Below, in pieces: positions 1 to 64,000 of a stretch of DNA of 64,000 nt. The notes beneath the pieces were generated by a model. That model was given only the letters and a program-made list of their open reading frames with translations. It did not search any database and had not been told where the DNA came from. Where the stretch lies: IMG/VR virus record IMGVR_UViG_3300043465_001479, positions 1 through 64,000 of that record; one strand, written 5' to 3'. The number at the start of each line of letters is the position of its first letter. Positions within the stretch are counted from its first letter, which is position 1. The translations under genes and the position numbers were made by a program. Origin of the DNA: a virus.

Positions 1-588
1 TTTGACGGTGACCACACCCGGAACAGCAAAGCCCAGTGCAGCGGCTTTCTCTTTCCAGTTTGCGCCGTAGACCTTCAGCAGCGTCGCGGTTACCTGCGGG
101 TTCTTCAGCAGCTTGAGGTCGGTCGCCGGGTCTTGGTTGAACTGGACCGCGTGGAGGTAGGCATCCAACGGGACAGAGGCGGTGCCGCCGAGTGCAGCCT
201 GCACGTCTGCCTTCGTGACGGGCGTCGGAGCCGACTTCGGGGGGTGCAGTAGCTCCGTGTCATCCGACGCACCGTCCTTCGTCAGCACGTCCTTCAGGGT
301 TTTGTTTGCGTCCTTCAGGACGAGATCGGTCGCAGCCTTGTAGTGCTTCGGAATCGTGCCGATGACTGTGTTGGCCAGCGGGGTTCCGGGCTCAGGATCC
401 ACGAGGTCAAAGATGTGCTTCGGGACATTTGGGTGCTTGATATGAACGGGAACGAGGCCGAGGCTCTTGTTCCCGTCCTTGTACTTGAAGGCGTAGAGGT
501 ACGTCGGCGTAATTCGGAACGCAGAGGCTTCTGCCAGAGCGATGGCTTCAAGCAGCGACGTCGCCTGCTTCGGACTGGAGTCGGTCAT
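1..588 (-). CDS. Hypothetical protein, C-terminus beyond window edge
   Basis: An open frame runs from ATG at 588 to the window edge without a stop (196 codons), so the gene is partial. The product begins MTDSSPKQATSLLEAIALAE and contains lysine-rich helical stretches and an Ala/Leu-rich stretch around residues 135-175. I see no recognisable domain. It lies downstream of the next minus-strand gene with 41 bases between them, a space that holds a GGACCATAYGGTCC-type palindrome, so it is probably in the same operon as the ParB-like gene. Coding is supported by codon-periodic GC and by the absence of stops over 588 bases. Confidence 0.75.
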   Translation of the reverse strand, partial: MTDSSPKQATSLLEAIALAEASAFRITPTYLYAFKYKDGNKSLGLVPVHIKHPNVPKHIFDLVDPEPGTPLANTVIGTIPKHYKAATDLVLKDANKTLKDVLTKDGASDDTELLHPPKSAPTPVTKADVQAALGGTASVPLDAYLHAVQFNQDPATDLKLLKNPQVTATLLKVYGANWKEKAAALGFAVPGVVTVK

Positions 589-615
589 GCGGGCCTCAGA
601 CGAACGTGGTGAGCG

Positions 616-629
616 GAACCGTATGGTCC
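616..629. repeat. Palindromic repeat, GGACCATAYGGTCC family
   Basis: The copy reads GAACCGTATGGTCC and sits in the short gap between two minus-strand genes, ending next to the stop codon at 630-632. One half-site is perfect. Confidence 0.7.
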
Positions 630-1397
630 TCAGGCCAACTCGAAGCCACCGATCTCAGGATCTTCTTCGACCGCGAGCGCGATCTCGATACCCTTCGACT
701 TGGCTTCGTACTTCTCCTTCGCGCGGGCGCGGGCGATCAGTTCGACGGCGCGGCGGTTGATGCCCTGCGTCCTGCCGAACAGCGGGTTCGCCGAGTCACG
801 AGCGTCGAAGCAGGCGTCGATGAGAGCCTTCTTCTCAGAGTCAGTCAGCTCACCGTTCTCCAGACCGATCTTCTTCGCGGCGTCGCGGAGAAGCTTCTGG
901 GCGCGAGCTGACTTGTTCAGGAAGTCCTTCACCGAGGGCCCGAGGCCCTTGGCCGTGAAGGCAATACCTTCGGCGATGTCCTTGTCGGTCAAGGTCTTGA
1001 TATCAACGCTGCTCGACTTCTTCCCGACCGAGGGCGTCACCTTGTAGAGATCCCATGCCAGCGCGAGGCTGTAGAACGCTTGACGAGCCTCAGCGAAGGG
1101 CCCGTAGATGCCGTCGACAGCGTGCTTCATCTTCAAGCAGGCGGACTCCGTGTCCAGCGCAGCGCGTTTCGCGACGATGCCACCGTCCGCGAGGGCTGCT
1201 TCTTCGGCAAACTTGGCCACCTTCGACGCGGCTTCTTCCAGATCATCCCCGGATTTCACCGCCTCGCGGAAGCCGTTCGCTGCTTTGAGCGCATCCCCCG
1301 GGATGTCCATACTGGCTCCAGCGTCCTTGACTCCCTTGGACTTCGCAGCCTCAAGAAAGGAACGGGTCTGGTCGGCGAGGCGCTTGAGGCTGGACAT
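630..1397 (-). CDS. Hypothetical helical phage protein
   Basis: The product is 255 residues from ATG at 1397, which I prefer over the upstream ATG at 1421 because AGGAG lies 7 bases before it. It is almost entirely predicted helix with charged residues and no cysteine cluster or membrane segment. The middle (residues ~60-130) is rich in Ala/Glu/Lys, and the C-terminus around residue 185-200 has a Leu-rich segment. No family is recognised. Its position next to a ParB-like gene suggests a DNA-associated role, which is inference only. Confidence 0.8.
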   Translation of the reverse strand: MSSLKRLADQTRSFLEAAKSKGVKDAGASMDIPGDALKAANGFREAVKSGDDLEEAASKVAKFAEEAALADGGIVAKRAALDTESACLKMKHAVDGIYGPFAEARQAFYSLALAWDLYKVTPSVGKKSSSVDIKTLTDKDIAEGIAFTAKGLGPSVKDFLNKSARAQKLLRDAAKKIGLENGELTDSEKKALIDACFDARDSANPLFGRTQGINRRAVELIARARAKEKYEAKSKGIEIALAVEEDPEIGGFELA

Positions 1398-1454
1398 CGG
1401 AACTCCTGATGAGGGGGTCAAGACGAAAGACCGTACCCCAGCACTGAAATTCTC

Positions 1455-2264
1455 TCAAGATTCAAGGAGCGCTTTGGCCGTGTCTTTGGACTTATCGAGC
1501 GCTTTCAGAGCCTGCTTTCCAGCCTCCTCAATGATCGGCGCCAAGAAGTCATTGACGTCTTCGTTGGAGTGCTTGCAGTAGGCCAGCACCTTGTCGAGCG
1601 CCTTCTTGGTGTTGCGATTCATCTGCACATAGATGTGCTCTTGCTTGCCGAATGAGAACACCATGAAAGACAGGTTCACCGTGTCGCCGTGCTTGGCGAA
1701 GAGGTGCTGGAGGATGTTCGAGAGGTCTTCGACCGTCTTGGCTTCTTTGGCCTTGTCGTCGAACTCGTCCTGCAGCTCTTTCGGAAGCGACTTCTTCAGC
1801 CCGCGCTTCACGTCGCCGACGATCTTCTGGAAGCCCTTCGTGTCGGCGTAGCCCATCAGCTGCTGGAGAGCGTCGGCCCCGTACTTTTCCGCCATCTCAC
1901 CGTAGAGCTTGGCGAATTTCTCGGGATCCAGTTTTCCCTTCAACACGTTCAATCGAACGGTAACGAACTTCTGAAGGTCTTCGTCTTGCCACTTGGAGTC
2001 TGAGAGAACAGCGCAAGGCAGTTCGTCGAGACCGATGATTTTCGCCGCTTGCCAACGGTGCTCACCACCGATGATGCGATAGGTGCCGTCGTCCATTGGC
2101 ACAACCTCAAGCGGGTCGAGGAAGCCTACATCGCGAATCTCATCGACGAGCCGCTGGAAGGTGATCTCGTCCTGTCCTTGCGGGTTCCAAGAGTTCGGGT
2201 GGATGAGGTCGATCGGGATGTGGCGAAGTTCGATGCGACCGGGCTTGACGTCAGGGTGGCTCAA
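1455..2264 (-). CDS. ParB/Srx-fold N-terminal domain protein
   Basis: The 269-residue product opens with a ParB/sulfiredoxin-like domain (residues ~10-90). The motif IPIDLIHPNSWNPQ is followed by an 'EIRDVGFLDPLEVV' stretch and IIGGEHRWQAA, the ParB box 2 signature GGERRWRA. In chromosomal ParB this domain binds CTP; in phages it also occurs in transcription regulators and DNases. The C-terminal 170 residues are helical and I see no clear ParB helix-turn-helix, so a complete partition protein is uncertain. No ParA-type ATPase is in the window. A TTCAATCGAA palindrome (1947-1958) lies inside the gene. Confidence 0.9.
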   Translation of the reverse strand: MSHPDVKPGRIELRHIPIDLIHPNSWNPQGQDEITFQRLVDEIRDVGFLDPLEVVPMDDGTYRIIGGEHRWQAAKIIGLDELPCAVLSDSKWQDEDLQKFVTVRLNVLKGKLDPEKFAKLYGEMAEKYGADALQQLMGYADTKGFQKIVGDVKRGLKKSLPKELQDEFDDKAKEAKTVEDLSNILQHLFAKHGDTVNLSFMVFSFGKQEHIYVQMNRNTKKALDKVLAYCKHSNEDVNDFLAPIIEEAGKQALKALDKSKDTAKALLES

Positions 2265-2272
2265 AGGATGTC

Positions 2273-2494
2273 CTACTGGATGACTTCGACGAGGGTGGCG
2301 CTCTTGGAGGCAACCACCTTCATCTCGTTGGTGAACTGATGAAAAACTTGATCCCGCTCAACTTCTTGGGAGGAATCTAGCTCCTGCAACCACGCCTCAT
2401 CAGCGAAGCGCGCGCGCCACCGTTCAACGATGGCGTGGAGAAGATCCAACTCTCCCGACAGCAGTTCAGCAGTGATTGGCCACGGGTTGTTCAA
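2273..2494 (-). CDS. Small hypothetical protein
   Basis: The product has 73 residues, is helical and rich in Trp/Glu (ELDLLHAIVERWRARF), with no recognised domain. Its start overlaps the stop of the upstream 353-residue gene by four bases (ATGA), and its stop is 8 bases before the ParB-like start. This supports translational coupling in one operon. Confidence 0.75.
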   Translation of the reverse strand: MNNPWPITAELLSGELDLLHAIVERWRARFADEAWLQELDSSQEVERDQVFHQFTNEMKVVASKSATLVEVIQ

Positions 2495-3552
2495 GCAGAC
2501 TCCGGTTCGTCAGTGCTGGAGGCAGCGGCTTTGGCGGCAGCCGCAAGGGCCCCAAGTCCGTACACCACCTCGTCGTCATCGTCGACCACCACCAAGCGAA
2601 GGCCGACAGACTTCTCGATCTTGGAGAGGAAGCGAAGGCGCTGCTCGACAGACGCGCCGCTCCAGTCCGCTCCTGAGAGGAAGTCGAGACAGATGAGCGA
2701 GATAAGGGTGGATGGTGCCTTTGTTTCGCGACCAACCAACTCCTGCGCACGCTTGAGGGCGAGGTTCACCGTCTCGGCTTGCTCGGACTCCAACTGGAAG
2801 ACCTTGCTGACCCACTTCCGGTCCACGAACGCTTCGCTGGCGGTGTCCGCGTAGTCGCCGGTCGGGCGGGCTTTCGGCACTGCTGGAGGAACCGAGTGCG
2901 GAATAAGTGTTGGTTTATAGGGCTCTGCGCTGGAAATCTCAGGTACATTCTCAGCCTGAAGAAGACCCTCAGGCACCTCATTGGAGGCTGCGATGGGATC
3001 CGGCTGACGAGCAATGTCCGCCTGAATCTGGCGGGCCTGTTCCATCGCGACGGTGCGCTTGATGATCTCAACCAGCGTCGTGTAGTTCACCGTCTCAGCA
3101 CGGTCGATCCACTCCACCATGTTCGCCTTCGTGAGGACGCGGACCAGCTCGCGAGCTTTTGACCATCCCAGCCGAATGAATCGCTTCTTCAGCTCCGGGT
3201 TCTGCCCGAGGCCGTCCAGCTCCACCTCGACACGGTAGAAAATGCGGACCAGACGCTGCGCCTTCTTGTAGTGAAGGGACAGCTCCTTCTCGGCGAATTC
3301 ACCGATGTTGTTGTAGCCCCACTTCGCGAGCACGGAGCCGTTCTTGGGGTCGCCGTCCACCGGGGCGTCGTAGATGCGGTAGAGGATCTCCCCGAGTTCG
3401 AGGTAGCCCGTCTCGACCTGCTCGGCGAGCACGCGGGCTCGGTGCCGGATGCGACCGGCCCACGACTTTGACCCGACGTCCACGTCGACACGGTAGTTCT
3501 TGGGCTCCTCGTCAGGAGTCGGAAGCAGGGTCAGAGCGGTTGGGTTCGTCAA
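2491..3552 (-). CDS. Putative DNA-binding/replicon-associated protein
   Basis: The product is 353 residues. The N-terminal ~180 residues are helical and resemble plasmid or phage regulators that sense growth-linked DNA metabolism: a 'GYLELGEILYRIYD' segment, 'WGYNNIGEFAEKELSLHYKKAQ', then 'KARELVRVLTKANM'. The pattern suggests helix-turn-helix segments but I cannot name the family. The middle is Pro-rich and the C-terminal ~110 residues (from 'WVSKVFQLESEQAETV') look like a second helical domain. It overlaps the SSB gene end by 41 bases in another frame and is coupled to the small gene downstream. Confidence 0.8.
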   Translation of the reverse strand: MTNPTALTLLPTPDEEPKNYRVDVDVGSKSWAGRIRHRARVLAEQVETGYLELGEILYRIYDAPVDGDPKNGSVLAKWGYNNIGEFAEKELSLHYKKAQRLVRIFYRVEVELDGLGQNPELKKRFIRLGWSKARELVRVLTKANMVEWIDRAETVNYTTLVEIIKRTVAMEQARQIQADIARQPDPIAASNEVPEGLLQAENVPEISSAEPYKPTLIPHSVPPAVPKARPTGDYADTASEAFVDRKWVSKVFQLESEQAETVNLALKRAQELVGRETKAPSTLISLICLDFLSGADWSGASVEQRLRFLSKIEKSVGLRLVVVDDDDEVVYGLGALAAAAKAAASSTDEPESA

Positions 3553-3880
3553 GCGTTACTCCTCGGATTGGCTGCGGCGGGCCGAAGAAGGACAGCTCCC
3601 ATGCTCGAATCTCAGTTGCACGTCCAGCGGGGGAGTCGCGGTTCATCAGCTCGCCTTCGACGAGGACGTAACACCCTTTCTCCAGTTTTCCGCGACAGGC
3701 CTCAACGAGCCCGTCGATGTAGACGTTGACTTTGACGCACACCGTCAAGCTTCCTCGGTTTGTGGGACGCTCGGACTCGACGAAGAACGTGCAGACGTTC
3801 GCGCCTTGGACGTGGGTTTTGGAGAAGGTGATGCGATCGGTGATGTGTCCAGCAATGAAGACTCGGTTGAGGCCGCGCAT
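3512..3880 (-). CDS. ssb: Single-stranded DNA-binding protein (OB fold)
   Basis: The 122-residue product starts MRGLNRVFIAGHITDR, the hallmark SSB N-terminus, followed by VCTFFVESERPT, a long beta hairpin and GCYVLVEGELMNRD, matching OB-fold SSBs. It lacks the usual acidic DDIPF tail and ends SDPASDS, so it would not recruit SSB partners in the standard way. A second protein at 10,499 carries such a tail. The first 136 bases lie inside the 3' end of the ruvC-like gene, in another frame; the SSB start is well defined by homology, so the overlap is real. Confidence 0.93.
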   Translation of the reverse strand: MRGLNRVFIAGHITDRITFSKTHVQGANVCTFFVESERPTNRGSLTVCVKVNVYIDGLVEACRGKLEKGCYVLVEGELMNRDSPAGRATEIRAWELSFFGPPQPIRGVTLDEPNRSDPASDS

Positions 3881-4488
3881 TCAACCATCCTTCGCAGAAG
3901 CAAGACCTCCGCACTATCGCGGCAAGCGACCACAGCCGCAAGCGCATCGTAAGGGTGTTCGAGCTGGGTGGCTGGGATGCCAGCGTTCGTCATCAGGCCG
4001 TTGGGCCCAACGAGGTCGGCGCGGAAAAGAAGGTTCAGCGACGCTTGTACCTCCTCCTTGGAGGCAGACTTGTCTTGGCACATGGTCTTCTTGATCTCTT
4101 GCGGGGACGCCTGCGTCACCGGGATCCTCTTCAGCGCCGAGAAGGCCGCAATCACTCCCCAGCACATCGCCATCTTCGCCGCGACGGAGGAGCTTCGAGG
4201 GAACGACATCGTCTCCGCACAGATGATCTTGATGTCGTAGGACGACACCACGGAGTTCAGCCACGAAGCAATCTCTTTAGCCCGCTCCAAGTTGTCGTCG
4301 GAGGCGCGGACCTTCCGCTTTGCTGATGCCTTCGACGTGCGGAACACGGTCATCTTCACCGGGCGGTCATCCTGCGGGTTCGGTCCAACGGCGTAAACGC
4401 AGAGGCCGATCGACGCGAAGCCCGGGTCGAGGCCCAGCACGTAGAGAGGTCGAAAAGAGCCAAGCGGGGCAAGAGGAAATTCGTTCAT
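3745..4488 (-). CDS. ruvC: RuvC-like Holliday junction resolvase
   Basis: The 247-residue product has a RuvC/RNase H fold: YVLGLDPGFASIG with the first catalytic Asp, IICAETMSFP with the catalytic Glu, an 'SPQEIKKTMCQDKSASKEEV' helix, and EHPYDALAAVVAC for the last acidic residues. It should cut four-way junctions during recombination or before packaging. The final ~45 residues are a Ser/Pro-rich tail that overlaps the SSB coding region and probably is not part of the fold. The start overlaps the stop of the upstream gene by ATGA. Confidence 0.92.
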   Translation of the reverse strand: MNEFPLAPLGSFRPLYVLGLDPGFASIGLCVYAVGPNPQDDRPVKMTVFRTSKASAKRKVRASDDNLERAKEIASWLNSVVSSYDIKIICAETMSFPRSSSVAAKMAMCWGVIAAFSALKRIPVTQASPQEIKKTMCQDKSASKEEVQASLNLLFRADLVGPNGLMTNAGIPATQLEHPYDALAAVVACRDSAEVLLLRRMVECAASTESSLLDTSPIASPSPKPTSKARTSARSSSSPSVPQTEEA

Positions 4489-4829
4489 CGACGACTCGGT
4501 GGGATGCGAGCGGCGGTGCGCTCGGTGAGGATGATCACGCCGAGGACATCGTCGGCGTCTTTGGGTGGCAGCCGTCCATCAGTGAAGACGAAACGTCTCT
4601 CAGAGTTTCGTTCAATTGAAGCGATGGTTGATGGGACAACTGGACTTTGAGATTTCCCCCAAGCGCTCTCGTAAAGAACGCACGCGCCGCAAATGAACAG
4701 CGGCGACTGCCTACCAAGCGTGATGCCCCAGCGAGCCTGCGGCTTGTCGCACTTGGAGCAGTGGGCGCCCCACAGCTTCTGAGGCAGGGGGTTGATGTAG
4801 GTCAGAGAGGCAAGCGGGTCTTCGCGCAT
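4485..4829 (-). CDS. Small zinc-ribbon-like protein
   Basis: Starting at ATG 4829, the product is 114 residues (MREDPLASLTYINPLPQ). Two CxxC pairs (CSKCDKP and ICGACVL) about 25 residues apart suggest a zinc ribbon. A longer frame upstream to 5054 is an artefact running over the nuclease gene. Both ends form ATGA overlaps, with the Cas4-like gene upstream and ruvC downstream. The function is unknown; position suggests a recombination accessory factor. A TTCAATTGAA palindrome at 4611-4620 lies inside. Confidence 0.78.
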   Translation of the reverse strand: MREDPLASLTYINPLPQKLWGAHCSKCDKPQARWGITLGRQSPLFICGACVLYESAWGKSQSPVVPSTIASIERNSERRFVFTDGRLPPKDADDVLGVIILTERTAARIPPSRR

Positions 4830-5668
4830 CAGGGTCCGCCAAAGCAGGTTTTGGAAACCGGGCACGCCTTGGCGCGAGCGCAGGAGTCGTTGCCGCAGAT
4901 GCGGTCGGGCAGGGTCTTCGACTCCATGCCGGACCATACGGACCTGATGAGGTTGCGGACGAGGTCGATGGTGTCCTCGTCGCGGTCGATGTGGTGCTCC
5001 ACGAGGCTGCCCAGCCCACTCTCGGCCTTCTGCCAGTAGAGGATCTTCCCCCACTTGAACCCGGTGAACATCATGTAGATGTGGGTCTGCACCATGTGCG
5101 CGATCTGAGGCACTTGCTTGATCTCCCGCCCACCACGCTCCCCGATGCTCTTGACCTCAAGGATGCCCATTCCTTGGAGGCCGGGAAGCACGAGGAACCC
5201 ATCGCTGTGTCCCGTCAGACGCAAAGCGTGATCAACGAACTTGTGCTCAATGAAACGGAACGCGTGGCTCTCGCACTTCAAACACACCTTCGGCATTGGT
5301 CGAGACCAATCCTCTGGGCGTGCGCCGTCGATGTACTCGCCGTACCGCTTCAAACATCCCAAGCACTCCCACGTCCCGTAAAGCACTCCCGACGGGCCGA
5401 GCAGCTCGTTCTGGACAGCCCAATGGAGAGCGGTGCCGTGCAAGAAGGTCAGGTTGAGACCGACGTCAACGGTATCTCTGCGGACGATCTTGTTGAGGGT
5501 GCAGAGCACCTCCTCGCGAGCACAGAGCGATGGAATTCCAGACGCACGGAGGTAGCTGGCGACGGGATCGAGCGGAGGCTTCGGCTCATCCCGAACAAAA
5601 GTCTCAGAGATAATCCTGAGGAGCGACCCGTGGCCGGTCTCTCCCCGCAGTACGTTGGCAAGGCTCAT
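4829..5668 (-). CDS. Cas4/RecB-like PD-(D/E)XK exonuclease
   Basis: The 279-residue product has RecB-family nuclease motifs: HGTALHWAVQ, GHSDGFLVL (metal-binding Asp) and GILEVKSIGERGG (E-x-K), followed by a QTHIYMMFTG helix matching the QxxxY motif. Cys49 plus the C-terminal cluster CGNDSCARAKACPVSKTC resembles the Fe-S cluster ligands of Cas4/AddB nucleases. A further pair, WECLGC and VCLKC (residues ~100-140), forms what looks like a zinc ribbon inserted in the fold. It probably processes DNA ends for RecA-type recombination. It sits in one operon with RuvC, SSB and RecA. Confidence 0.88.
   Translation of the reverse strand: MSLANVLRGETGHGSLLRIISETFVRDEPKPPLDPVASYLRASGIPSLCAREEVLCTLNKIVRRDTVDVGLNLTFLHGTALHWAVQNELLGPSGVLYGTWECLGCLKRYGEYIDGARPEDWSRPMPKVCLKCESHAFRFIEHKFVDHALRLTGHSDGFLVLPGLQGMGILEVKSIGERGGREIKQVPQIAHMVQTHIYMMFTGFKWGKILYWQKAESGLGSLVEHHIDRDEDTIDLVRNLIRSVWSGMESKTLPDRICGNDSCARAKACPVSKTCFGGP
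4931..4944. repeat. Palindromic repeat, GGACCATAYGGTCC family
   Basis: GGACCATACGGACC, inside the Cas4-like nuclease coding sequence, one mismatch from the consensus. Confidence 0.7.
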
Positions 5669-5687
5669 GTCCAGAGGCGTAACAGGC

Positions 5688-6128
5688 TCAAGCCTTGGTT
5701 CCCCAGAGGTCGTCCATCAGACGTCGGCGTGCCGATGCCGCTTCTTTCGTGGATTTCCAGCGATGCCCGTCGGGCTCGACGTAGGTCTCCTCGGTGACGT
5801 TGCACTCGCACTCTGCGCGATGTTCCGGTTCGACCGTGAGGAAGAGGTGTCGAGCGCGCCCCGGTTCATGGTTGTCCTCCTCGGCATCCTGCATCGAGAA
5901 AGTCTTCCGCACGAACGCGAGGTCTTTGTCGCTCACAACAGACTGGAGGCGAGATACACTGACGTGCCAAGTCGGCACGTCGGCTTCCTTGTCAACCGGA
6001 GACCGCATCTGGTCGATGGCGCTGATCACCAGTAGCCCGCCGCACTTCCACGAGCGAGCCTTCGTCTCCAGAACCGGGGGAGTCTTGATGGGCTTCCACA
6101 TGGGAGAGGATGGATTCTTGGGAGTCAC
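5688..6128 (-). CDS. Conserved hypothetical phage protein
   Basis: The product is 146 residues. The central part (PTWHVSVSRLQSVVSDKDLA ... AEEDNHEPGRARHLFLTVE) has a pattern I associate with small conserved proteins found in phage replication regions, with a conserved Trp/His and an 'EEDNH' loop. A C-terminal CECNVTEETYVEPDGHRWK has two Cys. I cannot assign a function. It is separated from the nuclease gene by 19 bases. Confidence 0.75.
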   Translation of the reverse strand: MTPKNPSSPMWKPIKTPPVLETKARSWKCGGLLVISAIDQMRSPVDKEADVPTWHVSVSRLQSVVSDKDLAFVRKTFSMQDAEEDNHEPGRARHLFLTVEPEHRAECECNVTEETYVEPDGHRWKSTKEAASARRRLMDDLWGTKA

Positions 6129-6140
6129 AACGGGGCCTCG

Positions 6141-6590
6141 TCAGTCGCCTGAAGCAAGTTTTCTCATCCGCTCAAAAACCTCAAGCGGAATAACCACGAG
6201 GTCGATGGGTTTTGACGATGGGCTGTGGTGCTTCTCAAAGGTAATGAACAGCGCGGGGTCTTGGCCTGCAGCTCGGGCGCCGTCGACCACCTGCGTCCAC
6301 CACTCTCGCTTGATGGACATAGTCGCCGTCTCGGTGCGCTTGTGCTCGACCCAGAAGTCCCCGATCGTGAGGTCGCCTCGAAGGGTGATGGTCTCGGGTC
6401 GTGCGCCGCCTGTGTCGGCTCGAATGGCGTGCTTGGAGAGGCGCTTGGCCCCTGACTGCGGGAGGCGCTTTCCGCCCAGCTTGGCGGCGAGACGCGTCTC
6501 GTGCTTTTGTGAACGCTTGTAGCGGTCGTAGTTCGGTTCTAACCACTTTGGGCGAGCCTGCTTCTCCGGAGGAGGGTCTTCATCACTCAT
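6141..6590 (-). CDS. Putative Holliday-junction-type PD-(D/E)XK endonuclease
   Basis: The 149-residue product follows the archaeal-Hjc/VRR-like pattern: GGKRLPQSGAKRL, GDLTIGDFWVEHKRT (with D, E and K of the nuclease core), then a helix IKREWWTQVVDGARAAGQ and the strand PALFITFE. Such enzymes resolve junctions or nick DNA. If correct, the phage carries two resolvase-type enzymes, this one and RuvC, within 3 kb. It overlaps the downstream zinc-ribbon gene by 8 bases. Confidence 0.8.
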   Translation of the reverse strand: MSDEDPPPEKQARPKWLEPNYDRYKRSQKHETRLAAKLGGKRLPQSGAKRLSKHAIRADTGGARPETITLRGDLTIGDFWVEHKRTETATMSIKREWWTQVVDGARAAGQDPALFITFEKHHSPSSKPIDLVVIPLEVFERMRKLASGD

Positions 6591-6846
6591 CGATGCGCTC
6601 CCAAGTGTGTTCGCAGATCCGGCAGGTGCAGACGACCTTGATGGGGAAGGTCAGCCCAGCACCTTGCTCGATGGTCACGAACGACATGGCGCACTTCGGG
6701 CACTCGTCGACTTCAGGGATTGGCTCGACGGTGTCGGACTGCAGCGCAGCGATGACGGCGTCGGTGGCACTCCGGTCAACGACCGGCGGCATGAGGACAG
6801 CCCGCAGGAAGTCCTCCAGAGGGTCGTCGTCCGAGTCGTCCGTCAA
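6583..6846 (-). CDS. Small C4 zinc-ribbon protein
   Basis: I place the start at TTG 6846, which overlaps the recA stop as TTGA, giving 87 residues (MTDDSDDDPLEDFLRAVL). The longer ATG frame to 6966 overlaps recA and encodes low-complexity sequence. The C-terminus has CPKCAMSF and CTCRICEHTWE, a four-Cys zinc ribbon. Function unknown; it is coupled to recA. Confidence 0.7.
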   Translation of the reverse strand: MTDDSDDDPLEDFLRAVLMPPVVDRSATDAVIAALQSDTVEPIPEVDECPKCAMSFVTIEQGAGLTFPIKVVCTCRICEHTWERIDE

Positions 6847-8081
6847 GCCCCCTGCTGGACCGACTTCAACAAGACGTCCGTCACCATCCGCTTGAAGATC
6901 GGATCCGCCACCAGCCGCTTCTCGATCTCCGACTTCTTGCCGAAGGACTCCCCGAGAATCTTCCATGACGTTCCTCCTCCAGAAACAAGCCCAAGCCGTT
7001 CAGCGTGGTCGAGAATAAAGTCCTCGAAGTAGAAGTCGCCCAGAGACTTGCTCTCCGATTCCGACAACATCATGCGGAAGTCGTAACCGACCTTCGCGGT
7101 ACTTGACTTTGACTTGTCGAGAGAAAAGCCAAAATCCGCGTAGAGAGGGCGCTCGCCAAGGTCGTCCATCTTGAACTTGCCGGTCTTCATCTTCATCTCG
7201 GTCCACGACATGAACCCGGGGGCCAGCCCGCCGGGAGTCGTCTCTGGGTTGCCGAACATGACGCCGAGCTTCATGCGGATCTGGTTTGTGAAGAACAGCG
7301 TTGGTCGCTTCCCTGTGTCGGTCATGACCGAGTTGAGAGCAGCGGTGAACTTCCGCACGCCCTTGCCAAGAACACGCGCCTGCACACCCATCAAGTCTTT
7401 CTCGATGGCTTCCTCGATCTCCTTGGCAGGAGTGAGGAATGCGATGGAGTCGATCATCAAGATGTCGCACTTGCCAGACCGCAAGAGCGCCTCGCCAATC
7501 GAGAGCGTCTGCTCCGCGTACTCGGGCACGCTGATGAGCACCTTGTCGAGGTCACAGAAGCGGCTGGCCCATGCTGCGTCGAGCGCGCCTTCGACGTCGA
7601 TGTAAGCGATAACTGGCTCTCGGGGTCGCTTGCAGATGCAGCGGTCCATGTACAGCCAACACTCAGCGCACAGCTTCTGTGCCTCACCGATGGTCGCGTA
7701 GAGAACAGTGGTCTTGCAGGAGGACTTGTGACCAATCAGCGTATGGACACCGCCTTGGGCCCATCCACCCTCCAGTGCAAAGTCGATCGGGAAGACTCCC
7801 GTCGGGATGCGCCGGACCTTCCGAGCTTTGATCTCGGACCCTTGGATGAGCGACTTCTTCCCGTAGGTCTTCATCGTCGCCGCGATTATTTCCGACGACA
7901 GCAGAGCCCCCAGTTGTGACCTTGAGTCGTAACCGGGTTTGATGCGGGACGAGAGGACATCTGCCGTCGTTTCGGGAACCGCATCGTCGACTGCGGCTGA
8001 GATGGTCTGGGCCACCTCGGACGCCTCGGCAGAGGTATCGGTGGAAGTATCTTCAACGGGGATCTTCTTCTTGGATGCCAT
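6843..8081 (-). CDS. recA: RecA-like recombinase with altered Walker A
   Basis: The 412-residue product starts at ATG 8081 (MASKKKIPVEDTSTDTS), preceded by an AAGAGG-like site. After an acidic ~80-residue leader comes the RecA core: IPTGVFPIDFALEGGW, a P-loop reading GHKSSCKTT (residues ~117-125) where GPESSGKTT is normal, AYIDVEGALD, ILMIDSIAFLTP (Walker B), and FFTNQIRMKLGVMFGNPETTPGG (L2). The P-loop Gly before Lys is Cys (codon TGC). A four-Cys insert, LCAECWLYMDRCICK (~137-151), lies right after it and could bind zinc. It likely drives recombination-dependent replication with SSB, the helicase and the nucleases nearby. Confidence 0.94.
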   Translation of the reverse strand: MASKKKIPVEDTSTDTSAEASEVAQTISAAVDDAVPETTADVLSSRIKPGYDSRSQLGALLSSEIIAATMKTYGKKSLIQGSEIKARKVRRIPTGVFPIDFALEGGWAQGGVHTLIGHKSSCKTTVLYATIGEAQKLCAECWLYMDRCICKRPREPVIAYIDVEGALDAAWASRFCDLDKVLISVPEYAEQTLSIGEALLRSGKCDILMIDSIAFLTPAKEIEEAIEKDLMGVQARVLGKGVRKFTAALNSVMTDTGKRPTLFFTNQIRMKLGVMFGNPETTPGGLAPGFMSWTEMKMKTGKFKMDDLGERPLYADFGFSLDKSKSSTAKVGYDFRMMLSESESKSLGDFYFEDFILDHAERLGLVSGGGTSWKILGESFGKKSEIEKRLVADPIFKRMVTDVLLKSVQQGA

Positions 8082-8092
8082 GGAGCCTCTTC

Positions 8093-8779
8093 TCAGAACG
8101 GTGTGGTGGACTTGGTCCCAGACGCGATCTGGCGGATCGCCTTGACCTCGGTCTGGATGCGATCTTCGGTCCACTTCTTTGCGAAGGAGAAGGCGTCGTC
8201 CGTCTCCTCGCGGTAGCAGGGAAGGGAGATGCGGACGTCGATGCGTGCGCTCTCATAATTCCCGATGTTGAGGGTCAGCCCATAGCCGATCTCCACCATC
8301 GCCGGGTTGGTGATGAATGTTCGGACTGCGATCTCTTCGTCCTTAGTTTCAGGGACGCCGATCTTCCCGTAGACCTTGGTGACAGTCGCCGTTGTGGATT
8401 TCACGGTCTCCTTGATGACCGGAGGGGCCTGCGTCCCTGCAACAACCGGCTGCAGCATCGGCTGCTGGGAGGCTTCCGCCACGGTGGCGATGTCCTTGGC
8501 AGCCTTCTTGGTTTTGCGCGCTTCAGGCTTGAGCCGAGGGCGACCCGTCGGTGTCAGGAGCGGCACGCCATTCTCAAACAGGTGGGTCTCAGGAGAGACA
8601 AGGACGCCGTTGACAGTGACGGACTCAGGAGGGTTCGGCGCTTCGGGCTCGGCTGGGGACGTCGCCTGCTGGATAGCAGCTTCAGCGGCTGCCACCTGTG
8701 CGTTGACGGCAGCGATGGCAGCGTCAACGGCGCTGTCGAGGGCAGCGGGAACAGCGATGGGGGAAGAGGCTGGGACCAT
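8093..8779 (-). CDS. Conserved phage protein between recA and the SF2 helicase
   Basis: The start at ATG 8779 gives 228 residues (MVPASSPIAVPAALDS). An Ala-rich helical N-terminus leads into a beta-rich C-terminal domain with YGLTLNIGNYESARIDVRIS. That motif recurs, to my knowledge, in small conserved phage proteins of unknown function. The start codon lies within a copy of the GGACCATATGG palindrome (8773-8786), so binding there could control translation or initiation. A longer frame up to 8980 overlaps the helicase and is not used. Confidence 0.78.
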   Translation of the reverse strand: MVPASSPIAVPAALDSAVDAAIAAVNAQVAAAEAAIQQATSPAEPEAPNPPESVTVNGVLVSPETHLFENGVPLLTPTGRPRLKPEARKTKKAAKDIATVAEASQQPMLQPVVAGTQAPPVIKETVKSTTATVTKVYGKIGVPETKDEEIAVRTFITNPAMVEIGYGLTLNIGNYESARIDVRISLPCYREETDDAFSFAKKWTEDRIQTEVKAIRQIASGTKSTTPF

Positions 8780-8786
8780 ATGGGAC
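8773..8786. repeat. Palindromic repeat covering a start codon
   Basis: GGACCATATGGGAC. The CAT at 8777-8779 is the start codon of the minus-strand gene at 8093-8779, so this copy is placed to block initiation. Confidence 0.7.
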
Positions 8787-8834
8787 TCCGAGTGATCGTT
8801 GTGCTTCCACCGACGTAACAGGACTCCCGAAGGC

Positions 8835-10190
8835 TCACTCCCACCCTTTCGTTTTGTAGAGGCGATCCCGGTAACCCGCCGACTTGACGCACAAGCTGAC
8901 CTTCGGGTCGATGATGTCGACCACGATGGGGTCTTTCTTCCCTTCAATAGGGCGAAGAATGCGGCCCACAGCCTGCTCAACGTCCGAGAACGGTGTGGTC
9001 AGGAAGATGGAGTCCAACATCGGGATGTCCAAGCCCTCTTCGGCAAACTGGCGAGTCGCGAAAATGACCTGCGCTTCCGCAGCGGTTTCCAGCTCCTCCT
9101 CCTTCAGGCCGCCAACGTAGAAGCCAGTCGTCGGAACGGGTGTCGACTGCCCCGTCTTCCACAGTTGCTTGAACAGCGCCTCAAGCGTGTCGAGGTGGTT
9201 GAGGCGTTCTGAGAGGACGATGGGCTTCCGGCCCGCGACCACCGCGAGGACGATCTGCTCGGCGATCATCTTGTTGCGCGCCGCGTTGCTGCACATGAAC
9301 TTGAGGAGGACGTTCTTCGAGATGACCTCAGGGTTGAGGGTCGGGGTCTGGATGAGCTTGAAGTCCGTCCACACGCGACGCACCTTCGGCTTCATGCGCT
9401 GCTCGGCGGAGGTGAAGATCACTGGACCAATCTGCTTCAGGAAGACCTCTTCAGCCCCGTCCTTGCGGCGAGGGGTCGCGCTCACGCCCAAGCGCCAACG
9501 GGCGCGGAACCGGGTGTGCGCTCGGGACCAAGACTCCGCCGCCGTCCGGTGGCACTCGTCGGTGATGACCAGCCCCGGCCAGTCCCAGAAGTCCTCGCCG
9601 TAGTCGCGGTCGCCAACCAAGCTGTGAACCATCGCGATGGCGACGGAGTAGCCCTTGAACTCGCTGCGGTCCTGCTGAACGATTCCGATCTTCGCTCCGG
9701 GAAGAAACTGCGCGATGCGGTCGCGCCACTGGTTCAGCAGGAACTCTTTGTGAACGATCACCAGAGTTGGGCAGTTCATTCGAGCCATCGCTGCGCACGC
9801 GAAAACGGTCTTCCCCCACCCAGTGGTCGCTCGGATGATGCCTCCACCAAAGCCGTTCCCAAAGGCAGCGGACATCTTGTCGATCGCCTCCTGTTGAGTC
9901 GGTCGAAGAGAACCGGCAAACGTGAAGGGGCCGTCCCACAAGTCCTGACGCCCCGTCGTCGTCATGTCAACGATCTCATGGTGCTCCTTTCGGTTCTCCA
10001 TGAAGTACGAGCGAGGGATCCCAATGAAGTCGGGCTTCTCAACGTAGAGCGGAATGGGTGATGGAGGAGGTCCGGGGTACCCCGGAAATGAACGAGGAGT
10101 GACCGTGAGCGTCGCCTTGAGAGCGCTTTTCTGCATGTGCGTCAGCTCTGCCAACGGAATCCATGCGTGCGTGTCCACGACGATCTTCAT
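8835..10190 (-). CDS. SF2 DNA helicase, RadD/UvsW-like
   Basis: The start at ATG 10190 gives 451 residues (MKIVVDTHAWIPLAELTH). An N-terminal ~90-residue region is followed by RPTQQEAIDKM (Q-motif-like), ATTGWGKTVFA (Walker A, ~121-130), DECHRTAAES (motif II, ~211), VSATPRRKDG (motif III) and C-terminal motifs including LDSIFLTTPFSDVEQAVGRILRP (motif VI). It should unwind or migrate branched DNA. Downstream frames are coupled through ATGA with the 79-residue gene. Confidence 0.93.
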   Translation of the reverse strand: MKIVVDTHAWIPLAELTHMQKSALKATLTVTPRSFPGYPGPPPSPIPLYVEKPDFIGIPRSYFMENRKEHHEIVDMTTTGRQDLWDGPFTFAGSLRPTQQEAIDKMSAAFGNGFGGGIIRATTGWGKTVFACAAMARMNCPTLVIVHKEFLLNQWRDRIAQFLPGAKIGIVQQDRSEFKGYSVAIAMVHSLVGDRDYGEDFWDWPGLVITDECHRTAAESWSRAHTRFRARWRLGVSATPRRKDGAEEVFLKQIGPVIFTSAEQRMKPKVRRVWTDFKLIQTPTLNPEVISKNVLLKFMCSNAARNKMIAEQIVLAVVAGRKPIVLSERLNHLDTLEALFKQLWKTGQSTPVPTTGFYVGGLKEEELETAAEAQVIFATRQFAEEGLDIPMLDSIFLTTPFSDVEQAVGRILRPIEGKKDPIVVDIIDPKVSLCVKSAGYRDRLYKTKGWE

Positions 10191-10426
10191 TTGAGGCGTC
10201 CTGCCTGAAAGTTGTGCAACGCCCGCAAGGAATGCTGGGCAGATGAGGTCCGTGCATTGTGTAACTCGCACTCGCGACGGACAGTTGCGTACCAATCAGC
10301 CGGAGGAAGGTCGGTCGGTAAGCGGGTCATCCACGAGATGGGGATGCGCAAGTAGCCTTCAGAAAACTCAACGAGGACGTCCATCTTGTTCAGCCCACGA
10401 TGGAGGCGGACAGCGAGAACACGCAT
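10187..10426 (-). CDS. Small hypothetical protein
   Basis: The product is 79 residues (MRVLAVRLHRGLNKMDVLV) with a predicted beta N-terminus and helical C-terminus. An ATGA overlap couples it to the helicase. No domain is recognised. Confidence 0.68.
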   Translation of the reverse strand: MRVLAVRLHRGLNKMDVLVEFSEGYLRIPISWMTRLPTDLPPADWYATVRRECELHNARTSSAQHSLRALHNFQAGRLK

Positions 10427-10498
10427 GGCATCATCCTGTGAAAAAGCCCGTGTGCGGCAGAGGGTTGCCGCACACGAGCCGTACTCTGACGCGCTGCG

Positions 10499-11314
10499 TC
10501 AGAAAGGGATCTCGTCGTCGACAGCTGCCGTCGAACCACCGCTGCTTCCCTTGTTGTCGTAGTCGCGGGTGTTCTCCGAGGCGTCGAAGCCACCCAAGAG
10601 TTCCTTGACCTCTTTCGCGGTCTTCGGCGCGTAGATCGCGTCGTAGCGGAAGGGGACAAGCTTCCGCACAATTTTCCCATCAGCGCCCTTGCTGATGGCG
10701 AACACGCGGGAGAGCTTGGCGTATGCTTCGGCGCTCTCGTCCGCAGCCGTGTACAGGTCGGCCAGCTTCTTTCCCTTGTAGACCACAAGGTCGAACAGCT
10801 TGGTCATGTCGACGTCGCGGGTGTACTCGTAGTCGTCACCGACCGCAGGGCTCTTGTCGGTTTCGCGAGTGACCCTGTAGAGCCGCCCGACGATTGACTT
10901 CCCGTCCTTCGCCAAATCGGTCATCTTACGATCGAGCTTCTGCGAGGTCTTGAACTTCGCGGGCAGCACCTTGATCTCGTACTGGCGAGCGTTGCCCTTC
11001 TTGTCAGTCCACTTCGACGTGTCGACGATCGTCATCATCGAGACGCGGTAGCGCGAGTCCTTGCCAGCGATCTGGCAGCAGTTGGGCTCGCCGTCCTCGG
11101 TCACCGGCGCAAGGCAGGTGATCCAGTTCTTCCAGTTGCCGTTCAGCTTCAGGTTGTGTTCGTCAAAGGTGAACGGAGCGTCGTCGACGAAGACGAAGTC
11201 ACGGGACTCCTTCGCAGGCATCCAGACCCGGTCTGGCTCCCACGTGAGCATGTCGCTCTTGCCTCCGCCGCTGTCCTTCGAGAACCCTGTGGAGTACCAG
11301 CTCTTTCCAGTCAT
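10499..11314 (-). CDS. Putative phage SSB with acidic DDEIPF tail
   Basis: The start at ATG 11314, with AAGGA about 6 bases before it, gives 271 residues. The protein ends STAAVDDEIPF, a close copy of the SSB C-terminal tip (DDDIPF) that recruits replication partners. The body has mixed beta/charged sequence ('DFVFVDDAPFTFDEHNLKLN') and resembles phage ssDNA-binding proteins of the gp32 or gp2.5 type in size and tail, though I cannot see a definite OB motif. It lies between the primase and helicase genes, as a replication SSB would. Confidence 0.72.
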   Translation of the reverse strand: MTGKSWYSTGFSKDSGGGKSDMLTWEPDRVWMPAKESRDFVFVDDAPFTFDEHNLKLNGNWKNWITCLAPVTEDGEPNCCQIAGKDSRYRVSMMTIVDTSKWTDKKGNARQYEIKVLPAKFKTSQKLDRKMTDLAKDGKSIVGRLYRVTRETDKSPAVGDDYEYTRDVDMTKLFDLVVYKGKKLADLYTAADESAEAYAKLSRVFAISKGADGKIVRKLVPFRYDAIYAPKTAKEVKELLGGFDASENTRDYDNKGSSGGSTAAVDDEIPF

Positions 11315-11367
11315 GATTTTCCTTCGGCTTCCGTCTGGGAAGCTCTTGCCACTGTCCCTTGGTTGAA

Positions 11368-11391
11368 GTGCTCGTCGGGACATCCGAGCAC
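11368..11391. other. Stem-loop in the leader of the DDEIPF-tail gene
   Basis: GTGCTCG and CGAGCAC flank a 10-base loop, between a TGTTAC element at 11398-11403 (minus) and the gene start at 11314. No T-run follows on either strand, so it is not a simple terminator. Confidence 0.45.
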
Positions 11392-11409
11392 CCTGTCAGT
11401 AACAGGCTC

Positions 11410-12468
11410 TCAGTGAATTCCCATTGCGTTTGGTGATCCAAGAGTCTCAGCCAACTCCAAAGCAGACAGCTCGTCCGGGTCGCGGTTCATCGGAATCTTC
11501 GCGATGCGCGTGGGGATGCGCGTGAGCAGGACGTCCTTCATCCGGTCTGCGGCCTCCATCCCGGGGGTGTCACCGTCAGGGAGAATCACAATGTTCTTGA
11601 AGAAGCGAACGAGCTTCTCGATCTGGATACGGCTGATGTGCGTGCCCATGATGGCGACGCCTTGGTAGCCGTGCTGCCAGAGGTGAATCGCGTCGAAGAA
11701 GCCCTCGACAATGACGCCGGTTCCCTCGCCGCCCTCCTTGAGGCGGACCTCCCCGTAGAGGTAGCGGTCACGCTGGAAGCCAAGAGAGTGTAAAAACTTT
11801 CGTTTGCTCTCCCCTTCAAGTGAACGACCGGAGATGCCTACAAGTCTTTTTTTGCAGTCTCGTATGGGGATGGCAATTCGTCGAGCTTGCCGATGCCAGC
11901 GGAACTCCCAATCGGCGATGGACTTCTCATCCAGCCCGCGCCCCTTGAGGTAGTCAAAGGATTCACCATCGAGAGGATCGAACGCCTGCAGGTCACCATC
12001 CGCCAAGACCGTCTCCGGCACGTCGTAGGCGTAGCCAAGCGCCGCCTGCGCGGTCTTCGCAGAGAGCCGGATGCCACCCACTTCCATCGGACCCGTTGGG
12101 CGCTTCTCGGCGCGCTCCAGCGCAGCCTTCAGCAGGTCGGTCGAGGACAGAGAGTCCCGGTCCTTTGCCAGAACCCACTGGAAAATGTCGGAGAACGCTG
12201 TGGTGTCATGGCCTCCCGCCACCATCAGGGCTCGCAGCCGGGTCAGCAGCTCAATGACGGACCCTTTCGCATTGCAGGTGAAGCAGCGGTAGTGGCTGGG
12301 TCCGTCGTCGATGCGAATGCCAAAAGACGAACTCTTGTCCTCGCGCGTCTTGTGCAGCTTCGTGAAAGGGGCGAACGGGCAAGAGGCGTTCACCCAGCCA
12401 GACATATTCTGTCGGATGCGATTGCACCCAATCTTGTCCAATAGGTCGGTGATGTCCTCGGCTTGCAT
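11410..12468 (-). CDS. dnaG: DnaG-like primase (CHC2 + TOPRIM)
   Basis: The 352-residue product has an N-terminal zinc site: C30 and H39, with C62/C65 in YRCFTCNAKG (CHC2 pattern). Further on come a fold with RGLDEKSIADWEFRWH, VEGFFDAIHLW (TOPRIM Glu) and ILPDGDTPGMEAADRM (DxD). It synthesises primers for the DnaB-like helicase. The protein is shorter than cellular DnaG (~600), lacking the helicase-binding C-terminus. A TGTTAC element at 12,478-12,483 (minus) lies 10 bases upstream of the start. Confidence 0.93.
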   Translation of the reverse strand: MQAEDITDLLDKIGCNRIRQNMSGWVNASCPFAPFTKLHKTREDKSSSFGIRIDDGPSHYRCFTCNAKGSVIELLTRLRALMVAGGHDTTAFSDIFQWVLAKDRDSLSSTDLLKAALERAEKRPTGPMEVGGIRLSAKTAQAALGYAYDVPETVLADGDLQAFDPLDGESFDYLKGRGLDEKSIADWEFRWHRQARRIAIPIRDCKKRLVGISGRSLEGESKRKFLHSLGFQRDRYLYGEVRLKEGGEGTGVIVEGFFDAIHLWQHGYQGVAIMGTHISRIQIEKLVRFFKNIVILPDGDTPGMEAADRMKDVLLTRIPTRIAKIPMNRDPDELSALELAETLGSPNAMGIH

Positions 12469-12488
12469 GGAGGCCTCTGTAACACCGA

Positions 12489-12884
12489 TCAGGTGATGTC
12501 GATGACCGACTTGTTGACGCGCTTTCGTTCCTCAACAAGCAGCTGAACGTAGAATTTGTCGAACCGCTTAGTTTTCGTGGGCCCGCCCGGTTCCCGGCGG
12601 TGAACGGAGTCCCGCTCCCGCCCGTAAGACGTGAGCGATATGGCTTCTCGGCTGCTCGACTCGGAGACCATACGGTACTTCTTGAGTTGAGCGAGGGCGA
12701 TGTCCATCGCAGCGTTGAACTTGGTGGGGTCGAAGTTGTCTGTGTTCGGAGAAGACTTCACCGGAACCTTGTTCCTGCTGTTCGCAGGACGAGCGCGGGG
12801 TAGGTCCGCGTTCAAGAAGATGGCGAGCACCATGTGCCGAAAAAGTAAGGGGTAGTTTGGAACCTCAAAGCCGTCGTCAGCCAT
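12489..12884 (-). CDS. Hypothetical protein in the replication cluster
   Basis: The product is 131 residues: a hydrophobic N-terminal helix (YPLLFRHMVLAIFLNADL), a basic Ser/Asn-rich middle, and a basic C-terminus with KTKRFDKFYVQLLVEERKRV. No family is recognised. It lies between the helicase and primase genes and carries one copy of the GGACCATAYGGTCC-type palindrome (12,665). Confidence 0.7.
   Translation of the reverse strand: MADDGFEVPNYPLLFRHMVLAIFLNADLPRARPANSRNKVPVKSSPNTDNFDPTKFNAAMDIALAQLKKYRMVSESSSREAISLTSYGRERDSVHRREPGGPTKTKRFDKFYVQLLVEERKRVNKSVIDIT
12665..12678. repeat. Palindromic repeat, GGACCATAYGGTCC family
   Basis: AGACCATACGGTAC, inside the 131-residue gene; the ten central bases ACCATACGGT are conserved. 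Confidence 0.6.
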
Positions 12885-12893
12885 CGTGTCCTC

Positions 12894-14192
12894 CTAGAAC
12901 AAGTCGCCGATGGGATCGTCGGCAGCCGCGTCGGGACCGCTCGGCACACCAGACGGAGCGAACGCGGGGGCTCCGCCGAAGTTCGCCTTCGGAATCTCAG
13001 AGAAGTCCATACGCTCGAAGTCCCAGTTGCACTCGATCTCTTCGCTCTCGCCTTCCCGCACCTTGAGAGGCTTGAAGGCCATGCGGCGGTTCTTCTTCAT
13101 CTCCTCGGTCTGGATGAGACCGAAGATGAGGTCGGCGTTCCAGCCAGCGACGTCGGTCATGGCGATGCTGTCCGCCTGCACCGTCTTGGCTTGGTTGACC
13201 TTCACCTCGCGGTTGAACTGCATGGTCGCCACGACTGCGGCTTTGCTGCGCTTGGCGATACGCTTCAGCTCGTCAAAGACGTTGGCGGCTCGCTCGGTCC
13301 GGGTGAGCCCGTGGACCTTCAGCAGGTACGCACCGTCGACGATCACGAGGTCCGGCTTCTCGTCCATCACAATGCCTGCGAACGAGTCCATGCTGAAGTC
13401 GAAGTCGCCGCCAACGATGTTCAGGTTGGGGCTGTTCTCAATCGCCTTGATACCGTCACGAATGCGCTTCTCCGTGAACGAGTCGAGCTTGCCACGTCTG
13501 AAGTCGCCGTAGGGAATCCTGAACTTCGTGGCGAGGTAGCGCATCGCCATCGTCTCCTTCGACATTTCTGTCGTCGCGATGAGCACCTTCTTCCCCTGTT
13601 CCCAAGCCGTACCAGCGAGGAGGATCGCCGACCACGTCTTGCCGATACCCATGCGGGCCACGAACAGGACGAGGTCTTCCGGCCAGAGCCCCAGCGTCGA
13701 GTCGTTGATGGTCGGCCACGGAGTCTGGATACCGCGTTCGCCACGCTTGATCTTCTCGTAGTATTCAATGACCTTCCCGCCCAAGCCGGGAATGCTCTCG
13801 ACGAGAGCTGTCCGAGTGTCGAGCTTCCGCAGCGTGCGCAGCAGGTCTTCGACAGCAGCCTGACCCTTCGCAGGTTCGCCCAGATCGAGGATGCCGATGA
13901 GGTTCTTCACGCCCGCGTGAAGCATCCCGTGAAGCTTGCGGTCGTAGGCTGCGTTGATGAGGTACGGCAGCGGGTCCGTCGGAGGGGGGACGATTACTCC
14001 GGTCTCGCGTTCAACGATCGAGAGCGACGGGAGGTCGTTGTAGGTCTTGTTGAAGTCGACCGTGAAGTCGAAGACGACCTTCCCGTCGCCTTCGAGGAGG
14101 TCAGCTCGGAAGCCGGTCTCCGCGAGGTGACGGAGGCTGGCCTTGCCACCAGCAAGAACTGCGGAGGCTAGCGACAAGTCAAGATCGGCCAC
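12894..14192 (-). CDS. dnaB: DnaB-like replicative helicase
   Basis: The 432-residue product carries a RecA-fold helicase C-terminal domain: TPWPTINDSTLGL, ARMGIGKTWSAI (Walker A, ~179-190), KVLIATTEMSKE (H1a-like), LVIVDGAYLLK (Walker B), and AVVATMQFNRE (H3). The N-terminal ~140 residues are helical, as in DnaB. It ends in an acidic DDPIGDLF tail. It works with the downstream DnaC-like loader and primase. Confidence 0.92.
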   Translation of the reverse strand: MADLDLSLASAVLAGGKASLRHLAETGFRADLLEGDGKVVFDFTVDFNKTYNDLPSLSIVERETGVIVPPPTDPLPYLINAAYDRKLHGMLHAGVKNLIGILDLGEPAKGQAAVEDLLRTLRKLDTRTALVESIPGLGGKVIEYYEKIKRGERGIQTPWPTINDSTLGLWPEDLVLFVARMGIGKTWSAILLAGTAWEQGKKVLIATTEMSKETMAMRYLATKFRIPYGDFRRGKLDSFTEKRIRDGIKAIENSPNLNIVGGDFDFSMDSFAGIVMDEKPDLVIVDGAYLLKVHGLTRTERAANVFDELKRIAKRSKAAVVATMQFNREVKVNQAKTVQADSIAMTDVAGWNADLIFGLIQTEEMKKNRRMAFKPLKVREGESEEIECNWDFERMDFSEIPKANFGGAPAFAPSGVPSGPDAAADDPIGDLF

Positions 14193-14819
14193 TCAGCCCC
14201 CAAGGTCTTTTCGGAGTTGCAACGACGCTTCATCTTGCCGCTCGGTCCCCGCACAGGAGACCGCGTGGAAAGTCCCGCGCATAGAATGAAGGATCGACGG
14301 ATAGTCGACGGAGAAGTCTTCAGGCCCCAGCCTAGTGGAAAGCACCGTGGTCTTCCCACGCGTCGACCGGCTCTTGAGCAGGTGCTCCACGTCGCTGATG
14401 CCGAACGTGAAATTGCGAAAGTCGTCCGCTGCAAGGTCGTCGATGACGAGGATGTCGACCGCGCGCACGCGAGACATGATCGATTCCGACGAGTCGAAGT
14501 CTTCGTTCTCCTTGAGGGACTGCCGCAGCTCTTTCACCGTCGTGTAGTAACCGACGTGTCCGTGCTCCCACCCCGCTTTGAGGATCACGACGCCACCGCA
14601 GGTCTTGCCTGAGCCTGCAGGCCCGAAGAGCCAGAAGCCCACTCCCCGGCGAAGCATCGAATGGATGCTGGCGACGTAGCGATGGATCGGACGCTTCAAC
14701 TCCAGCGTCAGCTTCGGGTAGGTAGATTCCCACAGGCGCTCAGGAACGTTCATGCGACGCAAAGCCCACTCGTCGCACACCATCAGCGGAGGCTGGGGAG
14801 GTGCTGGGGGTGCCATCAT
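14193..14819 (-). CDS. dnaC: DnaC/IstB-type helicase loader ATPase
   Basis: The 208-residue product has a DnaC-like AAA+ core: WLFGPAGSGKT (Walker A, ~64-74), VGYYTTVKELRQSLK, DILVIDDLAADD (Walker B) and TTVLSTRLGPEDF (sensor). It probably loads the DnaB-like helicase at the origin. The start lies in tandem ATGs (14819 or 14816); the second overlaps the stop of the initiator gene, so the two are coupled. Size matches short phage loaders. Confidence 0.9.
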   Translation of the reverse strand: MMAPPAPPQPPLMVCDEWALRRMNVPERLWESTYPKLTLELKRPIHRYVASIHSMLRRGVGFWLFGPAGSGKTCGGVVILKAGWEHGHVGYYTTVKELRQSLKENEDFDSSESIMSRVRAVDILVIDDLAADDFRNFTFGISDVEHLLKSRSTRGKTTVLSTRLGPEDFSVDYPSILHSMRGTFHAVSCAGTERQDEASLQLRKDLGG

Positions 14820-16873
14820 TTCTTGGCACCCGACTTCGTCGCTCGATGGGCCGCGAGTAGCTCAGGAGGGGGCACCGCGAACGGATCGTGTTTGACCGAT
14901 TCCAGCCATTCCGCGTACTCGGTCTTGTTCATCGGGGTCTTGATGAGGCGCCGCAGCTCGGCGAAGACCGAGGCGTGGCAGGCGTAGAGCAAGCCGATGG
15001 TCGGGACGCCGTCGCGAGTCTTTGTCAGGAGCGGGCCGAACTTGTCCCAATGGAGCACGAACCCGCGCACGAGATGTTCGACCGTGGCCTCGTCGCCGCC
15101 GTAGCCTTCGAGGAGGTCCGTGATCAGCTTCCCCTCCTTGCGGGCGAGGAGCTTCCCTCCCTCGCGCTTGAACCAAGCGATCTGAGGCACGTCCGGGAAG
15201 GCGGTGCCCATCTCCTCGCGCCATGCCAGCTCGATACGTTGCGCCCCGGGCTTCTGACTCCGGTACGAGGCATCGCTGGTCAGGTTGGCCTTCTTGCGCT
15301 CCTTGGTGCGCTGCTTCTGAAATTTTGCCTCCACCGCAGCCCGACTTCGCTGTTTGGCCTGTTCCACCACCGCCAGCACCGCAGAGAGGTCTGGGGGAAC
15401 CGCCGGGAGGGCCTCCCCAGCCCCGGGAACGGCCTCCTGAGCCTCGATCGGGGGTTCGGGTGGGGTTCGGGTAGGGTCGGGGGGTCTGGTGCGGCTGGGA
15501 GGCGTCACGCGGGGTTCCTCGCTTCGAGATGGGTCCGCCGAACCAGTAACCGATGTTTTCACGTTTCCCGACCGCAAGCCGCCGACGGGGGAAAGGGGGG
15601 CGGGCGGCGCAGGGGGTTTGGGGGTCGGCTCCGGGTCCGGGTCCGGAAACGAGTTCAACAACGAGTTCGAGTTCAGCAGCGAGTTCGTGTTGAGCGGCGA
15701 AGCTACGAAGCCTGAATCGAGATCGCGACCGAGGCAGACGAAGGCTGCCGAAGGTTCGCTGCCTGCACCGAAGGGAGAAAGGATCAAATACGTAGTATTT
15801 GAGCCTTTCCCCGTAGGGGAAGGCATTCTATGTCCATTATGTATGTACGGATTTTCAGCCGTCGTAACTCCCTGAAAACTCGGCTGAAACTCGATGTCGT
15901 ACCCCGTTTCTGATGTTCTCTCAGGGGACATCTGATGTCCCCTCAGGGGACATCGCAGCTCGCTCTCGGCGCTTTCTGACTCGCCACAATTCAGGGACTT
16001 AGCTGAAGCACTTTCGGCGATTTCGGCGAATCCACGTCCGATGAGCACATCGCGCGCTTGGGGACAGCTGATGTCACCGGAAAAATTCCAGACTGCCGAG
16101 TTTTCAAGGGGTTGCAGCAGATTGAGTTGGATGGCGTCGGTCTTCCAGAGGACATCGCCTGCTTCGACGGCAGTCAGAGGCGGATGGAACCAAGAGGGGA
16201 CATCGAACCCCTCGGCGATGGGGAGGACGCTCTTGAAGGGGATGCGCGAGGGCTGAGGCGAGGGCTGAGGCTTCGACTGCTTCAGCTTGGGTCCAGCGGT
16301 CGGCTTGAGGTGGACGACCGGCATTGTGTACCCAGCGGGGAGGGCTCCTGCCTTGCTCAAGACCTCGGCTGATGTCGCGTGCTGGTTGGTTGGGGAGAGC
16401 TTGCGGTAGGACGTTCCCCAGCAAGCCTTGGCGCGCTCGTCGGCCTTCTCGTACCAGTCTTGCTGCACTGCGTCAGCGTAGACGGCTTCCACCCACGTCG
16501 ACCCTTGCGGACGTCGGATGCCAAGCTCGTAGATTTTGTCGCGCCCGGTCCGCCCACCCATCACGATCCAGCCGAGGTCGGCAAGTTTTCGGAGCTGCTT
16601 GTTCACGCGGGGGCGAGAGACGCCGGAGACTTCCGCGAGCTGAGACTGGCTGACCTTGGCTGAGAGGAAGCCGAGCACGGTCCGCTCGCAGAGGTCTTCG
16701 GGACCATATGTTTCCTGTCGCCAGACAAAGGTACGTAGCGCGTCGTAGACGGCGAGAGCCTGCAGACCCATCAGGGATGGGAGGTGGAGTCGGTGGCGGA
16801 GGTGGAGAACTTGGTCGAAGCCGGTCGGGACTACTGCGCTGCTGGAAGTCTGTGCGCGCGCCTGCTTCGCCAT
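14816..16873 (-). CDS. Winged-helix replication initiator-like protein
   Basis: The 685-residue product has an N-terminal winged helix: TVLGFLSAKVSQSQLAEVSG, SRPRVNKQLRKLADLGWIVM (~65-115). A long middle (300-560) is Pro/Ser/Gln-rich with repeats NTNSLLNSNSLLN and PDPDPEPTPKPPAPP. The C-terminal ~130 residues are a folded domain (EEMGTAFPDVPQIAWFKREG). Gene order initiator-loader-helicase-primase fits a phage origin module. The low-complexity middle is encoded by DNA with direct and inverted repeats, so the gene probably holds the origin, as in lambda O. The start is ATG at 16873. Confidence 0.82.
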   Translation of the reverse strand: MAKQARAQTSSSAVVPTGFDQVLHLRHRLHLPSLMGLQALAVYDALRTFVWRQETYGPEDLCERTVLGFLSAKVSQSQLAEVSGVSRPRVNKQLRKLADLGWIVMGGRTGRDKIYELGIRRPQGSTWVEAVYADAVQQDWYEKADERAKACWGTSYRKLSPTNQHATSAEVLSKAGALPAGYTMPVVHLKPTAGPKLKQSKPQPSPQPSRIPFKSVLPIAEGFDVPSWFHPPLTAVEAGDVLWKTDAIQLNLLQPLENSAVWNFSGDISCPQARDVLIGRGFAEIAESASAKSLNCGESESAESELRCPLRGHQMSPERTSETGYDIEFQPSFQGVTTAENPYIHNGHRMPSPTGKGSNTTYLILSPFGAGSEPSAAFVCLGRDLDSGFVASPLNTNSLLNSNSLLNSFPDPDPEPTPKPPAPPAPLSPVGGLRSGNVKTSVTGSADPSRSEEPRVTPPSRTRPPDPTRTPPEPPIEAQEAVPGAGEALPAVPPDLSAVLAVVEQAKQRSRAAVEAKFQKQRTKERKKANLTSDASYRSQKPGAQRIELAWREEMGTAFPDVPQIAWFKREGGKLLARKEGKLITDLLEGYGGDEATVEHLVRGFVLHWDKFGPLLTKTRDGVPTIGLLYACHASVFAELRRLIKTPMNKTEYAEWLESVKHDPFAVPPPELLAAHRATKSGAKK
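15649..15954. other. Candidate replication origin within the initiator gene
   Basis: The stretch has four GAGTTC units (15651-15686, three of them ACGAGTTC or GCGAGTTC). It also has two abutting hairpins sharing a GTA loop: a perfect 8-bp arm pair at 15784-15802 and 15803-15824, arms GCCTTTCCCC/GGGGAAGGC. An AT-richer run lies at 15824-15860. A perfect 21-base palindrome (10-bp arms) at 15934-15954 overlaps an AGGGGACATC repeat, with copies at 15923, 15945 and 16195. Its position in a lambda-O-type gene beside a loader gene supports an origin. I have no direct evidence of function. Confidence 0.6.
16701..16714. repeat. Degenerate GGACCATAYGGTCC copy
   Basis: GGACCATATGTTTC, inside the initiator gene. 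Only the left half is intact. Confidence 0.5.
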
Positions 16874-16971
16874 GAGTGCTCCAGAGTGATCCCGCCTCGG
16901 TCAGCGGGGGCCAATTCCTGCCGGATGTCCCGAAGGCACGCAAACAGATTCGGCATGCTTCGCTGTTGACA

Positions 16972-16999
16972 AAAACGGCGCTCCGAAGAGCGCCGTTTT
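16972..16999 (-). terminator. Rho-independent terminator after the VWA gene
   Basis: AAAACGGCGCTC and GAGCGCCGTTTT flank a CGAA loop; 12-bp arms are perfect. On the minus strand a T-run follows (complement of 16971-16975), ending the MoxR-VWA transcript after its stop at 17023. On the plus strand the stem is followed by TT, so it may act both ways. Confidence 0.88.
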
Positions 17000-17022
17000 T
17001 TCGTTATCTTGCGGGCAGATCC

Positions 17023-19242
17023 TCAACCACCTTTGAGGTGGTTGGAGAACGAGGTGGAGACCAGATCCACCAGTGTTTTCGTCAAGGACTCAAATTTTAC
17101 ACCCTGCTTGACACGCTTCCATCGGCGGCGGTTGCCGAACATCTGCAGGCAGGCAGCATCCTTGATGCCGTCTCCGATCACGAGCGTCGTGGTCTCGACT
17201 TTCAGCTTCGCCGCGCGCATCAGCTCTCTTTGGACGGCACCGTAAGAGGTCTTACCGTCGAGGACGTCGGAGTGGTTGGGATCCCCGTCGGTCAAGAGGA
17301 TGAGGTGCTTCTTCTCGTACCCCGTGCTCAACCAGTTCAGTGCGACTCGGATTGCCGTTGCCATCGGCGTTGTACCGATGGCAGGCATCTCGCTGCTGTC
17401 TGCGACGTCGAGGTTGGGGGCGATGCGTGAGAGGTGAACCGAGTCGCCGCTGCCGTGGAATCCCCACGAGTGCATCTCGACGTTCTGGATCTTCAACGCC
17501 CCTCGCAGGATGCGTGCTGCGCGCTCGACCGCATCTGATGGGAGCCCCTGCATCGAGGAGGATCGGTCAGTGAGGATCAGCACCTTGAACCCGCGCCCAG
17601 ACACGTCGGTGCGGAACACCGGGCCAACCTGACCGGACACCCTCTGTGCAATCAGAGCCTGTACGTCGATCTCAACTCCGTCGTCGGTGAGCGCCTTTGC
17701 GTTTCGATTTTTCACGCGGTGGAAGGTGTCCTTCATGCGCGCCACCGTGCGTTGGTCGTCGGGCTTGAGGGGTGGCACCTTGTAGGAGGCTTCGGTGATG
17801 TCCCTGAAGACCACTCGGGAGCCCACGTTGCGTGTGTTCCATTCTCGCTCTGTCGGTTCAGCCACCTGCTCAAGGGCTTCTTGGATGGTGTCCATCACCT
17901 TGACCATGTCTCCCTCGGACTTATCGAGGAAGGCATCGAGGGCGTCCTTGTTGGAGACGTCGGTCGCATATGCGTCAGCGACGAGCTTCCGAGCGCTGGC
18001 CGAGAGGCTGTGGTCTTTTGACGCCGACGGCTTGTCGTTGTTCACCCGGTCGAGGGCAGCCTGCATGGGAGACTTTGCTGCCTGCCCCATCGTTCGCGCA
18101 GCTTCGAGGAGCTTCTTGAAGGCGTCGATCCGCTCTTCCGGAGTGGCGTCCACCTTGGGTGGTTCCCAATCCGCACCTCCACCTTGAGCGCCACCTTGCC
18201 CGTCGCCTTTGTCAGCCGACGGTTGAGGCTGCGTTGAGAACTGCGCGGAGTCGTCAGGTTGAGTCCCCTTGCCGCCGCCTTTGGCGTCGTCACCGGCCTT
18301 CTGCTTGCTCTTGGCAGGAGGCGCACCATCGAGTCCCGGGGCGCCTCCGTCGTCACCCGCGTCACCGTCACCGTTGCTGCCATCTGCATCATCGGCACCG
18401 CCATCGCTGTCGTCGTTGCCAGCGTCTCCCCCGAAGGCATCACCCATGTCGTCGAGGTCGGTCTTCATGGTCGACTTGCCTGCCTTGGGAGGAGGCGGGA
18501 GCTTCTTGGTGATGCGGATCATCTCGGAGACGATCTGGGTCATCAGCCACTTGCCGATCACGAACGTGGACCCCGGGCCCTTGCGCTCGACCTTCTTCAG
18601 CGAAGCGACCATCGCGGGCTCGAAGCGGTCGAACACACCGGGAGGGATCTTCGCGTTGTAGGCCACGCAGAGGAAGTAGCCGATGATGTCGTCGTGCGCG
18701 GTTGCTTTCTTCTTCTCGACGATGGACCGGCTGTGCTCTTCGAGGCGCTTGTAGCTGCCGGGGTAGAGCATGGCCCAGAGGCTGTTGACGCGATGGTCCT
18801 CGATGATGTTCAGGATCGTGCCGACCATGTTCGTCAGATAGTTGCGGTCGTCTGGCGACATCACCGTACCGAAGGCGGCGAGGGCCTTCGACACCTGCAG
18901 GACGTACTGCTCGCAGAAGTTCTTCTTCGCCTCGAAGTTCGACTTGAACAGGTTGTGCGAGATCTCGTGCTCAACAAATTCGTAGAAGTAGGGGTGGTCG
19001 ACAGGCGCCCCGATGTTGAAACCGTCGGTGTACGCGAACTTCGCCGGGATCAGCTGAAGCTTGCGACCCAAGAGGCGGCTGAAGGTCGACACTGTTTTCG
19101 TCGCTGCGACCAACCGGCCCTGTTGAAGATGCTCCTGCGACTCCTGCGCGAGCAGCTGCCCGTAGCGTTCGAGGCTGGCAAGGTCATTGACCTGTGCGAG
19201 GACGGAATCGAGGGTGATGTTCTTGACGGCGTTCTGGTTCAT
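17023..19242 (-). CDS. Metallopeptidase-like + VWA-domain protein (CobT-like)
   Basis: The start at ATG 19242, 7 bases after AAGG, gives 739 residues; a GTG at 19248 is an alternative. An N-terminal HEISHNLF (HExxH, ~92-99) followed by IIEDHRVNSL suggests a metallopeptidase-like domain (DUF2201 type). A long Asp/Gly/Ala-rich linker (~265-360) leads to a helical region, then a VWA domain with MIDAS motif LTDRSSSM and later GTTPM and LLTDGDPN. This architecture partners with MoxR/CobS AAA ATPases, the next gene. The pair could remodel or unfold a protein target. A cobalt chelatase role is unlikely since no cobalamin genes are present. Confidence 0.9.
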   Translation of the reverse strand: MNQNAVKNITLDSVLAQVNDLASLERYGQLLAQESQEHLQQGRLVAATKTVSTFSRLLGRKLQLIPAKFAYTDGFNIGAPVDHPYFYEFVEHEISHNLFKSNFEAKKNFCEQYVLQVSKALAAFGTVMSPDDRNYLTNMVGTILNIIEDHRVNSLWAMLYPGSYKRLEEHSRSIVEKKKATAHDDIIGYFLCVAYNAKIPPGVFDRFEPAMVASLKKVERKGPGSTFVIGKWLMTQIVSEMIRITKKLPPPPKAGKSTMKTDLDDMGDAFGGDAGNDDSDGGADDADGSNGDGDAGDDGGAPGLDGAPPAKSKQKAGDDAKGGGKGTQPDDSAQFSTQPQPSADKGDGQGGAQGGGADWEPPKVDATPEERIDAFKKLLEAARTMGQAAKSPMQAALDRVNNDKPSASKDHSLSASARKLVADAYATDVSNKDALDAFLDKSEGDMVKVMDTIQEALEQVAEPTEREWNTRNVGSRVVFRDITEASYKVPPLKPDDQRTVARMKDTFHRVKNRNAKALTDDGVEIDVQALIAQRVSGQVGPVFRTDVSGRGFKVLILTDRSSSMQGLPSDAVERAARILRGALKIQNVEMHSWGFHGSGDSVHLSRIAPNLDVADSSEMPAIGTTPMATAIRVALNWLSTGYEKKHLILLTDGDPNHSDVLDGKTSYGAVQRELMRAAKLKVETTTLVIGDGIKDAACLQMFGNRRRWKRVKQGVKFESLTKTLVDLVSTSFSNHLKGG

Positions 19243-19244
19243 GC

Positions 19245-20087
19245 TCACACCTTCTCGGTCAGGGTGTAACCGAAGATCGAGGACACTCGCGCCTTGACCA
19301 TCGTCTGGTCTTCGCCCTCGAACTTGCCGAGGACAATCCGAAGCGCGCGCTCCATCCCGACCGTGGCGCTATCCTCAAGCACCTGAACAACGTCGCGGGG
19401 GCTGAGCGCGTATTCAAGGGACTTCTGTCGGGTCTCCTGCGCGAGCAGCATGACCTTCTTCATGCTGACCGGGTCGACCTTGCCAGCGAAGTGCGCGGCG
19501 ATGATCTTGGCCTCTTCCTCGGGCTGGGGGTAGCCGAGCGAGAGCATGCGGAAGCGGCTCTTGAGGTCTTCGTTCAGTGCGTACACGCCCCCGTAAGCAG
19601 AGGTGTTCATCGTGCCGACCACCCAGAGCTTCGCGTCCTTCTTCAGCTCGAAGACCCGGTTGCACTCAGGCACCTCCATGCGTCGTCGGAAGTCGGCGAT
19701 CGGGTTGAGCACCTTCTGCATCTGGGGCGAGAGCCCGTTGATCTCTTCGAGGACAAGGATGCAGGATCCGACCTCGTTGGCGACCTCAAAAGCCGTCGTG
19801 ATGGGGCCGAGGATGAAGGGGGTCTCATTCCCCTTCAGGACGTACATGCCGAGGAGGTTGGCGCGGCGAACGTCCTCGCTGCAGTCGAAGGTGACGATCG
19901 GCGTCTTCGCCTTCGCAGCGTAGCTCTGGAAGGACATCGTCTTGCCGATGCCCTTGGGTCCGACGAGGATGAGGTTTGACCGGAAGGCGAGTCCATCAAA
20001 GAGCCCGTGGAGGCCCCAGACGTCGGCGTAGGGAAGGTTGTCACGCGCGGCGTAAGTCGTGGACGGGAGGCGTTCGATTGAGGTCAT
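19245..20087 (-). CDS. MoxR/CobS-like AAA+ ATPase
   Basis: The 280-residue product has Walker A VGPKGIGKTMSF (~42-53), FDCSEDVRRANLLGMYVLKG, Walker B CILVLEEINGLSP, sensor 1 WVVGTMNTSAYG and an arginine finger in DLKSRFRML. It matches the MoxR/CobS group that pairs with VWA proteins, and its stop overlaps the start region of the VWA partner. Likely a hexameric ATPase that drives the partner. CobS-like genes are common in T4-like cyanophages, so a phage home is not unique. Confidence 0.93.
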   Translation of the reverse strand: MTSIERLPSTTYAARDNLPYADVWGLHGLFDGLAFRSNLILVGPKGIGKTMSFQSYAAKAKTPIVTFDCSEDVRRANLLGMYVLKGNETPFILGPITTAFEVANEVGSCILVLEEINGLSPQMQKVLNPIADFRRRMEVPECNRVFELKKDAKLWVVGTMNTSAYGGVYALNEDLKSRFRMLSLGYPQPEEEAKIIAAHFAGKVDPVSMKKVMLLAQETRQKSLEYALSPRDVVQVLEDSATVGMERALRIVLGKFEGEDQTMVKARVSSIFGYTLTEKV

Positions 20088-20135
20088 GGTTTGCTCCTGA
20101 ACAAGATGTAACTGGTTGGAAGGTGGTTCAAAGGA

Positions 20136-20669
20136 TCAGCGCCGCGTTTTCTTTGCGGGGATCACTCCAGAAGGGACGCTGCTTTCGAGCAGGCTCTCCA
20201 GCTCGCCTGATGGCTTGACCACGAGCGCCCACGTCACTTTGTAGAGGGCCTTTGCTTCAGCCTCGGTCAGCTGCCCATTCTCGACGAGGAGCGCGACTTT
20301 GCTGGGGTTCGCGACGTGGACGTGGACCTTGTCGAACGCCTTGGTGATGTCGAGGTTCTTCGATTCAAGAAGCGCCATCAGCGCTTTCTCGTCGGGGGCT
20401 GACGCGACCCGCTTCTCTTTGATCACCGTGTGATTATTGACGGTGAGCCGGAAGCCCCCCTTCTCAGTCACGTCGCCTTTGTCGGCTTCAACAAGAAGGT
20501 TCTCGCGGATGACTTCGCGTCGACCCTTCGAGACCTCTTCGATGAAGTGGACGGCAGCGTAGGCTTCGACTTGCTCTGCGAGCGAGAGTGCAGCCGTAGG
20601 TGTCTCGAACTCACCGCGATGCGTGAGAACGTGGACGATGGCGGCGATGCTGGGGATCTTCTCGGTCAT
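20136..20669 (-). CDS. Hypothetical protein
   Basis: The start at ATG 20669, with GGAGG upstream, gives 177 residues (MTEKIPSIAAIVHVLTHRGE). The middle has a beta-rich region (GGFRLTVNNHTVIKEKRV) and the C-terminus ends in a basic KKTRR. No domain recognised. Its leader carries one of the A-YGRW-T hairpins (20,681-20,696) and a TGTTAC element at 20,705. Confidence 0.75.
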   Translation of the reverse strand: MTEKIPSIAAIVHVLTHRGEFETPTAALSLAEQVEAYAAVHFIEEVSKGRREVIRENLLVEADKGDVTEKGGFRLTVNNHTVIKEKRVASAPDEKALMALLESKNLDITKAFDKVHVHVANPSKVALLVENGQLTEAEAKALYKVTWALVVKPSGELESLLESSVPSGVIPAKKTRR

Positions 20670-20680
20670 GTTGCCTCCGT

Positions 20681-20696
20681 GCGGGAACCATCCCGC
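20681..20696 (-). promoter_or_regulatory. 5'-leader hairpin, A-TGGT-T apex
   Basis: Read on the minus strand GCGGGA-TGGT-TCCCGC, six base pairs, followed 4 bases later by the GGAGG site of the 177-residue gene. Same design and almost the same sequence as the hairpin at 34,846. Confidence 0.7.
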
Positions 20697-20841
20697 GTGC
20701 TGGAGGAGTAACACCGATTTCCACGGCTTCACCGTGCGGTTTTTGACGACGTCAACCCAGAGAAGAGGGGTTGAACGCTCACTCCGGCAGCCGCGTGGTC
20801 AGGGCTGGCTTCGGCCACCGTGTAGTTTTCTGCTCATCAGT

Positions 20842-20869
20842 ATGGTGAGGGTTGAGATGCCCTCACCAT
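20842..20869. other. Ten-base-pair stem-loop between minus-strand genes
   Basis: ATGGTGAGGG and CCCTCACCAT are perfect arms around TTGAGATG, just after the stop of the gene at 20877. There is no T-run, so a terminator is possible only in part. Confidence 0.5.
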
Positions 20870-20876
20870 GCCTTCA

Positions 20877-21311
20877 TCAAACGCCTGAAAAACCGCGCGC
20901 TCGGGGGGCAAACAGCGGGCAGTCCGCAGCGCCCGATGACGAGAAGTAGCAGGGACGCCCGTGCTGATGAGACGACGTGCAGACCATCGGAGGTCCACCG
21001 TCTTGGCGAACCATGTGCGCGAAGTGCTGGCAGACATGGTTGGTGGGTTGGCGCACCCCGATCTCGACGAGCTTGAGCGGCGGGGGAGGAGATGGAGGCG
21101 GAACGGGTCGGTCCGACAGGTCGCGCTTGCGGTCGCTCACGTCCAGTTGACGGAACGCTTCGTCCATCACAGCGGGAGCAGCACGGAGGTCGCCTCGAAG
21201 GCGCTTGCGAGCCCATTCTGCCAACGAGATTCCTTCGGCCTTGGCTGCCAGAGAGAACTCATCGAACTCAACCTGAGAGACCGGAACCGTGATTGCTTTT
21301 TTCTTTGTCAT
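20877..21311 (-). CDS. Small CopG/RHH-like N-terminus, Cys-rich C-terminus
   Basis: Starting at ATG 21311 gives 144 residues. The N-terminus KKKAITVPVSQVEFDEFSLA has a ribbon-helix-helix feel (a strand followed by LAAKAEGISLAEWARKRL), typical of small DNA-binding antitoxin-like proteins. A Pro-rich linker (PVPPPSPPPPLKLVE) is followed by a His/Cys-rich tail (HVCQHFAHMV ... MVCTSSHQHGRPCYF). It is coupled to the preceding 73-residue gene. A regulator is likely but not proven. Confidence 0.7.
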   Translation of the reverse strand: MTKKKAITVPVSQVEFDEFSLAAKAEGISLAEWARKRLRGDLRAAPAVMDEAFRQLDVSDRKRDLSDRPVPPPSPPPPLKLVEIGVRQPTNHVCQHFAHMVRQDGGPPMVCTSSHQHGRPCYFSSSGAADCPLFAPRARGFSGV

Positions 21312-21529
21312 CCATCGTCCTTCGGAGAGCCATCGCCAAGCGGCGGCAAGCCAACCTTGGCGCGGAGGTGATTCTTGAGCACTTCGCACGAGTCGTAGTT
21401 GCTGCACTCTCCGCACCCCGACACCCCGCGCCGGTACTGGCACTCAAGGATGTGTTGATCTTCAGCCTCCGTATCCGGAGACTTCTTTTCCCGAAACTCG
21501 ACCGTCGAGAGGATCTCACGGAACGTCAT
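21308..21529 (-). CDS. Small Cys-rich protein
   Basis: The product is 73 residues (MTFREILSTVEFREKKS) with four cysteines, LECQYRRGVSGCGECSNYDSC by position, spaced like a zinc or Fe-S site. The stop overlaps the start of the RHH-like gene. A TGTTAC element (21,542-21,547, minus) and AGTTTTC lie upstream of it. Confidence 0.65.
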   Translation of the reverse strand: MTFREILSTVEFREKKSPDTEAEDQHILECQYRRGVSGCGECSNYDSCEVLKNHLRAKVGLPPLGDGSPKDDG

Positions 21530-21565
21530 GTCTCCCCTCCCGTAACAGGGTTGCGGAAAACTTGC

Positions 21566-22393
21566 TCAGAAGGGCACCGACCCCCGCCAACCGGGCAAAA
21601 CCAAGTAGAGGTGCTTCTCAAGGTCTTGAAGACGTTCTTGGACCATCTTCTGCTGCTCCAGCTGTGTCCGACTCAGGCGCTTCCCGTGCAGATCCCACTC
21701 CTCGAACAGCTCATAGGTCCGAGGCCAGTGCTGCTTCACGATCTCGGCGACAGCGTTGGCATAGACCCGGATCTCCTGCTGGGCGTTCGGCGCCATCCGC
21801 AGGCTGAGGAAGTGCAACCAGTTTCGCAGGTTCCCCTTCACGCGCATCTGTGTGTAGCGCGAGACCGGCGTGTTCACGCGTGCGACTTCGCGCACAAGTC
21901 CGAGTTCAAGTGAGTTCTCGTATCGATCGTATATCTCCTCTTGCTCGTTGCGGAATCCGCTCTGCAGCGCCCCGGCGATGTGGGGGTCGAGGGGTTCCAG
22001 CGCGGAGCCCTGCTTGTTCGTGTCCGACTGCCTGACCATGCGCTCCAGCGGGGGCACGTAGTGGAGGTTCGGCATCTGGGTGTAGCGCGCGGACAGCTCG
22101 TTGTAGGAGAGGGTCCGGTGCCTCATCCACTCACGCGCCACGAAGATCGGCAGCCGCACCTCGATGAGCAGATCGCACATCTCGAACGGGGTGTGGTGCC
22201 CTTCGCGATAGAGGTAGGTCAAGAGGCCGAGGTCGCCCTTGGGGTGGTCCGGGTAGGGCTCCCACGAGACGAAGCCCCCGCTCGTCGACATACGAGCGGC
22301 CTCGATGATGGACTCTTCGGCTCCCATCCAGTCAATCAGTTGAACGTAGCCAGCATCGAGGACAGCAGTCCGGTCATTTATCTGCAAAGGCAC
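21566..22393 (-). CDS. thyX: FAD-dependent thymidylate synthase
   Basis: The 275-residue product contains the ThyX signature RHRTLSYNELSARY (~91-104) and EHHTPFEM-like YREGHHTPFEMCDL for substrate binding; PVSRYTQMRVKGNLRNWLHFLSLR holds the flavin/dUMP-binding residues. It makes dTMP from dUMP using folate and FAD. With dCMP deaminase (28,063), MazG (26,864) and dNMP kinase (47,925) it forms a nucleotide supply set. Confidence 0.95.
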   Translation of the reverse strand: MPLQINDRTAVLDAGYVQLIDWMGAEESIIEAARMSTSGGFVSWEPYPDHPKGDLGLLTYLYREGHHTPFEMCDLLIEVRLPIFVAREWMRHRTLSYNELSARYTQMPNLHYVPPLERMVRQSDTNKQGSALEPLDPHIAGALQSGFRNEQEEIYDRYENSLELGLVREVARVNTPVSRYTQMRVKGNLRNWLHFLSLRMAPNAQQEIRVYANAVAEIVKQHWPRTYELFEEWDLHGKRLSRTQLEQQKMVQERLQDLEKHLYLVLPGWRGSVPF

Positions 22394-22454
22394 CTCTCAA
22401 GGCACCTGAGCATGACCTCTCTTGAGGAGCAAGGCTCTTCAAGAGAGCCCCGTC

Positions 22455-22712
22455 TCACCGAGGTGCTGCCTTTGACGCTGTCACGGTCCCCGAGATCAGA
22501 GGCTTTCCCCTCGCCGCTGCAGCGAGCGACGCGGCTTTGTCGAGGTTGACTGCCAGCGTGTTGAGGACGGCCCCCGTCGCTGCAAGCTTCGGAGAGATTT
22601 CGCGTCCCTCAAGCTGCCGGTGTCGGATGGTGGTGTTGAAGAGACTTGCCGCCATCGACAGCAGCGGGACCAAAGCTCCTGCAAGAGCGAGAACGTGTTC
22701 CAGACTTTGCAT
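22455..22712 (-). CDS. Small predicted membrane protein
   Basis: The start at ATG 22712, with GGGGGAGG nearby, gives 85 residues. The N-terminus MQSLEHVLALAGALVPLLSM is a hydrophobic membrane segment; the rest is basic. A holin role is possible by size, but there is one membrane span and no lysis neighbour next to it. Confidence 0.6.
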   Translation of the reverse strand: MQSLEHVLALAGALVPLLSMAASLFNTTIRHRQLEGREISPKLAATGAVLNTLAVNLDKAASLAAAARGKPLISGTVTASKAAPR

Positions 22713-22760
22713 GATAGACCTCCCCCGCGATGCTGTCATGGTGGGGGGAGGTTGACCATT

Positions 22761-23066
22761 TCAGATAGTGCTGGAGGTCTTCCCGCGCTCTGCGAGCGTG
22801 ATGGCGATGAAGTTGCGCTGCAGCTTGATGCCCTTCAGGGTGTCCGTGTACGGACCCTTTGCTTGGGCGAGACGCTCCTTCAGGTCGATCACAACCTTAT
22901 CTTCCTCCAGAGCCTCCTCGGTGTCCGTCTCGTGGGAAGCAAGCCGCGTGAGGCGGTCTTCCAGCTCTTGCACAGAGCTGCTCAAGATAGCGTCGACGAC
23001 GACGTCGGTTACCTTCTTGCGAAGCTTCTTCTCGATCTTGACCTTGCGGGTGTCGGTGCTTGTCAT
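22761..23066 (-). CDS. Small charged helical protein
   Basis: The product is 101 residues (MTSTDTRKVKIEKKLRKK), rich in Lys/Glu/Asp with heptad-like spacing in DRLTRLASHETDTEEALEEDK. The function is unknown. A promoter at 23,086-23,112 (minus) precedes it. Confidence 0.72.
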   Translation of the reverse strand: MTSTDTRKVKIEKKLRKKVTDVVVDAILSSSVQELEDRLTRLASHETDTEEALEEDKVVIDLKERLAQAKGPYTDTLKGIKLQRNFIAITLAERGKTSSTI

Positions 23067-23085
23067 GCGATCTCCTGTTGAGGCG

Positions 23086-23112
23086 GATGTAACACGACTT
23101 CTGAAGCTTCAA
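23086..23112 (-). promoter_or_regulatory. Candidate promoter upstream of 22,761-23,066
   Basis: On the minus strand TTGAAG (23107-23112) is 15 bases from TACATC (23086-23091), within TGTTACATC. A TTCGATTGAAC half-palindrome lies just upstream at 23,118-23,128. Confidence 0.55.
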
Positions 23113-23140
23113 CGCCACTTCGATTGAACTGCTCAAAAGA

Positions 23141-23166
23141 AAGAAGGCCCCATGAGGGGCCTTCTT
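23141..23166. terminator. Bidirectional terminator hairpin
   Basis: AAGAAGGCCCC and GGGGCCTTCTT are perfect 11-bp arms around ATGA, flanked by A- and T-rich bases. It ends the fibre transcript on the minus strand 20 bases after its stop at 23,186. Confidence 0.88.
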
Positions 23167-23185
23167 CGAGCAGGACTTCAGAGCC

Positions 23186-25438
23186 TCAGAGCGTGATGGG
23201 CTCGCCAACCTGCACGAGAACCTTCGGGCTCCCGCTACCATCCACGAGGATGCCGACCCGCTGAACGACGTCGCCGGAGGCGGTCGGAGCGGTGAGCGTG
23301 ATCTGGCCTGCCGAGACCGACATGAACACGCGCTTGCCGACATCGGTAACAGCAGGAGCAGGAACGTCGAAGCGGCCTACGGCCACAGCAGCCACGCCTG
23401 CGATGCGGACGGTCACCGCATCACCGTTGGCAGCCGCAGCAGCCAAGGTGAATCCGACTGGTCCTTGACGAGACGTGACGTTGGAGTCGACCTTCTGGAC
23501 CCGAGGGGTGCCGACATCATCTACCCAGCCGACGAGGTCGTTGATCGCCAACGGCTCGAAAGCTGTGGTGGCGATGTCGACGAAGGACGCGCTCGCGGGC
23601 GCGGACCACGTCATCGCTCCCGCGCCGCTGTTCGTCAGCACCTGACCAGCACTGCCTAGAGCAGTCGGCCACGTCAGCGAGTGGGTGTTGATGTTGATCG
23701 TCCACGCCGGGGCCGTCAGCAGCGCAGCGCTGAACGCCGTGAGAGAGACATTGGTTGCCGCACTCACGATGAAGCTGCCACCCTCCGAGATGGTGGTGGT
23801 GAGGTCGCCATCCACGTCGATTGTCGAGTTGGCACCTGAGTTGATGTCGAAGCCGAGGGTCGGGGTAGCCGTCAACACGCCAGACGTCAGGATGTCGATG
23901 CCAGCAGATCCTGCATCGATGTCGATGCCGCCCGCTGCGTTGCTCGCCACGATCCGCACCGCGTCGACCGCTGCCTCACCGCCGTCAAGGATGAGTGACG
24001 CTGCCTGCGCGTCGAGCGTCAAGTCACCCGCTGTGGTTGCCAGCGTGGAGGCTGCGCCGCCCGTCAGGGACACCGTGCCCACAGTCACCGTGAGGCTGCC
24101 GACCAAGGCGAGCGTGTCCGTGCCGGAGTTGTAGGTCAGCTGGGTGTCACCAGCGATGGCGCTGCTGGTCGACCAGAACGCGACTTGGTTCGCGGTGCCT
24201 GAGCCCGTGACCATCGCAGGAGCGTTCTCGTAAGACCAAGCTGCGACGACATCGCTGTCGGTGCTTCCGAAGGCAACGATCGAGAGGTAGCCAACGTCAC
24301 CTGCCGCAAGTGAAGAAGGACCAGTGGCCTCAGATCCCAACCACGTCCAACCCGCAGGCCAAGTGAGCGTGCGAGTCGTTCCGTCACACTGGACTCGAAC
24401 CGAAGCACCTCGACCGTTCCCTAGACCGGTCGGTGAGGTCGAGAAGGTTGCGTTGCCGTTGAGAGTGACCGAGTTGTAGATGGGCTTGATCGGGTCGGTG
24501 TCGATGGTGATTGCACCGCCCGCCGCCAGCGTGTTGAACCGATCGAGCGTCAGGTTGTAGCTCTGGCCCAAGTCGTCTTGGAAGTATGGCCGAGCGTTCG
24601 CTGCCGAGTTCGCCCACAGTTTGCCAAAGGCGGGGGTCGACGGCGAAGGCGCCGAGCCTTCACCGATGGAGATGACGCCTGAGACCGTCAGCTTCTCGTT
24701 CGGGGAGTTGCCGCCAACGTGCAGCTGGTTCGTGCCGTCATCGAAGAACAGCTGCGCGGCCACACCACCGAAGACGCCGCCGTTGTTGTACTGCACTGCG
24801 CCATCGGTGCCGCCCGGTAGAACCACAGCCGCGTCGACGTAAGCCTTCGTGGCTCCGTCTTGGGGGAGTGTCGGGTCGGCGAGGTTCCGCAGGCGCGAGT
24901 TCTCCGTCCGGATGTCGTAGACGCTGGTGTTGTCGATACCGGGCAGTGTCCATGGCGTCGCAGTCGTCAGCACCGTGGGGGTGTTCGACGCGATGACGCG
25001 TGACTGGCCGACGCCGGTACCCGCCGTGATCTGTACGACGTTGCCAGCGAAGGCGTTGACGCCGAAAGACGCACCGGAGTCGGTGAGAGTGCTCGCGCCA
25101 CCTGACGTTGCAGTTCCCGTAGCCGCCGACACACCGTCCATCACGATGTCGGAGACGATGGTCGAAACGAGCGTGACGGTGTCGGGGCCATCAACACCAA
25201 CGACACCGAAGGTCACGTCGCCTTGAAAGGTCGCATTCGTCTGGAAGGTCGTGCCGGGGACCGTCGAGATGCCGCCGTCCAAAGCCACCGGACCGGGGAA
25301 CGAGGTCGTGATACCGATGCCGCCGACGGTGAGGGTTGACCCCGCCGGAACGATCCCCGCACCGACTTGGAGGGTGTCAGTCGAGATAATTCGGCGCTGT
25401 GTTCCGCCATCGATAATGAGAGCAGTCTGATTTGGCAT
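23186..25438 (-). CDS. Fibre-like or virion surface protein
   Basis: The 750-residue product is rich in Gly/Thr/Ser/Ala/Val with repeats typical of phage fibre proteins (GGTDGAVQYNNGGVFGG, TDTLALVGSLTVTVG, DINSGANSTIDVDGDLTT). The C-terminal ~125 residues have 'ALNDLVGWVDDV'-type and 'GDVVQRVGILVDGSGSPKV' segments resembling a small decoration fold. No chaperone motif is seen. It lies apart from the second fibre cluster (43,415), so two fibres or a fibre and a baseplate adhesin are possible. Confidence 0.78.
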   Translation of the reverse strand: MPNQTALIIDGGTQRRIISTDTLQVGAGIVPAGSTLTVGGIGITTSFPGPVALDGGISTVPGTTFQTNATFQGDVTFGVVGVDGPDTVTLVSTIVSDIVMDGVSAATGTATSGGASTLTDSGASFGVNAFAGNVVQITAGTGVGQSRVIASNTPTVLTTATPWTLPGIDNTSVYDIRTENSRLRNLADPTLPQDGATKAYVDAAVVLPGGTDGAVQYNNGGVFGGVAAQLFFDDGTNQLHVGGNSPNEKLTVSGVISIGEGSAPSPSTPAFGKLWANSAANARPYFQDDLGQSYNLTLDRFNTLAAGGAITIDTDPIKPIYNSVTLNGNATFSTSPTGLGNGRGASVRVQCDGTTRTLTWPAGWTWLGSEATGPSSLAAGDVGYLSIVAFGSTDSDVVAAWSYENAPAMVTGSGTANQVAFWSTSSAIAGDTQLTYNSGTDTLALVGSLTVTVGTVSLTGGAASTLATTAGDLTLDAQAASLILDGGEAAVDAVRIVASNAAGGIDIDAGSAGIDILTSGVLTATPTLGFDINSGANSTIDVDGDLTTTISEGGSFIVSAATNVSLTAFSAALLTAPAWTININTHSLTWPTALGSAGQVLTNSGAGAMTWSAPASASFVDIATTAFEPLAINDLVGWVDDVGTPRVQKVDSNVTSRQGPVGFTLAAAAANGDAVTVRIAGVAAVAVGRFDVPAPAVTDVGKRVFMSVSAGQITLTAPTASGDVVQRVGILVDGSGSPKVLVQVGEPITL

Positions 25439-25490
25439 GTGAAGAGCCTACTTTCAGTTGGAGGATGGACTGTAGATGAAGCGGACGGTG

Positions 25491-25763
25491 CTAGACGCGC
25501 TCGAAGCGAGGGTCTGCGTCGAGGAGCAGAAGAGACAGCCCATCGACAAAGTCGAAAGGAACCTGTTCACCGATCGGGAACCCCGTAGGGCTCTCCAAGA
25601 TGGTCGGAATCCCGTCCATCTTCGGGATGCAGAACTTCTTCGTCGGGCCGTAGCTCTCGACAAGACTGGGACGAGGAGGTTCACCGAGGTACTTGAAAAA
25701 AGCCACGCAGACTCCAAGTGTGAAGACACAGGCATCGTAGAGCAGTAGAAAGAAAACACACAC
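25491..25763 (-). CDS. Predicted small membrane protein
   Basis: From GTG 25763 the product is 90 residues. Residues 3-26 form a hydrophobic span (VFFLLLYDACVFTLGVCVAF) and the remaining ~65 residues look well folded (KKFCIPKMDGIPTILESPTG). The stop is 53 bases upstream of the fibre start on the same strand, so it may be the first gene of the fibre operon. The start is uncertain; longer frames reach 25,811. Confidence 0.5.
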   Translation of the reverse strand: MCVFFLLLYDACVFTLGVCVAFFKYLGEPPRPSLVESYGPTKKFCIPKMDGIPTILESPTGFPIGEQVPFDFVDGLSLLLLDADPRFERV

Positions 25764-25800
25764 ACCCTTGCGCGGTTGACAAAGACGAGTGCGGCGAGAT

Positions 25801-26034
25801 GTGAAAGGCAAAGTGACCTACCTGAAGGCCGTCTGTTCAACTTGTCTTGGTGTGGACTTCCTTCACCCGCCTCCGCATGAGGATCGCGACTCAGTCGTAT
25901 GCCCTGACTGCACGCGAGTCATTCCCTTGAAGCAGTCTGTCCGGGTGGAGCGCCACTCCGCGACGCGAGGCATGTCTCCCCCAGAGTTGATCCCAACGCC
26001 CCGTCACAAGCGGGATGGAGTTTTCCGTGGCTAA
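25801..26034 (+). CDS. Small zinc-finger-like protein
   Basis: From GTG 25801 (or 25813, which has an AAAGG site) the product is about 77 residues. CSTC and CPDC pairs with Pro/His-rich spacing form a four-Cys zinc ribbon. A TTGACA at 25,776 lies upstream. It overlaps the SNase start by 20 bases. Function unknown. Confidence 0.6.
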   Translation: MKGKVTYLKAVCSTCLGVDFLHPPPHEDRDSVVCPDCTRVIPLKQSVRVERHSATRGMSPPELIPTPRHKRDGVFRG

Positions 26035-26452
26035 GAAACCCGCCCCCGCCCCCGTCCCTGCACCTGCACCTGCAGCCTCCCCGCCGACCGGGCACACCCT
26101 GTTCGAGTACGTCGCCAAGGTGGTGCGAGTTCTTGATGGCGACACGGTCGAGGTCGACATCCAGAAGGACGTGGGTTTCGGTATCCATCTGGAGATCCGA
26201 AAGCAGGTGCGGATGCTCGGCATCAACGCGCCGGAATCTTCTGGGGCGACTGCGAAGGATGGTCTGGCCAGCAAGGCTCTGCTCTCGACGCTCCTCGCCC
26301 CCGGAACGGCCATCCTGATGAAGACGGCGAAGCCAGACCCCAAGGACAAGTACGGTCGGTTCCTCGCCACCCTCTGGCTCGACGGTCTGAACCTCAACGA
26401 GCACATGATCGTGGCCGGTGCCGCTGTCGCCTACGACGGTGGAAAACGCTGA
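26015..26452 (+). CDS. Staphylococcal-nuclease-like thermonuclease
   Basis: The 145-residue product has a Pro/Ala linker (~10-24) then an SNase fold: VVRVLDGDTVEVDI, QVRMLGINAPES, DKYGRFLATLWL, LNEHMIVAGAAVAY. The active-site residues Arg (in VRMLG), Glu (APES) and Arg (YGRF) are present. No clear signal peptide, so it acts in the cytoplasm or virion. A GTG at 26,027 with a GGAG site is an alternative start. Confidence 0.85.
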   Translation: MEFSVAKKPAPAPVPAPAPAASPPTGHTLFEYVAKVVRVLDGDTVEVDIQKDVGFGIHLEIRKQVRMLGINAPESSGATAKDGLASKALLSTLLAPGTAILMKTAKPDPKDKYGRFLATLWLDGLNLNEHMIVAGAAVAYDGGKR

Positions 26453-26474
26453 CACCTGTGTTACCGGAGTCGTT

Positions 26475-26849
26475 GTGATCAGCCCCGACGAGTTCAAAAA
26501 AGTAGAACTAGAAAAAAGTCGTCTTCGAGCTGAGGTTGTTCGATTGAACAACATTGTGTCTTCCATGACATCTGACATGCAGTCTATGAAGGATCGCTCC
26601 GCAGAGTGGGAGAAGTTCTTCTACGAGCACAAAGCCTCTCGGGACGAAGGCTACGAGGCTGCCCGCGCTCGGTACTGGCCCAAAGTTGAGGCTGCCAGAG
26701 CCGACGTAGACCTGTTGAGAACCGCTCTCCGTAAGCTCCTCGACGCGGCGCGTGAAGTGCCTCCGACCGCTGCGCTGGGGTCGATGATCGTGAACGGGGA
26801 CTTCGTCCTTGAGCGCATCGATCAAAAGACTTCGATCCCCAAGACCTGA
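26475..26849 (+). CDS. Coiled-coil-like hypothetical protein
   Basis: I chose GTG 26475 because GGAG lies 5 bases upstream; the ATG frame from 26418 overlaps the SNase end. The 124-residue product has heptads in FKKVELEKSRLRAEVVRLNN, then charged helices. No domain recognised. It includes a TTCGATTGAA palindrome at 26,538-26,549. Confidence 0.72.
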   Translation: MISPDEFKKVELEKSRLRAEVVRLNNIVSSMTSDMQSMKDRSAEWEKFFYEHKASRDEGYEAARARYWPKVEAARADVDLLRTALRKLLDAAREVPPTAALGSMIVNGDFVLERIDQKTSIPKT

Positions 26850-26856
26850 TCGACAA

Positions 26857-26870
26857 GGACCATATGGACT
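26857..26870. repeat. Palindromic repeat covering the mazG start
   Basis: GGACCATATGGACT; the ATG at 26864 inside it is the start codon of the MazG-like gene. The left GGACC overlaps the AAGGA ribosome site. Confidence 0.75.
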
Positions 26871-27187
26871 TCTCAACGTACCAACGAGCTGCCAGCCGGA
26901 CCTCTTCTGGGCCCGGAGAGAAGCTGTCAATCGCACTCAGCGCAATGGGGCTGGCCGGAGAGGCTGGTGAAGTTGTCGACCTCCTGAAGAAAGAGATCGG
27001 CCACGGCCATGACGCTGACCCAGTGAAGCTCTCCGAGGAGCTGGGCGATCTGCTCTGGTATCTGTCCGACCTCGCCACGCTGCACAATCTGTCGCTGGAC
27101 GACATCGCGCAGGCGAACGTACTGAAGCTCTTGAAGCGGTACCCCACTGGCTTTTCTTCAGAAGCCAGTCGGAACCGCTCGGAATGA
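26864..27187 (+). CDS. mazG: MazG-like nucleotide pyrophosphohydrolase
   Basis: The 107-residue product has the MazG/all-alpha NTP-PPase pattern: MGLAGEAGEVVDLLKKEIGH (EExxE-like) and SEELGDLLWYLSDLATLHN (ExxD). These enzymes hydrolyse NTPs or dNTPs to monophosphates. In phages they act on host ppGpp or nucleotide pools. The start codon lies in a palindrome, so its translation may be controlled. The next gene overlaps its stop (ATGA). Confidence 0.9.
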   Translation: MDFSTYQRAASRTSSGPGEKLSIALSAMGLAGEAGEVVDLLKKEIGHGHDADPVKLSEELGDLLWYLSDLATLHNLSLDDIAQANVLKLLKRYPTGFSSEASRNRSE

Positions 27188-27459
27188 CTGACACACAGTC
27201 CGCTCTGGAAGAGCTTCACGGTCGGGCAAAGTTGCTGCTCAAGCAGTCCAAGAAGGACCAGCTTTTCCGGCTCAAGCAAGCCGAGGCGAAGAAGCAAGCT
27301 GCTGCAGGGAGCTTGTTCATCGAGCTTGCAGAGGCGGTCTCGGACCTCGAAGACCAGAAAGACCATCTCACGACCGCAGCCTCCTGCTTCGCTCGGGCGA
27401 AGCGGCTGTGCCGGGACGTGATCCGCCAGAAACCGGAGCCCACATGTCCAACCGAGTGA
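27184..27459 (+). CDS. Small helical protein
   Basis: The product is 91 residues, mostly helix with Lys/Ala/Gln-rich sequence and a C-terminal Cys/Pro tail. It is coupled by ATGA to mazG. Unknown function. Confidence 0.68.
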   Translation: MTDTQSALEELHGRAKLLLKQSKKDQLFRLKQAEAKKQAAAGSLFIELAEAVSDLEDQKDHLTTAASCFARAKRLCRDVIRQKPEPTCPTE

Positions 27460-27671
27460 CCTCGTTCGTCGTGACCCTCAAACATGACCTGAAGGAAGAG
27501 GACGCTCGCAAGTTTGCCGAGGCGATCTCCCTCTTCGACGGGGTGCTGAGCGTCGAGCCAGTGGAGGCCGACTTCTTCACCGAGCAAGCGACAATCGCCC
27601 GCGTGCGTGGGCGGGTCTACGAGGCGCTGGCCGAGGCTTTCGACCCGAAGAAGTCCCAGAAGAACGGCTGA
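27444..27671 (+). CDS. Small hypothetical protein
   Basis: The start at ATG 27444, after CGGAG, gives 75 residues (MSNRVTSFVVTLKHDLKEED). Predicted beta-alpha-beta with acidic character and a basic C-terminus. It overlaps the preceding gene by 16 bases. Confidence 0.7.
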   Translation: MSNRVTSFVVTLKHDLKEEDARKFAEAISLFDGVLSVEPVEADFFTEQATIARVRGRVYEALAEAFDPKKSQKNG

Positions 27672-27694
27672 TTGGCCTGTTACACCCCGAAGAA

Positions 27695-27708
27695 CCCGAC
27701 GAATCGGG
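27695..27708 (+). promoter_or_regulatory. 5'-leader hairpin, A-CGAA-T apex
   Basis: CCCGA-CGAA-TCGGG, five base pairs, between a TGTTAC element at 27,679-27,684 and the start at 27,728. Confidence 0.6.
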
Positions 27709-27727
27709 CTCTGAAAGACGGTGCATC

Positions 27728-28066
27728 ATGGGCATTGAAGACGACATCCGCGAGTTGCGGTCGAAAGTCGAAGAGCTGGCCTTCCTGTTCTTGTCGACGT
27801 TGAGCGACCAGCAGATCGCCACAAGCGGAATGAGCACCGAGCGTCTGAAAGACGTCATCTCGGATCGTGCGGGGACCAGCTCTTTCCGGCTGGATCCTCA
27901 GTGGTCCGAGCACGGCACCTTCTTGGTGGCATCCGGCGTTCGCGGCTGGGGTAAGGGCCAATCCACCGATGTGCGCCCCGTGCCTCAGTCGGTGGTCGAC
28001 TACTGCGCGAAGCTGGAAGCCTTCGGATTGAAGATCAAGATCGAGAACCCGGAGCCTCCAAAGTGA
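27728..28066 (+). CDS. Hypothetical protein
   Basis: The 112-residue product starts MGIEDDIRELRSKVEELAFL, helical, with a mixed C-terminal half ('WGKGQSTDVRPVPQSVVDYC'). No domain. A TGTTAC element and leader hairpin lie upstream, marking a new transcript start within the plus-strand block. Confidence 0.72.
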   Translation: MGIEDDIRELRSKVEELAFLFLSTLSDQQIATSGMSTERLKDVISDRAGTSSFRLDPQWSEHGTFLVASGVRGWGKGQSTDVRPVPQSVVDYCAKLEAFGLKIKIENPEPPK

Positions 28067-28758
28067 CCAGACCTTCGTGGGACCAATACTTCATGAGCAT
28101 CGCGCACACCGTCGCAACGCGCTCACCGTGTGTGAAGCGACAGGTGGGCGCGGTGCTCGTCTCCGAGGACAAAGCGCTGCTCGCCACGGGCTACAACGGA
28201 CCGCCTCGTGGTGCGCCTCACAGGGACGACAAGACCTGCGTCCGCATCGGCATCCCCAGCGGAACACAAGCCGACGTTGTCTGCTGCGCTCACGCGGAGA
28301 GCAACGCCATCGCCCAAGCTGCCCGCCACGGCGTGCCTGTGAAGGGGAGCACCCTTTACGTCACCACGAGTCCGTGCGCGTGGTGCGCGAGAGGAATCGT
28401 CAACGCTGGCGTGGTCCGTGTGGTGCGCGAGGGCGCGTACAACGACTCCATCGCCGCAGGGGTGTTCGCTGAGAGCGGTGTTCCTGTTGAGGAGCTTCCT
28501 GCTGTGCCGGTGTCGCCTGAGCTTCAAAAGCTCGCCGCCTGCATGAGTCTTCCAGCGGGTTCGGGGATGGCTGAGATCAGTGTTGAGATTCAGCGCCTGC
28601 AGCGCTGCTCCCAAGCGATCGACGCGGTCGTCGAATCACGACCGGAAGCATGCGGCAGGCACTGCGGAAAGTCTTCATGTGAAGACCCGTGCGTCTTGCC
28701 TCGCGGCCACACGGGTTGGTGTACGTGCCGAACCTCAGTGGATCCTTTCGATGCTTAG
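28063..28758 (+). CDS. dCMP deaminase with Cys-rich extension
   Basis: GTG 28063 overlaps the previous stop (GTGA). The first ~145 residues match dCMP/cytidine-family deaminases: CAHAESNAI (HxE zinc/catalytic, ~76-84) and SPCAWCARGIV (PCxxC, ~103-113), with GYNGPPRG. The reaction converts dCMP to dUMP, the ThyX substrate. The last ~80 residues are a separate region with CGRHCGKSSCEDPC and GHTGWCTC, a Cys/His cluster of the kind seen in small phage zinc proteins. That makes the total (231) longer than usual (~150-180). Confidence 0.9.
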   Translation: MTRPSWDQYFMSIAHTVATRSPCVKRQVGAVLVSEDKALLATGYNGPPRGAPHRDDKTCVRIGIPSGTQADVVCCAHAESNAIAQAARHGVPVKGSTLYVTTSPCAWCARGIVNAGVVRVVREGAYNDSIAAGVFAESGVPVEELPAVPVSPELQKLAACMSLPAGSGMAEISVEIQRLQRCSQAIDAVVESRPEACGRHCGKSSCEDPCVLPRGHTGWCTCRTSVDPFDA

Positions 28759-28984
28759 GAAAGCGAAAGTCGACAAGGATACTTGGGAGGACTTCATCGT
28801 GGACGTCACCTCGCGGGCGGGGACTTGGCCCTGCTGCGGGTTGTGTGGGAACACGGGGGTGCTCGCCATCAGCGGGAGGCTCACCCCGGCAGGTATCAGC
28901 GTTCCTCCTGTCAGAGGTCACTGCATCTGCCCCAACGGTCGCGCGACCAAGTTCATCGATGACAAGCTCAAGAAGGATCCATGA
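28751..28984 (+). CDS. Small Cys-rich protein
   Basis: ATG 28751 overlaps the deaminase stop. The 77-residue product contains CCGLCGNTG and a later HCICPNG, likely a metal site. Function unknown. Confidence 0.68.
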   Translation: MLRKAKVDKDTWEDFIVDVTSRAGTWPCCGLCGNTGVLAISGRLTPAGISVPPVRGHCICPNGRATKFIDDKLKKDP

Positions 28985-29382
28985 CTCTCCTCGTCTACAT
29001 CGCAGGCCCGTACCGCGCTCCCACGACGTGGGAGATTCAAAAGAACATCCACAACGCGCGTCTGTGGGGCGTCATCGTCGCGAAGGCTGGGGCCTACCCG
29101 ATGATCCCGCACAGCAACACCGCGCACTTCGACGGGGCGGTTGAAGGGGACGCCTTCTGGCTGAACGGGACGCTGGAGATGATGCGTCGGTGCGACGGGG
29201 TCGTCCTCATCGAAGGGTGGGATCGGTCGACCGGCGCCATCGAAGAGCGTCGGCAGGCGGAGCAGCTGGGAATCCCCTGTCTCGAAGTAGACTGGTGGTC
29301 GAACCGAGGAGGATCAGCCATCCATGACGACGTCTCGGACTGGATCAAGACCCTGAAGCCGAGGTCCACCCATGCCGTCTGA
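28981..29382 (+). CDS. DUF4406-like protein (nucleoside deoxyribosyltransferase fold)
   Basis: The 133-residue product starts MTLLVYIAGPYRAPTTWEIQ and has VEGDAFWLNGTLEMMRRCDGVVLIEGWDRSTG ... EERRQAEQLGIPCLEV, matching the DUF4406/nucleoside 2-deoxyribosyltransferase-like fold. Members are frequent next to phage nucleotide genes. I cannot say whether it transfers deoxyribose or handles modified bases. Confidence 0.82.
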   Translation: MTLLVYIAGPYRAPTTWEIQKNIHNARLWGVIVAKAGAYPMIPHSNTAHFDGAVEGDAFWLNGTLEMMRRCDGVVLIEGWDRSTGAIEERRQAEQLGIPCLEVDWWSNRGGSAIHDDVSDWIKTLKPRSTHAV

Positions 29383-29809
29383 AAAAGAACTTGAAGAGCG
29401 GGATATCCTCGAACGGAACATCGACAACATCAAGTTTAGCCTCAGCGAGATCGATCACCACACAAACGACCTCGACGGCACGGTGTTCACCGTCCAGTCC
29501 TCGAAGGGTGCCACGACTCGCGCGGCTTTGATCCAGAGGGAGTCCAACAACATCCTCCAAACCTTGGGGAAAATCTGGGGAAACGCCACGTCGAGCAGCA
29601 AGCCGGAGACACCGAGCGAGGAAGCCCTCAAGAAAGCCCTCAAGCTCGCGCGGGAGTGGCTCACCGAGTACGCGCCGACCGAGCATGACCTCCGGTGCCA
29701 GCGTCTGAGGGACGCGAACACCCTTGAATGTCGCTGCACAATCGACGCCTACCGCGACGACGTGAAGGTCATCGACGCGGCTCTGGGTTGGAAGGGAGAG
29801 GAGTCTTGA
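29372..29809 (+). CDS. Helical hypothetical protein
   Basis: 145 residues (MPSEKELEERDILERNIDNI) with charged N-terminal helix and Ser/Thr/Lys middle; two Cys near the end (DLRCQRLRDANTLECRC). No family. Confidence 0.72.
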   Translation: MPSEKELEERDILERNIDNIKFSLSEIDHHTNDLDGTVFTVQSSKGATTRAALIQRESNNILQTLGKIWGNATSSSKPETPSEEALKKALKLAREWLTEYAPTEHDLRCQRLRDANTLECRCTIDAYRDDVKVIDAALGWKGEES

Positions 29810-30114
29810 CAACACAAGCCGACCGACTCGCCGCAGCAGGCTTCTACCTCCGGACACACACTGGCGCGATCCAGAGCTGGATCGACAGCAGCGTCGACGA
29901 AGAGGACCGGGTGGACGAGGACATCAAAGCCCTATCGGTCTTGCTGGCCGAGGTCCGGGCATCCGGGGCGGCGGCGGAGCGAAAACTACACCCGAAGCCC
30001 GAAGCTGCGGTCGTCACACTCATCGAGACGATCGACGACCTACACAAGAAACTGATCGTAGCGCAGGAAGAGATCACCGCTCTGAAGCTCGTTCCAGTTA
30101 CTTCCCAGTCATGA
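29806..30114 (+). CDS. Helical hypothetical protein, TTG start
   Basis: TTG 29806 overlaps the previous stop (TTGA) and is preceded by GGAGAGGAG; the product has 102 residues (MTTQADRLAAAGFYLR). An upstream frame to 29,728 is not needed. Unknown function. Confidence 0.7.
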   Translation: MTTQADRLAAAGFYLRTHTGAIQSWIDSSVDEEDRVDEDIKALSVLLAEVRASGAAAERKLHPKPEAAVVTLIETIDDLHKKLIVAQEEITALKLVPVTSQS

Positions 30115-30443
30115 CCAAGAAGCTCTACATCGTGACGGTTAGCTACGAGTATGCCTGTTTGGCAGAAGACGAGTATGAAGCTGCTGACTTCAGGGAAGAG
30201 GCCCTCCACGACGAGGGAGACCCGACCACGCACGCGAGGTTGGCAGTCACGGGCCCGGTTCCCTATCGCCCTCGTGGATGGACCAACGACACGCTCATCT
30301 ACGGGGCAGACAGCGATCTCCGTCTGGACGACGCCATCGCAGCGGAGAAGACCCGGGTTGAACAAGAAAACCGCGATGCGGAATTATCGAAACGCCAACT
30401 GTGGTTGTCTGTAGACACCTCCAAAGACGAAGACCTGAAATGA
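30111..30443 (+). CDS. Hypothetical protein
   Basis: 110 residues (MTKKLYIVTVSYEYACLA) with an N-terminal beta strand and an acidic C-terminal helix. ATGA junctions to neighbours on both sides. Confidence 0.75.
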   Translation: MTKKLYIVTVSYEYACLAEDEYEAADFREEALHDEGDPTTHARLAVTGPVPYRPRGWTNDTLIYGADSDLRLDDAIAAEKTRVEQENRDAELSKRQLWLSVDTSKDEDLK

Positions 30444-30679
30444 TCAACCAGAAGTACCGCTTCCGAGTTCGTCTTTTTGAGAGGTGCGGGCGCCCTGAGA
30501 AGTGCGGTCTGTGCGGCTTGCTCGTCACACCCGACAGTCCGGTCGGGCTTCTTCCCGTCGCATTGGACGAGGATGACGCTCGTATTGCACGAGCGCAGGT
30601 CGCTCATTGGGAGTGCATCGTGAACCCCAAGAACGCAGACCTGCTGGAGAGGCTGGAGGTTGAAATTGTCCTCGACTGA
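30440..30679 (+). CDS. Small CxxC-containing protein
   Basis: Start at ATG 30440 (MINQKYRFRVRLFERC). The 79-residue product has CGLCG plus other Cys, perhaps a metal site (RCGRPEKCGLC). Confidence 0.7.
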   Translation: MINQKYRFRVRLFERCGRPEKCGLCGLLVTPDSPVGLLPVALDEDDARIARAQVAHWECIVNPKNADLLERLEVEIVLD

Positions 30680-30899
30680 GATTGAGATATTGAAGAAGCA
30701 CTTCGACGACTGTCAGAGGGACTTCGACGCTTTGAGTGTTGAGTTGGAACGCCGCAACGATGCGCTGCGCGCCATCGCCGCTCATCTCAGTCTCGCCGAC
30801 GACACGCCGATGCAGGTTCTTGTTGATACTGCCCTGAAGATGATCGAGCTGGGCCTGCAGAAACACTTGGACGACAACTCGCCGCCCGACCGTGGCTGA
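30660..30899 (+). CDS. Coiled-coil-like small protein, TTG start
   Basis: TTG 30660 (MKLSSTEIEILKKHFDDC), 79 residues, helical, overlapping the previous gene by 20 bases. Confidence 0.65.
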   Translation: MKLSSTEIEILKKHFDDCQRDFDALSVELERRNDALRAIAAHLSLADDTPMQVLVDTALKMIELGLQKHLDDNSPPDRG

Positions 30900-30909
30900 C
30901 GGAGCCTCT

Positions 30910-31122
30910 GTGACGTACCCCTACCCATCAATGGCGACCGAACCACCCAGCTCATCGGCAAGCGCCTTTGCAGGGTGCCCCCGAACGACAAAGAGAGAGG
31001 CTGCCCTCTCCCTTGTCATCGCTCTCAGCCGAGCCGGGATCATCGCCGGGATGGTTTTCGGACACGTAGCCGGTCGTGAGGCCAGCTACGCTTCCGAACC
31101 AACTATCCGAGCTGCCCCTTGA
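30910..31122 (+). CDS. Predicted single-span membrane protein
   Basis: GTG 30910, with GGAG 5 bases before it, is in frame and gives 70 residues. Residues ~35-58 (LSLVIALSRAGIIAGMVFGH) form a membrane span. It ends over the 3' end of the convergent patatin gene by 20 bases. The start is uncertain (30,892, 30,931 also possible). A lysis role cannot be shown. Confidence 0.52.
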   Translation: MTYPYPSMATEPPSSSASAFAGCPRTTKREAALSLVIALSRAGIIAGMVFGHVAGREASYASEPTIRAAP

Positions 31123-31897
31123 GGTGAGCCTTCTTGATGGCCGCGCGCCCCTCCAGAAGCATCTCACGGACTTCCTTCTCGCCCATACCGAGGTTGAGAC
31201 CGTCCGCCTTGGTGTCGAGCATGATGACCTTGGCCCAGTTGGCGTCCTCGATGTGCTCGCGGTCTTGCGCTGCCAGCATGTTGCTGATGGTGCCCTCTGC
31301 GCGATCGATCTTCGTGAACGGCGGCTTGCGCGGCTTCGCTTCGTTGGGGCTGCGGACCTTGAGGCCCAACACGGGAACATCGTCGTAGGGATTTGCCCAG
31401 CCCTCGTAGTCAAGCGCAAAGTTCATGCGGACGCCGCCATCCTCGTAGAGGTCGCCGTCGATCTCAGCCATGTCGAAGATCGGGAGACACATGCTCGCGA
31501 ACAGCCGGATGGGGAGGTCGCCCGACGTCCAGACCTTCGACTCCCCCTTCGTCCAGTTTGTTGTGACGATGTGCAGCTTTGAGTGACCGTCTTCGACTTT
31601 CGGGTGGAGGTGCTTCTTGAAGACCTTGAGCAGCCCTTCCTTCGTGTAGAGCCCCGCCTGACCTCCGAACGGAAACCAGTTCTTCGTAAGGAACGTGCTG
31701 GGGAGGAGGGTCAGCGCCAGCGACTCCAGCTCCGCGCTGGTCTTGAACTTCGCTGCAGCAGCAGCTGTGATCGCGCCACCTGACGCCCCGACCATCTCGG
31801 GGAACGTGAACCCCAAGTCCAGCAACTCGCAGACCGCGCCGATCTGAACCGGGTACCGCGTTCCAGACCCTGACAAGACGAGCTTGAGACGCTTCAC
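31103..31897 (-). CDS. Patatin-like phospholipase
   Basis: GTG 31897 with GGAGG upstream gives 264 residues. LVLSGSGTRYPVQIGAVCEL carries the oxyanion glycines; MVGASGGAITAA is the G-x-S-x-G nucleophile motif (~40-45); YEDGGVRMNFALDY supplies the catalytic Asp (DGG). Patatin-type enzymes release fatty acids from phospholipids. In a phage this might serve host-envelope remodelling or defence counteraction (inference). The enzyme has no signal peptide. Confidence 0.9.
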   Translation of the reverse strand: MKRLKLVLSGSGTRYPVQIGAVCELLDLGFTFPEMVGASGGAITAAAAAKFKTSAELESLALTLLPSTFLTKNWFPFGGQAGLYTKEGLLKVFKKHLHPKVEDGHSKLHIVTTNWTKGESKVWTSGDLPIRLFASMCLPIFDMAEIDGDLYEDGGVRMNFALDYEGWANPYDDVPVLGLKVRSPNEAKPRKPPFTKIDRAEGTISNMLAAQDREHIEDANWAKVIMLDTKADGLNLGMGEKEVREMLLEGRAAIKKAHLKGQLG

Positions 31898-32000
31898 TTG
31901 AACCTCCGTTGAAAGACAAGGCACCTTATGTGCCCTGCCGAAAGTTGGCGAGAGGCTTTGGTTTTCGTGTTACGTCCCGCCCGGAGTAGGGAATCCGCAC

Positions 32001-32213
32001 ATGCTTGAGGTCTGGAATCATATAGTTGAGTGGTGGTGGCTGCGGAAGACGTCGCGCTGCGCTCGGTGCAAGTACGACGCGCCGCGCCGCATACTTGAGC
32101 GCAGGGACAGCTTTGTCGTCGACTGTATGGGCTGCGACATCTCCGGATGCCTTGGAGTCACGCCCGCAGATGCGGTCCAGAAGTGGAACACTGAGAATCG
32201 AGGCCCTCGATGA
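32001..32213 (+). CDS. Lar-like zinc-ribbon protein
   Basis: The 70-residue product has CARCKYDAPRRI, VDCMGCDISGCLGV and AVQKWNTENRG, the pattern of the Lar family (restriction alleviation; zinc ribbon). The stop overlaps the next start by ATGA. A TGTTAC element is at 31,968-31,973. Confidence 0.75.
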   Translation: MLEVWNHIVEWWWLRKTSRCARCKYDAPRRILERRDSFVVDCMGCDISGCLGVTPADAVQKWNTENRGPR

Positions 32214-32680
32214 GCGGCGGAAGCTGGGGCTACCTTTACCGGAACATCAACGATGCGGCCTTTGCGCTGCAAAGAGGCGCGGCGACCGAACGAGACTACG
32301 CGCTCGATCTGAACGATGAGCAGCGCGAGAAGCGCCGGAAGCTGGGTGAGCTTCTGGAGAAGGTCGCGCACGCTCTCCACGAGATTGAGTGGGTCGACAG
32401 CTGCGACTCTTCGTTCCCATCCGACACGCAGGCCATCGACGCCGTGTTCGCGAGCCTTGGGCGCGTTCCCAAGATAGAACTGCGGCATGACGATAAAGGT
32501 CTTCTGGACGAGGTGGTTGCCCACGAGGCGACGATTCACATGGAGGACATGGGTTCCTCGTGGTCGATCCTCATTGACGCGGGCGAAGATCACCTCAGTC
32601 TGTCGTTCGGAGGTCGCCTCAAAAGACCCCTTGTCATCGATCAGTCAGGATCTGTGATTTCCACTCACCCCAAACGCTAG
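32210..32680 (+). CDS. Conserved phage protein, MSGGSWGYLY family
   Basis: The 156-residue product begins MSGGSWGYLYRNINDAAFAL, an N-terminus that I recall from small conserved phage proteins of unknown function. Helical, charged (LNDEQREKRRKLGELLEKVA), then a beta C-terminus. Confidence 0.78.
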   Translation: MSGGSWGYLYRNINDAAFALQRGAATERDYALDLNDEQREKRRKLGELLEKVAHALHEIEWVDSCDSSFPSDTQAIDAVFASLGRVPKIELRHDDKGLLDEVVAHEATIHMEDMGSSWSILIDAGEDHLSLSFGGRLKRPLVIDQSGSVISTHPKR

Positions 32681-32693
32681 CCCCGAGAACTGC

Positions 32694-32999
32694 ATGTCTG
32701 TTCAGAACGCTGTCATCACCCTCGCCCACGAAGCCATCGACAAGCTCGTGGCCCAGCTACAAGCCGACGCGCATCAGCACAGTTTTCAGCTGGATGCCCT
32801 CCAGATTATGAACCGCGAACTCACCGCCATGAACGAGAAGCTGCGCATGGCCAATGCCGAGCTGCAAGCAGAGTCGGCTCGACTGCAAGCAGAGATCGAG
32901 ACGCGTGCTGCCACCACTGATCCAGCCGTCAAGGCCCCGCGAAAGCAGAGAGCGCCCAAGGCGCCCCCGGATCCCGTAGTCGACGCTGACCAGCCCTGA
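32694..32999 (+). CDS. Small coiled-coil protein
   Basis: 101 residues, with helix 'LQIMNRELTAMNEKLRMANA' in clear heptads and a Lys/Pro-rich tail. Its stop abuts the stop of the convergent minus-strand gene. Confidence 0.75.
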   Translation: MSVQNAVITLAHEAIDKLVAQLQADAHQHSFQLDALQIMNRELTAMNEKLRMANAELQAESARLQAEIETRAATTDPAVKAPRKQRAPKAPPDPVVDADQP

Positions 33000-33000
33000 G

Positions 33001-33210
33001 TCAGCGCGAGCGCAGGAGCTTGATCGCCGTCAGCACCTCGTCGAGGGTGACGTGCGACGAGCCCAGCAGGCTCTCGTCTCCGAGCCAGAAGTCGACCTCG
33101 ACGTCCTTCGGCGACGAAGCTTCGAGGTTGACGGATTCGGTGACCCGACTGCCGCTGCTCAAGCGCTGGAAGGTGACAGTGAGATCGGGGTCGGTCTTTT
33201 CAGTGGTCAT
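33001..33210 (-). CDS. Small hypothetical protein
   Basis: Start at ATG 33210 (MTTEKTDPDLTVTFQRLSSG), 69 residues, beta-rich. It overlaps the next gene upstream by 11 bases. Confidence 0.68.
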   Translation of the reverse strand: MTTEKTDPDLTVTFQRLSSGSRVTESVNLEASSPKDVEVDFWLGDESLLGSSHVTLDEVLTAIKLLRSR

Positions 33211-33586
33211 TGAGGACTCGTTTCTTGGTGGTGGTGGTGCGAGCGAGCTTCTGTTCAGCGCCGAACATGACGCTCCAGATCTCGCCGTAGAGGTGAGCAC
33301 GATCGTAGCCCTGCACCTTGCCAACCATCGTCTTGAAGTTCGAGTAGTCGACGTCTTCGGACATCAGCGCAGCGACCTTCGCCCACTGCTTCTTCCCGAC
33401 GAAGATGCGGTAGGGGTAGTCGGAGTGTTTCTCGATAACGACGTCGGGCATGTCTGGGAAGTAGAGCTGGTGCAGGCTCTCGAAGTCAGCGAGGACGCGG
33501 GTCCGGACACACACCTCGCCGACGCCTCGGCCTTGGGACTTTTTATCGACGACGCTGAAGAATCCTGCACGGGTGAAGAGCCACAT
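33200..33586 (-). CDS. Conserved hypothetical protein, WLFTRAGFFSVV family
   Basis: The 128-residue product starts MWLFTRAGFFSVVDKKSQ and has EVCVRTRVLADFESL, DYPYRIFVGKKQWAKV and DVDYSNFKTMVG. This is a widespread bacterial and phage family of unknown function. The upstream leader has a hairpin ACCGCA-CGCT-TGCGGT and a GTTAC element. Confidence 0.82.
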   Translation of the reverse strand: MWLFTRAGFFSVVDKKSQGRGVGEVCVRTRVLADFESLHQLYFPDMPDVVIEKHSDYPYRIFVGKKQWAKVAALMSEDVDYSNFKTMVGKVQGYDRAHLYGEIWSVMFGAEQKLARTTTTKKRVLNDH

Positions 33587-33671
33587 TTCTCGATCCTGCC
33601 TTCTGCCTCTCGGCGGTACCGCAAGCGTGCGGTAGACGAGATGTAACTCACGTTTTGGAAGTTTCAGATCC

Positions 33672-33683
33672 GCTCAATTGAAC
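33672..33683 (+). promoter_or_regulatory. CAGATCCG-TTCANNTGAAC element
   Basis: CAGATCC (33665-33671) runs straight into GCTCAATTGAAC, 13 bases upstream of a possible TTG start at 33,697. Confidence 0.55.
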
Positions 33684-33696
33684 TCAGAGGTCTGAC

Positions 33697-33924
33697 TTGC
33701 TTGAACTGCGCGCGGTGGCTTTTCTGGATGGCGGCGAGGTTGCGTTTGTCGAAGAGACCGACGCGGATGCATTTGGGCTCTACCTCGTCGAGGGTGATGC
33801 GCTTGGATGGATCGCGGATTTTGCGGACTACGGCTGGGCTCTAAAGTTTTCCGCACAGTATGCAGAGGAGTTGAACATCGACTTGGTTGACCGCGTGCGG
33901 GCCCTGATCTCCCAGCTGGTGTGA
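33697..33924 (+). CDS. Hypothetical small acidic protein
   Basis: 75 residues from TTG 33697 with AGAGG upstream (MLELRAVAFLDGGEVAFVEE), acidic, beta then helical. It could be a short regulator; the start is not certain. Confidence 0.55.
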   Translation: MLELRAVAFLDGGEVAFVEETDADAFGLYLVEGDALGWIADFADYGWALKFSAQYAEELNIDLVDRVRALISQLV

Positions 33925-33945
33925 TCGCTCGAAAGTGATCAGACG

Positions 33946-33959
33946 GGACCATACGGTCC
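33946..33959. repeat. Near-perfect GGACCATAYGGTCC palindrome
   Basis: GGACCATACGGTCC, both half-sites intact, 22 bases after the stop at 33,924 and 105 bases before the TTGACT of the sigma-like gene. Confidence 0.85.
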
Positions 33960-34063
33960 TGAAAAAAGGTCGCAGATCTGCCCGTTTTCGAGAGAAGCCG
34001 GATCCGGTTTTGTGGCTTCGTAAAGCCGTTTTTTCACGGTCACCATGGCACTGAACGCAAGTG

Positions 34064-34091
34064 TTGACTCCGGCTCGGATCGCGTTATGAT
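34064..34091 (+). promoter_or_regulatory. Strong sigma70-like promoter of the sigma-like gene
   Basis: TTGACT (34064-34069), a 16-base spacer, TATGAT (34086-34091). Its spacer length and the GT bases before the -10 match those at 38,380. Confidence 0.85.
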
Positions 34092-34110
34092 GGGCGAAGA
34101 AAGTCCGGGC

Positions 34111-34126
34111 ACCCGATGGATCGGGT
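34111..34126 (+). promoter_or_regulatory. 5'-leader hairpin, A-TGGA-T apex
   Basis: ACCCGA-TGGA-TCGGGT, six base pairs, 20 bases before the start at 34,146. Confidence 0.72.
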
Positions 34127-34145
34127 CCACGCGACGGAGGCAGCC

Positions 34146-34793
34146 ATGACGACCCAGAAGACCCGCGCCGAACACCAGACCCCCAAGTTCGGCATCACCT
34201 ACAACGACGCGATGAAAGAGGCGATGACGATCGCTGCCCGCGCCGCGCGTCGCCACCACAAGTGGGTGTCCTGCGGGAGCGACAAGGACGACCTGCTCGC
34301 AGCCGCCTACGAGGGAATCCTCCTCGCTTGGAAGGCGTGGAAGGGCCCCGAAGTGGTCTCGTGGTCGTTTGCCGCGTGGACCTATGCGGAGCTGTACGCT
34401 CGCCGCGAGGGGAACCGCCGCAAGTCCGTCGTGAGCACGGGCAGCGGCAGCTACTCGCTGCACAAGGGCCGTCAGGCGGTCCGTGACGACGCCCTGCTGA
34501 TGCAGAACGAGGACGGGGCTTGGGTCGACGCTGACCTCAAGGACGAACGCCCGCTTCCCTCCCAGCAAGTCGAGATGATGGAGACCCTCCGAGTGATCGG
34601 GGTCGCCCTCCGCGAAGCGATCCCCACTTGCGCGGGAGAGCAAGTCGCCCTCGCCCAAGACGTGATCACCCAACGTATTCTGATCGACGTTGCCCAGAGC
34701 GCGGCCAGCATCGCTGACAAGCACGGGGTGAGCAGTGCGACGGTCTACAAGGTTGAGACCGCGCTGCGCGGGGCCTTGCAGGCTGCTCTCTGA
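34146..34793 (+). CDS. Sigma-70-like RNA polymerase factor
   Basis: The 215-residue product starts at ATG 34146. Residues ~43-90 resemble sigma region 2 (DDLLAAAYEGILLAWKAWKG, SWSFAAWTYAELYARREGN). The C-terminal ASIADKHGVSSATVYKVETA (~187-206) is a region-4 helix-turn-helix. It may direct polymerase to phage promoters. The strong promoter in front suggests high expression. A role of regulator in general is certain only at the domain level. Confidence 0.8.
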   Translation: MTTQKTRAEHQTPKFGITYNDAMKEAMTIAARAARRHHKWVSCGSDKDDLLAAAYEGILLAWKAWKGPEVVSWSFAAWTYAELYARREGNRRKSVVSTGSGSYSLHKGRQAVRDDALLMQNEDGAWVDADLKDERPLPSQQVEMMETLRVIGVALREAIPTCAGEQVALAQDVITQRILIDVAQSAASIADKHGVSSATVYKVETALRGALQAAL

Positions 34794-34800
34794 ACGACAG

Positions 34801-34827
34801 CGGATCCGGGTGAAAAACCCGGATCCG
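34801..34827. other. GC-rich stem-loop after the sigma-like gene
   Basis: CGGATCCGGGT and ACCCGGATCCG arms (11 bp) around a GAAAA loop, immediately after the stop at 34,793; no T-run. It may attenuate or protect the transcript. Confidence 0.55.
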
Positions 34828-34845
34828 AGTTACTCAACCCTCAGA

Positions 34846-34861
34846 GCGGGATGGTTCCCGC
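34846..34861 (+). promoter_or_regulatory. 5'-leader hairpin, A-TGGT-T apex
   Basis: GCGGGA-TGGT-TCCCGC, six base pairs, 9 bases before AGGAG of the 95-residue gene. Confidence 0.75.
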
Positions 34862-34878
34862 CTACACAGGAGACGCAG

Positions 34879-35166
34879 ATGAACAAGAACAATACCGTCC
34901 GTCGCACCCTCATCCAGAACGTCGTCGCCCCCTCGATTCATGGCGCACTTGCTGCGGTCCCCGGGCTCGACCTCAACCGCGAAGAGGATCGACGCCGCAC
35001 GATGCGCGCGACGGTCCACACCGTCGCCGGTCTCCTGCTGGAGAAGGGAGCCAACCCCAACGAGCTTCTGCAAGCCTGCATCGAGGCGATCTCGAAGGAG
35101 ATGGAATCGCTGCAGGCGCAGCACGAGGGTGACGGCACCTTCCCACAGGCTGGAGCCAACGCCTGA
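34879..35166 (+). CDS. Small helical protein
   Basis: 95 residues (MNKNNTVRRTLIQNVVAPSI), helical, acidic C-terminus. No domain; one leader hairpin and an AGGAG site support expression. Confidence 0.75.
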   Translation: MNKNNTVRRTLIQNVVAPSIHGALAAVPGLDLNREEDRRRTMRATVHTVAGLLLEKGANPNELLQACIEAISKEMESLQAQHEGDGTFPQAGANA

Positions 35167-35236
35167 GCCGCACCTCCGTTGACCTTGAAGGACGGGGGTG
35201 ACAGCCTGCTTCCGTGCAGCCCAAGCAACTGCTCGT

Positions 35237-35272
35237 GAACCCCGCACCTGCGATTCTGTAGGGGCGGGGTTC
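35237..35272 (+). terminator. Possible terminator
   Basis: GAACCCCGC and GCGGGGTTC arms with an 18-base loop, then GGCCTTTG. It lies 70 bases after the plus-strand gene; the T-run is weak. Confidence 0.5.
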
Positions 35273-35298
35273 GGCCTTTGTGGGGAACGCCGCAAATG

Positions 35299-35331
35299 AA
35301 AGACCCCGGACCATACGGTGCCGGGGTCTTT
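35299..35331. terminator. Bidirectional terminator with a palindrome in its loop
   Basis: AAAGACCCCGG and CCGGGGTCTTT are perfect 11-bp arms; the loop is ACCATACGGTG, part of a GGACCATACGGTGC repeat. T-rich on both sides. It separates the plus-strand gene from the minus-strand lipoprotein. Confidence 0.85.
35308..35321. repeat. GGACCATAYGGTCC copy in a terminator loop
   Basis: GGACCATACGGTGC; the ACC/GGT bases extend the terminator stem. Confidence 0.7.
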
Positions 35332-35363
35332 TCAATTCCGCGCAGCTCGGGGCTTTAGAAAAC

Positions 35364-36308
35364 TCAGCCACCCAAGGGAGGAACAACCACCGCAGGCACG
35401 CCGGGGCAGAGGATCATCGTGACCTCCACCTTCGGGTCGCACTGACGGAGTCCCAGCGTGTCGTCGTAGGCGTAGCCGTAGGCCGTGCTGTGACAGCCTG
35501 CGTGAACCGCCTTGACGTACTTGGTCTGCACCACGGGACCGGCGCTGCACTGAGCTGGAGAGACCGGAGGAGTCGGGCAGCAGTAGGGGGCAGGAGCGTC
35601 CGCAGACGGAGGCTGCTGGCCCTTGCCACCGAAGGTCGGGTACGTGAGCGCCGCGCACGGCGAGAAGCAGGCCCCGGCTTCCCCAGCGACGCGAAGGTCG
35701 ACAGCTGAAAACTCAGGGTGCTGCTGCGCGAGGCCCTGCGAGAGGTTTTCTGATGTCGGACATTGGTTCAAGTCGAGGCCAGAGCAATCCACATCCATGC
35801 ATCCGTTGGACTCGGTAGACGCTTCGATCCGGAACGGCAAAGTGAAGCCGTCGACAGCAGACGCGTTCCAGAAGGTGTTGGCGACTGGGTTCCCCTGAGC
35901 GGTCACCGCGCACTTCGTCTTGTCCTCAAGAGAGCAACCCCAGGTCGCTTCCAGTTTGGAGTCGACCGGCGGCGCGCATCCTGCGGGTGGGCACGGGGGA
36001 GACGACTGACCGACCTTGCAGTTGTTGCCGATGTCATCGCAGCCGGTCTTGGGCCAGTAGCGCACGGAGGGAAGACCCGCGTCTGGGATTGGGAACGTCG
36101 CCGTGTCGCCCTTGATGAGCTTCGTCACGTCAGGCGAGCCCGTGTGGCCCTGCTGCTGCACCCACACCGTGTCGGCGCACTGGTTGAGGATCTTGAGAGA
36201 GCGGCCCTCGGCCAGCTTCGGACCTGCGTCCGGAGCTGCGGGTGCCGGAGGTGTCGGGCACCCCGTGAAAAAGGCCGCGACCACGAGCACCGCATAGAAA
36301 ATCTTCAT
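35364..36308 (-). CDS. Thaumatin-like lipoprotein
   Basis: From ATG 36308 the product is 314 residues. A lipoprotein signal ends at MKIFYAVLVVAAFFTGC (Cys17), followed by a Pro/Ala linker. The rest shows the thaumatin-like order: ILNQCADTVWVQ, VRYWPKTGCDDIGNNC, a Cys-rich GQSSPPCPPAGCAP loop, NTFWNASAVDGFTLPF, MDVDCSGLDLNQCP, ACFSPCAAL, YCCPTPP, and YGYAYDD, the family's closing motif. About 20 Cys fit disulphides outside the cytoplasm. Plant relatives bind beta-glucans; a host-surface or superinfection function is inference. I am confident of the fold, not of the function. Confidence 0.85.
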   Translation of the reverse strand: MKIFYAVLVVAAFFTGCPTPPAPAAPDAGPKLAEGRSLKILNQCADTVWVQQQGHTGSPDVTKLIKGDTATFPIPDAGLPSVRYWPKTGCDDIGNNCKVGQSSPPCPPAGCAPPVDSKLEATWGCSLEDKTKCAVTAQGNPVANTFWNASAVDGFTLPFRIEASTESNGCMDVDCSGLDLNQCPTSENLSQGLAQQHPEFSAVDLRVAGEAGACFSPCAALTYPTFGGKGQQPPSADAPAPYCCPTPPVSPAQCSAGPVVQTKYVKAVHAGCHSTAYGYAYDDTLGLRQCDPKVEVTMILCPGVPAVVVPPLGG

Positions 36309-36346
36309 GGAAAACTCCGCACCTCGGAAATCGAGGTCGGCGGACC

Positions 36347-36565
36347 TTACCCTACGATCACGTCCGGGCGAAGGGCCTCGACGTCCACAGGTGGCTTCCC
36401 ACAGACACCGCACTTCGCGGGCGCTTGGCGGCAGTTGATGCTGACCCGATTGCAGCACCGAGCGGCCCACACGACCTCTTCCTTCTGCTCAAGGAAGAGT
36501 GGCAGCAGCAACAGTCGGACGATCGGGTCGTCGCGCAGAGGAACGGGTGTCTCCGAGTCGCTCAT
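36347..36565 (-). CDS. Small Cys-containing protein
   Basis: 72 residues (MSDSETPVPLRDDPIVRLLL); Leu-rich middle and C-terminal CGVCG plus other Cys (CCNRVSINC). ATGA overlap with the gene upstream. Confidence 0.68.
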   Translation of the reverse strand: MSDSETPVPLRDDPIVRLLLLPLFLEQKEEVVWAARCCNRVSINCRQAPAKCGVCGKPPVDVEALRPDVIVG

Positions 36566-36795
36566 CAGACCACCTCCGGAATTGGAATAACGTCGACGAT
36601 GTCAGGCGGGCAGATGACCGACAGCGTGCGCCCGTTGTCCCAGCGGATTCCAAGTTGCCATTCCTTGGAGACCCCAGATGGGCTCCGCTCAAAGACCGTG
36701 ACGGTGTGGACGGTCCCCTCAGTCCCGACAGGGATCGGGTCAGGGTCGTCAGGCATGTGGACGAGGCGGACGCGGTCACCTTTTTTCACGTTCAA
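36565..36795 (-). CDS. DUF4314-like protein
   Basis: 76 residues: KGDRVRLVHMPDDPDPIPVG, TEGTVHTVTV, and LGIRWDNGRTLSVICPPD match the DUF4314 pattern of small beta proteins in phages and plasmids. Function unknown. Confidence 0.8.
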   Translation of the reverse strand: MNVKKGDRVRLVHMPDDPDPIPVGTEGTVHTVTVFERSPSGVSKEWQLGIRWDNGRTLSVICPPDIVDVIPIPEVV

Positions 36796-36803
36796 GTGGC
36801 ACC

Positions 36804-37976
36804 TCAGAAGGGGAGGACGGTTGGCTTCTCGGGGACGTAGGGGGCGGGTGCTTTCGGCAGGTTTATGACCGGGGTGTGCGAGGTGATCATCGTCTGCTTC
36901 ACCGCCGCCGCCTTTATAGCCGCCTTCGATGCCGCCGCTGCGTCAGCGAGAGCTTGCGCGTTGTCGACATGCTTCATCACGCTCGCCATGTCTGCGCTGA
37001 TGGCCGCGACGTCGATGTAGGTCGGGGTCTTCTTGTAGACCTGCGTGATCAGGTCTGTGACCTGAGGAAGGTAGCTCGCGTCGCACATCCACGCCTTCGT
37101 TGCGGCGTCCCAGCTTCGATCCTTGTAGGGGATCATGTTCTTGAACCCCGCGATGAATGTCGCGTCGTAGGGCGTGTTGATCTTCAGGCTGTTCCCGTTC
37201 TTCTCGATTCGGCAGGTGGACACGGGGCCTCCGGGTGCTGGGGTTGCCTGCACTGTAACAGGCGTCAGCGTCGGCTTCAGTACCGCCGAGGTTGCGAGGA
37301 AGGCTTCCACCTCGACACGAGCATCCGCCAGTCCGACGGACATTGGGTAGTGCGTCTGGACGATGGTGGCGAAGGCATCGAGGTGCTTCGGGTCAACACC
37401 GAACATCCGACGACCCGGTTTCGGAGAGGGGAAATTCACCGCGCCAAGACTGTGGAGCTTATGACGTGCTGCTGGGCAGCGGGGACCGTCGACGAAGATT
37501 CGAGGGCCCTTTGATGTGAGGGGGTCGAAACGGACCACGGCATCCCCAGTAGCTGCCTCGCCGTTCCAGAGAGCCGCGACACCGAGGTACCCGAGCCATC
37601 GAGCGACTTCAGAGCAGGCTTTCAGCACCTTCCAGCGGGTGCTGTCGTAGCTCAGGATCTTCTCGATCTTGCGGATCGCGATGCGCCAGTCTGTCCCGTC
37701 GAGGTTCAGCGTGAGCATGCCGAGCAGGTCGGCATACGTTGCTTGCGCGTCGGGGGTGATGCTGGTGTCGGGGTTGATTGTCAGGAGCGCCATGAGCGCC
37801 TCTGGAGGGTTCGCTGGGATGCTGTTCGCGAGGAGCTTGTTGTCCTGCTTCCGGCAGATAGGACCGATGCCCGCCTCGATGGAGGCCATGTCCGTCAGGT
37901 CTTTCCGACACCGGCAGCACGATCGGCCTGTGTGCGACTTGAACTGCGGGGCGACATTGCTTGTGTTGATGTCCAT
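36804..37976 (-). CDS. Zinc-binding protein with C-terminal W-rich domain
   Basis: The 390-residue product opens with SCCRCRKDL and IEAGIGPICRKQDN, a DUF6011-like Cys site. The middle is helical. Residues ~265-325 (DATFIAGFKNMIPYKDRSWD ... KAWMCDASYLPQVTDLI) resemble the small 92-residue protein at 39,000 in the R-x-W-D / K-x-W pattern, as in SNF2-associated HARP-like modules. The C-terminus is Ala-rich. Unknown role. A GTTAC element at 38,013 precedes it. Confidence 0.72.
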   Translation of the reverse strand: MDINTSNVAPQFKSHTGRSCCRCRKDLTDMASIEAGIGPICRKQDNKLLANSIPANPPEALMALLTINPDTSITPDAQATYADLLGMLTLNLDGTDWRIAIRKIEKILSYDSTRWKVLKACSEVARWLGYLGVAALWNGEAATGDAVVRFDPLTSKGPRIFVDGPRCPAARHKLHSLGAVNFPSPKPGRRMFGVDPKHLDAFATIVQTHYPMSVGLADARVEVEAFLATSAVLKPTLTPVTVQATPAPGGPVSTCRIEKNGNSLKINTPYDATFIAGFKNMIPYKDRSWDAATKAWMCDASYLPQVTDLITQVYKKTPTYIDVAAISADMASVMKHVDNAQALADAAAASKAAIKAAAVKQTMITSHTPVINLPKAPAPYVPEKPTVLPF

Positions 37977-38165
37977 CGGGTGCTCCTCCGAAAACCGTTC
38001 CGGTGATGCTGATGTAACTCGTGATCGTCAGATCCGTTTTCTGCGCTCGTATGAACAACAGCCGTGCTGGACCGTAGAAAACTCATGTTTCCGCGAACCT
38101 TGAGGTGATTCCCGCTGAAGACTGGGGCCGCAGATCATGCCCCGAGGGGCAGGGGGTTCGGACAT

Positions 38166-38207
38166 TCCACGAGCGGGTTTGCCCACTCCACGAGCGGGTT
38201 TGCCCAC
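38166..38207. repeat. Tandem duplication, 21 bases x2
   Basis: Two perfect adjacent copies of a 21-base unit starting TCCACGAGCGGG. No hairpin. It may be recent. Confidence 0.9.
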
Positions 38208-38354
38208 ATACAGCCCCGATCCCCGTACATCGCGTCCGGAAGCCATTTTCACGGGTGATCACCAGATCTGGGATCGAGCAATATCTTTTTTTGAATTTAT
38301 TTTCGCGCAGATCACCGCGTTCGGAAGCCGTTTTCCGCGCAGATCCGCAGATCA

Positions 38355-38366
38355 GTTCATTTGAAC
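38355..38366 (+). promoter_or_regulatory. CAGATC-GTTCATTTGAAC element
   Basis: GTTCATTTGAAC preceded by CAGATCCGCAGATCA, 13 bases before the -35 at 38,380. Confidence 0.7.
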
Positions 38367-38379
38367 TCGGACGTGACTG

Positions 38380-38407
38380 TTGACTTCAACGCGGCTGGTG
38401 TTATGAT
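38380..38407 (+). promoter_or_regulatory. Sigma70-like promoter
   Basis: TTGACT, 16 bases, TATGAT (38402-38407). Same spacer length as 34,064. Confidence 0.85.
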
Positions 38408-38414
38408 GATCTCA

Positions 38415-38428
38415 CGGCACGGATGCCG
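38415..38428 (+). promoter_or_regulatory. 5'-leader hairpin, A-CGGA-T apex
   Basis: CGGCA-CGGA-TGCCG, directly after the transcription start area and 5 bases before AAGGAG. Confidence 0.75.
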
Positions 38429-38445
38429 CACCGAAGGAGCCCGCC

Positions 38446-38646
38446 ATGATCGCCATCGCTACTGTCCTCGCCACTGTCCCCAGCAGCAGCAACCCCGAGG
38501 TGGTCTACACGATCAAGCGCGGGGCCGACGGCAACGTCTACTGCAGCTGCCCCGCGTGGAAGTTTCAGAAGCTCAACCCCGCGCAGCGCACCTGCAAGCA
38601 CCTCCGCAACCTCGCCGCCAGCATGAAGCAGCACGCCGCGAAGTGA
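38446..38646 (+). CDS. Small SWIM-type zinc-finger protein
   Basis: 66 residues. YCSCPAWKFQKLNPAQRTCKHL matches the SWIM C-x-C-x(n)-C-x-H pattern by residues 32-53. SWIM motifs bind DNA or protein. AAGGAG precedes the start. Confidence 0.78.
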   Translation: MIAIATVLATVPSSSNPEVVYTIKRGADGNVYCSCPAWKFQKLNPAQRTCKHLRNLAASMKQHAAK

Positions 38647-38702
38647 GCTGCAGCTGCCCCGCGCAACGCAGCCTCCCCCGGTCAGCCCGGGGTTCAGGCG
38701 TA

Positions 38703-38718
38703 GCGGCACGGTTGCCGC
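38703..38718 (+). promoter_or_regulatory. 5'-leader hairpin, A-CGGT-T apex
   Basis: GCGGCA-CGGT-TGCCGC, then AAGGAGC before the start at 38,733. Confidence 0.75.
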
Positions 38719-38732
38719 GCAAGGAGCAAAAC

Positions 38733-38945
38733 ATGCGAACCCCCAAGACCACCAAGCTTCAAATTGTCGAACGCGCCACGGGCGTGGTGCTCGACGCAGA
38801 CGCTGCCCCCACAGCGTTTCTCTGCGCCAAGGGTGGACCCGCCGTCAAGCGTGATGGGTGCTGGTTCGAGACTCGCTACGAGGGGTTCGAGGTGCGCGAC
38901 GGCGAGCAGATCTACGACGTCCGGGTCCGCGCCACTCGCGGTTGA
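38733..38945 (+). CDS. Small hypothetical protein
   Basis: ATG 38733 gives 70 residues (MRTPKTTKLQIVERATGVVL), beta-rich. It follows the SWIM gene and has its own leader hairpin. Confidence 0.7.
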   Translation: MRTPKTTKLQIVERATGVVLDADAAPTAFLCAKGGPAVKRDGCWFETRYEGFEVRDGEQIYDVRVRATRG

Positions 38946-38971
38946 ACTGAAGTTACTTCCCTCCCACAACC

Positions 38972-38985
38972 CGGCACGAATGCCG
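38972..38985 (+). promoter_or_regulatory. 5'-leader hairpin, A-CGAA-T apex
   Basis: CGGCA-CGAA-TGCCG, 5 bases before GGAG of the next gene. Confidence 0.7.
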
Positions 38986-38999
38986 ACTTGGAGAATGTC

Positions 39000-39278
39000 A
39001 TGAAAGCCGTCATCGGAAACACCTTCCCCGTGAAGGAGCAGATCAAAGCCCTCGGCGGTCGATGGGACGGCATGAAAAAGTGCTGGAACGTCCCTGACGA
39101 GAAGTTCGATGCCGCGATGGCGCTCGTCACAGGAGCGGGCCCGAAGGGCAGCTACGTCGCCTCGACAGGCTCGGTGCGCGCCGCTCCCCGCCCATCGAAG
39201 GGGTGGCGACCCTGCGGCTACCCGGGCTGCAACAGAGCGCACTGCGATGAGTGCGATGGAGCCGGGTTCTACGGATGA
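39000..39278 (+). CDS. Small protein with R-x-W-D domain and Cys tail
   Basis: ATG 39000 with GGAG upstream; 92 residues. ALGGRWDGMKKCWNVPDEKF is a short motif also seen in the 390-residue protein; the tail has CGYPGCNRAHCDEC, a probable metal site. Confidence 0.75.
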   Translation: MKAVIGNTFPVKEQIKALGGRWDGMKKCWNVPDEKFDAAMALVTGAGPKGSYVASTGSVRAAPRPSKGWRPCGYPGCNRAHCDECDGAGFYG

Positions 39279-39484
39279 CGCTCGATTGGATTGCCTGCAA
39301 TGTCTGCGAAGACGACGGGTTCGTTTGGATCCCGTGCGTCCGCTACAGCACCGCGCACTGGCGCCGGAAGGGCGAATCGGAGTTTTCCATTGTGAAACAC
39401 CGCGAGCGCTTCCGCTACCCGTGCGAATGCGCGCGCGGTTCGGCTTGGATCGAGGACCAAAGACGAGGCAAGGATCCTGACTGA
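39275..39484 (+). CDS. Small CxxC-containing protein
   Basis: ATG 39275 overlaps the previous stop (ATGA); 69 residues, CNVCEDDGFV and later CECARG. Unknown. Confidence 0.68.
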   Translation: MTLDWIACNVCEDDGFVWIPCVRYSTAHWRRKGESEFSIVKHRERFRYPCECARGSAWIEDQRRGKDPD

Positions 39485-39486
39485 GG

Positions 39487-39969
39487 TCAGCCGGATTTCG
39501 ATGATCGAACGCCGCGCTTCTTCCAGTTCTCCAGCACCTTCACGCGCTTCTGCAAGTTCGCCAGCACGGCTTGGTTGTCCGCACACGCACAAGGAGCCCC
39601 TGCCTGCACCACAGGGGCGTCAGGAGCGGCCTCCGACGAATCCTCGTTTGAGGGAGGAGCACTCATCAGCTCGCCCTCCAGCGACACCTTCAGTTCGGAG
39701 ACAGCCTGTGGGTCCACGTCCTTCGCCAGCGCAATCGCCTTCATGCGCTCATCGTGGCCAGCCTGCAGGACCATCTGCAGCTTCTTGCCGATGCCTGCCA
39801 CGAGGACTGCGAACGCCATAAGCGCTCCGAGCAGACCGGACCCTTCCATTGTGGACGGCGACGTGGCTGGAGCCTGCGAGGGGTCAACAGCGATACTCGC
39901 GAGGTCATCGGGAGTCAGCCCCTCCGTCGGCGCGTCGTTCACGAGGGCCGCTTCTTCTTCTGGGTTCAT
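39487..39969 (-). CDS. Predicted membrane protein with coiled coil
   Basis: 160 residues; one membrane span at ~43-60 (GSGLLGALMAFAVLVAGI) and a C-terminal coiled coil (QAVLANLQKRVKVLENWKKR). The N-terminus is acidic. Holin or spanin-like roles are possible but unproven. Confidence 0.7.
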   Translation of the reverse strand: MNPEEEAALVNDAPTEGLTPDDLASIAVDPSQAPATSPSTMEGSGLLGALMAFAVLVAGIGKKLQMVLQAGHDERMKAIALAKDVDPQAVSELKVSLEGELMSAPPSNEDSSEAAPDAPVVQAGAPCACADNQAVLANLQKRVKVLENWKKRGVRSSKSG

Positions 39970-40104
39970 GGATGCCTCGGGTCAAGTTTTCAACTGACCC
40001 TGAGCATAACCCACATTGAAACGAGCTGAAAGCCGAGCCCGTAAGCCAGTCCATGCGGTGTTACTCTCCGCAGACCCCTCCACAAGACGCTCGTAAGGAC
40101 ACCC

Positions 40105-40356
40105 ATGTCACGCAAGAATTCCACCGAAAACCCGAAGTTCATCGCCTCCCGGCCTCTCGTCGGCGAGATGCGGTCCGTTATCAAGCGGTCGATCGACCTG
40201 TGCCCCGAGGCCGATCCTGAGATGCTCATGGCCGAGCTGTTTCAGCGGTTCGTTGACGATGGGCTCATCGAGCAGGCTGACTGGGCGGAAGACCTCGTCC
40301 TCTCGATGGCCATCGCGGAAGTCGACGCCATGTGGGCGAGAGCGGAGGTCGTGTGA
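40105..40356 (+). CDS. Small hypothetical protein
   Basis: 83 residues (MSRKNSTENPKFIASRPLVG), helical C-terminus with acidic residues. A GTTAC element lies at 40,061. GTGA overlap with the next gene. Confidence 0.75.
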   Translation: MSRKNSTENPKFIASRPLVGEMRSVIKRSIDLCPEADPEMLMAELFQRFVDDGLIEQADWAEDLVLSMAIAEVDAMWARAEVV

Positions 40357-40490
40357 AGCAGCCCAAGCTCAGGACGCGTTCCTACGTCGCTCGACAGGCG
40401 TGGGACCGGGGAGGTGCTGGTCCGCATCGGGATCAGAAGGCTCATGCGAAGCGGCGGGCCTGCAGGGGCCGCGTCACAGCCGACGATTGA
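40353..40490 (+). CDS. Very short basic protein
   Basis: GTG 40353 overlaps the preceding stop; 45 residues, KQPKLRTRSYVARQAWDRGG and a basic tail (AHAKRRACRGR). The GTGA junction and basic composition support coding; the evidence is modest. Confidence 0.6.
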   Translation: MKQPKLRTRSYVARQAWDRGGAGPHRDQKAHAKRRACRGRVTADD

Positions 40491-40504
40491 GGACCATACG
40501 GGCC
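40491..40504. repeat. GGACCATAYGGTCC copy
   Basis: GGACCATACGGGCC, starting at the base after the short gene's stop and overlapping the TGTTAC element of the next gene. Confidence 0.7.
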
Positions 40505-40520
40505 TGTTACTGGACTGGGT

Positions 40521-41684
40521 ATGAAGCATCCGAAGTACCCTCTGTATATGGAAGGCGACCCGTCTCCGGTGATGCCTGACGGCGCGACACTCTGGACGAA
40601 GCCGGAGGTGACGGACAAGCCAGCGATGTCCTACGAGCGGGTCGACGGGTCGAGGCTCATCAGGACGATCGGCGACCTCTACCGCTACACGCAGCATCTG
40701 ATCGGGGAAGGGTTCAAGGGGAACCCCCGTCCCGGCGTTCTGGACATGGACCGGAACGAGATCCTGCTGACGCTCGGCTCCATCAGCGCGCACAGGAACG
40801 CGAAGGACTTCGGCATCGACGACATGGCGTTGACTCCACGAGAGGAGATCGCCCGAGACTCGTCCATCCTGCACCACTGGCAGCATCATCGCTGGGATGC
40901 CAACGGGCGCTTCATCTACGACCTCACCGTCGAAATCGCCCAAGCCTTCCTCGATACAGACCTCACCGTCGTCCCTGAAGACATCGCTCTCCCTGAGAGC
41001 ACCTGCTACATCGCGGTCCCCGCAAGCCTTGGCTTGAAGGTGTGGCACGCAGCCACCGGCTTCCACGACCTCGATGGCTTCTACGTCACGCTCTCCGACG
41101 AGATCTTCACCATCGTCGCTTGTGGCTTCGCTCAACCGGGTCGCCCCAGCTACGACAACGCCCTCGCATCCTTTACCTTCGCCAGCTTGGGGAAACAGAC
41201 CGTCGCTGAGTGGATTGCAAAGGAAGAACTCGATCCAGTCTCGACGAAGATCATGGGGCCGAACGCAGCCCAAGTTCCCATCTGGACTCGGCTCGTCGTC
41301 AACGCCCTGCTCTACATCAGCAACGTCCGCGAAGACGTTCGCCACGACGTGGACTACGGTGTGCCCTCCAAGAAGATAGAGCACGCGAAACGAATCCAAG
41401 GGCGTCGCGTTCGTGAGAAGTACCTGAGCGAGTGGCGGGTGCGCTGCCGCTACCACATCCTCGGCGAAGCGGTGCAGAAGGCTCTTGGTTCCTCCACAGG
41501 CGGGACCAGCGTCGAGGGCACATCCCCGCAGGTGCGCTTCTCTGTGCGGGGACACTGGCGTCAGCAGCCTCATGGCCCTCAGAACTCCCTGCGGAAGCTG
41601 CTGTGGATCCAACCTTTCTGGAAGGGTGCAGACAAGGAACCATCAGACACACCACGGATAACCCATATCGTGAAAGTGGTCTGA
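40521..41684 (+). CDS. Large protein, possible AcrVA2-like family
   Basis: The 387-residue product has a mixed alpha/beta body (YRYTQHLIGEGFKG, HHWQHHRWDANGRFIYDLTV, YIAVPASLGLKVWHA) and a C-terminus FSVRGHWRQQPHGPQNSLRK then WIQPFWKGADK. The VRGHWR...WI-P-W-KG pattern is one I recall for a large family annotated AcrVA2-like, found in phages and plasmids, whose founding member acts against Cas12a. Whether this protein does so is unknown. A long reverse ORF (40,242-41,612) covers it and is a shadow. Confidence 0.72.
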   Translation: MKHPKYPLYMEGDPSPVMPDGATLWTKPEVTDKPAMSYERVDGSRLIRTIGDLYRYTQHLIGEGFKGNPRPGVLDMDRNEILLTLGSISAHRNAKDFGIDDMALTPREEIARDSSILHHWQHHRWDANGRFIYDLTVEIAQAFLDTDLTVVPEDIALPESTCYIAVPASLGLKVWHAATGFHDLDGFYVTLSDEIFTIVACGFAQPGRPSYDNALASFTFASLGKQTVAEWIAKEELDPVSTKIMGPNAAQVPIWTRLVVNALLYISNVREDVRHDVDYGVPSKKIEHAKRIQGRRVREKYLSEWRVRCRYHILGEAVQKALGSSTGGTSVEGTSPQVRFSVRGHWRQQPHGPQNSLRKLLWIQPFWKGADKEPSDTPRITHIVKVV

Positions 41685-41728
41685 GCCCTGCTAGGGTCTT
41701 CAAGTCCGCTTCGGACATTGAGGTTCAT

Positions 41729-42325
41729 ATGAGCATGGTTCCAGTGAAATACTGGCAGGGTGGAAAGCCGTGGGGCACCGAACAGATTTTCACCGGCGTC
41801 TCGATGGGAGGAAGCGGCTGCGTCATCAGCTCCGCCGCCATCGTCCTCTCGATGCTGCTGGGGAAGGTCATAACGCCGATGGACGTGCTGACCATGTGTC
41901 GCAAGACGCCCGGTTCCCTCGTCAACAGCCGAGGGAAGTCCCCCGGCAGCTTGATGGTCTGGCCGGTGGTCTGCAAAGCCTTCGGCGTGCTCTGCGATGA
42001 GTCGGTGGCTGGGGTGCCGGGGCTCAAAGGCATCCACGACTTTGGAAAACTGAAAGTCGACGACAACGCGGACCTCGCTGGGACATTGGCAGAGGCGATG
42101 ACGCACGGGCTGGCCGCAGTGCGCGTGGACATCGACGGCGACGGGAAGGGTGACCACACCATTGCGTGCGTCGGTCGTGACGGTGACGGCTTCCTGTGCA
42201 GCGATCCTGCCCTTGGCAAGACGATCACCCTCGACGCGAACTTGGAGAAGCCCGACGTGTTCTGGGGCCCAAAGCAGAAGCTCTATCGGGCTGTCGCTGT
42301 CCGAGCGGTCTACCTCACGAAGTGA
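41729..42325 (+). CDS. C39-like cysteine peptidase domain protein
   Basis: ATG 41729 gives 198 residues. GGSGCVISSAAIVLSMLLGK has the catalytic Cys context; GDHTIACVGRDGDGFLCSDP supplies His and Asp, and DPALG matches the C39-like ending. No signal peptide. It could process a phage protein or cell-wall material; the target is unknown. It is not part of a bacteriocin exporter here. Confidence 0.75.
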   Translation: MSMVPVKYWQGGKPWGTEQIFTGVSMGGSGCVISSAAIVLSMLLGKVITPMDVLTMCRKTPGSLVNSRGKSPGSLMVWPVVCKAFGVLCDESVAGVPGLKGIHDFGKLKVDDNADLAGTLAEAMTHGLAAVRVDIDGDGKGDHTIACVGRDGDGFLCSDPALGKTITLDANLEKPDVFWGPKQKLYRAVAVRAVYLTK

Positions 42326-42565
42326 TCAAAAGCTCCCTTTCAAGAACGCCATGAAGGTTCCGGTCTTTCGGTCATGCGTGATCGAAAACTGGACCTTCGC
42401 GTCTATGCACGCGCGCTCCAGCATGAAGTCCAGCCTGCCCTGAACGAAATCCTGCACCAGCGCCTCAGCAATCTTCGTCGTTGATGCGTCCATGAACGGG
42501 CTTCGGATGATGCTAGCTGCCTCGGCGTTTATCGAGTCGAGCGCCTGTTGTGGGGTGAACTTCAT
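42326..42565 (-). CDS. Small hypothetical protein
   Basis: ATG 42565 gives 79 residues (MKFTPQQALDSINAEAASII), helical. It overlaps the next gene by ATGA and begins the second structural block. Confidence 0.68.
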   Translation of the reverse strand: MKFTPQQALDSINAEAASIIRSPFMDASTTKIAEALVQDFVQGRLDFMLERACIDAKVQFSITHDRKTGTFMAFLKGSF

Positions 42566-42867
42566 GGCAGCACTCTGATGGTCCCGACTGGGTCGGAAAG
42601 AAGTGACAGTCGACCCTTTGGCTCCGGAACGCTTGAAAGTTGGGCCGATATGGTCCCCGGCTGCCCATCGATGCACTCGTAGAAGCGTCCCGTTGGAGGA
42701 CCGACGAGCATCGAGGCACCTTGCGTCACTGGGTAGACGTTCAGATCCTGCGGCTGCTCGTAGGATGGAACATCGCACGAGCTTGGATCTTCAGTCGGCC
42801 CACCCAAAGTCACGGGGTAGACGTTGAGTGGTTGAGGCTGCTCCCAAGACGGTTTCTCGCACGGCAT
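42562..42867 (-). CDS. Small protein with internal repeat
   Basis: 101 residues with two copies of C-x-x-PS-x-EQPQ-x-LNVYPVT-x-G in the N-terminal half (CEKPSWEQPQPLNVYPVTLG and CDVPSYEQPQDLNVYPVTQG). The rest is beta-like. It may be a fibre accessory or linker protein. Confidence 0.7.
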   Translation of the reverse strand: MPCEKPSWEQPQPLNVYPVTLGGPTEDPSSCDVPSYEQPQDLNVYPVTQGASMLVGPPTGRFYECIDGQPGTISAQLSSVPEPKGRLSLLSDPVGTIRVLP

Positions 42868-42881
42868 GGAGACCTCAGGTG

Positions 42882-43406
42882 TCAGCTGTTGAGCGTGATG
42901 ACGTCTTCGAGGCTGACATCAGGGTCGGATGCTGCCAACGATGCGAGGTCCACAGCAACTGCGTTGACCGCTGCGCTGTCAGAGGCAGCAAGGATCTCGT
43001 CTCGCTTGAGGTAGTAGTGCTGGAGGACGGACTTGATCCAGTCGATCGCCGTCTGAATCAGATCCCGGCGATTGGTGTACCCGAGCACTTGGGCCTCTTG
43101 GTAGAGCATCATCAGGGAACGCTGCTGGGCATCGGAGTAACGCGCCTCAATAACATGCTGCGTCACGTCGACCTTCAGTTTATGAATGGCTCGTTCTTTG
43201 GTGCGAGCCAGTCTTTCTGCGGCCACAGAGAGCGCCACAGCTGACGAAAACTCAGCGTGTAACTCTTCAAGCGCGACATCGTCCATCTCGATGCGATTGG
43301 GCGGGCAGACATCACCTGCTCTGAGGAGCAGCGAACTGTCGACACTCCCTACAGGTCGTCCACGTGGGTCATCCGGACCTACAAGCAAAACAGCGTACAA
43401 AGTCAT
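42882..43406 (-). CDS. Hypothetical protein near the fibre gene
   Basis: 174 residues, helical, with 'ARTKERAIHKLKVDVTQHVI' and 'SLMMLYQEAQVLGYTNRRDL'. Its stop-start gap to the fibre gene is 8 bases, so a fibre-linked role such as assembly is plausible. Confidence 0.72.
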   Translation of the reverse strand: MTLYAVLLVGPDDPRGRPVGSVDSSLLLRAGDVCPPNRIEMDDVALEELHAEFSSAVALSVAAERLARTKERAIHKLKVDVTQHVIEARYSDAQQRSLMMLYQEAQVLGYTNRRDLIQTAIDWIKSVLQHYYLKRDEILAASDSAAVNAVAVDLASLAASDPDVSLEDVITLNS

Positions 43407-43414
43407 GAGTCACC

Positions 43415-46126
43415 TCACCGCTCAGTGTTGAAGTAGCAGTGTCCATAAACGAAGTCGACGAACGCGGTGCGTGCAGTGGTGCCGACGAGCTTGAATAGCT
43501 GAAGCTGGATACCGAACAGGTCGGCACTGGTCGGTACTGGTGCGCCGGTCTGGGTCTGCACGAGGACATCATCGATGTAGTACGCAACGGAGGAGGCAGT
43601 GCGGTCCCACTCGATACGAAGAACGTACCAAGTGTTCGCAGCAATCGCCGACTCCTGTGAGGATGTGTTTACGCCGTCGTTGCCGGTCACTGTGAACCAG
43701 ACATTTGTACCGAGCGCGGCGCGCTGGTACTCGAACATCGCGTAGTCGGTCCCTGCGGTCTGACCAGCGGTGTTTGAGAACCCGAAGCGGAACACATACT
43801 CCTGCAAAGCTGTGGAAAGAATCGAGAACTGAACGCGCGCACTGCACACCAGTTTGCCGTTATTGGGCCGGGTCAGATCGGTTGTGCCGAAAACGTACTG
43901 GATTCCTGAGGTGGCAGCGACGCCTGTGTTCATCGACGAGATACCGAAGCTGTTGTTCGTGAGCCCCGCGACCGGCGCCGACGTTTGACCTGCGACAGCT
44001 CCCGTCGAGACCTCTGCCCACCGACTGTCGCTTGATATCGGTTGCCCGCTTGTCCGAACCATGTCGTCGATGAACTCGAACGAATGAAGCGCGCGTTTTG
44101 GTTCTTCGACACCGCCGCCGAGGTGGGTGGTATCTGACTGCACCCATAAGGCGAAAGAATTCGTGATGGTGGCGTTCGTACCTGCGATCGGAGCGCCTGC
44201 TACATAGAGAGTCGCAGCTTCCGATATGGTGGACGCAGCGGTGAACGAGTAGGTTCGGTTTCCGACGAGGGTCGTGGCCTGTAAACCGATGCTCCCCGAG
44301 TTGTACTGGATGGATGCTGTTGGGATGGTAGGTCCAAGAATGACGTCAAAGACGGGAGTGCCTGCTGTCTGTCCCGTCAGCGTCTGTCCCGACGCGAACA
44401 GCGCAGCAAACTTTCCTTCCGTCGTGTCAGCGGATGTTGCTGACGAAATTAAGACCGGCCCCGTGAGTCGCCCTGCATAGTTCTGCGAGGCTCCCGTGGG
44501 AGGCGCTACAAGAATGCCATACGCAGTGGTAACGAACGTCCCTCCGGGGTTCACGTTCGTTGTGGGTACTCGGATGCCTGCGGCGGACAAGATCGTTGTG
44601 TTGGTCCCTGCCTTTGGAAGAGACACCTCCAGCCCGACCGCGTTCGAGATCGTGGATGCGCCGACAAAACTATAGGTCTGACTTTCAAGACGACTGCTTC
44701 TCTGTAGGGCAAGCGCTCCAGTGTTGAACTGGATGGTCCCGCTGCTCAGAGCGAAGTCGCTGATCTCAGTGCTGGCAGGTTGAGCCGTCAGGCCGAGTGG
44801 GACAAGCCCCAAACTGGTCACGCCGTTGGAAGACCTGTCGCTGGCCACGAGAACCGGAGAGTAGCTGAGAACACCCGAGTCCCATCCCGTGCCCACCTGA
44901 ATGCCGACGGCTGCACCACCTCCCGTACCGGGCGTCACGTTGGCGATTTCAATTCCCGCCAACCCTACGGATGTGCGCGTACCCGTACCACTCGCAGTGA
45001 TACGAAGACCAGTGGCGACACCGTAGTCGCCGCCGAACGTACCGATGTTGACCTCCACACCGCGTGCGTTCAGCGTCCCGCCTACAGCTGCCTTGGTGAC
45101 ATTCGGCATGACGACACGGTTGCCGTACCACGTCAGTGTGTTGGTGGACGTGTGCGTGAGCCCTCCGAGGGACGCGTCAAGCAAAACACCGTGATATGTG
45201 GACGGAGACACACCAGCTGACTTGGTGATCACAGGACTGTCGAGTTCCAGCATTGCGAAGTCAGCTGCGTTCGTTCCCACGTAGTTGGTTGCCCAGTCAA
45301 TCTCGATTCCCTTGGTCGGGTTTCCAGATGCACTGAGGTACTGGCGCAGCCCCGTGGTGCCGGTGCTGCGAACGTCCATGTCCAGAAGACGGCCTGTGCT
45401 TGAACTTGCACTGGAAAGCGTCAGTGCGGTGGCTCCTGCGCTCGATCCCGGCTGGATCGTGGTGTGACCGCTTTTGCCAATGGAAACGCGTGTGGTGCCG
45501 CTATCACGGGCTCGGAAGATGTCATCAGAAACTGTGATGTTGTTGACATCCAGTGTTGATCCCGGCGTCGCGGAACCAACGCCCAAGCGGTCGTTGGTGT
45601 TGTCCCAGAACAGGTTGGTGTTGTCCTGCGTGTACACGCCGGACGCCCCTGCAAACACGACGGAGCCCGCCGTGAAAGCCGTCGCAGTGCCCGTGCCCCC
45701 GTTCACGACACCAACCGTTCCGCTCAGGCCGATGGTGATCGACCCTGCGGCGTTGACGATGCCAATGTTCGTGCCCGTTGTGAGTGTAGCCTTGTCGAAG
45801 TGGCCATTCGCCGTGTCCCCGATGAGGACTTGGCCGTTCGTCGGCGCGCTTCCAGCATAGGTGTGGATGCGACCGCCAGCCCCGACGGCGAAGTTGCTGA
45901 GAACCTCAAACGGATGCGCCACAGGAACCACGCCGATGCCGACTCGCGAGTTGATCGTGTCGACGTCGAGCACTGTGACGGTGCCAAGGGCGTTCTGCAC
46001 TCGGAACGCAGTGGTGCTGTTCGTCTTCGCGAGCACGGCACCGCCGATCTCCAGCGAGTCTCCCGCGACGGAAGGAAACTGGGCCGTGGTACCGCTGCCG
46101 ATGACGAGAGGCTTCTGTGTGGCCAT
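43415..46126 (-). CDS. Tail fibre/adhesin with lectin-like C-terminus
   Basis: The 903-residue product begins MATQKPLVIGSGTTAQFPSV and has many Gly/Thr/Ser/Asn repeats, including DTINSRVGIGVVPV and WDNTNDRLGVGSATPGSTLD, common to phage fibres. The last ~200 residues (YVFGTTDLTRPNNGKLVCSA ... WYVLRIEWDRTASSVAYYID) resemble a concanavalin/LamG-like beta sandwich for sugar binding. No endosialidase-type chaperone is visible. The protein probably contacts the host surface. Confidence 0.85.
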   Translation of the reverse strand: MATQKPLVIGSGTTAQFPSVAGDSLEIGGAVLAKTNSTTAFRVQNALGTVTVLDVDTINSRVGIGVVPVAHPFEVLSNFAVGAGGRIHTYAGSAPTNGQVLIGDTANGHFDKATLTTGTNIGIVNAAGSITIGLSGTVGVVNGGTGTATAFTAGSVVFAGASGVYTQDNTNLFWDNTNDRLGVGSATPGSTLDVNNITVSDDIFRARDSGTTRVSIGKSGHTTIQPGSSAGATALTLSSASSSTGRLLDMDVRSTGTTGLRQYLSASGNPTKGIEIDWATNYVGTNAADFAMLELDSPVITKSAGVSPSTYHGVLLDASLGGLTHTSTNTLTWYGNRVVMPNVTKAAVGGTLNARGVEVNIGTFGGDYGVATGLRITASGTGTRTSVGLAGIEIANVTPGTGGGAAVGIQVGTGWDSGVLSYSPVLVASDRSSNGVTSLGLVPLGLTAQPASTEISDFALSSGTIQFNTGALALQRSSRLESQTYSFVGASTISNAVGLEVSLPKAGTNTTILSAAGIRVPTTNVNPGGTFVTTAYGILVAPPTGASQNYAGRLTGPVLISSATSADTTEGKFAALFASGQTLTGQTAGTPVFDVILGPTIPTASIQYNSGSIGLQATTLVGNRTYSFTAASTISEAATLYVAGAPIAGTNATITNSFALWVQSDTTHLGGGVEEPKRALHSFEFIDDMVRTSGQPISSDSRWAEVSTGAVAGQTSAPVAGLTNNSFGISSMNTGVAATSGIQYVFGTTDLTRPNNGKLVCSARVQFSILSTALQEYVFRFGFSNTAGQTAGTDYAMFEYQRAALGTNVWFTVTGNDGVNTSSQESAIAANTWYVLRIEWDRTASSVAYYIDDVLVQTQTGAPVPTSADLFGIQLQLFKLVGTTARTAFVDFVYGHCYFNTER

Positions 46127-46312
46127 GTGGTTTTATCCTGGGCAAAAGCGGTGTCCCTATCGATACCACGGCGTCAGAGCGCGGTCATCCTCCTGCGGAG
46201 GCTTCAGAGCGGGCTGTGAACCGTGTTACACCCCGTAAATGCAACGGACTTTTGTCATCGGATGGGAGGAAAGACTACCGTTGTCGGTGTGACGCCTGTA
46301 GACTATGCAGCC

Positions 46313-46906
46313 ATGATGACTACCAAAGAAAAGCAGGCAGCCGGGATGCGGAACTACTGGTCCGAGCTGAAAGCAGGGAACCGACCCACACGAAGGTTCA
46401 CGCCAAGAAAGCCTGCTCCTTTCTGGTCGCGGGTCAAGAAAAGCGCCGGAAGAAACAGCTGCTGGCTGTGGGTCGGAGCCTTGAGCGGGGACGGTTACGG
46501 CAGTGTGCGGACGCAGGGCTGCACGCGCGGCGCGCATCGGGTTGCGTGGGAAGAAGCTCATGGCCCCGTTCCTAGAGGTTGCTCAGTGCTACATAAATGC
46601 GACGTCCCTCAGTGTGTGAGGCTCAGTCATCTATTCCTTGGAACACAGACCGACAACATGGCGGACGCATCTCGAAAGGGTCGCTTGGCAGGTAGGAAGT
46701 CAGCCTCCGGCGAACATCACGGATCGCACACACACCCCGAAAGTGTTCGCCGTGGGGCGCGAAACGGAGCTGCAGTGTTGACTGAACAGCAAGTGGCCGC
46801 AATCCGCGCGGCCTATCCGATGAAAACGCAAAAGAAGCTGGCGCAAGAGTATAGCGTTGACCAAGTCACGATCTCACGAATCGTTAGAAGGGTGACTTAC
46901 AAATGA
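46313..46906 (+). CDS. HNH homing-type endonuclease
   Basis: ATG 46313 gives 197 residues; the frame also runs upstream to 46,223. The HNH core is AHRVAWEEAHGPVPRGCSVL, HKCDVPQCVRLSHLFLGTQT, DNMADASRKGR. A C-terminal helix-turn-helix (KLAQEYSVDQVTISRIVRRV) could bind DNA. It is free-standing and flanked by fibre and phosphatase genes, typical for mobile homing enzymes. No intron is visible. Confidence 0.85.
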   Translation: MMTTKEKQAAGMRNYWSELKAGNRPTRRFTPRKPAPFWSRVKKSAGRNSCWLWVGALSGDGYGSVRTQGCTRGAHRVAWEEAHGPVPRGCSVLHKCDVPQCVRLSHLFLGTQTDNMADASRKGRLAGRKSASGEHHGSHTHPESVRRGARNGAAVLTEQQVAAIRAAYPMKTQKKLAQEYSVDQVTISRIVRRVTYK

Positions 46907-47706
46907 CGTCAGGCAGAACGCTAGTGTGTGGCGATGTCCACGGATGTCTCCAAGAACTGAAGATGCTACTCTCGCGTGCAGGCTTCAGGCAGGGCTCCGA
47001 TCGGCTGGTTCTGGTCGGCGACTTGGTTGACCGAGGTGACGACTCTGTTGGAGTGGTCCGCTTCGCCATGGAGACCGGCGCGGACTGCGTGCTGGGGAAC
47101 CACGAGGAGAAGCACCTTCGGTACCGCAGGCACGCGTTGAAGGCGTCTTTCGACAAGACCTACAAGAACCCGATGCAGATGCCGCACCCCGAGGTCCATA
47201 AGACGATCACAGGCGCCGAGTGGGCTTGGATGGGTGCCCTCCCCCTCACGATCTGGCTCCGGCCCGACCTCGTGGTCGTTCACGGAGGCTTCTCAACGGA
47301 CTCTCCTCCGGAAGCCCCGCATCTGAATTCTTGTCGCATCCGGTACGTCGAGAAGGACACCGGGGAGTCGAAGGGATCTGCGGACGGCATGTCCCAGCCC
47401 CCACAAACCGTTTTCTGGCCCGAACGGTACACGGGCGGAGCAACGGGGCGGGTCTCGGTCCTTTACGGACACCAGCCGTTCAGAGCCGTCCGGCACGACC
47501 GAGGGTTGGGACCATACGGTGCCGCCCGAACGATCGGCCTCGACACCAGCTGCTGCTACGGTGGCGTGCTGACCGGGTACTGGGTTGAGGAGGAGCGCTT
47601 CGTTCAATCGAAGTCGCTCCAGCGGTTCTGGTCAGCAGGCGTGGACTCTTCCCGGGAGGACTGGATGTCCGCGTGGACGGCCCGCCCCTCGAAGACGGTT
47701 CAGTAG
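46903..47706 (+). CDS. PPP-family metallophosphatase
   Basis: 267 residues: VCGDVHGCLQELKML (GDxHG), LVGDLVDRGDDSVG (GDxVDRG), VLGNHEEKHLRYRR (GNHE) and VVHGGFS, then YGHQPF. This is the lambda-phosphatase/ApaH class, acting on phosphoproteins or dinucleoside polyphosphates. The start overlaps the HNH stop (ATGA). A palindrome copy is at 47,509. Confidence 0.92.
   Translation: MTSGRTLVCGDVHGCLQELKMLLSRAGFRQGSDRLVLVGDLVDRGDDSVGVVRFAMETGADCVLGNHEEKHLRYRRHALKASFDKTYKNPMQMPHPEVHKTITGAEWAWMGALPLTIWLRPDLVVVHGGFSTDSPPEAPHLNSCRIRYVEKDTGESKGSADGMSQPPQTVFWPERYTGGATGRVSVLYGHQPFRAVRHDRGLGPYGAARTIGLDTSCCYGGVLTGYWVEEERFVQSKSLQRFWSAGVDSSREDWMSAWTARPSKTVQ
47509..47522. repeat. GGACCATAYGGTCC copy
   Basis: GGACCATACGGTGC, inside the phosphatase gene, same base change as 35,308. 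Confidence 0.65.
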
Positions 47707-47921
47707 CCGTCCTTCGCCCAGCCCTTGCCCTTCAGGACGAACGACGTTGACGTCGAGAGCACCTGCTCGTAGCGACCTTCACACTGTCGGCCCCCGATGG
47801 GCTCTCGGTTCTCGTCGAGCACGATGTAGAAGCCCATGCACTGCTTCGGAGGGGACTCCTTCGGAGAGAAAACTTCGATGCGCGTCTTGCACCCGGTGCA
47901 TTCATAGTCGTGGATCGGCAC
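47700..47921 (-). CDS. FmdB-like zinc-ribbon protein
   Basis: 73 residues: MPIHDYECTGCKTRIEVFSP, PKQC and RQCEGRYEQVLSTSTSF, ending FVLKGKGWAKDGY, which matches the FmdB-type regulatory zinc-ribbon family. It overlaps the convergent phosphatase gene by 7 bases. Confidence 0.8.
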   Translation of the reverse strand: MPIHDYECTGCKTRIEVFSPKESPPKQCMGFYIVLDENREPIGGRQCEGRYEQVLSTSTSFVLKGKGWAKDGY

Positions 47922-47924
47922 AGG

Positions 47925-48482
47925 TCACTCCTTCGAGGAAACGTCCATAGCCCACAGCAGCACATCCACCTGATTGTGGAGGTCCGCGATGGAGCCGTTG
48001 TTCACGAGTTCACGGTCCACGACGTAGTCGTCCATGCTCGTCTCAGAGGCGTGCAGGTCTGTGCGCTCCCCGAGGGCAGGTCGGACGACGCGCCAGATCT
48101 CGCCACCCAAGGCTTTGACGACATCCGCCTCGTTGGGGAAGCGGACGTCGGTGATGACGAAGGAGAACGGCCCGCCCGGTCCCGTCTGGAAGCTCTCAAG
48201 CCTGCGCTGGAGTGACTTCACCCAGATGTTCTGGTCAAGTTGACGACCTATCTCGGTCCCGAAGGTCTGGAGCACAGCCCGGGGCGTGGTCTGCCAGTAC
48301 GGGTCGACGACCTCCTTCAAACTACCATCGAGGTGCTCGTGGCCCCAGCCGTAGATGTAGCGCACAGCCTCCTTGAGAGGCTTGGCGAAGCTCTCTTGCG
48401 CGAAGTCGTGCTTCATCCGCAGGTACGCGCCGACGGTGTCTTTGCCGCTGCGCTTCCGCCCCGTCATTCCGATCAGCCGCAT
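47925..48482 (-). CDS. Deoxynucleoside monophosphate kinase
   Basis: 185 residues: MRLIGMTGRKRSGKDTVGAY (P-loop), FAKPLKEAVRYIYG, TPRAVLQTFGTEIGRQLDQN and FVITDVRFPNEADVV match T4 gp1-type dNMP kinases. It raises dNMPs to dNDPs and completes the nucleotide set with ThyX and the deaminase. Confidence 0.88.
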   Translation of the reverse strand: MRLIGMTGRKRSGKDTVGAYLRMKHDFAQESFAKPLKEAVRYIYGWGHEHLDGSLKEVVDPYWQTTPRAVLQTFGTEIGRQLDQNIWVKSLQRRLESFQTGPGGPFSFVITDVRFPNEADVVKALGGEIWRVVRPALGERTDLHASETSMDDYVVDRELVNNGSIADLHNQVDVLLWAMDVSSKE

Positions 48483-48688
48483 CCGTGCCTCGTCATTGAA
48501 GTTTGATCATGCATCTTCTCAGTGTCGCGGAGCCGCGTGGTGAGGTCCAAGACTTCAGATTCCAGCGCAGCATTTTTAGCGTTCAAACGATCGACCTCAT
48601 TGGCGAGGTCCGTGTACGCCGTTGGCGAGTCGGATGGGAACACAATCCGTGCTCGTCGGTCGACTTGGATGACGTGGTTGTGGGTCAA
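48473..48688 (-). CDS. Small coiled-coil protein
   Basis: 71 residues; DLANEVDRLNAKNAALESEV is a heptad-type coiled coil. It overlaps the kinase start by 10 bases and its upstream gene by ATGA. Confidence 0.68.
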   Translation of the reverse strand: MTHNHVIQVDRRARIVFPSDSPTAYTDLANEVDRLNAKNAALESEVLDLTTRLRDTEKMHDQTSMTRHGCG

Positions 48689-49209
48689 ACGGTCTCCCCA
48701 CCAGCCGCAAGCTCACCCAGCATGTCGAGCATGCGCCCGGTCATCGCGGTCCCCGGGAGACGCTCGAACGGGCCGACCTTGCGGGTGCCCAGACCCCCTT
48801 CGACGCCAATCATTGCTGACACGACCATCGGAGGCTTCCCGCGCCGTTCGATGGACACGATGAGCGCTTCCTGCCGCAGCACACCAGACGTTCGCATGAG
48901 GGTGATCTCTTCGTCGGTGGGGATCCTCTTGCCCGCAGGGAGGACCGTCAGCCACGCCTCGTGGATGAACACGCTGGTGTGTGCCTTCATGGCGGCGGCG
49001 ATGCGCTGGATGCCCGCGACGAACATGTCCTTCTCTTCGTCGTCTTTGTACTGACCCGCGACCGGGCAGACGTCGTTGTCGCCAACGAGGAGCACGATGG
49101 GGGCGTGCTCACGTTCCGCAGCGATCTTGAGAGCGGTCGCGAGCACCTTGTTCTTCCCACCGATCGTCACTTCAGCGTCGATGATGGCAGCGATGTCGTT
49201 GACGGTCAT
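48685..49209 (-). CDS. Hypothetical protein
   Basis: 174 residues (MTVNDIAAIIDAEVTIGGKN), alpha/beta, with HAPIVLLVGDNDVCPVAGQY and hydrophobic strands. ATGA junctions at both ends. No family. Confidence 0.75.
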   Translation of the reverse strand: MTVNDIAAIIDAEVTIGGKNKVLATALKIAAEREHAPIVLLVGDNDVCPVAGQYKDDEEKDMFVAGIQRIAAAMKAHTSVFIHEAWLTVLPAGKRIPTDEEITLMRTSGVLRQEALIVSIERRGKPPMVVSAMIGVEGGLGTRKVGPFERLPGTAMTGRMLDMLGELAAGGETV

Positions 49210-49631
49210 GTCGCAGTCCTATTGGAACGGAGGTAGTCGATGGTTTCGTCGCAGCTGTCTCGTCCGGAGACGACCTTCACAGCCTGTCGAATCTCTTTCT
49301 CGGTGTAACAGGGCCCCGGAGACGTTCCTGCATCCGCCAGAGCGCGCTTCGCCTGAGCCGTTGCCTGTTCGCAGCCCAGCGATGGGTCTTCGCTGTTGGG
49401 CCAAGCCAGCATCGCCTCCAACGCAGCGCACAGCTGCTCGTGCGTGCGAGGACCGTTCGTGAGGGCACCCAGCGCGTCGGTCCGTTCCTTTTGGAGCGAG
49501 TCGATGACGCCGCCGAGGGTGTCGATGATGTGGAGGTAGCTAATCACGCGGTCATGAACGACGCCAGAACGGTCCGACAGCGTTTCAGTGACCCATCGGC
49601 GCTCCGACTGCGTGTTGAGAATCGCGCTCAT
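49206..49631 (-). CDS. Hypothetical helical protein
   Basis: 141 residues (MSAILNTQSERRWVTETLSD); helical, three Cys. The promoter at 49,643-49,669 and a TGTTAC element sit a few bases upstream. Confidence 0.72.
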   Translation of the reverse strand: MSAILNTQSERRWVTETLSDRSGVVHDRVISYLHIIDTLGGVIDSLQKERTDALGALTNGPRTHEQLCAALEAMLAWPNSEDPSLGCEQATAQAKRALADAGTSPGPCYTEKEIRQAVKVVSGRDSCDETIDYLRSNRTAT

Positions 49632-49642
49632 GGACCGACAGT

Positions 49643-49669
49643 AACATAGCGCGCACCGTTTTTTGTCAA
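49643..49669 (-). promoter_or_regulatory. Promoter of the 49,631-47,700 gene block
   Basis: On the minus strand TTGACA (49664-49669) then TATGTT (49643-49648) with 15 bases between. Overlapping TGTTACTGT may be the true -10 (20 bases). AGTTTTC is 80 bases upstream. Confidence 0.65.
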
Positions 49670-49851
49670 CTCCGTTGCTGAGAACCCCTCAGTGTTCAGG
49701 GGCTGCAGGGGGCCTCCTCATGTAGGGCCGATCGCCGAAGCGGAGAAGCAGAAAACTAAGGACGTGTTCACGCCATGAACACGTCCGACCGACGTGTTCA
49801 TTTCAGAGTGGTTTTTGCACACGTCATGACGCAGGCGCCGGAAGGATCATC

Positions 49852-50502
49852 TCACTTAGGAACCTTGATCGAGAGCACTCCGGCGCGGAACGTGCCTTCA
49901 CAGTCGTCGAGGCTGCCGCCGGAGCGGATCTTGGCGATGTTGCATTGGATGATGCCTGCCGCCCGCTCCAGCTCAGGGAGGTCGAGTGCAGGCGATGGTG
50001 GCGATGGGGCTGGTGCCTCTCCTGCCGGAACCAGCGAAACGAACTTCTTCGCACTGTCGACGACGGCGCGAGGCATCACGAACTCATCGGTACAGACTTT
50101 CAGTTCGACTGAACGCTGCGCATCCGCGATCTTCCGAGCCAAGTCAGTAGAGGTCATGACCTTCAGGTACTCAATCACATATCCCCTGCCGATGGTGCCG
50201 TCGTGCTCGAACTCAGGCAGGGCAACCGGCGCCCCGTCGATCAGCATCGAGACATTGGAACACTTCAGATACTCCCAGCTGTCAGAGACAAACGACAACG
50301 ACAGCAGCATGCGCTGTGCCGTGCCGTCTTTCTTCAAGACGGTGAGGAACGTGATCGAGGGCCTGCTTGAGCGTTTGGCCTTGCCGAACTCCTCCTCCAA
50401 GAAGACGCTCGTCTTACCACTGAATCGGTCTTCAGTGCGTTCGACGGACGCCGACGCAGACAAGCTGAAAGCTGACAGAAAAAAAGCAATAACGGTCTTC
50501 AT
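49852..50502 (-). CDS. Predicted periplasmic protein
   Basis: 216 residues with signal peptide MKTVIAFFLSAFSLSASA. The mature part has beta-rich sequence, three Cys and a Pro-rich linker (PAGEAPAPSPPSPALD). No domain; it may be a moron-type exported protein. Confidence 0.75.
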   Translation of the reverse strand: MKTVIAFFLSAFSLSASASVERTEDRFSGKTSVFLEEEFGKAKRSSRPSITFLTVLKKDGTAQRMLLSLSFVSDSWEYLKCSNVSMLIDGAPVALPEFEHDGTIGRGYVIEYLKVMTSTDLARKIADAQRSVELKVCTDEFVMPRAVVDSAKKFVSLVPAGEAPAPSPPSPALDLPELERAAGIIQCNIAKIRSGGSLDDCEGTFRAGVLSIKVPK

Positions 50503-50523
50503 ATAACCTCCGGTACGTTGTCA

Positions 50524-50835
50524 TCATCTGTCTTGATAGCGTGAGCCGCAGCTGGTCGTGTTCCGCGAACGGGCGTGTCGAGCCAAGACGTCTTTGGCGT
50601 AGCTGTTGAGCGGTTGCTGGGCGCGTAGCTGTTCGGCCAGTGCGTCAGCGAGGATGCGTTCCGGCAACACCTGCTCCTCGACTTGGTCCATCAGCCAAGC
50701 GTTGAGGAAGCCCGCAGCGTGGCTGACAAGGCCATCCCACTCCTTGTCTTCCATCTGCTCACGCAGACTGCCGAAGCCATCAGGGTCGCTGTCGGCGAGA
50801 CGGTTGAGGACTTCCTTGAGGTCTTTTGACTTCAC
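50524..50835 (-). CDS. Hypothetical protein
   Basis: 103 residues, acidic helical N-terminus (MKSKDLKEVLNRLADSDPDG), Arg-rich tail. ATGA overlap with the SWIM gene. Confidence 0.7.
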   Translation of the reverse strand: MKSKDLKEVLNRLADSDPDGFGSLREQMEDKEWDGLVSHAAGFLNAWLMDQVEEQVLPERILADALAEQLRAQQPLNSYAKDVLARHARSRNTTSCGSRYQDR

Positions 50836-51155
50836 ACAGCCACCTTTTCAAAGACGAGGGGGCCCCCGCAGTCAGGGCACTTGTGGTCCGCCGGAATTGC
50901 GTATGGCTCCATGTGCGAGTTCCAGCGGCAGCGGTCCTTGCGGACAGCGTTGATGTGCTTGCAGTAGTTCTTGCCGCCGTTCTTGACGTAGGCGGGGCAT
51001 GTGCAGGAGTAGTCCCGCTGCACTCCTCGCGGATTGAACGTCTCTCCGTACTCGACCCGGTAGGTAGTTCCGGGGAGGGAGTCGGACGGGACCATACGGA
51101 CCCACTCGCGGACCGATTGGCAGGTAGGGGCAGTCAGGACCGTGAAGTCGGGCAT
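50832..51155 (-). CDS. SWIM zinc-finger protein with C-terminal ribbon
   Basis: 107 residues: YSCTCPAYVKNGGKNYCKHI is a SWIM-type C-x-C-x(n)-C-x-H; HKCPDCGGPL is a further zinc pair. A GTTAC element and palindrome copy (51,089) lie near the start. It is the second SWIM protein in the window. Confidence 0.8.
   Translation of the reverse strand: MPDFTVLTAPTCQSVREWVRMVPSDSLPGTTYRVEYGETFNPRGVQRDYSCTCPAYVKNGGKNYCKHINAVRKDRCRWNSHMEPYAIPADHKCPDCGGPLVFEKVAV
51089..51102. repeat. GGACCATAYGGTCC copy
   Basis: GGACCATACGGACC, inside the SWIM gene, about 55 bases after its start. It matches the copy at 4,931 exactly. Confidence 0.7.
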
Positions 51156-51171
51156 GTCTGGGGAGTAACCG

Positions 51172-51612
51172 CTACCGAAGCTGGATCTTTATGTCTGAGT
51201 CCACCGGATCAACGTCAGGACTGAACGCGCGGAGCTGAAGCCACTGCGTGTATCGCTGGTCGTCAGACATCTGGGGATACGGAAACATTATTGCCGACGG
51301 GGCCCATGCTTTTGCCACAGGGAGCCAGAAGGACGTCGCCGGTGAGTGTTCAGTGCTGTTGGCCTCTACCTTCGTTCCCGCAGCAGCCCGAGCCCCTACC
51401 CGGGCGATGCCGAGCGCCGTCAGACCGGGCCAATCGAAGTGGTTGGAAAACTTGGCCCCTTCCTTCCGGCGACCCCAGAAGGCTTGGGCGATCGGCTTGT
51501 TCCGGTCGTCATCTTTGAAGTTCAGCCAGCAGAGACGGCACTCCTCGGCAGGACGCCAGAGCGGGCCCTTGCAGGACGCACAAAGGGGGCGGGTGGTGAT
51601 CGGCACAACCAT
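51172..51612 (-). CDS. Zinc-ribbon hypothetical protein
   Basis: ATG 51612 gives 146 residues. CASCKGPLWRPAEECRLCWL is a Cys4 ribbon at ~11-30; the rest is mixed. The stop of the upstream gene overlaps the start. Confidence 0.72.
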   Translation of the reverse strand: MVVPITTRPLCASCKGPLWRPAEECRLCWLNFKDDDRNKPIAQAFWGRRKEGAKFSNHFDWPGLTALGIARVGARAAAGTKVEANSTEHSPATSFWLPVAKAWAPSAIMFPYPQMSDDQRYTQWLQLRAFSPDVDPVDSDIKIQLR

Positions 51613-51872
51613 CAAGCACCAGTCTTCTTGCCGTCCGGGGCAGGCTTCAGCGCCTTCAGCGCTTTCGATCGCCGATAAGCCCCCTTGTCAAAGAATTTCG
51701 TCTCCAACGTGCGCCCCGAGCAGAGCTTACAAGGGCGAAGGTCTTCGTCGACACAAGGTGACCCAGCGTCGGCTCCGCAGTCTTCACAGCGGGCGTAGGC
51801 ACTGACTGGCGTTCGAGGGACAGGAACGCGGACGGGGTCCGCCTTTGTCTTGGCGCTGTGGTGGAGTCTCAT
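51612..51872 (-). CDS. Small Cys-rich protein
   Basis: ATG 51872 gives 86 residues. CEDCGADAGSPC and CKLCSGRTL make a likely zinc site. ATGA junction with the 310-residue gene. Confidence 0.7.
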   Translation of the reverse strand: MRLHHSAKTKADPVRVPVPRTPVSAYARCEDCGADAGSPCVDEDLRPCKLCSGRTLETKFFDKGAYRRSKALKALKPAPDGKKTGA

Positions 51873-52801
51873 GACTCCCCCTCCGCCTTCTCCGCACGGG
51901 CCTTCAACTCGGCACACTCGCGCAGCACGCGGGTGAAGTCGTCGCCGAGAGCACGGGCAGCGGCGTCGGACGTCTCTGCGCGGGCAATGGCGGCGTCACG
52001 CTGGGCGTGCATCTGGGCACAAGCCGCCTCCGACTGGCGCCACAGAATCCGAGCGGCTGCGGCGTCGTCGACGTACATCTCGACCATGCCTGCGGACTTG
52101 TCGAGTTCCTGCCCGTAGTTGTCTCGCTCGTTTGTCCGCTCCCTCGCCAGCGCCTCCGCTGCGTCTCGCTGGATGGTGAGGGAGGCGATGGCGGCGTCAC
52201 GCTCGTCAAGGGCCGCGTTCAACTGGCGCGACGTCTCGGACCTGATCTCTTCGAGTCCCTGAAAGTCGGCTGCGCTCCTCCACCTCCCCCGCTCGGCGAT
52301 GACGTCGGGGCGGGAGAGGATGGCGCGGGCGTTGTCGGCGGCATCAAGGAGAAACGGCGGCGCCGTCTCGCCGACGTCGCTACACCCATGACGGACCGCG
52401 TCGATCAGATCGGCCAACGCCTCCCCCATCGCCGCCACGGTGCGGCTGAGGTCGTCGGTGCGGGTCTCAATGGCGACGAGCCGCCATGCCTCGGCGACTG
52501 CAGCGTCGCGTTCCGCCTTGAGCCCACCACTCGGAAGGAGGGGGCTGTCGGGAAAACTCCACCTCCGAGCGGTGGTAGGTCGTCCCATGTCTCTATCGGG
52601 GTCGACGTTCTCCACCAGAGACGAATCAGGGAACGCGCGCGGGCTTTGGAGGCGAGCGGCTTCCTGATCTGCCTCTGACAATGTCTCGAAGATGGCGTCG
52701 GCCTCCTCAAGGAGGACGCGGTCCTCTTCGGGCCTCCATCCCGGTCTTGCCCGTTGCTCCCTGAGCTTGTCCAAGAGGCGGCTGTAGTCGGTCATGGTCA
52801 T
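51869..52801 (-). CDS. Long coiled-coil-like protein
   Basis: ATG 52801 with GGAG upstream gives 310 residues. The C-terminal two thirds are Ala/Arg/Glu/Asp-rich helix (RQLNAALDERDAAIASLTIQ ... EAALARERTNERDN-like) with heptads. No motif for chromosome binding. The start at 52,795 is possible. Confidence 0.75.
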   Translation of the reverse strand: MTMTDYSRLLDKLREQRARPGWRPEEDRVLLEEADAIFETLSEADQEAARLQSPRAFPDSSLVENVDPDRDMGRPTTARRWSFPDSPLLPSGGLKAERDAAVAEAWRLVAIETRTDDLSRTVAAMGEALADLIDAVRHGCSDVGETAPPFLLDAADNARAILSRPDVIAERGRWRSAADFQGLEEIRSETSRQLNAALDERDAAIASLTIQRDAAEALARERTNERDNYGQELDKSAGMVEMYVDDAAAARILWRQSEAACAQMHAQRDAAIARAETSDAAARALGDDFTRVLRECAELKARAEKAEGES

Positions 52802-52866
52802 GAGGCGCTCCTTCCCTAGTTCGTCAGCCACTGAACGCGCTGACACTTGATGCACACGATCATGGT

Positions 52867-53151
52867 TCACCTCCACGTCTGCAGCGTGCGGAGAAGTTCC
52901 TCGACGGAGACTTTGGAGAGTTGGAGCAACGCCGCGCGCCGGATTTCAGCTGCGGTGAACGTCTCTTCGGACGCCGTCGTCTTGGGAGAGACGCCCGCCT
53001 TGGTGATGGTGACCTCGTCGTCGAGGCCGGGGTTCGTCTTGTTGCGAACGAACTTGATCAGCTCGTCGCGGTCGTCGCACGAGATCAAGATTCGCGGTTC
53101 GCCTTCAGGCTCGTCGCGCAGGGCAATGTCACCGACCGCTAGGATTCTCAT
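52867..53151 (-). CDS. Hypothetical protein
   Basis: ATG 53151 with GGAGG upstream gives 94 residues (MRILAVGDIALRDEPEGEPR), alpha/beta. The palindrome at 53,168 and a TGTTAC element lie 10-30 bases upstream, in the coding end of the next gene. Confidence 0.72.
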   Translation of the reverse strand: MRILAVGDIALRDEPEGEPRILISCDDRDELIKFVRNKTNPGLDDEVTITKAGVSPKTTASEETFTAAEIRRAALLQLSKVSVEELLRTLQTWR

Positions 53152-53606
53152 GCTCCCTCCGTAACAGGGTCCGTATGGTCCTCTTCGTTCCAGACCAGCT
53201 CCCCTGCGGCATTGGTTCCGATCCCCGCTCCTCGCCAAGCATCGAGCCCGGTCGGGAAGACGCGGATCAGCATACCGAAGTTCGGGGTCCGCACGAGCAC
53301 GAGCGGCTCCCAATGGGAAGTCGCCCGGGTCTCCAGCACGGAGTTGCAGTGGTCCAGAAAACTCGGGTCTTCCCGAAGGTGGTCGAGGGCCATCCAGTGC
53401 TCCACCGCGTTGATGCTCTCGCCCTCCGCGTCGTACCCTCGATCTTCGTCGTCGGACCACCGGACTTGCTGGGAGGTCATACCGACCAAGTCGCAGATGG
53501 TGCAGCGAGGATCGCTGAACTCGGCGGTCACGTTGTGCGGTCTGTTGAGCGACAGCACGCCTCGCTCAGGCATCCTGCAGACAGGGCAAAGGGTCCGATT
53601 GCTCAT
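53148..53606 (-). CDS. CxxC-containing hypothetical protein
   Basis: 152 residues: CPVCRMPERG and CTICDLVGM form a Cys4 pattern; a WSDDEDRG helix and long beta C-terminus follow. Unknown. Confidence 0.75.
   Translation of the reverse strand: MSNRTLCPVCRMPERGVLSLNRPHNVTAEFSDPRCTICDLVGMTSQQVRWSDDEDRGYDAEGESINAVEHWMALDHLREDPSFLDHCNSVLETRATSHWEPLVLVRTPNFGMLIRVFPTGLDAWRGAGIGTNAAGELVWNEEDHTDPVTEGA
53168..53181. repeat. GGACCATAYGGTCC copy beside a GTAAC element
   Basis: GGTCCGTATGGTCC, on top of the 3' end of the 152-residue gene and 17 bases upstream of the next start. Confidence 0.72.
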
Positions 53607-53619
53607 AGGGTCACCGCTT

Positions 53620-53895
53620 TCAAGGCGTCGTCTTCTTCACGACGATGGCGACGTCCGGTGCATTGTTCAGTTCGATGTGGTCGATCGCTCTCGACACGAT
53701 CCACTTGCTGGACCTCACCCCACAGAGGAAGGCGCTGCTCAAAGCCGGGAGCATGGCCCTCGCAGTGGGCTCGTCGACATCCTTCAAAGGGGTGCCGACC
53801 TCCTCACCGTTCTTCCGCCGGATGACCACCCGGAAGGAGGGGTTGTTGAGAAAACTTGACTGCGGGTCCGGTTCGACATGGATCTTGTGCTTCAC
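53620..53895 (-). CDS. Small beta-rich protein
   Basis: 91 residues (MKHKIHVEPDPQSSFLNNPS), beta strands with VIRRKNGEEVGTPL. No family; plausible by gene order. Confidence 0.7.
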   Translation of the reverse strand: MKHKIHVEPDPQSSFLNNPSFRVVIRRKNGEEVGTPLKDVDEPTARAMLPALSSAFLCGVRSSKWIVSRAIDHIELNNAPDVAIVVKKTTP

Positions 53896-53964
53896 GTGTT
53901 CCTCACTTTGACCGCGCCAGCAGACACAGCAACCGGATATCCTGCGGATGCGCTTCCGAGGCGG

Positions 53965-54243
53965 TCACGATTGGACTCGTGCCTTCCTGAGAGCGGCGCG
54001 GGCATTGGCGGTCACGAGTTCACCGGCAGTGACAGACTCCAAGGCGATGCAAAGTTCCTCCAGCGCCTTCACCAAGTCAGGCGCAGCGGCCATGACAGCG
54101 GCGTTGGCTTCGGCCTCTTCAGCGGAGCACGTTCGGGGGTCGGCTTCGACGCGAACGTAGAAGTGGTTCACGCCCCTGTCAGACAGCGTGTAGACGGTGC
54201 GCCCCTCTCGGAGCCACGGACCAGAGGTGTGTTTCAGCGGCAT
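53965..54243 (-). CDS. Conserved small phage protein
   Basis: ATG 54243 gives 92 residues. The pattern HTSGPWLREG ... EEAEANAAVMAAAPDLVKAL is one I recognise from short phage proteins of unknown function. Confidence 0.75.
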   Translation of the reverse strand: MPLKHTSGPWLREGRTVYTLSDRGVNHFYVRVEADPRTCSAEEAEANAAVMAAAPDLVKALEELCIALESVTAGELVTANARAALRKARVQS

Positions 54244-54446
54244 TCCAGATCCTGTGCTTTCGTGATGGCGTTCTCGACAAGGGCGATGGACCGGGTCCAC
54301 TCCTCGTCTCCCCACGCTGCGGTGGTGAGCGAGTGAGGCAGAAGTGGCCTGATGGTCAGGAGAGCCTCCAGCATCAGGTCGAACGCCTCTTGCTTGGCAA
54401 GACGCTGCGTTGCGTCAAAGTCTCGGCGGCTCTCCCAATCGCTCAT
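54234..54446 (-). CDS. Small helical protein
   Basis: 70 residues, helical with Trp (MSDWESRRDFDATQRLAKQE). Overlaps both neighbours. Confidence 0.68.
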   Translation of the reverse strand: MSDWESRRDFDATQRLAKQEAFDLMLEALLTIRPLLPHSLTTAAWGDEEWTRSIALVENAITKAQDLECR

Positions 54447-54835
54447 GGTTGCTCCTTCGGCTTCTCAGGCATCAGGAGCGTAACCGGGGCGTCGCCGTTC
54501 TTCTCGGCGAGGGCCGTCAACCCCGCCCGCTGGATGGTCGCCGTCGCAACGAGGGCCTGAACCCTGTGCCCAGTGAGGTGCGCTGCGAGCGTAGCGCTGA
54601 GCAGGGTGGGGTCACCCGCAGGCACCACTTCCAAGACGTCTTTGGCTTCCACCATTCCGTGGACGGTGCAGTAGACCTTGCCGCTCGGGCCGAAGGGCTG
54701 GAAGAGGTGCGCCTGCTCCTCCGTACTCGCCCAGTCGTCGTGCGCGTTCTCCACCGTCACGACCGTGAGCACAGGGGCAATGTGCGGGCGGGTTTCCCGC
54801 AGGTAGTGGATAAAGTCTCCGAGCTTCGCGTGCAT
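54443..54835 (-). CDS. Hypothetical protein
   Basis: ATG 54835 with GGAG upstream gives 130 residues, alpha/beta (PVLTVVTVENAHDDWASTEE). A GTTAC element at 54,867 and a TTGACA at 54,912 (minus) precede it. Confidence 0.72.
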   Translation of the reverse strand: MHAKLGDFIHYLRETRPHIAPVLTVVTVENAHDDWASTEEQAHLFQPFGPSGKVYCTVHGMVEAKDVLEVVPAGDPTLLSATLAAHLTGHRVQALVATATIQRAGLTALAEKNGDAPVTLLMPEKPKEQP

Positions 54836-55208
54836 GGGTCGCTCCGGGGGGTTCGTGTTCTCACGGAAGTAACTCACCCCACGGATTTCTTTTTTCTGAA
54901 AACCGCTTTGTCAACTCCACTGGAAAACTGGCCTCGGTGATCAGAGGGGGCAAAGGGGGGTCTGGTTTCCCGAAAAATCCTCGAAGCGGAGAAGAAAAAA
55001 AGTTTCGGCAAACTAGGGGCCCTCTTCCGTTCCCATGGTCCGCCGGGCGTCCACCCCCCTCCCGGGGTCCGGGTCGGAAAATTAGACCGGGAGGGGGAAG
55101 TGGGGAGGCAGACAAACGGTGGGGAACTTTCCCTACGGGGTTCTGAAGAGTCTTTCTTCGGGTGATGACAAATCATGCGCTTCGACAGATTAGATCCATT
55201 TGAACAAG
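54836..55208. other. Intergenic region without a convincing gene
   Basis: I see a GTTAC element and TTGACA for the minus-strand gene, AGTTTTC near 54,925, a GC-rich inverted repeat around 55,054-55,102 (CCCCTCCC...GGGAGGGG), and a CATTTGAAC half-site near 55,197. Short reading frames here are low-complexity and not supported. Confidence 0.55.
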
Positions 55209-55607
55209 TCAGCGCAGTCCCCTCATGATGTCTTCGAGTCGGTCCTCCCCTAGAGCGAGGAGCTGTCTCTCGGCTGCGACTACAAGGACGGCGCGTTCTT
55301 GGTGAGCCCTCAATGGAAGGGTGCAGCTCAGGATGCTCACGATTGCCTGAGGAGACAGCTCGGCGATTCGTTCTGCGGCTTCCCTCATGAAGTCGAAGAC
55401 CTCAGCCACCTCCGGCGTTTGGTGGGCCGACAAGCCTGCGTCCTTCCCGGCCTGCTCCCATGGCTTGGTGAAGATGGTCGTGGCTGCGTCCGCGCCTGCA
55501 GATGCCAGACGGACGTCGATCCACTCCAGCACCTCCCGGGCAGTGCGGCGAGGTGCATTGGACGAAGGCAGAGACGTCAGATGGTCGACGAAGGCTTTGG
55601 CGTTCAC
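55209..55607 (-). CDS. Hypothetical helical protein
   Basis: GTG 55607 overlaps the upstream stop (GTGA) and gives 132 residues, helical (MNAKAFVDHLTSLPSSNAPR). An upstream frame to 55,652 is not needed. No family. Confidence 0.7.
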   Translation of the reverse strand: MNAKAFVDHLTSLPSSNAPRRTAREVLEWIDVRLASAGADAATTIFTKPWEQAGKDAGLSAHQTPEVAEVFDFMREAAERIAELSPQAIVSILSCTLPLRAHQERAVLVVAAERQLLALGEDRLEDIMRGLR

Positions 55608-55795
55608 TTGGTCCCCTCGAAGGGTGGAACGTAGGCGCTGTCGCGCGAGCACTCGCTGTCGGCCTCACAGCCAGCTTCCCCGCACTCCCAGCACATGCCG
55701 GGGGCCTGCACGTCGTCGCTCACTGCGATGTCGAAGCAGTCGCGGCACGCGCAGCTCGTGTACCCGCTGCCTCCGGTCTTGGTGGGCTTGCTCAT
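55604..55795 (-). CDS. Small Cys-rich zinc protein
   Basis: 63 residues: CACRDCFDI, CWECGEAGCEADSEC are Cys-rich zinc-like sites. A GTTAC element at 55,803 and AGTTTTC at 55,864 lie upstream. Confidence 0.72.
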   Translation of the reverse strand: MSKPTKTGGSGYTSCACRDCFDIAVSDDVQAPGMCWECGEAGCEADSECSRDSAYVPPFEGTK

Positions 55796-55938
55796 GTCAG
55801 GGATGTAACAGGCTGGCGACCTATCAGGTGGAGGTTGACTGCCGACTAGGGGAAAGCACTGAACAGAAAACTAGCACCCGGGGTTTCTCGGGAGGTTTTG
55901 AGAGGTTTCTAGTGGGTTTTCAGAGAGGTTTTCTTCAA

Positions 55939-55952
55939 GGACCACATGGTCC
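55939..55952. repeat. Perfect-arm GGACCATAYGGTCC palindrome
   Basis: GGACCACATGGTCC, both half-sites intact, 12 bases upstream of the GTTCACTTGAAC element at 55,964. Confidence 0.8.
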
Positions 55953-55963
55953 GTCTAATCCAC

Positions 55964-55975
55964 GTTCACTTGAAC
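55964..55975 (+). promoter_or_regulatory. GTTCACTTGAAC element
   Basis: Part of the longer palindrome ACGTTCACTTGAACGT, 7 bases before the -35 at 55,983. Confidence 0.7.
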
Positions 55976-55982
55976 GTAGTTG

Positions 55983-56010
55983 TTGACTTCTACGCGCATG
56001 GTGTTACCGT
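55983..56010 (+). promoter_or_regulatory. Sigma70-like promoter
   Basis: TTGACT, 16 bases, TACCGT (56005-56010) within TGTTACCGT. Same spacer as 34,064 and 38,380. Confidence 0.8.
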
Positions 56011-56017
56011 GGGATCA

Positions 56018-56031
56018 CGGCATGGTTGCCG
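56018..56031 (+). promoter_or_regulatory. 5'-leader hairpin, A-TGGT-T apex
   Basis: CGGCA-TGGT-TGCCG, then AAGGAG before the start at 56,049. Confidence 0.75.
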
Positions 56032-56048
56032 CCACCAAGGAGCGCCAG

Positions 56049-56228
56049 ATGAGCTACCGCAGCTACTACATCCCGACGGACCGCGAAGAGGACGCCATGC
56101 GCGCGAGCGACGAGCGCAACGAGGCCCGCCGCGAGCTGGAAGCGATCCACCCCGATGACCGCACCGACGAGGACTACCGCAACGCGGGGATCCGTCGGGG
56201 CTACAGCGCCCACCGAGAGGAGCGCTGA
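56049..56228 (+). CDS. Small charged protein
   Basis: 59 residues (MSYRSYYIPTDREEDAMRAS), rich in Arg/Glu/Asp; AAGGAG before the start. Unknown. Confidence 0.72.
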   Translation: MSYRSYYIPTDREEDAMRASDERNEARRELEAIHPDDRTDEDYRNAGIRRGYSAHREER

Positions 56229-56229
56229 G

Positions 56230-56469
56230 ATGCTCGCCATGCTCATCCCCTCGAAGATCGCAGTCGGCGACAAGCTGATGGTGGAAGGAACGCTCCACGA
56301 GGTGACCCGCATCGACGTGAAGCGCGACCCACGAACCTCCAAGCGGAAGAACGGGTCGCCCCGACTCGGGACCGTGCGGAAGGTGACTCTCCACTTTGAT
56401 GGCCGGAAGCGCACGCTGTCCCGCCTGCAACGGGTACTGGTTCAGCGAAGCGAACCTGCGCTCACTTGA
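56230..56469 (+). CDS. Small beta-rich basic protein
   Basis: 79 residues (MLAMLIPSKIAVGDKLMVEG); beta with basic RIDVKRDPRTSKRK. One base after the preceding stop. It overlaps the convergent 149-residue gene by 8 bases. Confidence 0.72.
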   Translation: MLAMLIPSKIAVGDKLMVEGTLHEVTRIDVKRDPRTSKRKNGSPRLGTVRKVTLHFDGRKRTLSRLQRVLVQRSEPALT

Positions 56470-56911
56470 GCGTGTAGAGTTCGCGCATTGCTTCATCGAA
56501 CTGTTTCTGGTCAGCGACGCTGGTGCTCAGGGCCACAGCGACGCGGCCCTCTCGCCATTGCTTGACAGCTTCCGAGAGCAGCTTGCTGTCGACCTTCGAG
56601 GTCAGGACGTGCGCGGGCTTCTCGATCACCCACCCGGCGTAGTTGGTGGCGTCTGGGTCTCGCAGGGTGATGTCCCCGCCTGCATGAACGAGCTGCAGGG
56701 CTGGCTGCCACGTAGGGCGGCGGTAAAGCGCGACGTAGGTGCTGCCGTTCCAGCGAGTCTCGTCGCTCTTCTCAGCCTCTTCAGCACCGGCCTTGCAGGA
56801 CTCCCAGCCGATCTGCGTCCGCGTCTCCACGAGCTTCCAGTCGTCGGGATGAGCGGCGAGGCTCGCGATGATGTGCGCGCAGAACGGATCGGGCTTTGAG
56901 AACGGCCACAT
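56462..56911 (-). CDS. Hypothetical protein
   Basis: 149 residues (MWPFSKPDPFCAHIIASLAA), alpha/beta with NYAGWVIEKPAHVLTSKVDS. A TGTTACTG element with AGTTTTC 8 bases before it lies just upstream (56,920-56,941, minus). Confidence 0.75.
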   Translation of the reverse strand: MWPFSKPDPFCAHIIASLAAHPDDWKLVETRTQIGWESCKAGAEEAEKSDETRWNGSTYVALYRRPTWQPALQLVHAGGDITLRDPDATNYAGWVIEKPAHVLTSKVDSKLLSEAVKQWREGRVAVALSTSVADQKQFDEAMRELYTLK

Positions 56912-57344
56912 GACCCGGGCAGTAACAGAGCTTCAGAAAACTGGTCCTCAAACGAAAAAAGCACCGGATTGCTCCAGTGCCTTCTTCCCGTTCTCTTCTG
57001 CCTGTCGCGAAACAGGCTTCATCGGACGAGCGCGTCGTTCCGCGCGGTCCCGACCTTCCGCTGTCACCGCTCAGGCTTTCACCTGCGAGGCGCGGTCTCT
57101 GTCCTTGGCCCGGGTGAGGGGTTCAGGTCGGAGGCCGTTGTGGGGCTTGGTCGGAGCCCTGTGTCCCGGTCAGCGATTCGGCTGGCTTTCGGTGAGGACC
57201 AATCAGGCTTGCGCCGTCTCGAACCATGCCGTCGTCCAGTCCCAGCAGCGACCCTCTTGCGAGGAAAACTACCGGGCGACGAGTGCTTTCTCTCATGGGT
57301 CCAAGAGAGCGTCAACACTTTTTTTCAGATGGGCCCGTGCTCCT
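56912..57344 (-). ncRNA. Candidate structured RNA region (weak)
   Basis: 433 bases hold no convincing gene. On the minus strand I see a TTGACG at about 57,314-57,319, several stems (GCCTGT-TTCGCG-ACAGGC near 57,003-57,025; CAGG-TGAAAG-CCTG near 57,075-57,090), repeated GGTCGGAG-CC segments, and a terminator at 56,955-56,980. A 58-codon frame is open near 57,300 but has no ribosome site. No tRNA or tmRNA is recognised. Confidence 0.35.
56955..56980 (-). terminator. Rho-independent terminator, minus strand
   Basis: On the minus strand GCACTGGA-GCAA-TCCGGTGC with one mismatch, followed by TTTTTT. It would end transcripts coming from 57,345 or beyond. Confidence 0.72.
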
Positions 57345-57626
57345 TCAGCAGTTCGGGTCGCACTCGGCGCAGCCGTGGCCGTTGCACACGCCGCAGGGCT
57401 CGGGAAGGTTGACGCAGAAGAGCCAGCCCGCGTTCGGGACGAAGACGTAGTCGCCAAGGGTGAGGGCCTTCACGGCGCGAACCATATGGTCCGTCGCATG
57501 TGGCGGGCACAGCGCCTTGACAGTGGCGATCGTCTCGTCGAGGAGGTGTAGCTGCAGGCGCTTGCGCGGCGCTACCTTGTCGAGGTCGCCTGCGAAGTGG
57601 AAGCGCCGTGCGTTCGGGTTGTTCAT
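57345..57626 (-). CDS. Small Cys-rich protein
   Basis: ATG 57626 gives 93 residues; C-terminus CGVCNGHGCAECDPNC is a zinc-finger-like cluster. A GAACCATATGGTCC copy is inside (57,480). ATGA junction with the upstream gene. Confidence 0.75.
   Translation of the reverse strand: MNNPNARRFHFAGDLDKVAPRKRLQLHLLDETIATVKALCPPHATDHMVRAVKALTLGDYVFVPNAGWLFCVNLPEPCGVCNGHGCAECDPNC
57480..57493. repeat. GGACCATAYGGTCC copy
   Basis: GAACCATATGGTCC, inside the 93-residue gene; identical to the copy at 58,900. Confidence 0.72.
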
Positions 57627-57880
57627 GCCCAGCCCCCTTCGTGGGCGGCTTGGTAGCTGGCGCGTTCGGCTTCCCGTTCCATGTAGCGCTCCTCGCAGGC
57701 GTCGTGGTCGACGCAAGTGACGGCGAGCACCTCGCGCCGGTCGAGGTCGTACTCCCAGAGCACGTCGTGCTTGCGGGTGCCGCAGCACATGCAGGGGTAC
57801 TGGATGCCCTTGCACACTTCGGTGGCGATGCGCGGGTTGCGGACGATCTTGTGGGTGTTGCGGTCGAAGGGTGCGTTCAC
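57623..57880 (-). CDS. Small CxxC protein
   Basis: GTG 57880, 85 residues (MNAPFDRNTHKIVRNPRIAT); CMCCGTRKHD and CVDHDAC Cys sites. Two leader hairpins precede it. Confidence 0.72.
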   Translation of the reverse strand: MNAPFDRNTHKIVRNPRIATEVCKGIQYPCMCCGTRKHDVLWEYDLDRREVLAVTCVDHDACEERYMEREAERASYQAAHEGGWA

Positions 57881-57893
57881 TTGAGGCTCCGTT

Positions 57894-57907
57894 GGGCATC
57901 CATGCCC
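57894..57907 (-). promoter_or_regulatory. 5'-leader hairpin, A-TGGA-T apex
   Basis: On the minus strand GGGCA-TGGA-TGCCC, 13 bases before the GTG start at 57,880. Confidence 0.72.
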
Positions 57908-57937
57908 GTTGGGTCTCGGCTCGGTTGCCGTGATCTG

Positions 57938-57966
57938 ACTGTAACACGGTTCACGGACACTGTCAA
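57938..57966 (-). promoter_or_regulatory. Sigma70-like promoter
   Basis: On the minus strand TTGACA (57961-57966), 17 bases, TACAGT (57938-57943) within TGTTACAGT. Spacing is canonical. Confidence 0.82.
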
Positions 57967-57976
57967 CACAAGAGCA

Positions 57977-58004
57977 CAGATCTAGTTCAATCGAACTAGA
58001 TCTG
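57977..58004. promoter_or_regulatory. 28-base palindrome with TTCAANNGAAC core
   Basis: Perfect 12-base arms (CAGATCTAGTTC and GAACTAGATCTG) around AATC, 11 bases upstream of the promoter. It contains both the CAGATC part and the TTCAATCGAA part. Confidence 0.82.
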
Positions 58005-58112
58005 CGGGCACGAGGATCTCGGCGGGGCCGCGTGGGCTGTCGGAAAACTGTGTCGGGCCCTCCAACGGAGCACGAGGCTCCGGGGTGAGGGAGGTTCGGA
58101 GGCAGGACTCGC

Positions 58113-58718
58113 TCAGTCGCTGCTGTCGACCTCGCTGTGGACCGTGGCGGTCAGGTCGCCGGGGTTGCCTGTGACGACGTGGACTTGGCCTCGGGGGTAT
58201 GCCTTCAGCGCGGCGATGTCGTCTGCCGTCAGGGGGGCGTCGTCGCAGCGGACCACCACGTCGGTGTAGACGTAGTAGCAGTTCCCGGCCTGCCCTCCCT
58301 TGCTCTGGATCGTTCGGAAGTTGCAGGCGACGTAGCGGCGGTCCTTCGGGTCGGTGATGCCCGTGGGGCGGGTCTCGATCACTTCGCCGAGGACGTAGGC
58401 GTGGGGTTCGCTCAGGGCGAGGGTCCGTCGCGCCTTGTAAGCCGCCCACGCTGCGTTCTTCCCCGTGATCTGCTTGGGGAGGGCCAGCATCGTTTGGATG
58501 CTCTGGAAGGAGGCGCTCCGCTGGTGCCGTTCCTCGGTCAGCTGGTAGGTAGCCGTCGTGCCGATCTGGGTCAGCGCGATCACGCGGCGGTCCATCAAGG
58601 CGTTCGGCGCCGAGAGCGAGACCGTGAAGGTCACCCGGTTTTCGCTCGCGTCCTTGTGGTGGACGTTGCGGACGGCGGGGGTCTTGAGGGCGGGGGTCTT
58701 GGCGGTGTGCGTGGTCAT
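58113..58718 (-). CDS. Hypothetical protein
   Basis: ATG 58718 with GGAGG upstream gives 201 residues; basic Thr/Ala N-terminus, helical LTEERHQRSASFQSIQTMLA, then a beta C-terminus with CNFRTIQSKGGQAGNC. No family. Confidence 0.75.
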   Translation of the reverse strand: MTTHTAKTPALKTPAVRNVHHKDASENRVTFTVSLSAPNALMDRRVIALTQIGTTATYQLTEERHQRSASFQSIQTMLALPKQITGKNAAWAAYKARRTLALSEPHAYVLGEVIETRPTGITDPKDRRYVACNFRTIQSKGGQAGNCYYVYTDVVVRCDDAPLTADDIAALKAYPRGQVHVVTGNPGDLTATVHSEVDSSD

Positions 58719-58732
58719 GCGATCCTCCGGGG

Positions 58733-58746
58733 CGGCATCCGTGCCG
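58733..58746 (-). promoter_or_regulatory. 5'-leader hairpin, A-CGGA-T apex
   Basis: On the minus strand CGGCA-CGGA-TGCCG, 4 bases before GGAGG of the 201-residue gene. Same sequence as at 38,415. Confidence 0.76.
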
Positions 58747-58753
58747 TGATCAC

Positions 58754-58781
58754 AGCATAACACCGCTAGCGCGGCTGTCAA
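58754..58781 (-). promoter_or_regulatory. Sigma70-like promoter
   Basis: On the minus strand TTGACA (58776-58781), 16 bases, TATGCT (58754-58759). Confidence 0.82.
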
Positions 58782-58799
58782 CAAGCAACCACGGATCTT

Positions 58800-58811
58800 G
58801 TTCATATGAGC
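58800..58811 (-). promoter_or_regulatory. CAGATCCG-TTCATATGAAC element
   Basis: On the minus strand CAGATCCGCTCATATGAAC, 18 bases upstream of the promoter at 58,754-58,781; the same form as the element at 33,665. Confidence 0.65.
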
Positions 58812-58899
58812 GGATCTGGCCGGATCTGACCGTCCGGCAGGCGACTCGCCCAAGCGGCTTCCGGGCCGGTTTCGGAAAACTGGTCCCGGGCCCCCGGGC

Positions 58900-58913
58900 G
58901 AACCATATGGTCC
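58900..58913. repeat. GGACCATAYGGTCC copy
   Basis: GAACCATATGGTCC, in the gap just after the stop of the minus-strand gene that begins at 59,249. Confidence 0.72.
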
Positions 58914-58922
58914 TCGCCCCCA

Positions 58923-59249
58923 TCAGCTCGGGCGAGAGAGGCCCTTACAGGCAACGATGGTGCCTGCAGCGTCGCGCACGACTTCACCGGGAACGAGTAG
59001 GTCTTTCCGCTCAGGGAGCGCCTGCGCGACCATCAACGAGACGATGAGGAAGACCCCGGGCTCTGCGGGAGGCATGTCGACGACGCCACCATAGATGACG
59101 CGGTCGACCGGGATGCCATCGACGATGGAGAACTGCATGCGGGTTGACGCTGTTCTCGGCGTCGGAAAGGTCGGCTCGATTGTCCGGATGGCCTCCTCAC
59201 CCACGAGGATGCGGACGACGTGAGGGGTGCGGTTGACGAGGGTGGGCAT
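58923..59249 (-). CDS. Conserved small phage protein
   Basis: 108 residues: LVNRTPHVVRILVGEEAIRT, SIVDGIPVDRVIYGGVVDMP, and FLIVSLMVAQALPERKDLLV match a widespread phage protein family of unknown function. Confidence 0.8.
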   Translation of the reverse strand: MPTLVNRTPHVVRILVGEEAIRTIEPTFPTPRTASTRMQFSIVDGIPVDRVIYGGVVDMPPAEPGVFLIVSLMVAQALPERKDLLVPGEVVRDAAGTIVACKGLSRPS

Positions 59250-59252
59250 TGG

Positions 59253-59486
59253 TCATCCTATCGGCGTGAAATCGAAGTACCGACGTGGCGAGTGAGTGAA
59301 CATCATCACGCCCTTCACGCCGTCGGCCTTGCGGATGACCGAGACGAAGGGTGCGAGGAACCCTTGGACTGTGAAGTGCTCTTGCAGTTGCTGGGTGTCG
59401 TAGGACACATCCGCGTCAGCCAGCCGCTGCGTGGGGACGTCGCTGTCGATCAGGAAGCGGCGCGTGGTCTCGGTTGAGTCGGTCAT
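59253..59486 (-). CDS. Small hypothetical protein
   Basis: ATG 59486 gives 77 residues (MTDSTETTRRFLIDSDVPTQ). ATGA junction with the upstream gene. No family. Confidence 0.68.
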   Translation of the reverse strand: MTDSTETTRRFLIDSDVPTQRLADADVSYDTQQLQEHFTVQGFLAPFVSVIRKADGVKGVMMFTHSPRRYFDFTPIG

Positions 59487-59866
59487 GAGTTCTCCTTGAG
59501 TCCTGCGAGGGCCCGACGACACATCGTCGCCACCTCGTCCGTGTCTTTGTTCCCGCTGATGCCGTCCCGCTGCCACCAGTCGGCGACGGCCTGACACGCC
59601 TCCCGTAACGCCTCACGCTCGGCTTTCACCCGTTCGACGTAGGTCTTTCCCCGATCGAGGACGTCGAGCATGGCTTGGGCGTCAGGGGCGCTCCCGGCGC
59701 GGGCGATGGTCGAGAGACGCATCAGCAGGGAGGCGGTGACCTGCGCCCACTCCAGCTCGGGGAGAGTCTGGATGCGGGCCAGCTCGGCGCGGGCCTCGCG
59801 CAGCTCCGCAAGGGCTGCGTCGAGGGTGGTCGGCTCTGGTCGAGGACGCTGTTCGTCGATTCTCAT
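59483..59866 (-). CDS. Helical hypothetical protein
   Basis: 127 residues; AALAELREARAELARIQTLP coiled-coil-like start, then CQAVADWWQRDGISG. ATGA with the next gene. No family. Confidence 0.72.
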   Translation of the reverse strand: MRIDEQRPRPEPTTLDAALAELREARAELARIQTLPELEWAQVTASLLMRLSTIARAGSAPDAQAMLDVLDRGKTYVERVKAEREALREACQAVADWWQRDGISGNKDTDEVATMCRRALAGLKENS

Positions 59867-60261
59867 GGGCTGTCCGCTGGGGTTTCGGGGTGGACTGTTT
59901 GTTCGGCCTTCGCCGCTTTCGCAGCGTCGGCGTCTTCGGTCCGGATGGCGCGCACCGCGCGTTCACGCATGAGCTTCGTGAGCTTCTTCGCGAACTGCGC
60001 GTCCGTGGTGTCGCTGACGTTGGTGCTCAAACCGACGTGGGCCCTCACCACCTCCGCGCTGATGTTGGTCGGGCCTGCGATCATCTCGTACTGGCGAAGT
60101 CGCACGATAAAGTCCTCGACATTCTTCGGGGTGATCCCGCCGAGGTCGAGAGCCATCGTCAGCCAGATGAGCGCGTCGGTGGCGACCCGGATCTCCCCTT
60201 CAGGCGTGAAGCACACCGTCTCGTTGTTTTTGACCTTGGTGAAGTCGAAGTGCAGGGCCAT
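59863..60261 (-). CDS. Hypothetical protein
   Basis: ATG 60261 with GGAG upstream gives 132 residues (MALHFDFTKVKNNETVCFTP). The C-terminus is Ala/Lys/Glu-rich. A leader hairpin (60,283) and GTTAC element precede it. Confidence 0.74.
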   Translation of the reverse strand: MALHFDFTKVKNNETVCFTPEGEIRVATDALIWLTMALDLGGITPKNVEDFIVRLRQYEMIAGPTNISAEVVRAHVGLSTNVSDTTDAQFAKKLTKLMRERAVRAIRTEDADAAKAAKAEQTVHPETPADSP

Positions 60262-60282
60262 GAGGACTCTCCGGGTTGTCGA

Positions 60283-60296
60283 CAGCATCCGTGCTG
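60283..60296 (-). promoter_or_regulatory. 5'-leader hairpin, A-CGGA-T apex
   Basis: On the minus strand CAGCA-CGGA-TGCTG, 9 bases before GGAG of the gene at 59,863. Confidence 0.7.
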
Positions 60297-60337
60297 CACC
60301 CCTCCCGTAACTGGCTTGCGCTCCGTTTCGCAGATCC

Positions 60338-60349
60338 GTTCAAGTGAAC
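60338..60349 (+). promoter_or_regulatory. CAGATCCG-TTCAAGTGAAC element
   Basis: CAGATCCGTTCAAGTGAAC, 47 bases before the start at 60,396, between divergent genes. Confidence 0.65.
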
Positions 60350-60395
60350 AACATTTTACGACTGATGGATCTGCGGATCGAGTTACTGCTGGGGC

Positions 60396-60908
60396 ATGAA
60401 GACCCTCGACCCGAACACCTACTCTCCCGAACAGCTTCGAGACATGCTGGCGAAGATGGAGGCGGTGACGGCTGCTTTTTATCCTGCCGCTGCCAGCACT
60501 GGAGTGCATACCTTCATCGAGTTCACGGGCCTGATGCACGAGTTCATCAAGATCTGCAGACAGTCCGCAGCACAGGACGTCGACTTCGCGTCGGCGAGCA
60601 CGCACACGGGAAAGCCTCTCGTGGTCTACTCCTACAACGCCGACTACATCGTCGAGAAGCTCGACTGCATCTTCGGGCCCGCCATCAAGTCCAGCCCTGA
60701 GGTCCGAGCGGCGTTCGCGAAGCTCCTCGGCGACCCCGAACAGGACCGCCTCGAACAAGAAGCCCTTGAGCTTCCCTTGCTCTTCCACAGCGGCGGTGCT
60801 TGGGACGAGGATAAGCGCACTCGTTGGAAGGCCATCACAGGCAGCGACGAGGCGACGACGAAGGCTATGTGTGACCACATCCGGAAGACGCTGGGGCGTG
60901 ACTCTTGA
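60396..60908 (+). CDS. Hypothetical protein
   Basis: 170 residues, helical (MKTLDPNTYSPEQLRDMLAK), acidic, with WDEDKRTRWKAITG near the end. A GTTAC element 16 bases upstream. No family. Confidence 0.76.
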   Translation: MKTLDPNTYSPEQLRDMLAKMEAVTAAFYPAAASTGVHTFIEFTGLMHEFIKICRQSAAQDVDFASASTHTGKPLVVYSYNADYIVEKLDCIFGPAIKSSPEVRAAFAKLLGDPEQDRLEQEALELPLLFHSGGAWDEDKRTRWKAITGSDEATTKAMCDHIRKTLGRDS

Positions 60909-60923
60909 AGTACCCGCTCCCGA

Positions 60924-61313
60924 TCAGAGGCTGGCCTCTTTCACGAAGAGGGCGACGCGGGTGAGCCCCTTGTCCGTCATCCCCAGTTTTGCTGCCGACC
61001 CTTGCGATAGGTCGATGACTCGGTCTCCGGCGTAGGGCCCCCGGTCGTTGATGACCACCTCGACCGACCGACCGCTGTCGAGGTCGTGTACCACCACGAT
61101 GGTACCGAACGGCAGCGTCCGGTGGGCAGCCGTGGCTCCGGCGGCACGGAAAACTGCTCCAGAGGCCGTCAGCCGCCCGTCGAAGCCCGGCCCGTACCAA
61201 GAGGCAACCCCGGTGGAGAACGGGACTGGGTCCGATGAGGCGACCGGGTCCATATGGTCCGAGGCGAGAGGCGCCGCGAAAAGCAGCGCGAGCGAGGCAA
61301 CGGTTTTTCGCAT
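60924..61313 (-). CDS. RlpA-like double-psi beta-barrel protein
   Basis: 129 residues: signal peptide MRKTVASLALLFAAPLASDH; GVASWYGPGFDGRLTASGAV, AAHRTLPFGTIVVVHDLDSG, VVINDRGPYAGDRVIDLSQG match RlpA/DPBB, including the catalytic Asp in NDRGP. RlpA cleaves naked glycan strands or binds them. A phage copy could aid envelope modification; it is too short for a full lytic transglycosylase with SPOR domain. Palindrome copy at 61,247. Confidence 0.88.
   Translation of the reverse strand: MRKTVASLALLFAAPLASDHMDPVASSDPVPFSTGVASWYGPGFDGRLTASGAVFRAAGATAAHRTLPFGTIVVVHDLDSGRSVEVVINDRGPYAGDRVIDLSQGSAAKLGMTDKGLTRVALFVKEASL
61247..61260. repeat. GGACCATAYGGTCC copy
   Basis: GGTCCATATGGTCC, in the signal-peptide-proximal part of the RlpA-like gene. 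Confidence 0.72.
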
Positions 61314-61343
61314 GGGCGGATCGTGCTCCGACGACGTCAGGAG

Positions 61344-61793
61344 TCAACACGGCTCGGCGTTGAAGTACTGGTCGGTGAGGTCTTCGCACTCCTTGCTGCA
61401 GTGATTCGCAGAATGGCTGGTGGGGAAACAAGGCTTCCCGCAGTCCATGCACTTGCCGATCGGGATGCGGTCTTTCGTGGAGGCCGCGTTCAGGTCGACC
61501 TCTTTGTAGCGAGGCTTGGTGAGGCTGGAGGCGAACTGCTCTGCCGTCGGGTCGATGATGACCCCGTCAGGGGACACGCACCACCAGTGCTGGTCCTCGA
61601 TGTCCCTACTCGGGATGGACCAGTGAACGAACCCACACGCTCGACGCAGCTCGGGGAAGTCGGCGATCATGAGGTCGACCGCCTGCTTGCACTTGCCGCG
61701 CACGAACCTGTGGGGTTGCGCGTGAACGTATCGCTCGATCCATGCGATCCACTGGCTCGCCGACGAGGCTACCACCGAGGTGTGGCGGGTCAT
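61344..61793 (-). CDS. Papain-like-fold protein with C-terminal zinc site
   Basis: ATG 61793 gives 149 residues. GKCKQAVDLM, HWWCVSPDG and IDPTAEQF give Cys, His and Asp in the order of papain/transglutaminase-type folds. A C-terminal GKCMDCGKPCF and HCSKEC form a zinc finger. ATGA with the upstream gene. The substrate is unknown. Confidence 0.72.
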   Translation of the reverse strand: MTRHTSVVASSASQWIAWIERYVHAQPHRFVRGKCKQAVDLMIADFPELRRACGFVHWSIPSRDIEDQHWWCVSPDGVIIDPTAEQFASSLTKPRYKEVDLNAASTKDRIPIGKCMDCGKPCFPTSHSANHCSKECEDLTDQYFNAEPC

Positions 61794-62401
61794 TCGGCAG
61801 CGACCGCAGCCGGGGTGTCCGCCGCGATGATGCCGTCGCGCTTCAGTCCTTCGAGGATGTAGAGCGCCGCCTGTGCCGAGAGGCTCCGCAGGTTCCCCGT
61901 CGCTGCCTTCGCGAGCGCGGCCTTGAGCGGTACCTTCATCGACACCACCGCCGTCGTGCTGTTCGGCCCGCGCGAGGGTTGACCGGCCACCTCCTTGAGA
62001 GGCTTCAGCACCTTTGGAGGCTTCACCTTGGGAGGCTTCGGCTCCTTCGGCTTTCCGTGGTTCGGGTTCTTCGGAATCCACAAGCCGCTCTCAGGGTCGA
62101 GGTGGGGCGTGATCTCGACAGCAGGGCTCTTCGTGACGGCAGGGAGCGTAGCGATCTCCACGTTCGCGGCAGGCTCCGGCTTCTTGTCCTCCTTGAGTGC
62201 CTTCACTGCCTTCTTCTTCGGGCTGGCCACAGGGTCCGTCGTCAGGTTGTCCTTGACTACAAGCGTAGCCTTGGCGGCGACGTCTGCCTTCACGGTCGCG
62301 ATGGCGTTGTTGATGGCGTCGTCGAGAGCGTCTGGAGCGTTCGAGGCTTCCGGGGTCGTCGTCGGAGGCGTGAATTCAGGGCTGCGGGTGTGCTTTGGCA
62401 T
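61790..62401 (-). CDS. Lys/Pro-rich protein with helical C-terminus
   Basis: ATG 62401 with AAGGAG upstream gives 203 residues. The middle (~110-145) is Lys/Pro-rich (KPKEPKPPKVKPPKVLKPLK), then a short helical domain (VPLKAALAKAATGNLRSLSA) that recalls a small DNA-binding helix pair. A histone-like role is possible but unproven. Confidence 0.75.
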   Translation of the reverse strand: MPKHTRSPEFTPPTTTPEASNAPDALDDAINNAIATVKADVAAKATLVVKDNLTTDPVASPKKKAVKALKEDKKPEPAANVEIATLPAVTKSPAVEITPHLDPESGLWIPKNPNHGKPKEPKPPKVKPPKVLKPLKEVAGQPSRGPNSTTAVVSMKVPLKAALAKAATGNLRSLSAQAALYILEGLKRDGIIAADTPAAVAAE

Positions 62402-62438
62402 GTTGGTCTCCTTCCGAGGAAGTAACTGCACTTTTGCA

Positions 62439-62450
62439 GTTCAAACGAAC
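62439..62450 (-). promoter_or_regulatory. CAGATCTC-TTCGTTTGAAC element
   Basis: On the minus strand CAGATCTCGTTCGTTTGAAC, 12 bases before a GTTAC element that leads to the start at 62,401. Confidence 0.65.
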
Positions 62451-62923
62451 GAGATCTGATGGTCGATGTTCGTCAACTTTCGCCAGATCTCTGCCTGTGT
62501 CTGCTGGAACCACTCTGGGTTGATGGGGCCGAACACGCGGGTCTGGCAGATCCCGACGCGGACCTCAGTGGGAGTGTATTCGCGGTGAGCGAGCACAACA
62601 GGGTTGCGATCGGGCGAGAGCGTGATGTCGCGGGTGACGCCATGCTCGTCCTTCAGCCAAGCGTGCTCGATGGGGAACGGGACGTGGTGCGTCGAGACAA
62701 ACCCCTCGCAGTAGGTGAGGGGGACATCCTTCTGCTGAAGGACAAGTCGGATGCAGTTCTCGAAGCACGCCTTCATCTTCGGGCGCATGTGCGCCTCTCG
62801 GATGGCGAGACGAATGTGCGGCGGGTGGTGCGCGTAGGGGACCGGAGCCCAGCCGTTCCGCATGTACTGCCGGATGCGGCGGTCTGTTTCGTCTTCGTCG
62901 GTGTGCAGCGGCTTCTTGGGCAT
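62441..62923 (-). CDS. Transglutaminase/papain-like-fold protein
   Basis: 160 residues. CFENCIRLVLQ, CEGFVSTHH, IEHAWLKDEHGV and RDITLSPD give Cys, His and Asp positions similar to the 149-residue protein at 61,344. No signal peptide. A GTTAC element is 6 bases upstream. Confidence 0.72.
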   Translation of the reverse strand: MPKKPLHTDEDETDRRIRQYMRNGWAPVPYAHHPPHIRLAIREAHMRPKMKACFENCIRLVLQQKDVPLTYCEGFVSTHHVPFPIEHAWLKDEHGVTRDITLSPDRNPVVLAHREYTPTEVRVGICQTRVFGPINPEWFQQTQAEIWRKLTNIDHQISFV

Positions 62924-62962
62924 GCCTCTGACAGTAACTCCGGATGAACGATCTGCTCGTTC

Positions 62963-63085
62963 TCAGCGCCCAAACACCGACGCGGTGAACTTCTGGAGCA
63001 GCCATTGTCCTGCGACCACTGTGAAGGCGAGCCCGACCCAAGCCCCCAACAAGATTGCGGCCCGTAGAACCTTCAGCCGGGTCAC
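62963..63085 (-). CDS. Very short single-span membrane protein
   Basis: GTG 63085 overlaps the upstream stop (GTGA); 40 residues, with RAAILLGAWVGLAFTVVAGQ as a membrane span. Size and span resemble small phage lysis-regulator or inhibitor proteins; assignment is tentative. Confidence 0.58.
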   Translation of the reverse strand: MTRLKVLRAAILLGAWVGLAFTVVAGQWLLQKFTASVFGR

Positions 63086-63462
63086 AGCGGCCCCCGCGAG
63101 TAGTCGCTGGCCGACGGGATGGCCGTGAGGATTCCGGGGATGAAGTCGGACCGCTTGGCCCGGGAAACTACGATCTCCGGCATCTTGAAAGCCGCGTAGT
63201 AGTCATCCTTGCCCAGCCCGACGATGAAGGAGAGCAGATCCACCCGGTCTTCCCCGTCGAGAGGGAACACGACGTTGTGCTCCATCTCCCATTCGTTCAC
63301 GACACGGTCCAGCTCCTGCATCTTGCGACGGAAGGTCCACCAGAGCCCTTCGGCTTGGAGTGGTTTCAGTATTACAAGTAGGGACGCTCTGACCGCAGCC
63401 CAATCAGGCGGAGTGGTCCACTTGATCCATGAAACGATCGACCAGAACTCGGCATCAGACAT
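63082..63462 (-). CDS. DUF4240-like hypothetical protein
   Basis: 126 residues: FWSIVSWIKWTTPPD, FRRKMQELDRVVNEWEMEHN, LSFIVGLGKDDYYAAFKMPE match the DUF4240 pattern. Function unknown. Confidence 0.7.
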   Translation of the reverse strand: MSDAEFWSIVSWIKWTTPPDWAAVRASLLVILKPLQAEGLWWTFRRKMQELDRVVNEWEMEHNVVFPLDGEDRVDLLSFIVGLGKDDYYAAFKMPEIVVSRAKRSDFIPGILTAIPSASDYSRGPL

Positions 63463-63547
63463 GGAACGCCTCGTAGGTAGGTGTATGTCCGTCCGTCATT
63501 CCGGCGTGAGTCGTCCCGCCGATAGTACCCCGGCTTTCCAGAGAGCG

Positions 63548-63574
63548 CATCTGACGCCTCTGACGCATCTGACG
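63548..63574. repeat. Three tandem 9-base repeats
   Basis: CATCTGACG, CCTCTGACG, CATCTGACG in the gap between the 126-residue gene and the terminal gene. May be a minor binding site. Confidence 0.6.
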
Positions 63575-63609
63575 ACTTCAAAATAATACTAGATGACCCA
63601 GTAAAGCTG

Positions 63610-64000
63610 TCACCGAGAGCGGAAGCGCAACAGGGTCAGCGACGTCGGATCATCCACGAAGGGATCGACCTTCGCTCGCCGAACCATCTTGAGCTTCCCG
63701 GGGCCTTCGACATTGGCCTGCAGCAGCGAGAGAATCTCAGCCTCGGCTTGTCGCTCGACGCCTGCCCACTCTTCAGCGGATGCCTTGCCGTCGTAGGTCA
63801 CGACGAGAGGCACGACGTAGTCCACGGCATCCTTGCGGCGATGCACCAAGGGGCGCTTCGTCTTGGCGATGGACAGGGTGGCACCGCGAGGAGTCGAGAA
63901 GCCTCGGCCTCGCAGCGAGCGCAGCGCGGTCGAAGCTCTGGCGGCGAACGCCTGCTCCGGCGACCCGTCGTCAGCCTTGCTGAAAACTGGCTCCGCCGGG
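63610..64000 (-). CDS. Hypothetical protein, N-terminus beyond window edge
   Basis: The frame is open from the window edge to the stop at 63,610 (130 codons). The C-terminal part reads AVDYVVPLVVTYDGKASAEE and KMVRRAKVDPFVDDPTSLTL, alpha/beta, no family. A GTG at 63,846 could be an internal start but the upstream frame is open and well composed. Confidence 0.68.
   Translation of the reverse strand, partial: PAEPVFSKADDGSPEQAFAARASTALRSLRGRGFSTPRGATLSIAKTKRPLVHRRKDAVDYVVPLVVTYDGKASAEEWAGVERQAEAEILSLLQANVEGPGKLKMVRRAKVDPFVDDPTSLTLLRFRSR

Follow-up and report, generated by a model that had tools for sequence, protein, structure and literature searches.

A virus-encoded MoxR-class ATPase and its HExxH- and VWA-containing partner at a replication locus

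What might a virus do with a MoxR-class ATPase and, directly beside it, a protein that joins an HExxH motif to a VWA domain? Virus record IMGVR_UViG_3300043465_001479 (IMG/VR, 109,966 bases) encodes such a pair within the 64-kb stretch of it that we analysed, hereafter the window. An earlier note, made from the sequence alone, had placed the pair in a replication cluster and proposed that it could be a protein-remodelling or counter-defence machine.

The ATPase and its partner

Both open reading frames of the pair were confirmed at the positions given, and the terminator that the earlier note had placed at the edge of the unit is a strong hairpin. The features of this locus are as follows.

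20136..20732, minus: 198-residue protein directly upstream of the ATPase; same order in relatives L001-L003
19245..20087, minus: MoxR-class AAA+ ATPase, 280 residues, assigned from AAA_5, PHROG 249, PDB matches and a tree
19938..19961, minus: Walker A, GPKGIGKT, residues 43-50; invariant in close relatives
19743..19760, minus: Walker B, ILVLEE, residues 110-115; a D-to-E variant whose first acidic residue is E
19554..19556, minus: arginine finger R178, in LNEDLKSRF, assigned by motif position; invariant in close relatives
17023..19248, minus: partner, 741 residues from GTG (739 from the ATG at 19242), with a metallopeptidase-like N-terminal domain, an acidic linker and a C-terminal VWA domain
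18475..19143, minus: N-terminal domain, residues 36-258; AlphaFold pLDDT 90.7, pTM 0.87, 32 sequences
18955..18969, minus: HExxH motif, HEISH, residues 94-98; invariant in 26 relatives and 32 N-terminal domains
18790..18810, minus: NxxEDxR motif, NIIEDHR, residues 147-153; invariant in the same two sets
18151..18474, minus: acidic linker of low complexity and rich in Gly, residues 259-366; 24 D/E and 26 G among 108 residues
17026..17613, minus: VWA domain, about residues 546-741, with fold matches to the NorD VWA domain
17551..17568, minus: MIDAS motif DRSSSM, residues 561-566; T627 and D654 complete the MIDAS
16971..17000, no strand: bidirectional hairpin terminator that separates the pair from the replication genes; strong, z -4.5

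If the partner starts at GTG, the two frames share 4 bases; the ATG two codons further on, preceded by AGAAGGTG, is at least as likely a start. The close viral relatives L001-L004 share the order 198-residue protein, ATPase, partner, replication initiator, DnaC, DnaB and primase, and the terminator is kept in L001 and L003 and absent in L002. The 198-residue protein had no significant family match in Pfam or PHROG. Both genes are under purifying selection: dN/dS is near 0.2 in the partner and 0.01-0.07 in the ATPase, which is strongly conserved (96-99%). Together with the invariant residues described below, this shows that the features of the pair are not a product of chance.

The ATPase matched AAA_5 in Pfam (1.7e-20) and PHROG 249 (7e-20), which is labelled porphyrin biosynthesis/CobS; in the PDB it matched CbbQ (5e-18) and NorQ (4e-16), and CobS more weakly (5e-5). 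Its AAA_5-type core, Walker motifs, sensor-1 (N161) and sensor-2 (R231) residues, recognized as sequence motifs, and arginine finger, together with the complete MIDAS of the neighbouring VWA protein, mark it as MoxR-class. All of the catalytic motifs that the earlier note had called intact were found, Walker B having E where D is usual. In a maximum-likelihood tree of 72 ATPases, whose long branches limit deeper reading, the window ATPase falls in a 22-row viral clade (support 100/99), separate from the cellular CobS clade (100/100) and the NorQ/CbbQ clade (100/99), and its nearest neighbour after close kin is an archaeal metagenome locus, L051. Cyanophage CobS lies nearer to cellular CobS in the same tree, with weak support (93/69).

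The VWA half of the partner is recognizable by fold. Residues 468-734 of the model aligned with the NorD VWA domain (VIA-align Z 20.4, 253 residues aligned, rmsd 6.0; Foldseek 3e-9), followed by Rea1-MIDAS (Z 17.2), and the Pfam VWA match was sub-threshold only. PHROG, NCBIfam and PADLOC searches with the partner gave nothing useful. The linker has pLDDT below 50 and is the partner's least conserved region. HEISH and DRSSSM are present as previously claimed.

The fold search with the whole partner model tested the VWA half only; we therefore modelled the N-terminal domain separately. The model runs from a long helix through two short strands to the HExxH helix and then a long NxxEDxR helix, a predicted order of elements that resembles zincins. 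Against the PDB, this domain gave no strong match (best Z 4.7, Foldseek E 0.46). Among its low-scoring fold matches are four enzymes with HExxH (ArdC, abylysin, selecase and IRAP), which are at most suggestive of an HExxH-enzyme fold in the model. The CobT and NorD N-terminal domains were not among the PDB fold matches listed, which excludes nothing.

Profile searches did not bear out two family assignments of the earlier note. Pfam searches with the partner and its close relatives gave no curated family match and no metallopeptidase HMM for residues 1-250. The earlier note had named the failure of HMM searches to place residues 1-200 in a metallopeptidase family as a refuting result, and taken literally the outcome goes against it. 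DUF2201 (PF13203/PF09967) proteins carry HExxH and VWA on one chain; the proposed DUF2201/COG3864 identity of the partner was not reproduced, as PF13203 matched nothing in the window record or its close relatives. The DUF2201 profile itself gave one sub-threshold match in 120 genomes, which made it unusable as a comparison profile.

Conservation gave a more specific picture. Across 26 viral relatives of 13-84% identity, the only invariant residues were H, E and H of HExxH, N, E, D and R of NxxEDxR, and D, S, S, M, T, K, T, D and G of the VWA domain; in DRSSSM, all but R and the middle S were invariant. H94, E95, H98 and E150, with the rest of NxxEDxR, were also invariant among 32 N-terminal domains, a set that was partly motif-selected, and E150 is likely to be the third metal ligand. 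Because invariance across the 26 relatives is confined to these two motifs and the VWA residues, we consider it very likely, judging from sequence, that the N-terminal domain holds a metal-binding, probably zincin-like site.

Patterns containing ED.R or HE had supplied part of the 26 relatives, and we therefore also counted relatives reached by motif-independent routes. Starting from the ATPase, ten lineages have a partner with HExxH (L010-L012, Mosig, DalanDe, Sticker17, Mareelih, Cantare, Teatealatte and TIN4); EDxR is not clear in Mareelih, and G replaces N of NxxEDxR in Cantare. Three lineages have no HExxH: HHTV-2, whose partner gene is split (PMC8651126), and the short faecal contigs L165 and L166. 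Cece has no VWA partner near its ATPase. Starting from the VWA end, relatives L120-L123 have both HExxH and NxxEDxR, as do all five of the cyanophages S-PM2, S-ShM2, S-CRM01, ACG-2014f and S-CAM3. Loss of HExxH in close relatives, which would have counted against the earlier note, was not found: every close relative retains the motif, as do nearly all of the distant ones.

Three relatives differ in detail. The 'peptidase' of S-CAM3 (L159, 3001-3226) has a start annotated too late, with HExxH in the open frame upstream. On faecal phage contig L166, positions 264-2897 form a single 878-residue frame that both matches AAA+ and contains a DASGS motif; it may be a fusion of ATPase and VWA that lacks HExxH. 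In Gordonia phage GMA6 (L126, 2738-3937), the Walker A of the partner ATPase is altered, reading GPTGCAKT in place of GxxGxGKT.

Related pairs and the replication neighbourhood

The earlier note had regarded an HExxH-VWA fusion beside a phage origin as unusual. The architecture is in fact already known: counting the cyanophage-type 'peptidase' alone, 463 phage records contain a relative, and Iyer et al. 2021 described a MoxR and metallopeptidase-vWA pair in group 2.2 jumbo phages, proposing a role in virion assembly (PMC7824862). Judged by its published architecture, the jumbo-phage pair is like ours, a MoxR ATPase beside a vWA protein whose N-terminal domain is a metallopeptidase. The window partner has every element expected of viral pairs of this kind, the phage 'CobT-like' and 'peptidase' genes included: an HExxH-NxxEDxR N-terminal domain, an acidic linker, a MIDAS-bearing VWA domain and a neighbouring ATPase. 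The cyanophage 'peptidase' and 'CobS' (PHROG 459 and 249 type, for example S-PM2 p119-p120) likewise share HExxH, NxxEDxR, MIDAS, an adjacent ATPase and replication neighbours, but their gene order is reversed, with the partner first. Gordonia phages encode a 'CobT-like cobalamin biosynthesis protein' with an AAA-ATPase in the same order and architecture as the window pair, although their ATPase is less than 30% identical to that of the window. A scan of the genome collection returned only four loci, three of them archaeal.

The window pair has ThyX on one side and, on the other, genes for an O-like initiator, DnaC, DnaB, primase, helicase, UvsX and exonuclease, in agreement with the replication cluster described earlier. 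Its neighbours include the following.

21566..22393, minus: ThyX thymidylate synthase (Pfam Thy1, 3e-46)
14816..16873, minus: O-like replication initiation protein (PHROG 678, 1e-7)
14193..14819, minus: DnaC-like helicase loader (PHROG 50, 8e-15)
12894..14192, minus: DnaB-like replicative helicase (PHROG 19, 1e-49)
11410..12468, minus: DNA primase (PHROG 47, 2e-43)
8835..10295, minus: DNA helicase, ResIII type (PHROG 16, 1e-48; Pfam ResIII)
6843..8174, minus: UvsX-like recombinase (PHROG 97, 9e-39)

Similar settings recur elsewhere. In cyanophages the order is gp47-gp46-peptidase-CobS-gp45-gp44; primase and DnaB are near the DalanDe pair, and ThyX and DnaE near that of Cantare. Around 26 viral loci, 10 neighbours matched MCM and 9 matched Rad51/RadA, and by tblastn MCM and/or RadA lay near 14 of the 26 (L028 through a 32-residue end match only); these are raw counts with no background control, and many of the loci are inter-related, partly belonging to one archaeal-type virus group whose RadA proteins are 65-80% identical. 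In Mareelih and Sticker17 the pair lies away from annotated replication genes. The pair thus often adjoins genes of replication or recombination that belong to unrelated types (DnaB, MCM/RadA, gp44-47), which supports, and does not prove, a role connected with them.

A phage origin had also been claimed beside the pair. Within the O-like gene, window positions 15909-16206 contain four short repeats, two of which form a dyad, GATGTCCCCTCAGGGGACATC, and could possibly be origin iterons as in lambda. The repeats lend the claim weak support and cannot serve as proof of an origin, as they are not conserved in L001-L003.

Two further observations concern other frames. The DnaB of close relative L002 (13194-15737) carries a LAGLIDADG intein inside its helicase domain, and the window DnaB has none. 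Elsewhere in the window, a 903-residue open frame (43415-46126, minus) gave no match in Pfam and PHROG searches.

Possible functions of the pair

We tentatively favour the view that the pair is a virus-encoded MoxR/VWA remodelling machine whose zincin-like N-terminal site most likely cuts replication or recombination proteins presented to it. The ATPase would form a hexameric ring, as its family suggests, on which the VWA domain of the partner would dock, gripping a peptide of the substrate protein through the MIDAS metal. ATP hydrolysis would then pull or twist the flexible acidic linker, as is supported for NorQD, in which a finger of the VWA protein enters the pore of the MoxR ring and the linker is remodelled (PMC13036017); the layout of the window pair fits this. 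The presented protein would most likely be cleaved at the N-terminal site formed by H94, E95, H98 and probably E150, since the conserved metal site is most simply read as a peptidase acting on a VWA-bound protein. As the unit keeps company with replication genes of several unrelated kinds, its most likely substrates would be proteins, host or viral, at the apparatus for viral replication or recombination. The broader part of the original proposal, a protein-remodelling machine, is probably right, and its description of a MoxR-VWA pair with HExxH and MIDAS intact is borne out.

The N-terminal site might instead bind metal and dock a target enzyme without cutting it, making the pair a metal-insertion or enzyme-activation chaperone like NorQD or CbbQO. 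NorQ/CbbQ and NorD are the nearest solved relatives of the two subunits, and NorD has the same layout of N-terminal domain, linker and VWA. Yet the window ATPase lies outside the NorQ/CbbQ clade, the NorD/CbbO-type partners that we fetched have no HExxH in their N-terminal 400 residues, and the invariant HExxH glutamate and the NxxEDxR helix look zincin-like rather than like a docking surface. We consider this chaperone role rather unlikely.

A serious rival, if on balance unlikely, is the role in virion assembly or maturation that was proposed for the jumbo-phage pair, in which the machine would help to build the head or tail and its peptidase domain would trim structural proteins. An analogy with the tail system of the Acidianus two-tailed virus points the same way, ATV ORF892 being among the fold matches of the whole partner model. 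Against it stands the setting of the pair in the window, in cyanophages, in DalanDe and in archaeal-type viruses, which is among replication or recombination genes, not structural ones.

The other half of the original proposal, a counter-defence machine that would dismantle a host defence complex, fared worse, and we regard it as very unlikely. The N-terminal domain has a weak and not distinctive fold match to the anti-restriction protein ArdC (Z 4.5), but PADLOC returned no match to the partner and weak generic matches only to the ATPase, no defence or counter-defence genes were seen among the neighbours, and the ATPase is highly conserved, unlike typical fast-evolving counter-defence genes.

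CobS, CobT and the B12 label

Many surveys count viral cobS and cobT as B12 auxiliary metabolic genes, and the role of cyanophage cobS in B12 synthesis has been stated to be unknown (PMC9983427). The CobS-CobT cobaltochelatase resembles the window pair in combining an AAA+ protein with one built of N-terminal domain, acidic linker and VWA. None of 30 cellular CobT proteins extracted from 120 genomes has HExxH, however; at the positions corresponding to HExxH and NxxEDxR they have RGxADxxALxxxxHD and ExxRxE, a pattern that the window partner lacks. The window record gave no match to PF06213, the CobT N-terminal profile, and CobT_C was matched weakly in two of four close relatives (E 0.057).

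Two bacterial proteins with HExxH and EDxR bridge this gap. One, on contig MKWR01000013.1 of a Lysobacterales metagenome genome (L052), matches Pfam CobT at 1.4e-16 and is accompanied by an ATPase gene of its own some 2 kb upstream; the other, from another bacterial genome (G022/L084), matches Pfam CobT at 5e-8. With its acidic linker removed, a cellular CobT profile found L052 (5e-6) and L084 (1e-3), against 1.1 for the best shuffle, and the viral N-terminal profile found the phage 'peptidase' domain and several of the 'CobT-like' ones, with values from 5e-13 (DalanDe) to 2e-7. Because of these two results, we regard the viral and cellular CobT N-termini as probably remote homologues, one with a metal site and one without. 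Direct profile-profile comparison of the viral and CobT N-terminal domains was weak (p 0.025, then 0.006). A match of L120 to CobT was discarded, its signal coming from the acidic linker alone.

What is new here is that HExxH is missing from all the cellular CobT examined and kept in nearly all viral relatives, that the window ATPase falls outside cellular CobS, and that replication or recombination neighbours of the pair are often of unrelated types. This contrast, the position of the ATPase and the recurrent replication and recombination neighbours disfavour a B12 reading of phage cobST, and the window pair is probably not a cobaltochelatase subunit. It is highly improbable that the pair boosts host B12 as auxiliary metabolic CobS and CobT subunits acting with host CobN: that role has been published for viral cobST (PMC8651126) and agrees with the PHROG 249 label and the weak CobT_C matches, but, besides the points above, neither CobN nor ribonucleotide reductase was found in the 110-kb, possibly incomplete, record.

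A wider proposal, which we put forward as doubtful, is that the 'cobST' genes so widespread among viruses have no part in B12 synthesis but encode ATP-driven metallopeptidases that clear or process replication and recombination proteins, CobT having arisen by loss of the peptidase site. The metal site, found in nearly all sampled viral partners and in no examined cellular CobT, makes the 'cobST' label directly testable, and it joins two literatures, that on 'cobST' metabolism and that on the jumbo-phage MoxR/metallopeptidase-vWA pair. As for the bacterial L052 and L084 genes, our guess is that they sit on mobile elements.

What the first reader, a model, noticed from the sequence alone, without database searches (positions are those of the whole stretch)
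35364..36308. Phage-encoded thaumatin-like lipoprotein
The protein has a lipobox signal and the full order of thaumatin-family blocks, including the closing YGYAYDD motif and about 20 cysteines. Thaumatin-like proteins are mainly known from plants, fungi and animals, with fewer bacterial ones, and I know of none described in phages. It has its own terminator and lies on the opposite strand to its neighbours, as an acquired moron would. It might mask receptors, bind a glucan or alter the host envelope.
Basis: partly seen in the sequence, partly recalled or inferred. Interest (0 to 1): 0.86.

Follow-up and report, generated by a model that had tools for sequence, protein, structure and literature searches.

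The report
Thaumatin-like lipoprotein carried by phages
Several otherwise unrelated bacterial viruses carry a gene for a lipid-anchored relative of the plant defence protein thaumatin, a family previously noted among viruses only in giant viruses of eukaryotes; what it does on the infected cell is not yet known, but a surface-blocking role is the most likely.

Summary
Window 35364-36308(-) encodes a 314-aa protein with a lipobox (FTG-C17) and a full-length Pfam Thaumatin match (E 2.4e-14). All 16 canonical cysteines are present in canonical order, and the profile and fold searches return thaumatin-like proteins (TLPs). The contig is a real tailed-phage fragment (109,966 bp): close relatives carry its sheath, portal, major head protein and polymerase. 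The gene is not a private moron. It is syntenic and under purifying selection (dN/dS 0.12-0.19) in every related contig found. Lipobox TLPs also occur in two other phage lineages that share almost nothing else with this one: 53% identity in a 37.9-kb contig, about 40% in a 152-kb contig. The gene has therefore moved between phages. No match exists in 50,697 annotated phage genomes or in PHROGs; known viral TLPs are from giant viruses. The function is inferred: an exported, lipid-anchored, disulphide-rich binding protein, most likely superinfection exclusion or receptor/glycan masking (about 0.4). The acidic cleft is partly degraded in two of three lineages, which argues against a conserved glucanase. 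The host is unidentified.

The parts
35364..36308 (-). thaumatin-like lipoprotein gene, 314 aa (stop codon included)
36255..36308 (-). lipoprotein signal peptide with lipobox FTG|C (residues 1-18, lipid Cys17)
   Evidence: lipobox kept in G002, G003, G004, G199, G200 homologues
36201..36254 (-). Pro/Ala-rich linker, residues 19-36, poorly conserved
35400..36197 (-). thaumatin domain, 16 canonical Cys plus extra pair C125/C134
35302..35328 (.). GC-rich hairpin between convergent genes, probably a terminator for both directions
   Evidence: sequence
36313..36340 (-). small hairpin just upstream of the Shine-Dalgarno GGAG, stem kept in three relatives; role unknown
36347..36565 (-). upstream small Cys-rich ORF (72 aa), same strand
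36565..36789 (-). upstream small ORF (74 aa), same strand
36804..37976 (-). upstream 390-aa ORF with DUF6011, same strand
34146..34793 (+). convergent neighbour, 215 aa, resembles sigma-factor region 2 by eye (no Pfam or PHROG match)
34879..35166 (+). convergent neighbour, 95 aa

Best explanation
Shown: an intact, selectively maintained thaumatin-family gene encoded by a tailed phage and shared by horizontal transfer with two unrelated phage lineages. Inferred: the protein is exported through Sec, lipidated at Cys17 and oxidised to eight or nine disulphides in the host envelope. There it works as an anchored binding protein, not an enzyme, occupying a surface structure (receptor protein or surface glycan) so that further phages cannot adsorb to the infected cell or its debris. 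That is superinfection exclusion or receptor masking, comparable in logic to T5 Llp or Ltp of TP-J34, but on a thaumatin scaffold.
For: Family identity. Phage context. Maintenance: dN/dS 0.12-0.19 and conserved synteny. Transfer: 53% TLP identity between G199 and the window clade, against at most 28% for their other shared proteins, and the only protein match between G199 and G200. Lipobox kept in all three phage lineages although the linker is not, so anchoring matters. REDDD cleft altered in two lineages (N148 in the window clade; N and G in G199), which favours binding over catalysis. Lipoproteins that block receptors are a known phage strategy (PMC9586334; PMC3952083).
Against: No experiment, no host, no receptor and no expression timing. 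At about 30 kDa it is probably much larger than known exclusion lipoproteins such as T5 Llp (described as small in PMC9586334). The G199 copy lies in a tail-fibre run next to a holin-like gene and an endolysin, which suggests late expression, whereas exclusion genes are usually early. Strong purifying selection is less expected for an arms-race blocker. PADLOC gives no match.
Confidence: 0.4

Rival explanations
1. Glycan-binding or glucan-cleaving envelope protein: it binds a beta-glucan or other polysaccharide of the host's matrix and helps spread or lysis, or shields a polysaccharide from depolymerases.
For: Plant TLPs include beta-1,3-glucan binders (own knowledge). R83, E120, D153 and D282/283 of the cleft are kept in the window clade and all five positions in G200. 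A weak match to GH64 beta-1,3-glucanase, which carries a related fold. The cyanobacterial homologue lies among GH19 and GH18 chitinase genes. The G199 copy is near an endolysin.
Against: One REDDD aspartate is Asn in the window clade, and a second is Gly in G199. The GH64 match is below cut-off. A lipid anchor on the producing cell is odd for a diffusible depolymerase.
Confidence: 0.25
2. Inhibitor of an enzyme: like the wheat xylanase inhibitor TLXI it binds and blocks a secreted host or competitor enzyme, for example a protease or glycoside hydrolase that would damage virions or the envelope.
For: TLXI (3g7m) is among the fold matches. The scaffold is known to be used for inhibition. The disulphide-rich fold would resist proteases.
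Against: Nothing in the sequence points to a target. TLXI is a small TLP with 10 cysteines; this is a 16-Cys type.
Confidence: 0.15
3. Virocell fitness gene: it protects the infected or lysogenic host against eukaryotic predators or fungi, as plant TLPs do against fungi.
For: The cyanobacterial homologue sits with CAP (PR-1-like), GH19, GH18 and astacin-like genes, a set resembling plant pathogenesis-related proteins.
Against: No integrase or lysogeny module was seen among the genes examined. A short lytic infection gains little from defence against predators.
Confidence: 0.1
4. Virion or tail-fibre accessory protein carried in the particle.
For: In G199 the gene lies inside a run of tail-fibre-like genes.
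Against: It has an export signal and lipobox in all three lineages. In the window clade it lies in the accessory region, far from the structural genes in G001.
Confidence: 0.06

Closest known systems
Thaumatin-like protein family (PF00314; PR-5 proteins of plants, with fungal, animal and some bacterial members)
   Same: Full-length profile match, 16 Cys in the canonical order, R/E/D/D positions of the cleft, closing AYxYxxDD block, nearest folds all TLPs
   Different: Lipid anchor; WPKTGC in place of WARTGC; PPCPxxGCxPP block; one cleft Asp replaced by Asn; an insert with an extra Cys pair shared with the G199 phage
Bacterial TLPs: Comamonas endophytica plasmid WP_231043898, Cyanomargarita calcarea, Legionella species (PMC4256840)
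   Same: 39-43% identity to the first two and the same subfamily motifs; the Comamonas frame also opens on a lipobox if started upstream of the annotated GTG
   Different: Cellular genes; the cyanobacterial one has an ordinary signal peptide; the Legionella ones were not compared here
TLPs of giant viruses (Tupanvirus, Feldmannia virus, Satyrvirus; EsV-1 in PMC2373305)
   Same: A TLP carried by a virus
   Different: Viruses of eukaryotes, only remotely similar; none from a tailed phage in that library
Phage superinfection-exclusion lipoproteins (T5 Llp, TP-J34 Ltp)
   Same: Phage-encoded lipoprotein destined for the host envelope
   Different: Unrelated scaffold and larger; exclusion not tested here

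Membership tests
Thaumatin family (PF00314) | Profile match above the curated cut-off over the whole domain | tested here: met
   54 bits against 27.4, profile positions 1-209 of 209; homologues 61.7-122 bits
Thaumatin family (PF00314) | 16 conserved Cys in the order that forms eight disulphides | tested here: met
   16 Cys invariant in eight homologues, including the adjacent CC, and compared with 2ahn; the pairing itself was not observed
Thaumatin family (PF00314) | Thaumatin three-domain fold | tested here: inconclusive
   27 best PDB matches all TLPs, then a gap from E 1e-3 to 0.16; but mean pLDDT only 43-49 and global rmsd about 12 A
Thaumatin family (PF00314) | Acidic cleft REDDD | tested here: inconclusive
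   R83, E120, D153, D282/283 kept, third position Asn148; variation also occurs in accepted members (PMC3048497)
Bacterial lipoprotein | N-terminal hydrophobic stretch ending in a lipobox Cys | tested here: met
   FTG-C17; FAG-C, LAG-C, VSG-C, LAS-C in relatives
Tailed-phage gene | Encoded in a genome with phage hallmark genes and conserved position | tested here: met
   Sheath, head, portal, polymerase in overlapping relative G001; synteny in four further contigs, two of which (G001, G002) look like the same virus
Superinfection-exclusion lipoprotein | Blocks adsorption or DNA entry of phages when expressed | not testable with these tools
   -
Superinfection-exclusion lipoprotein | Sequence similarity to known defence or exclusion families | tested here: not met
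   No match in PADLOC or PHROGs
Moron (independent, sporadic cargo gene) | Present in some relatives and absent in others at the same place, with own promoter | tested here: not met
   Present in every related contig found by the neighbouring genes; no promoter-like site found upstream

The most novel reading that the evidence does not exclude
Tailed phages have repeatedly recruited the thaumatin scaffold as a lipid-anchored, disulphide-locked surface blocker: a new scaffold class of superinfection-exclusion or receptor-masking lipoprotein passed between unrelated phage lineages.
Probability: 0.35. Interest if true: 0.75.

Novelty: new variant of a known kind. Interest (0 to 1): 0.58.

Why it matters
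It places a protein family known for plant defence in tailed phages, with evidence that it is maintained and exchanged. If it blocks receptors or glycans, it adds an unrelated scaffold to the phage exclusion toolkit, and plant TLP biochemistry (cleft mutants, glucan binding) could be used to test it directly. It also adds a bacterial subfamily of TLPs (WPKTGC / PPCPxxGCxPP) that may inform how TLPs spread among bacteria, eukaryotes and viruses.

Tried and rejected
Chimeric assembly or bacterial contamination: rejected, because the gene is syntenic in several contigs with the same phage neighbours. Recent moron: rejected for the same reason, and GC3 is typical for the phage (0.771 against a median of 0.780). 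Chance resemblance from Cys-rich composition: rejected, because order and spacing blocks match full length and 16 Cys are invariant. Single-sequence phmmer against PDB found nothing relevant; only the profile did. AlphaFold with 6-7 sequences gave poor models. Cyanobacteria were sampled and TLPs are rare there (1 of 194 and 1 of 149 genomes). Rfam and tRNA scans of the window were empty. A first, too strict pattern for the hairpin found nothing; a corrected one found it.

Full report
What is there. The ORF at window 35364-36308 on the minus strand starts with ATG, has a GGAG Shine-Dalgarno, and encodes 314 residues. Residues 1-17 are a lipoprotein signal (MKIFYAVLVVAAFFTGC), 18-36 a Pro/Ala-rich linker, and about 38-303 a thaumatin domain. 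Pfam gives PF00314 over the whole profile at E 2.4e-14, twice the cut-off in bits. A profile of the phage proteins and one bacterial relative finds ten solved TLPs (2ahn, osmotin, zeamatin and others).

Cysteines and cleft. Sixteen domain cysteines (44, 90, 97, 106, 111, 170, 175, 183, 214, 218, 243, 244, 254, 272, 290, 301) are invariant in eight homologues. In order they correspond to the sixteen of plant TLPs, including the adjacent CC. The pairing expected from thaumatin structures (own knowledge) would be 44-301, 90-97, 106-111, 170-290, 175-272, 183-214, 218-243 and 244-254. C125 and C134 form an extra pair in an insert present in the window clade and in G199. Against 2ahn the REDDD positions (motif: PMC3048497; residue assignment from own knowledge of osmotin) read R83, E120, N148, D153, D282/283. 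G199 has R, E, N, G, D, and G200 has all five.

Fold. Two AlphaFold runs with 6 and 7 sequences gave mean pLDDT 43 and 49, confident only in part of the N-terminal beta-strand region. Even so, in each run the 27 best PDB matches are all TLPs, followed by a large gap. Foldseek also uses residue similarity, so this is supportive and not independent of the sequence evidence.

The genome. The record is an IMG/VR virus contig of 109,966 bp. Its genes include a DnaB-like helicase, DNA primase, UvsX, a ParB-like nuclease, tail-fibre and virion proteins. The close relative G001 overlaps both ends of the contig and spans the 43 kb between them; that part encodes tail sheath, major head protein (phrog_138), portal, DNA polymerase and a weak terminase match. 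The virus is thus a contractile-tailed phage with a genome of roughly 150 kb. The head protein is at most about 38% identical to annotated phages.

Conservation. TLPs with 77-90% identity occur in four more contigs, at least three distinct viruses, at the same place between the same neighbours. Searches with the two flanking genes found the same contigs and no relative without the TLP. dN/dS is 0.12-0.19, like the neighbouring genes. GC3 is typical of the phage. The gene is the last of a same-strand run (37976 to 35364) facing two genes on the other strand. A hairpin with A and T runs on its two sides lies between the two units. The 'isolated moron' picture is therefore not right.

Spread. Motif and profile scans of IMG/VR found two further contigs. 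G199 (37.9 kb, L050) has UvsX, DnaB, a sigma factor and an endolysin; its TLP (53% identity) has lipobox VSGC and lies among tail-fibre-like genes. G200 (152 kb, L016) has a phage-type DNA polymerase and large tail-like proteins; its TLP (about 40%) has lipobox LASC. Proteome comparison shows the TLP as by far the most similar protein between G199 and the window phage (53% against 24-28%), and the only protein match between G199 and G200. In a small tree the window clade and G199 group together, while G200 falls apart from them near the cyanobacterial protein and the cherry outgroup. With nine sequences and long branches that suggests, but does not prove, two separate acquisitions. No match was found in 50,697 annotated phage genomes, PHROGs, NCBIfam or PADLOC.

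Outside phages. The nearest cellular relatives found are in a cyanobacterium (about 40%) and on a Comamonas plasmid (about 39%). The Comamonas frame opens on a lipobox upstream of the annotated start, so the lipoprotein form may predate its capture by phages. Searches of cyanobacterial genomes show the family is rare there. Legionella TLPs are in the literature (PMC4256840). Viral TLPs in the structure library come from giant viruses. The paper searches turned up no report of a phage TLP, with the limit that only open-licence papers are held.

Mechanism. Shown: family membership, lipobox conservation, phage origin, selection and transfer between phages. Inferred: export, lipidation, oxidative folding in the envelope, and a binding role. 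I favour superinfection exclusion or receptor/glycan masking (about 0.4) because a lipid anchor on the producing cell is conserved while the linker and part of the acidic cleft are not, and because phages are known to use lipoproteins this way (PMC9586334, PMC3952083). Glycan binding connected with lysis or matrix (0.25), enzyme inhibition as by TLXI (0.15), host fitness (0.1) and a virion role (0.06) remain open. The mixed neighbourhoods (accessory region in the window clade, tail/lysis region in G199) do not settle timing.

Limits. Host unknown. No deep alignment was available. The fold is supported but not modelled with confidence. The genome-contig collection could be scanned only once, so bacterial sources are under-sampled.

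Noticed in passing
window 31103-31897 (-): Patatin-like phospholipase gene (PF01734, E 1.5e-18), highly conserved in the clade (dN/dS 0.06-0.1), no match in annotated phages.
   Followed up: partly
window 60924-61313 (-): Small secreted RlpA-type lytic transglycosylase (TIGR00413, E 2.3e-34) with signal peptide.
   Followed up: partly
L014:1682-8158: Cyanobacterial cluster of CAP-like (by eye), LysM-GH19, TLP, LysM-GH18 and astacin-like LysM (by eye) genes, resembling a bacterial set of plant PR proteins (PR-1, PR-3, PR-5, PR-8).
   Followed up: partly
L016:7233-8837 (-): Protein with a vanadium-haloperoxidase-like C-terminus (PAP2/VCPO matches below cut-off) a few genes from the G200 TLP in a phage contig.
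   Followed up: no
window 35302-35328 and L004 downstream of its TLP: The terminator-like hairpin appears with its loop inverted in G003 relative to the window and the other relatives.
   Followed up: no
window 36313-36340: Small hairpin directly before the TLP ribosome-binding site, stem kept in three relatives with a one-sided wobble change; possible translational control.
   Followed up: no
L016:12215-13049: Peptide-chain-release-factor-like gene (by eye) in the 152-kb phage contig, seemingly in two frames (12215-12478 and 12585-13049).
   Followed up: no
L017:5713-6909: Annotated start of Comamonas WP_231043898 is probably too far downstream: the open frame upstream holds a lipoprotein signal (MFRIRLLCVLSCLLWATAC).
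   Followed up: partly
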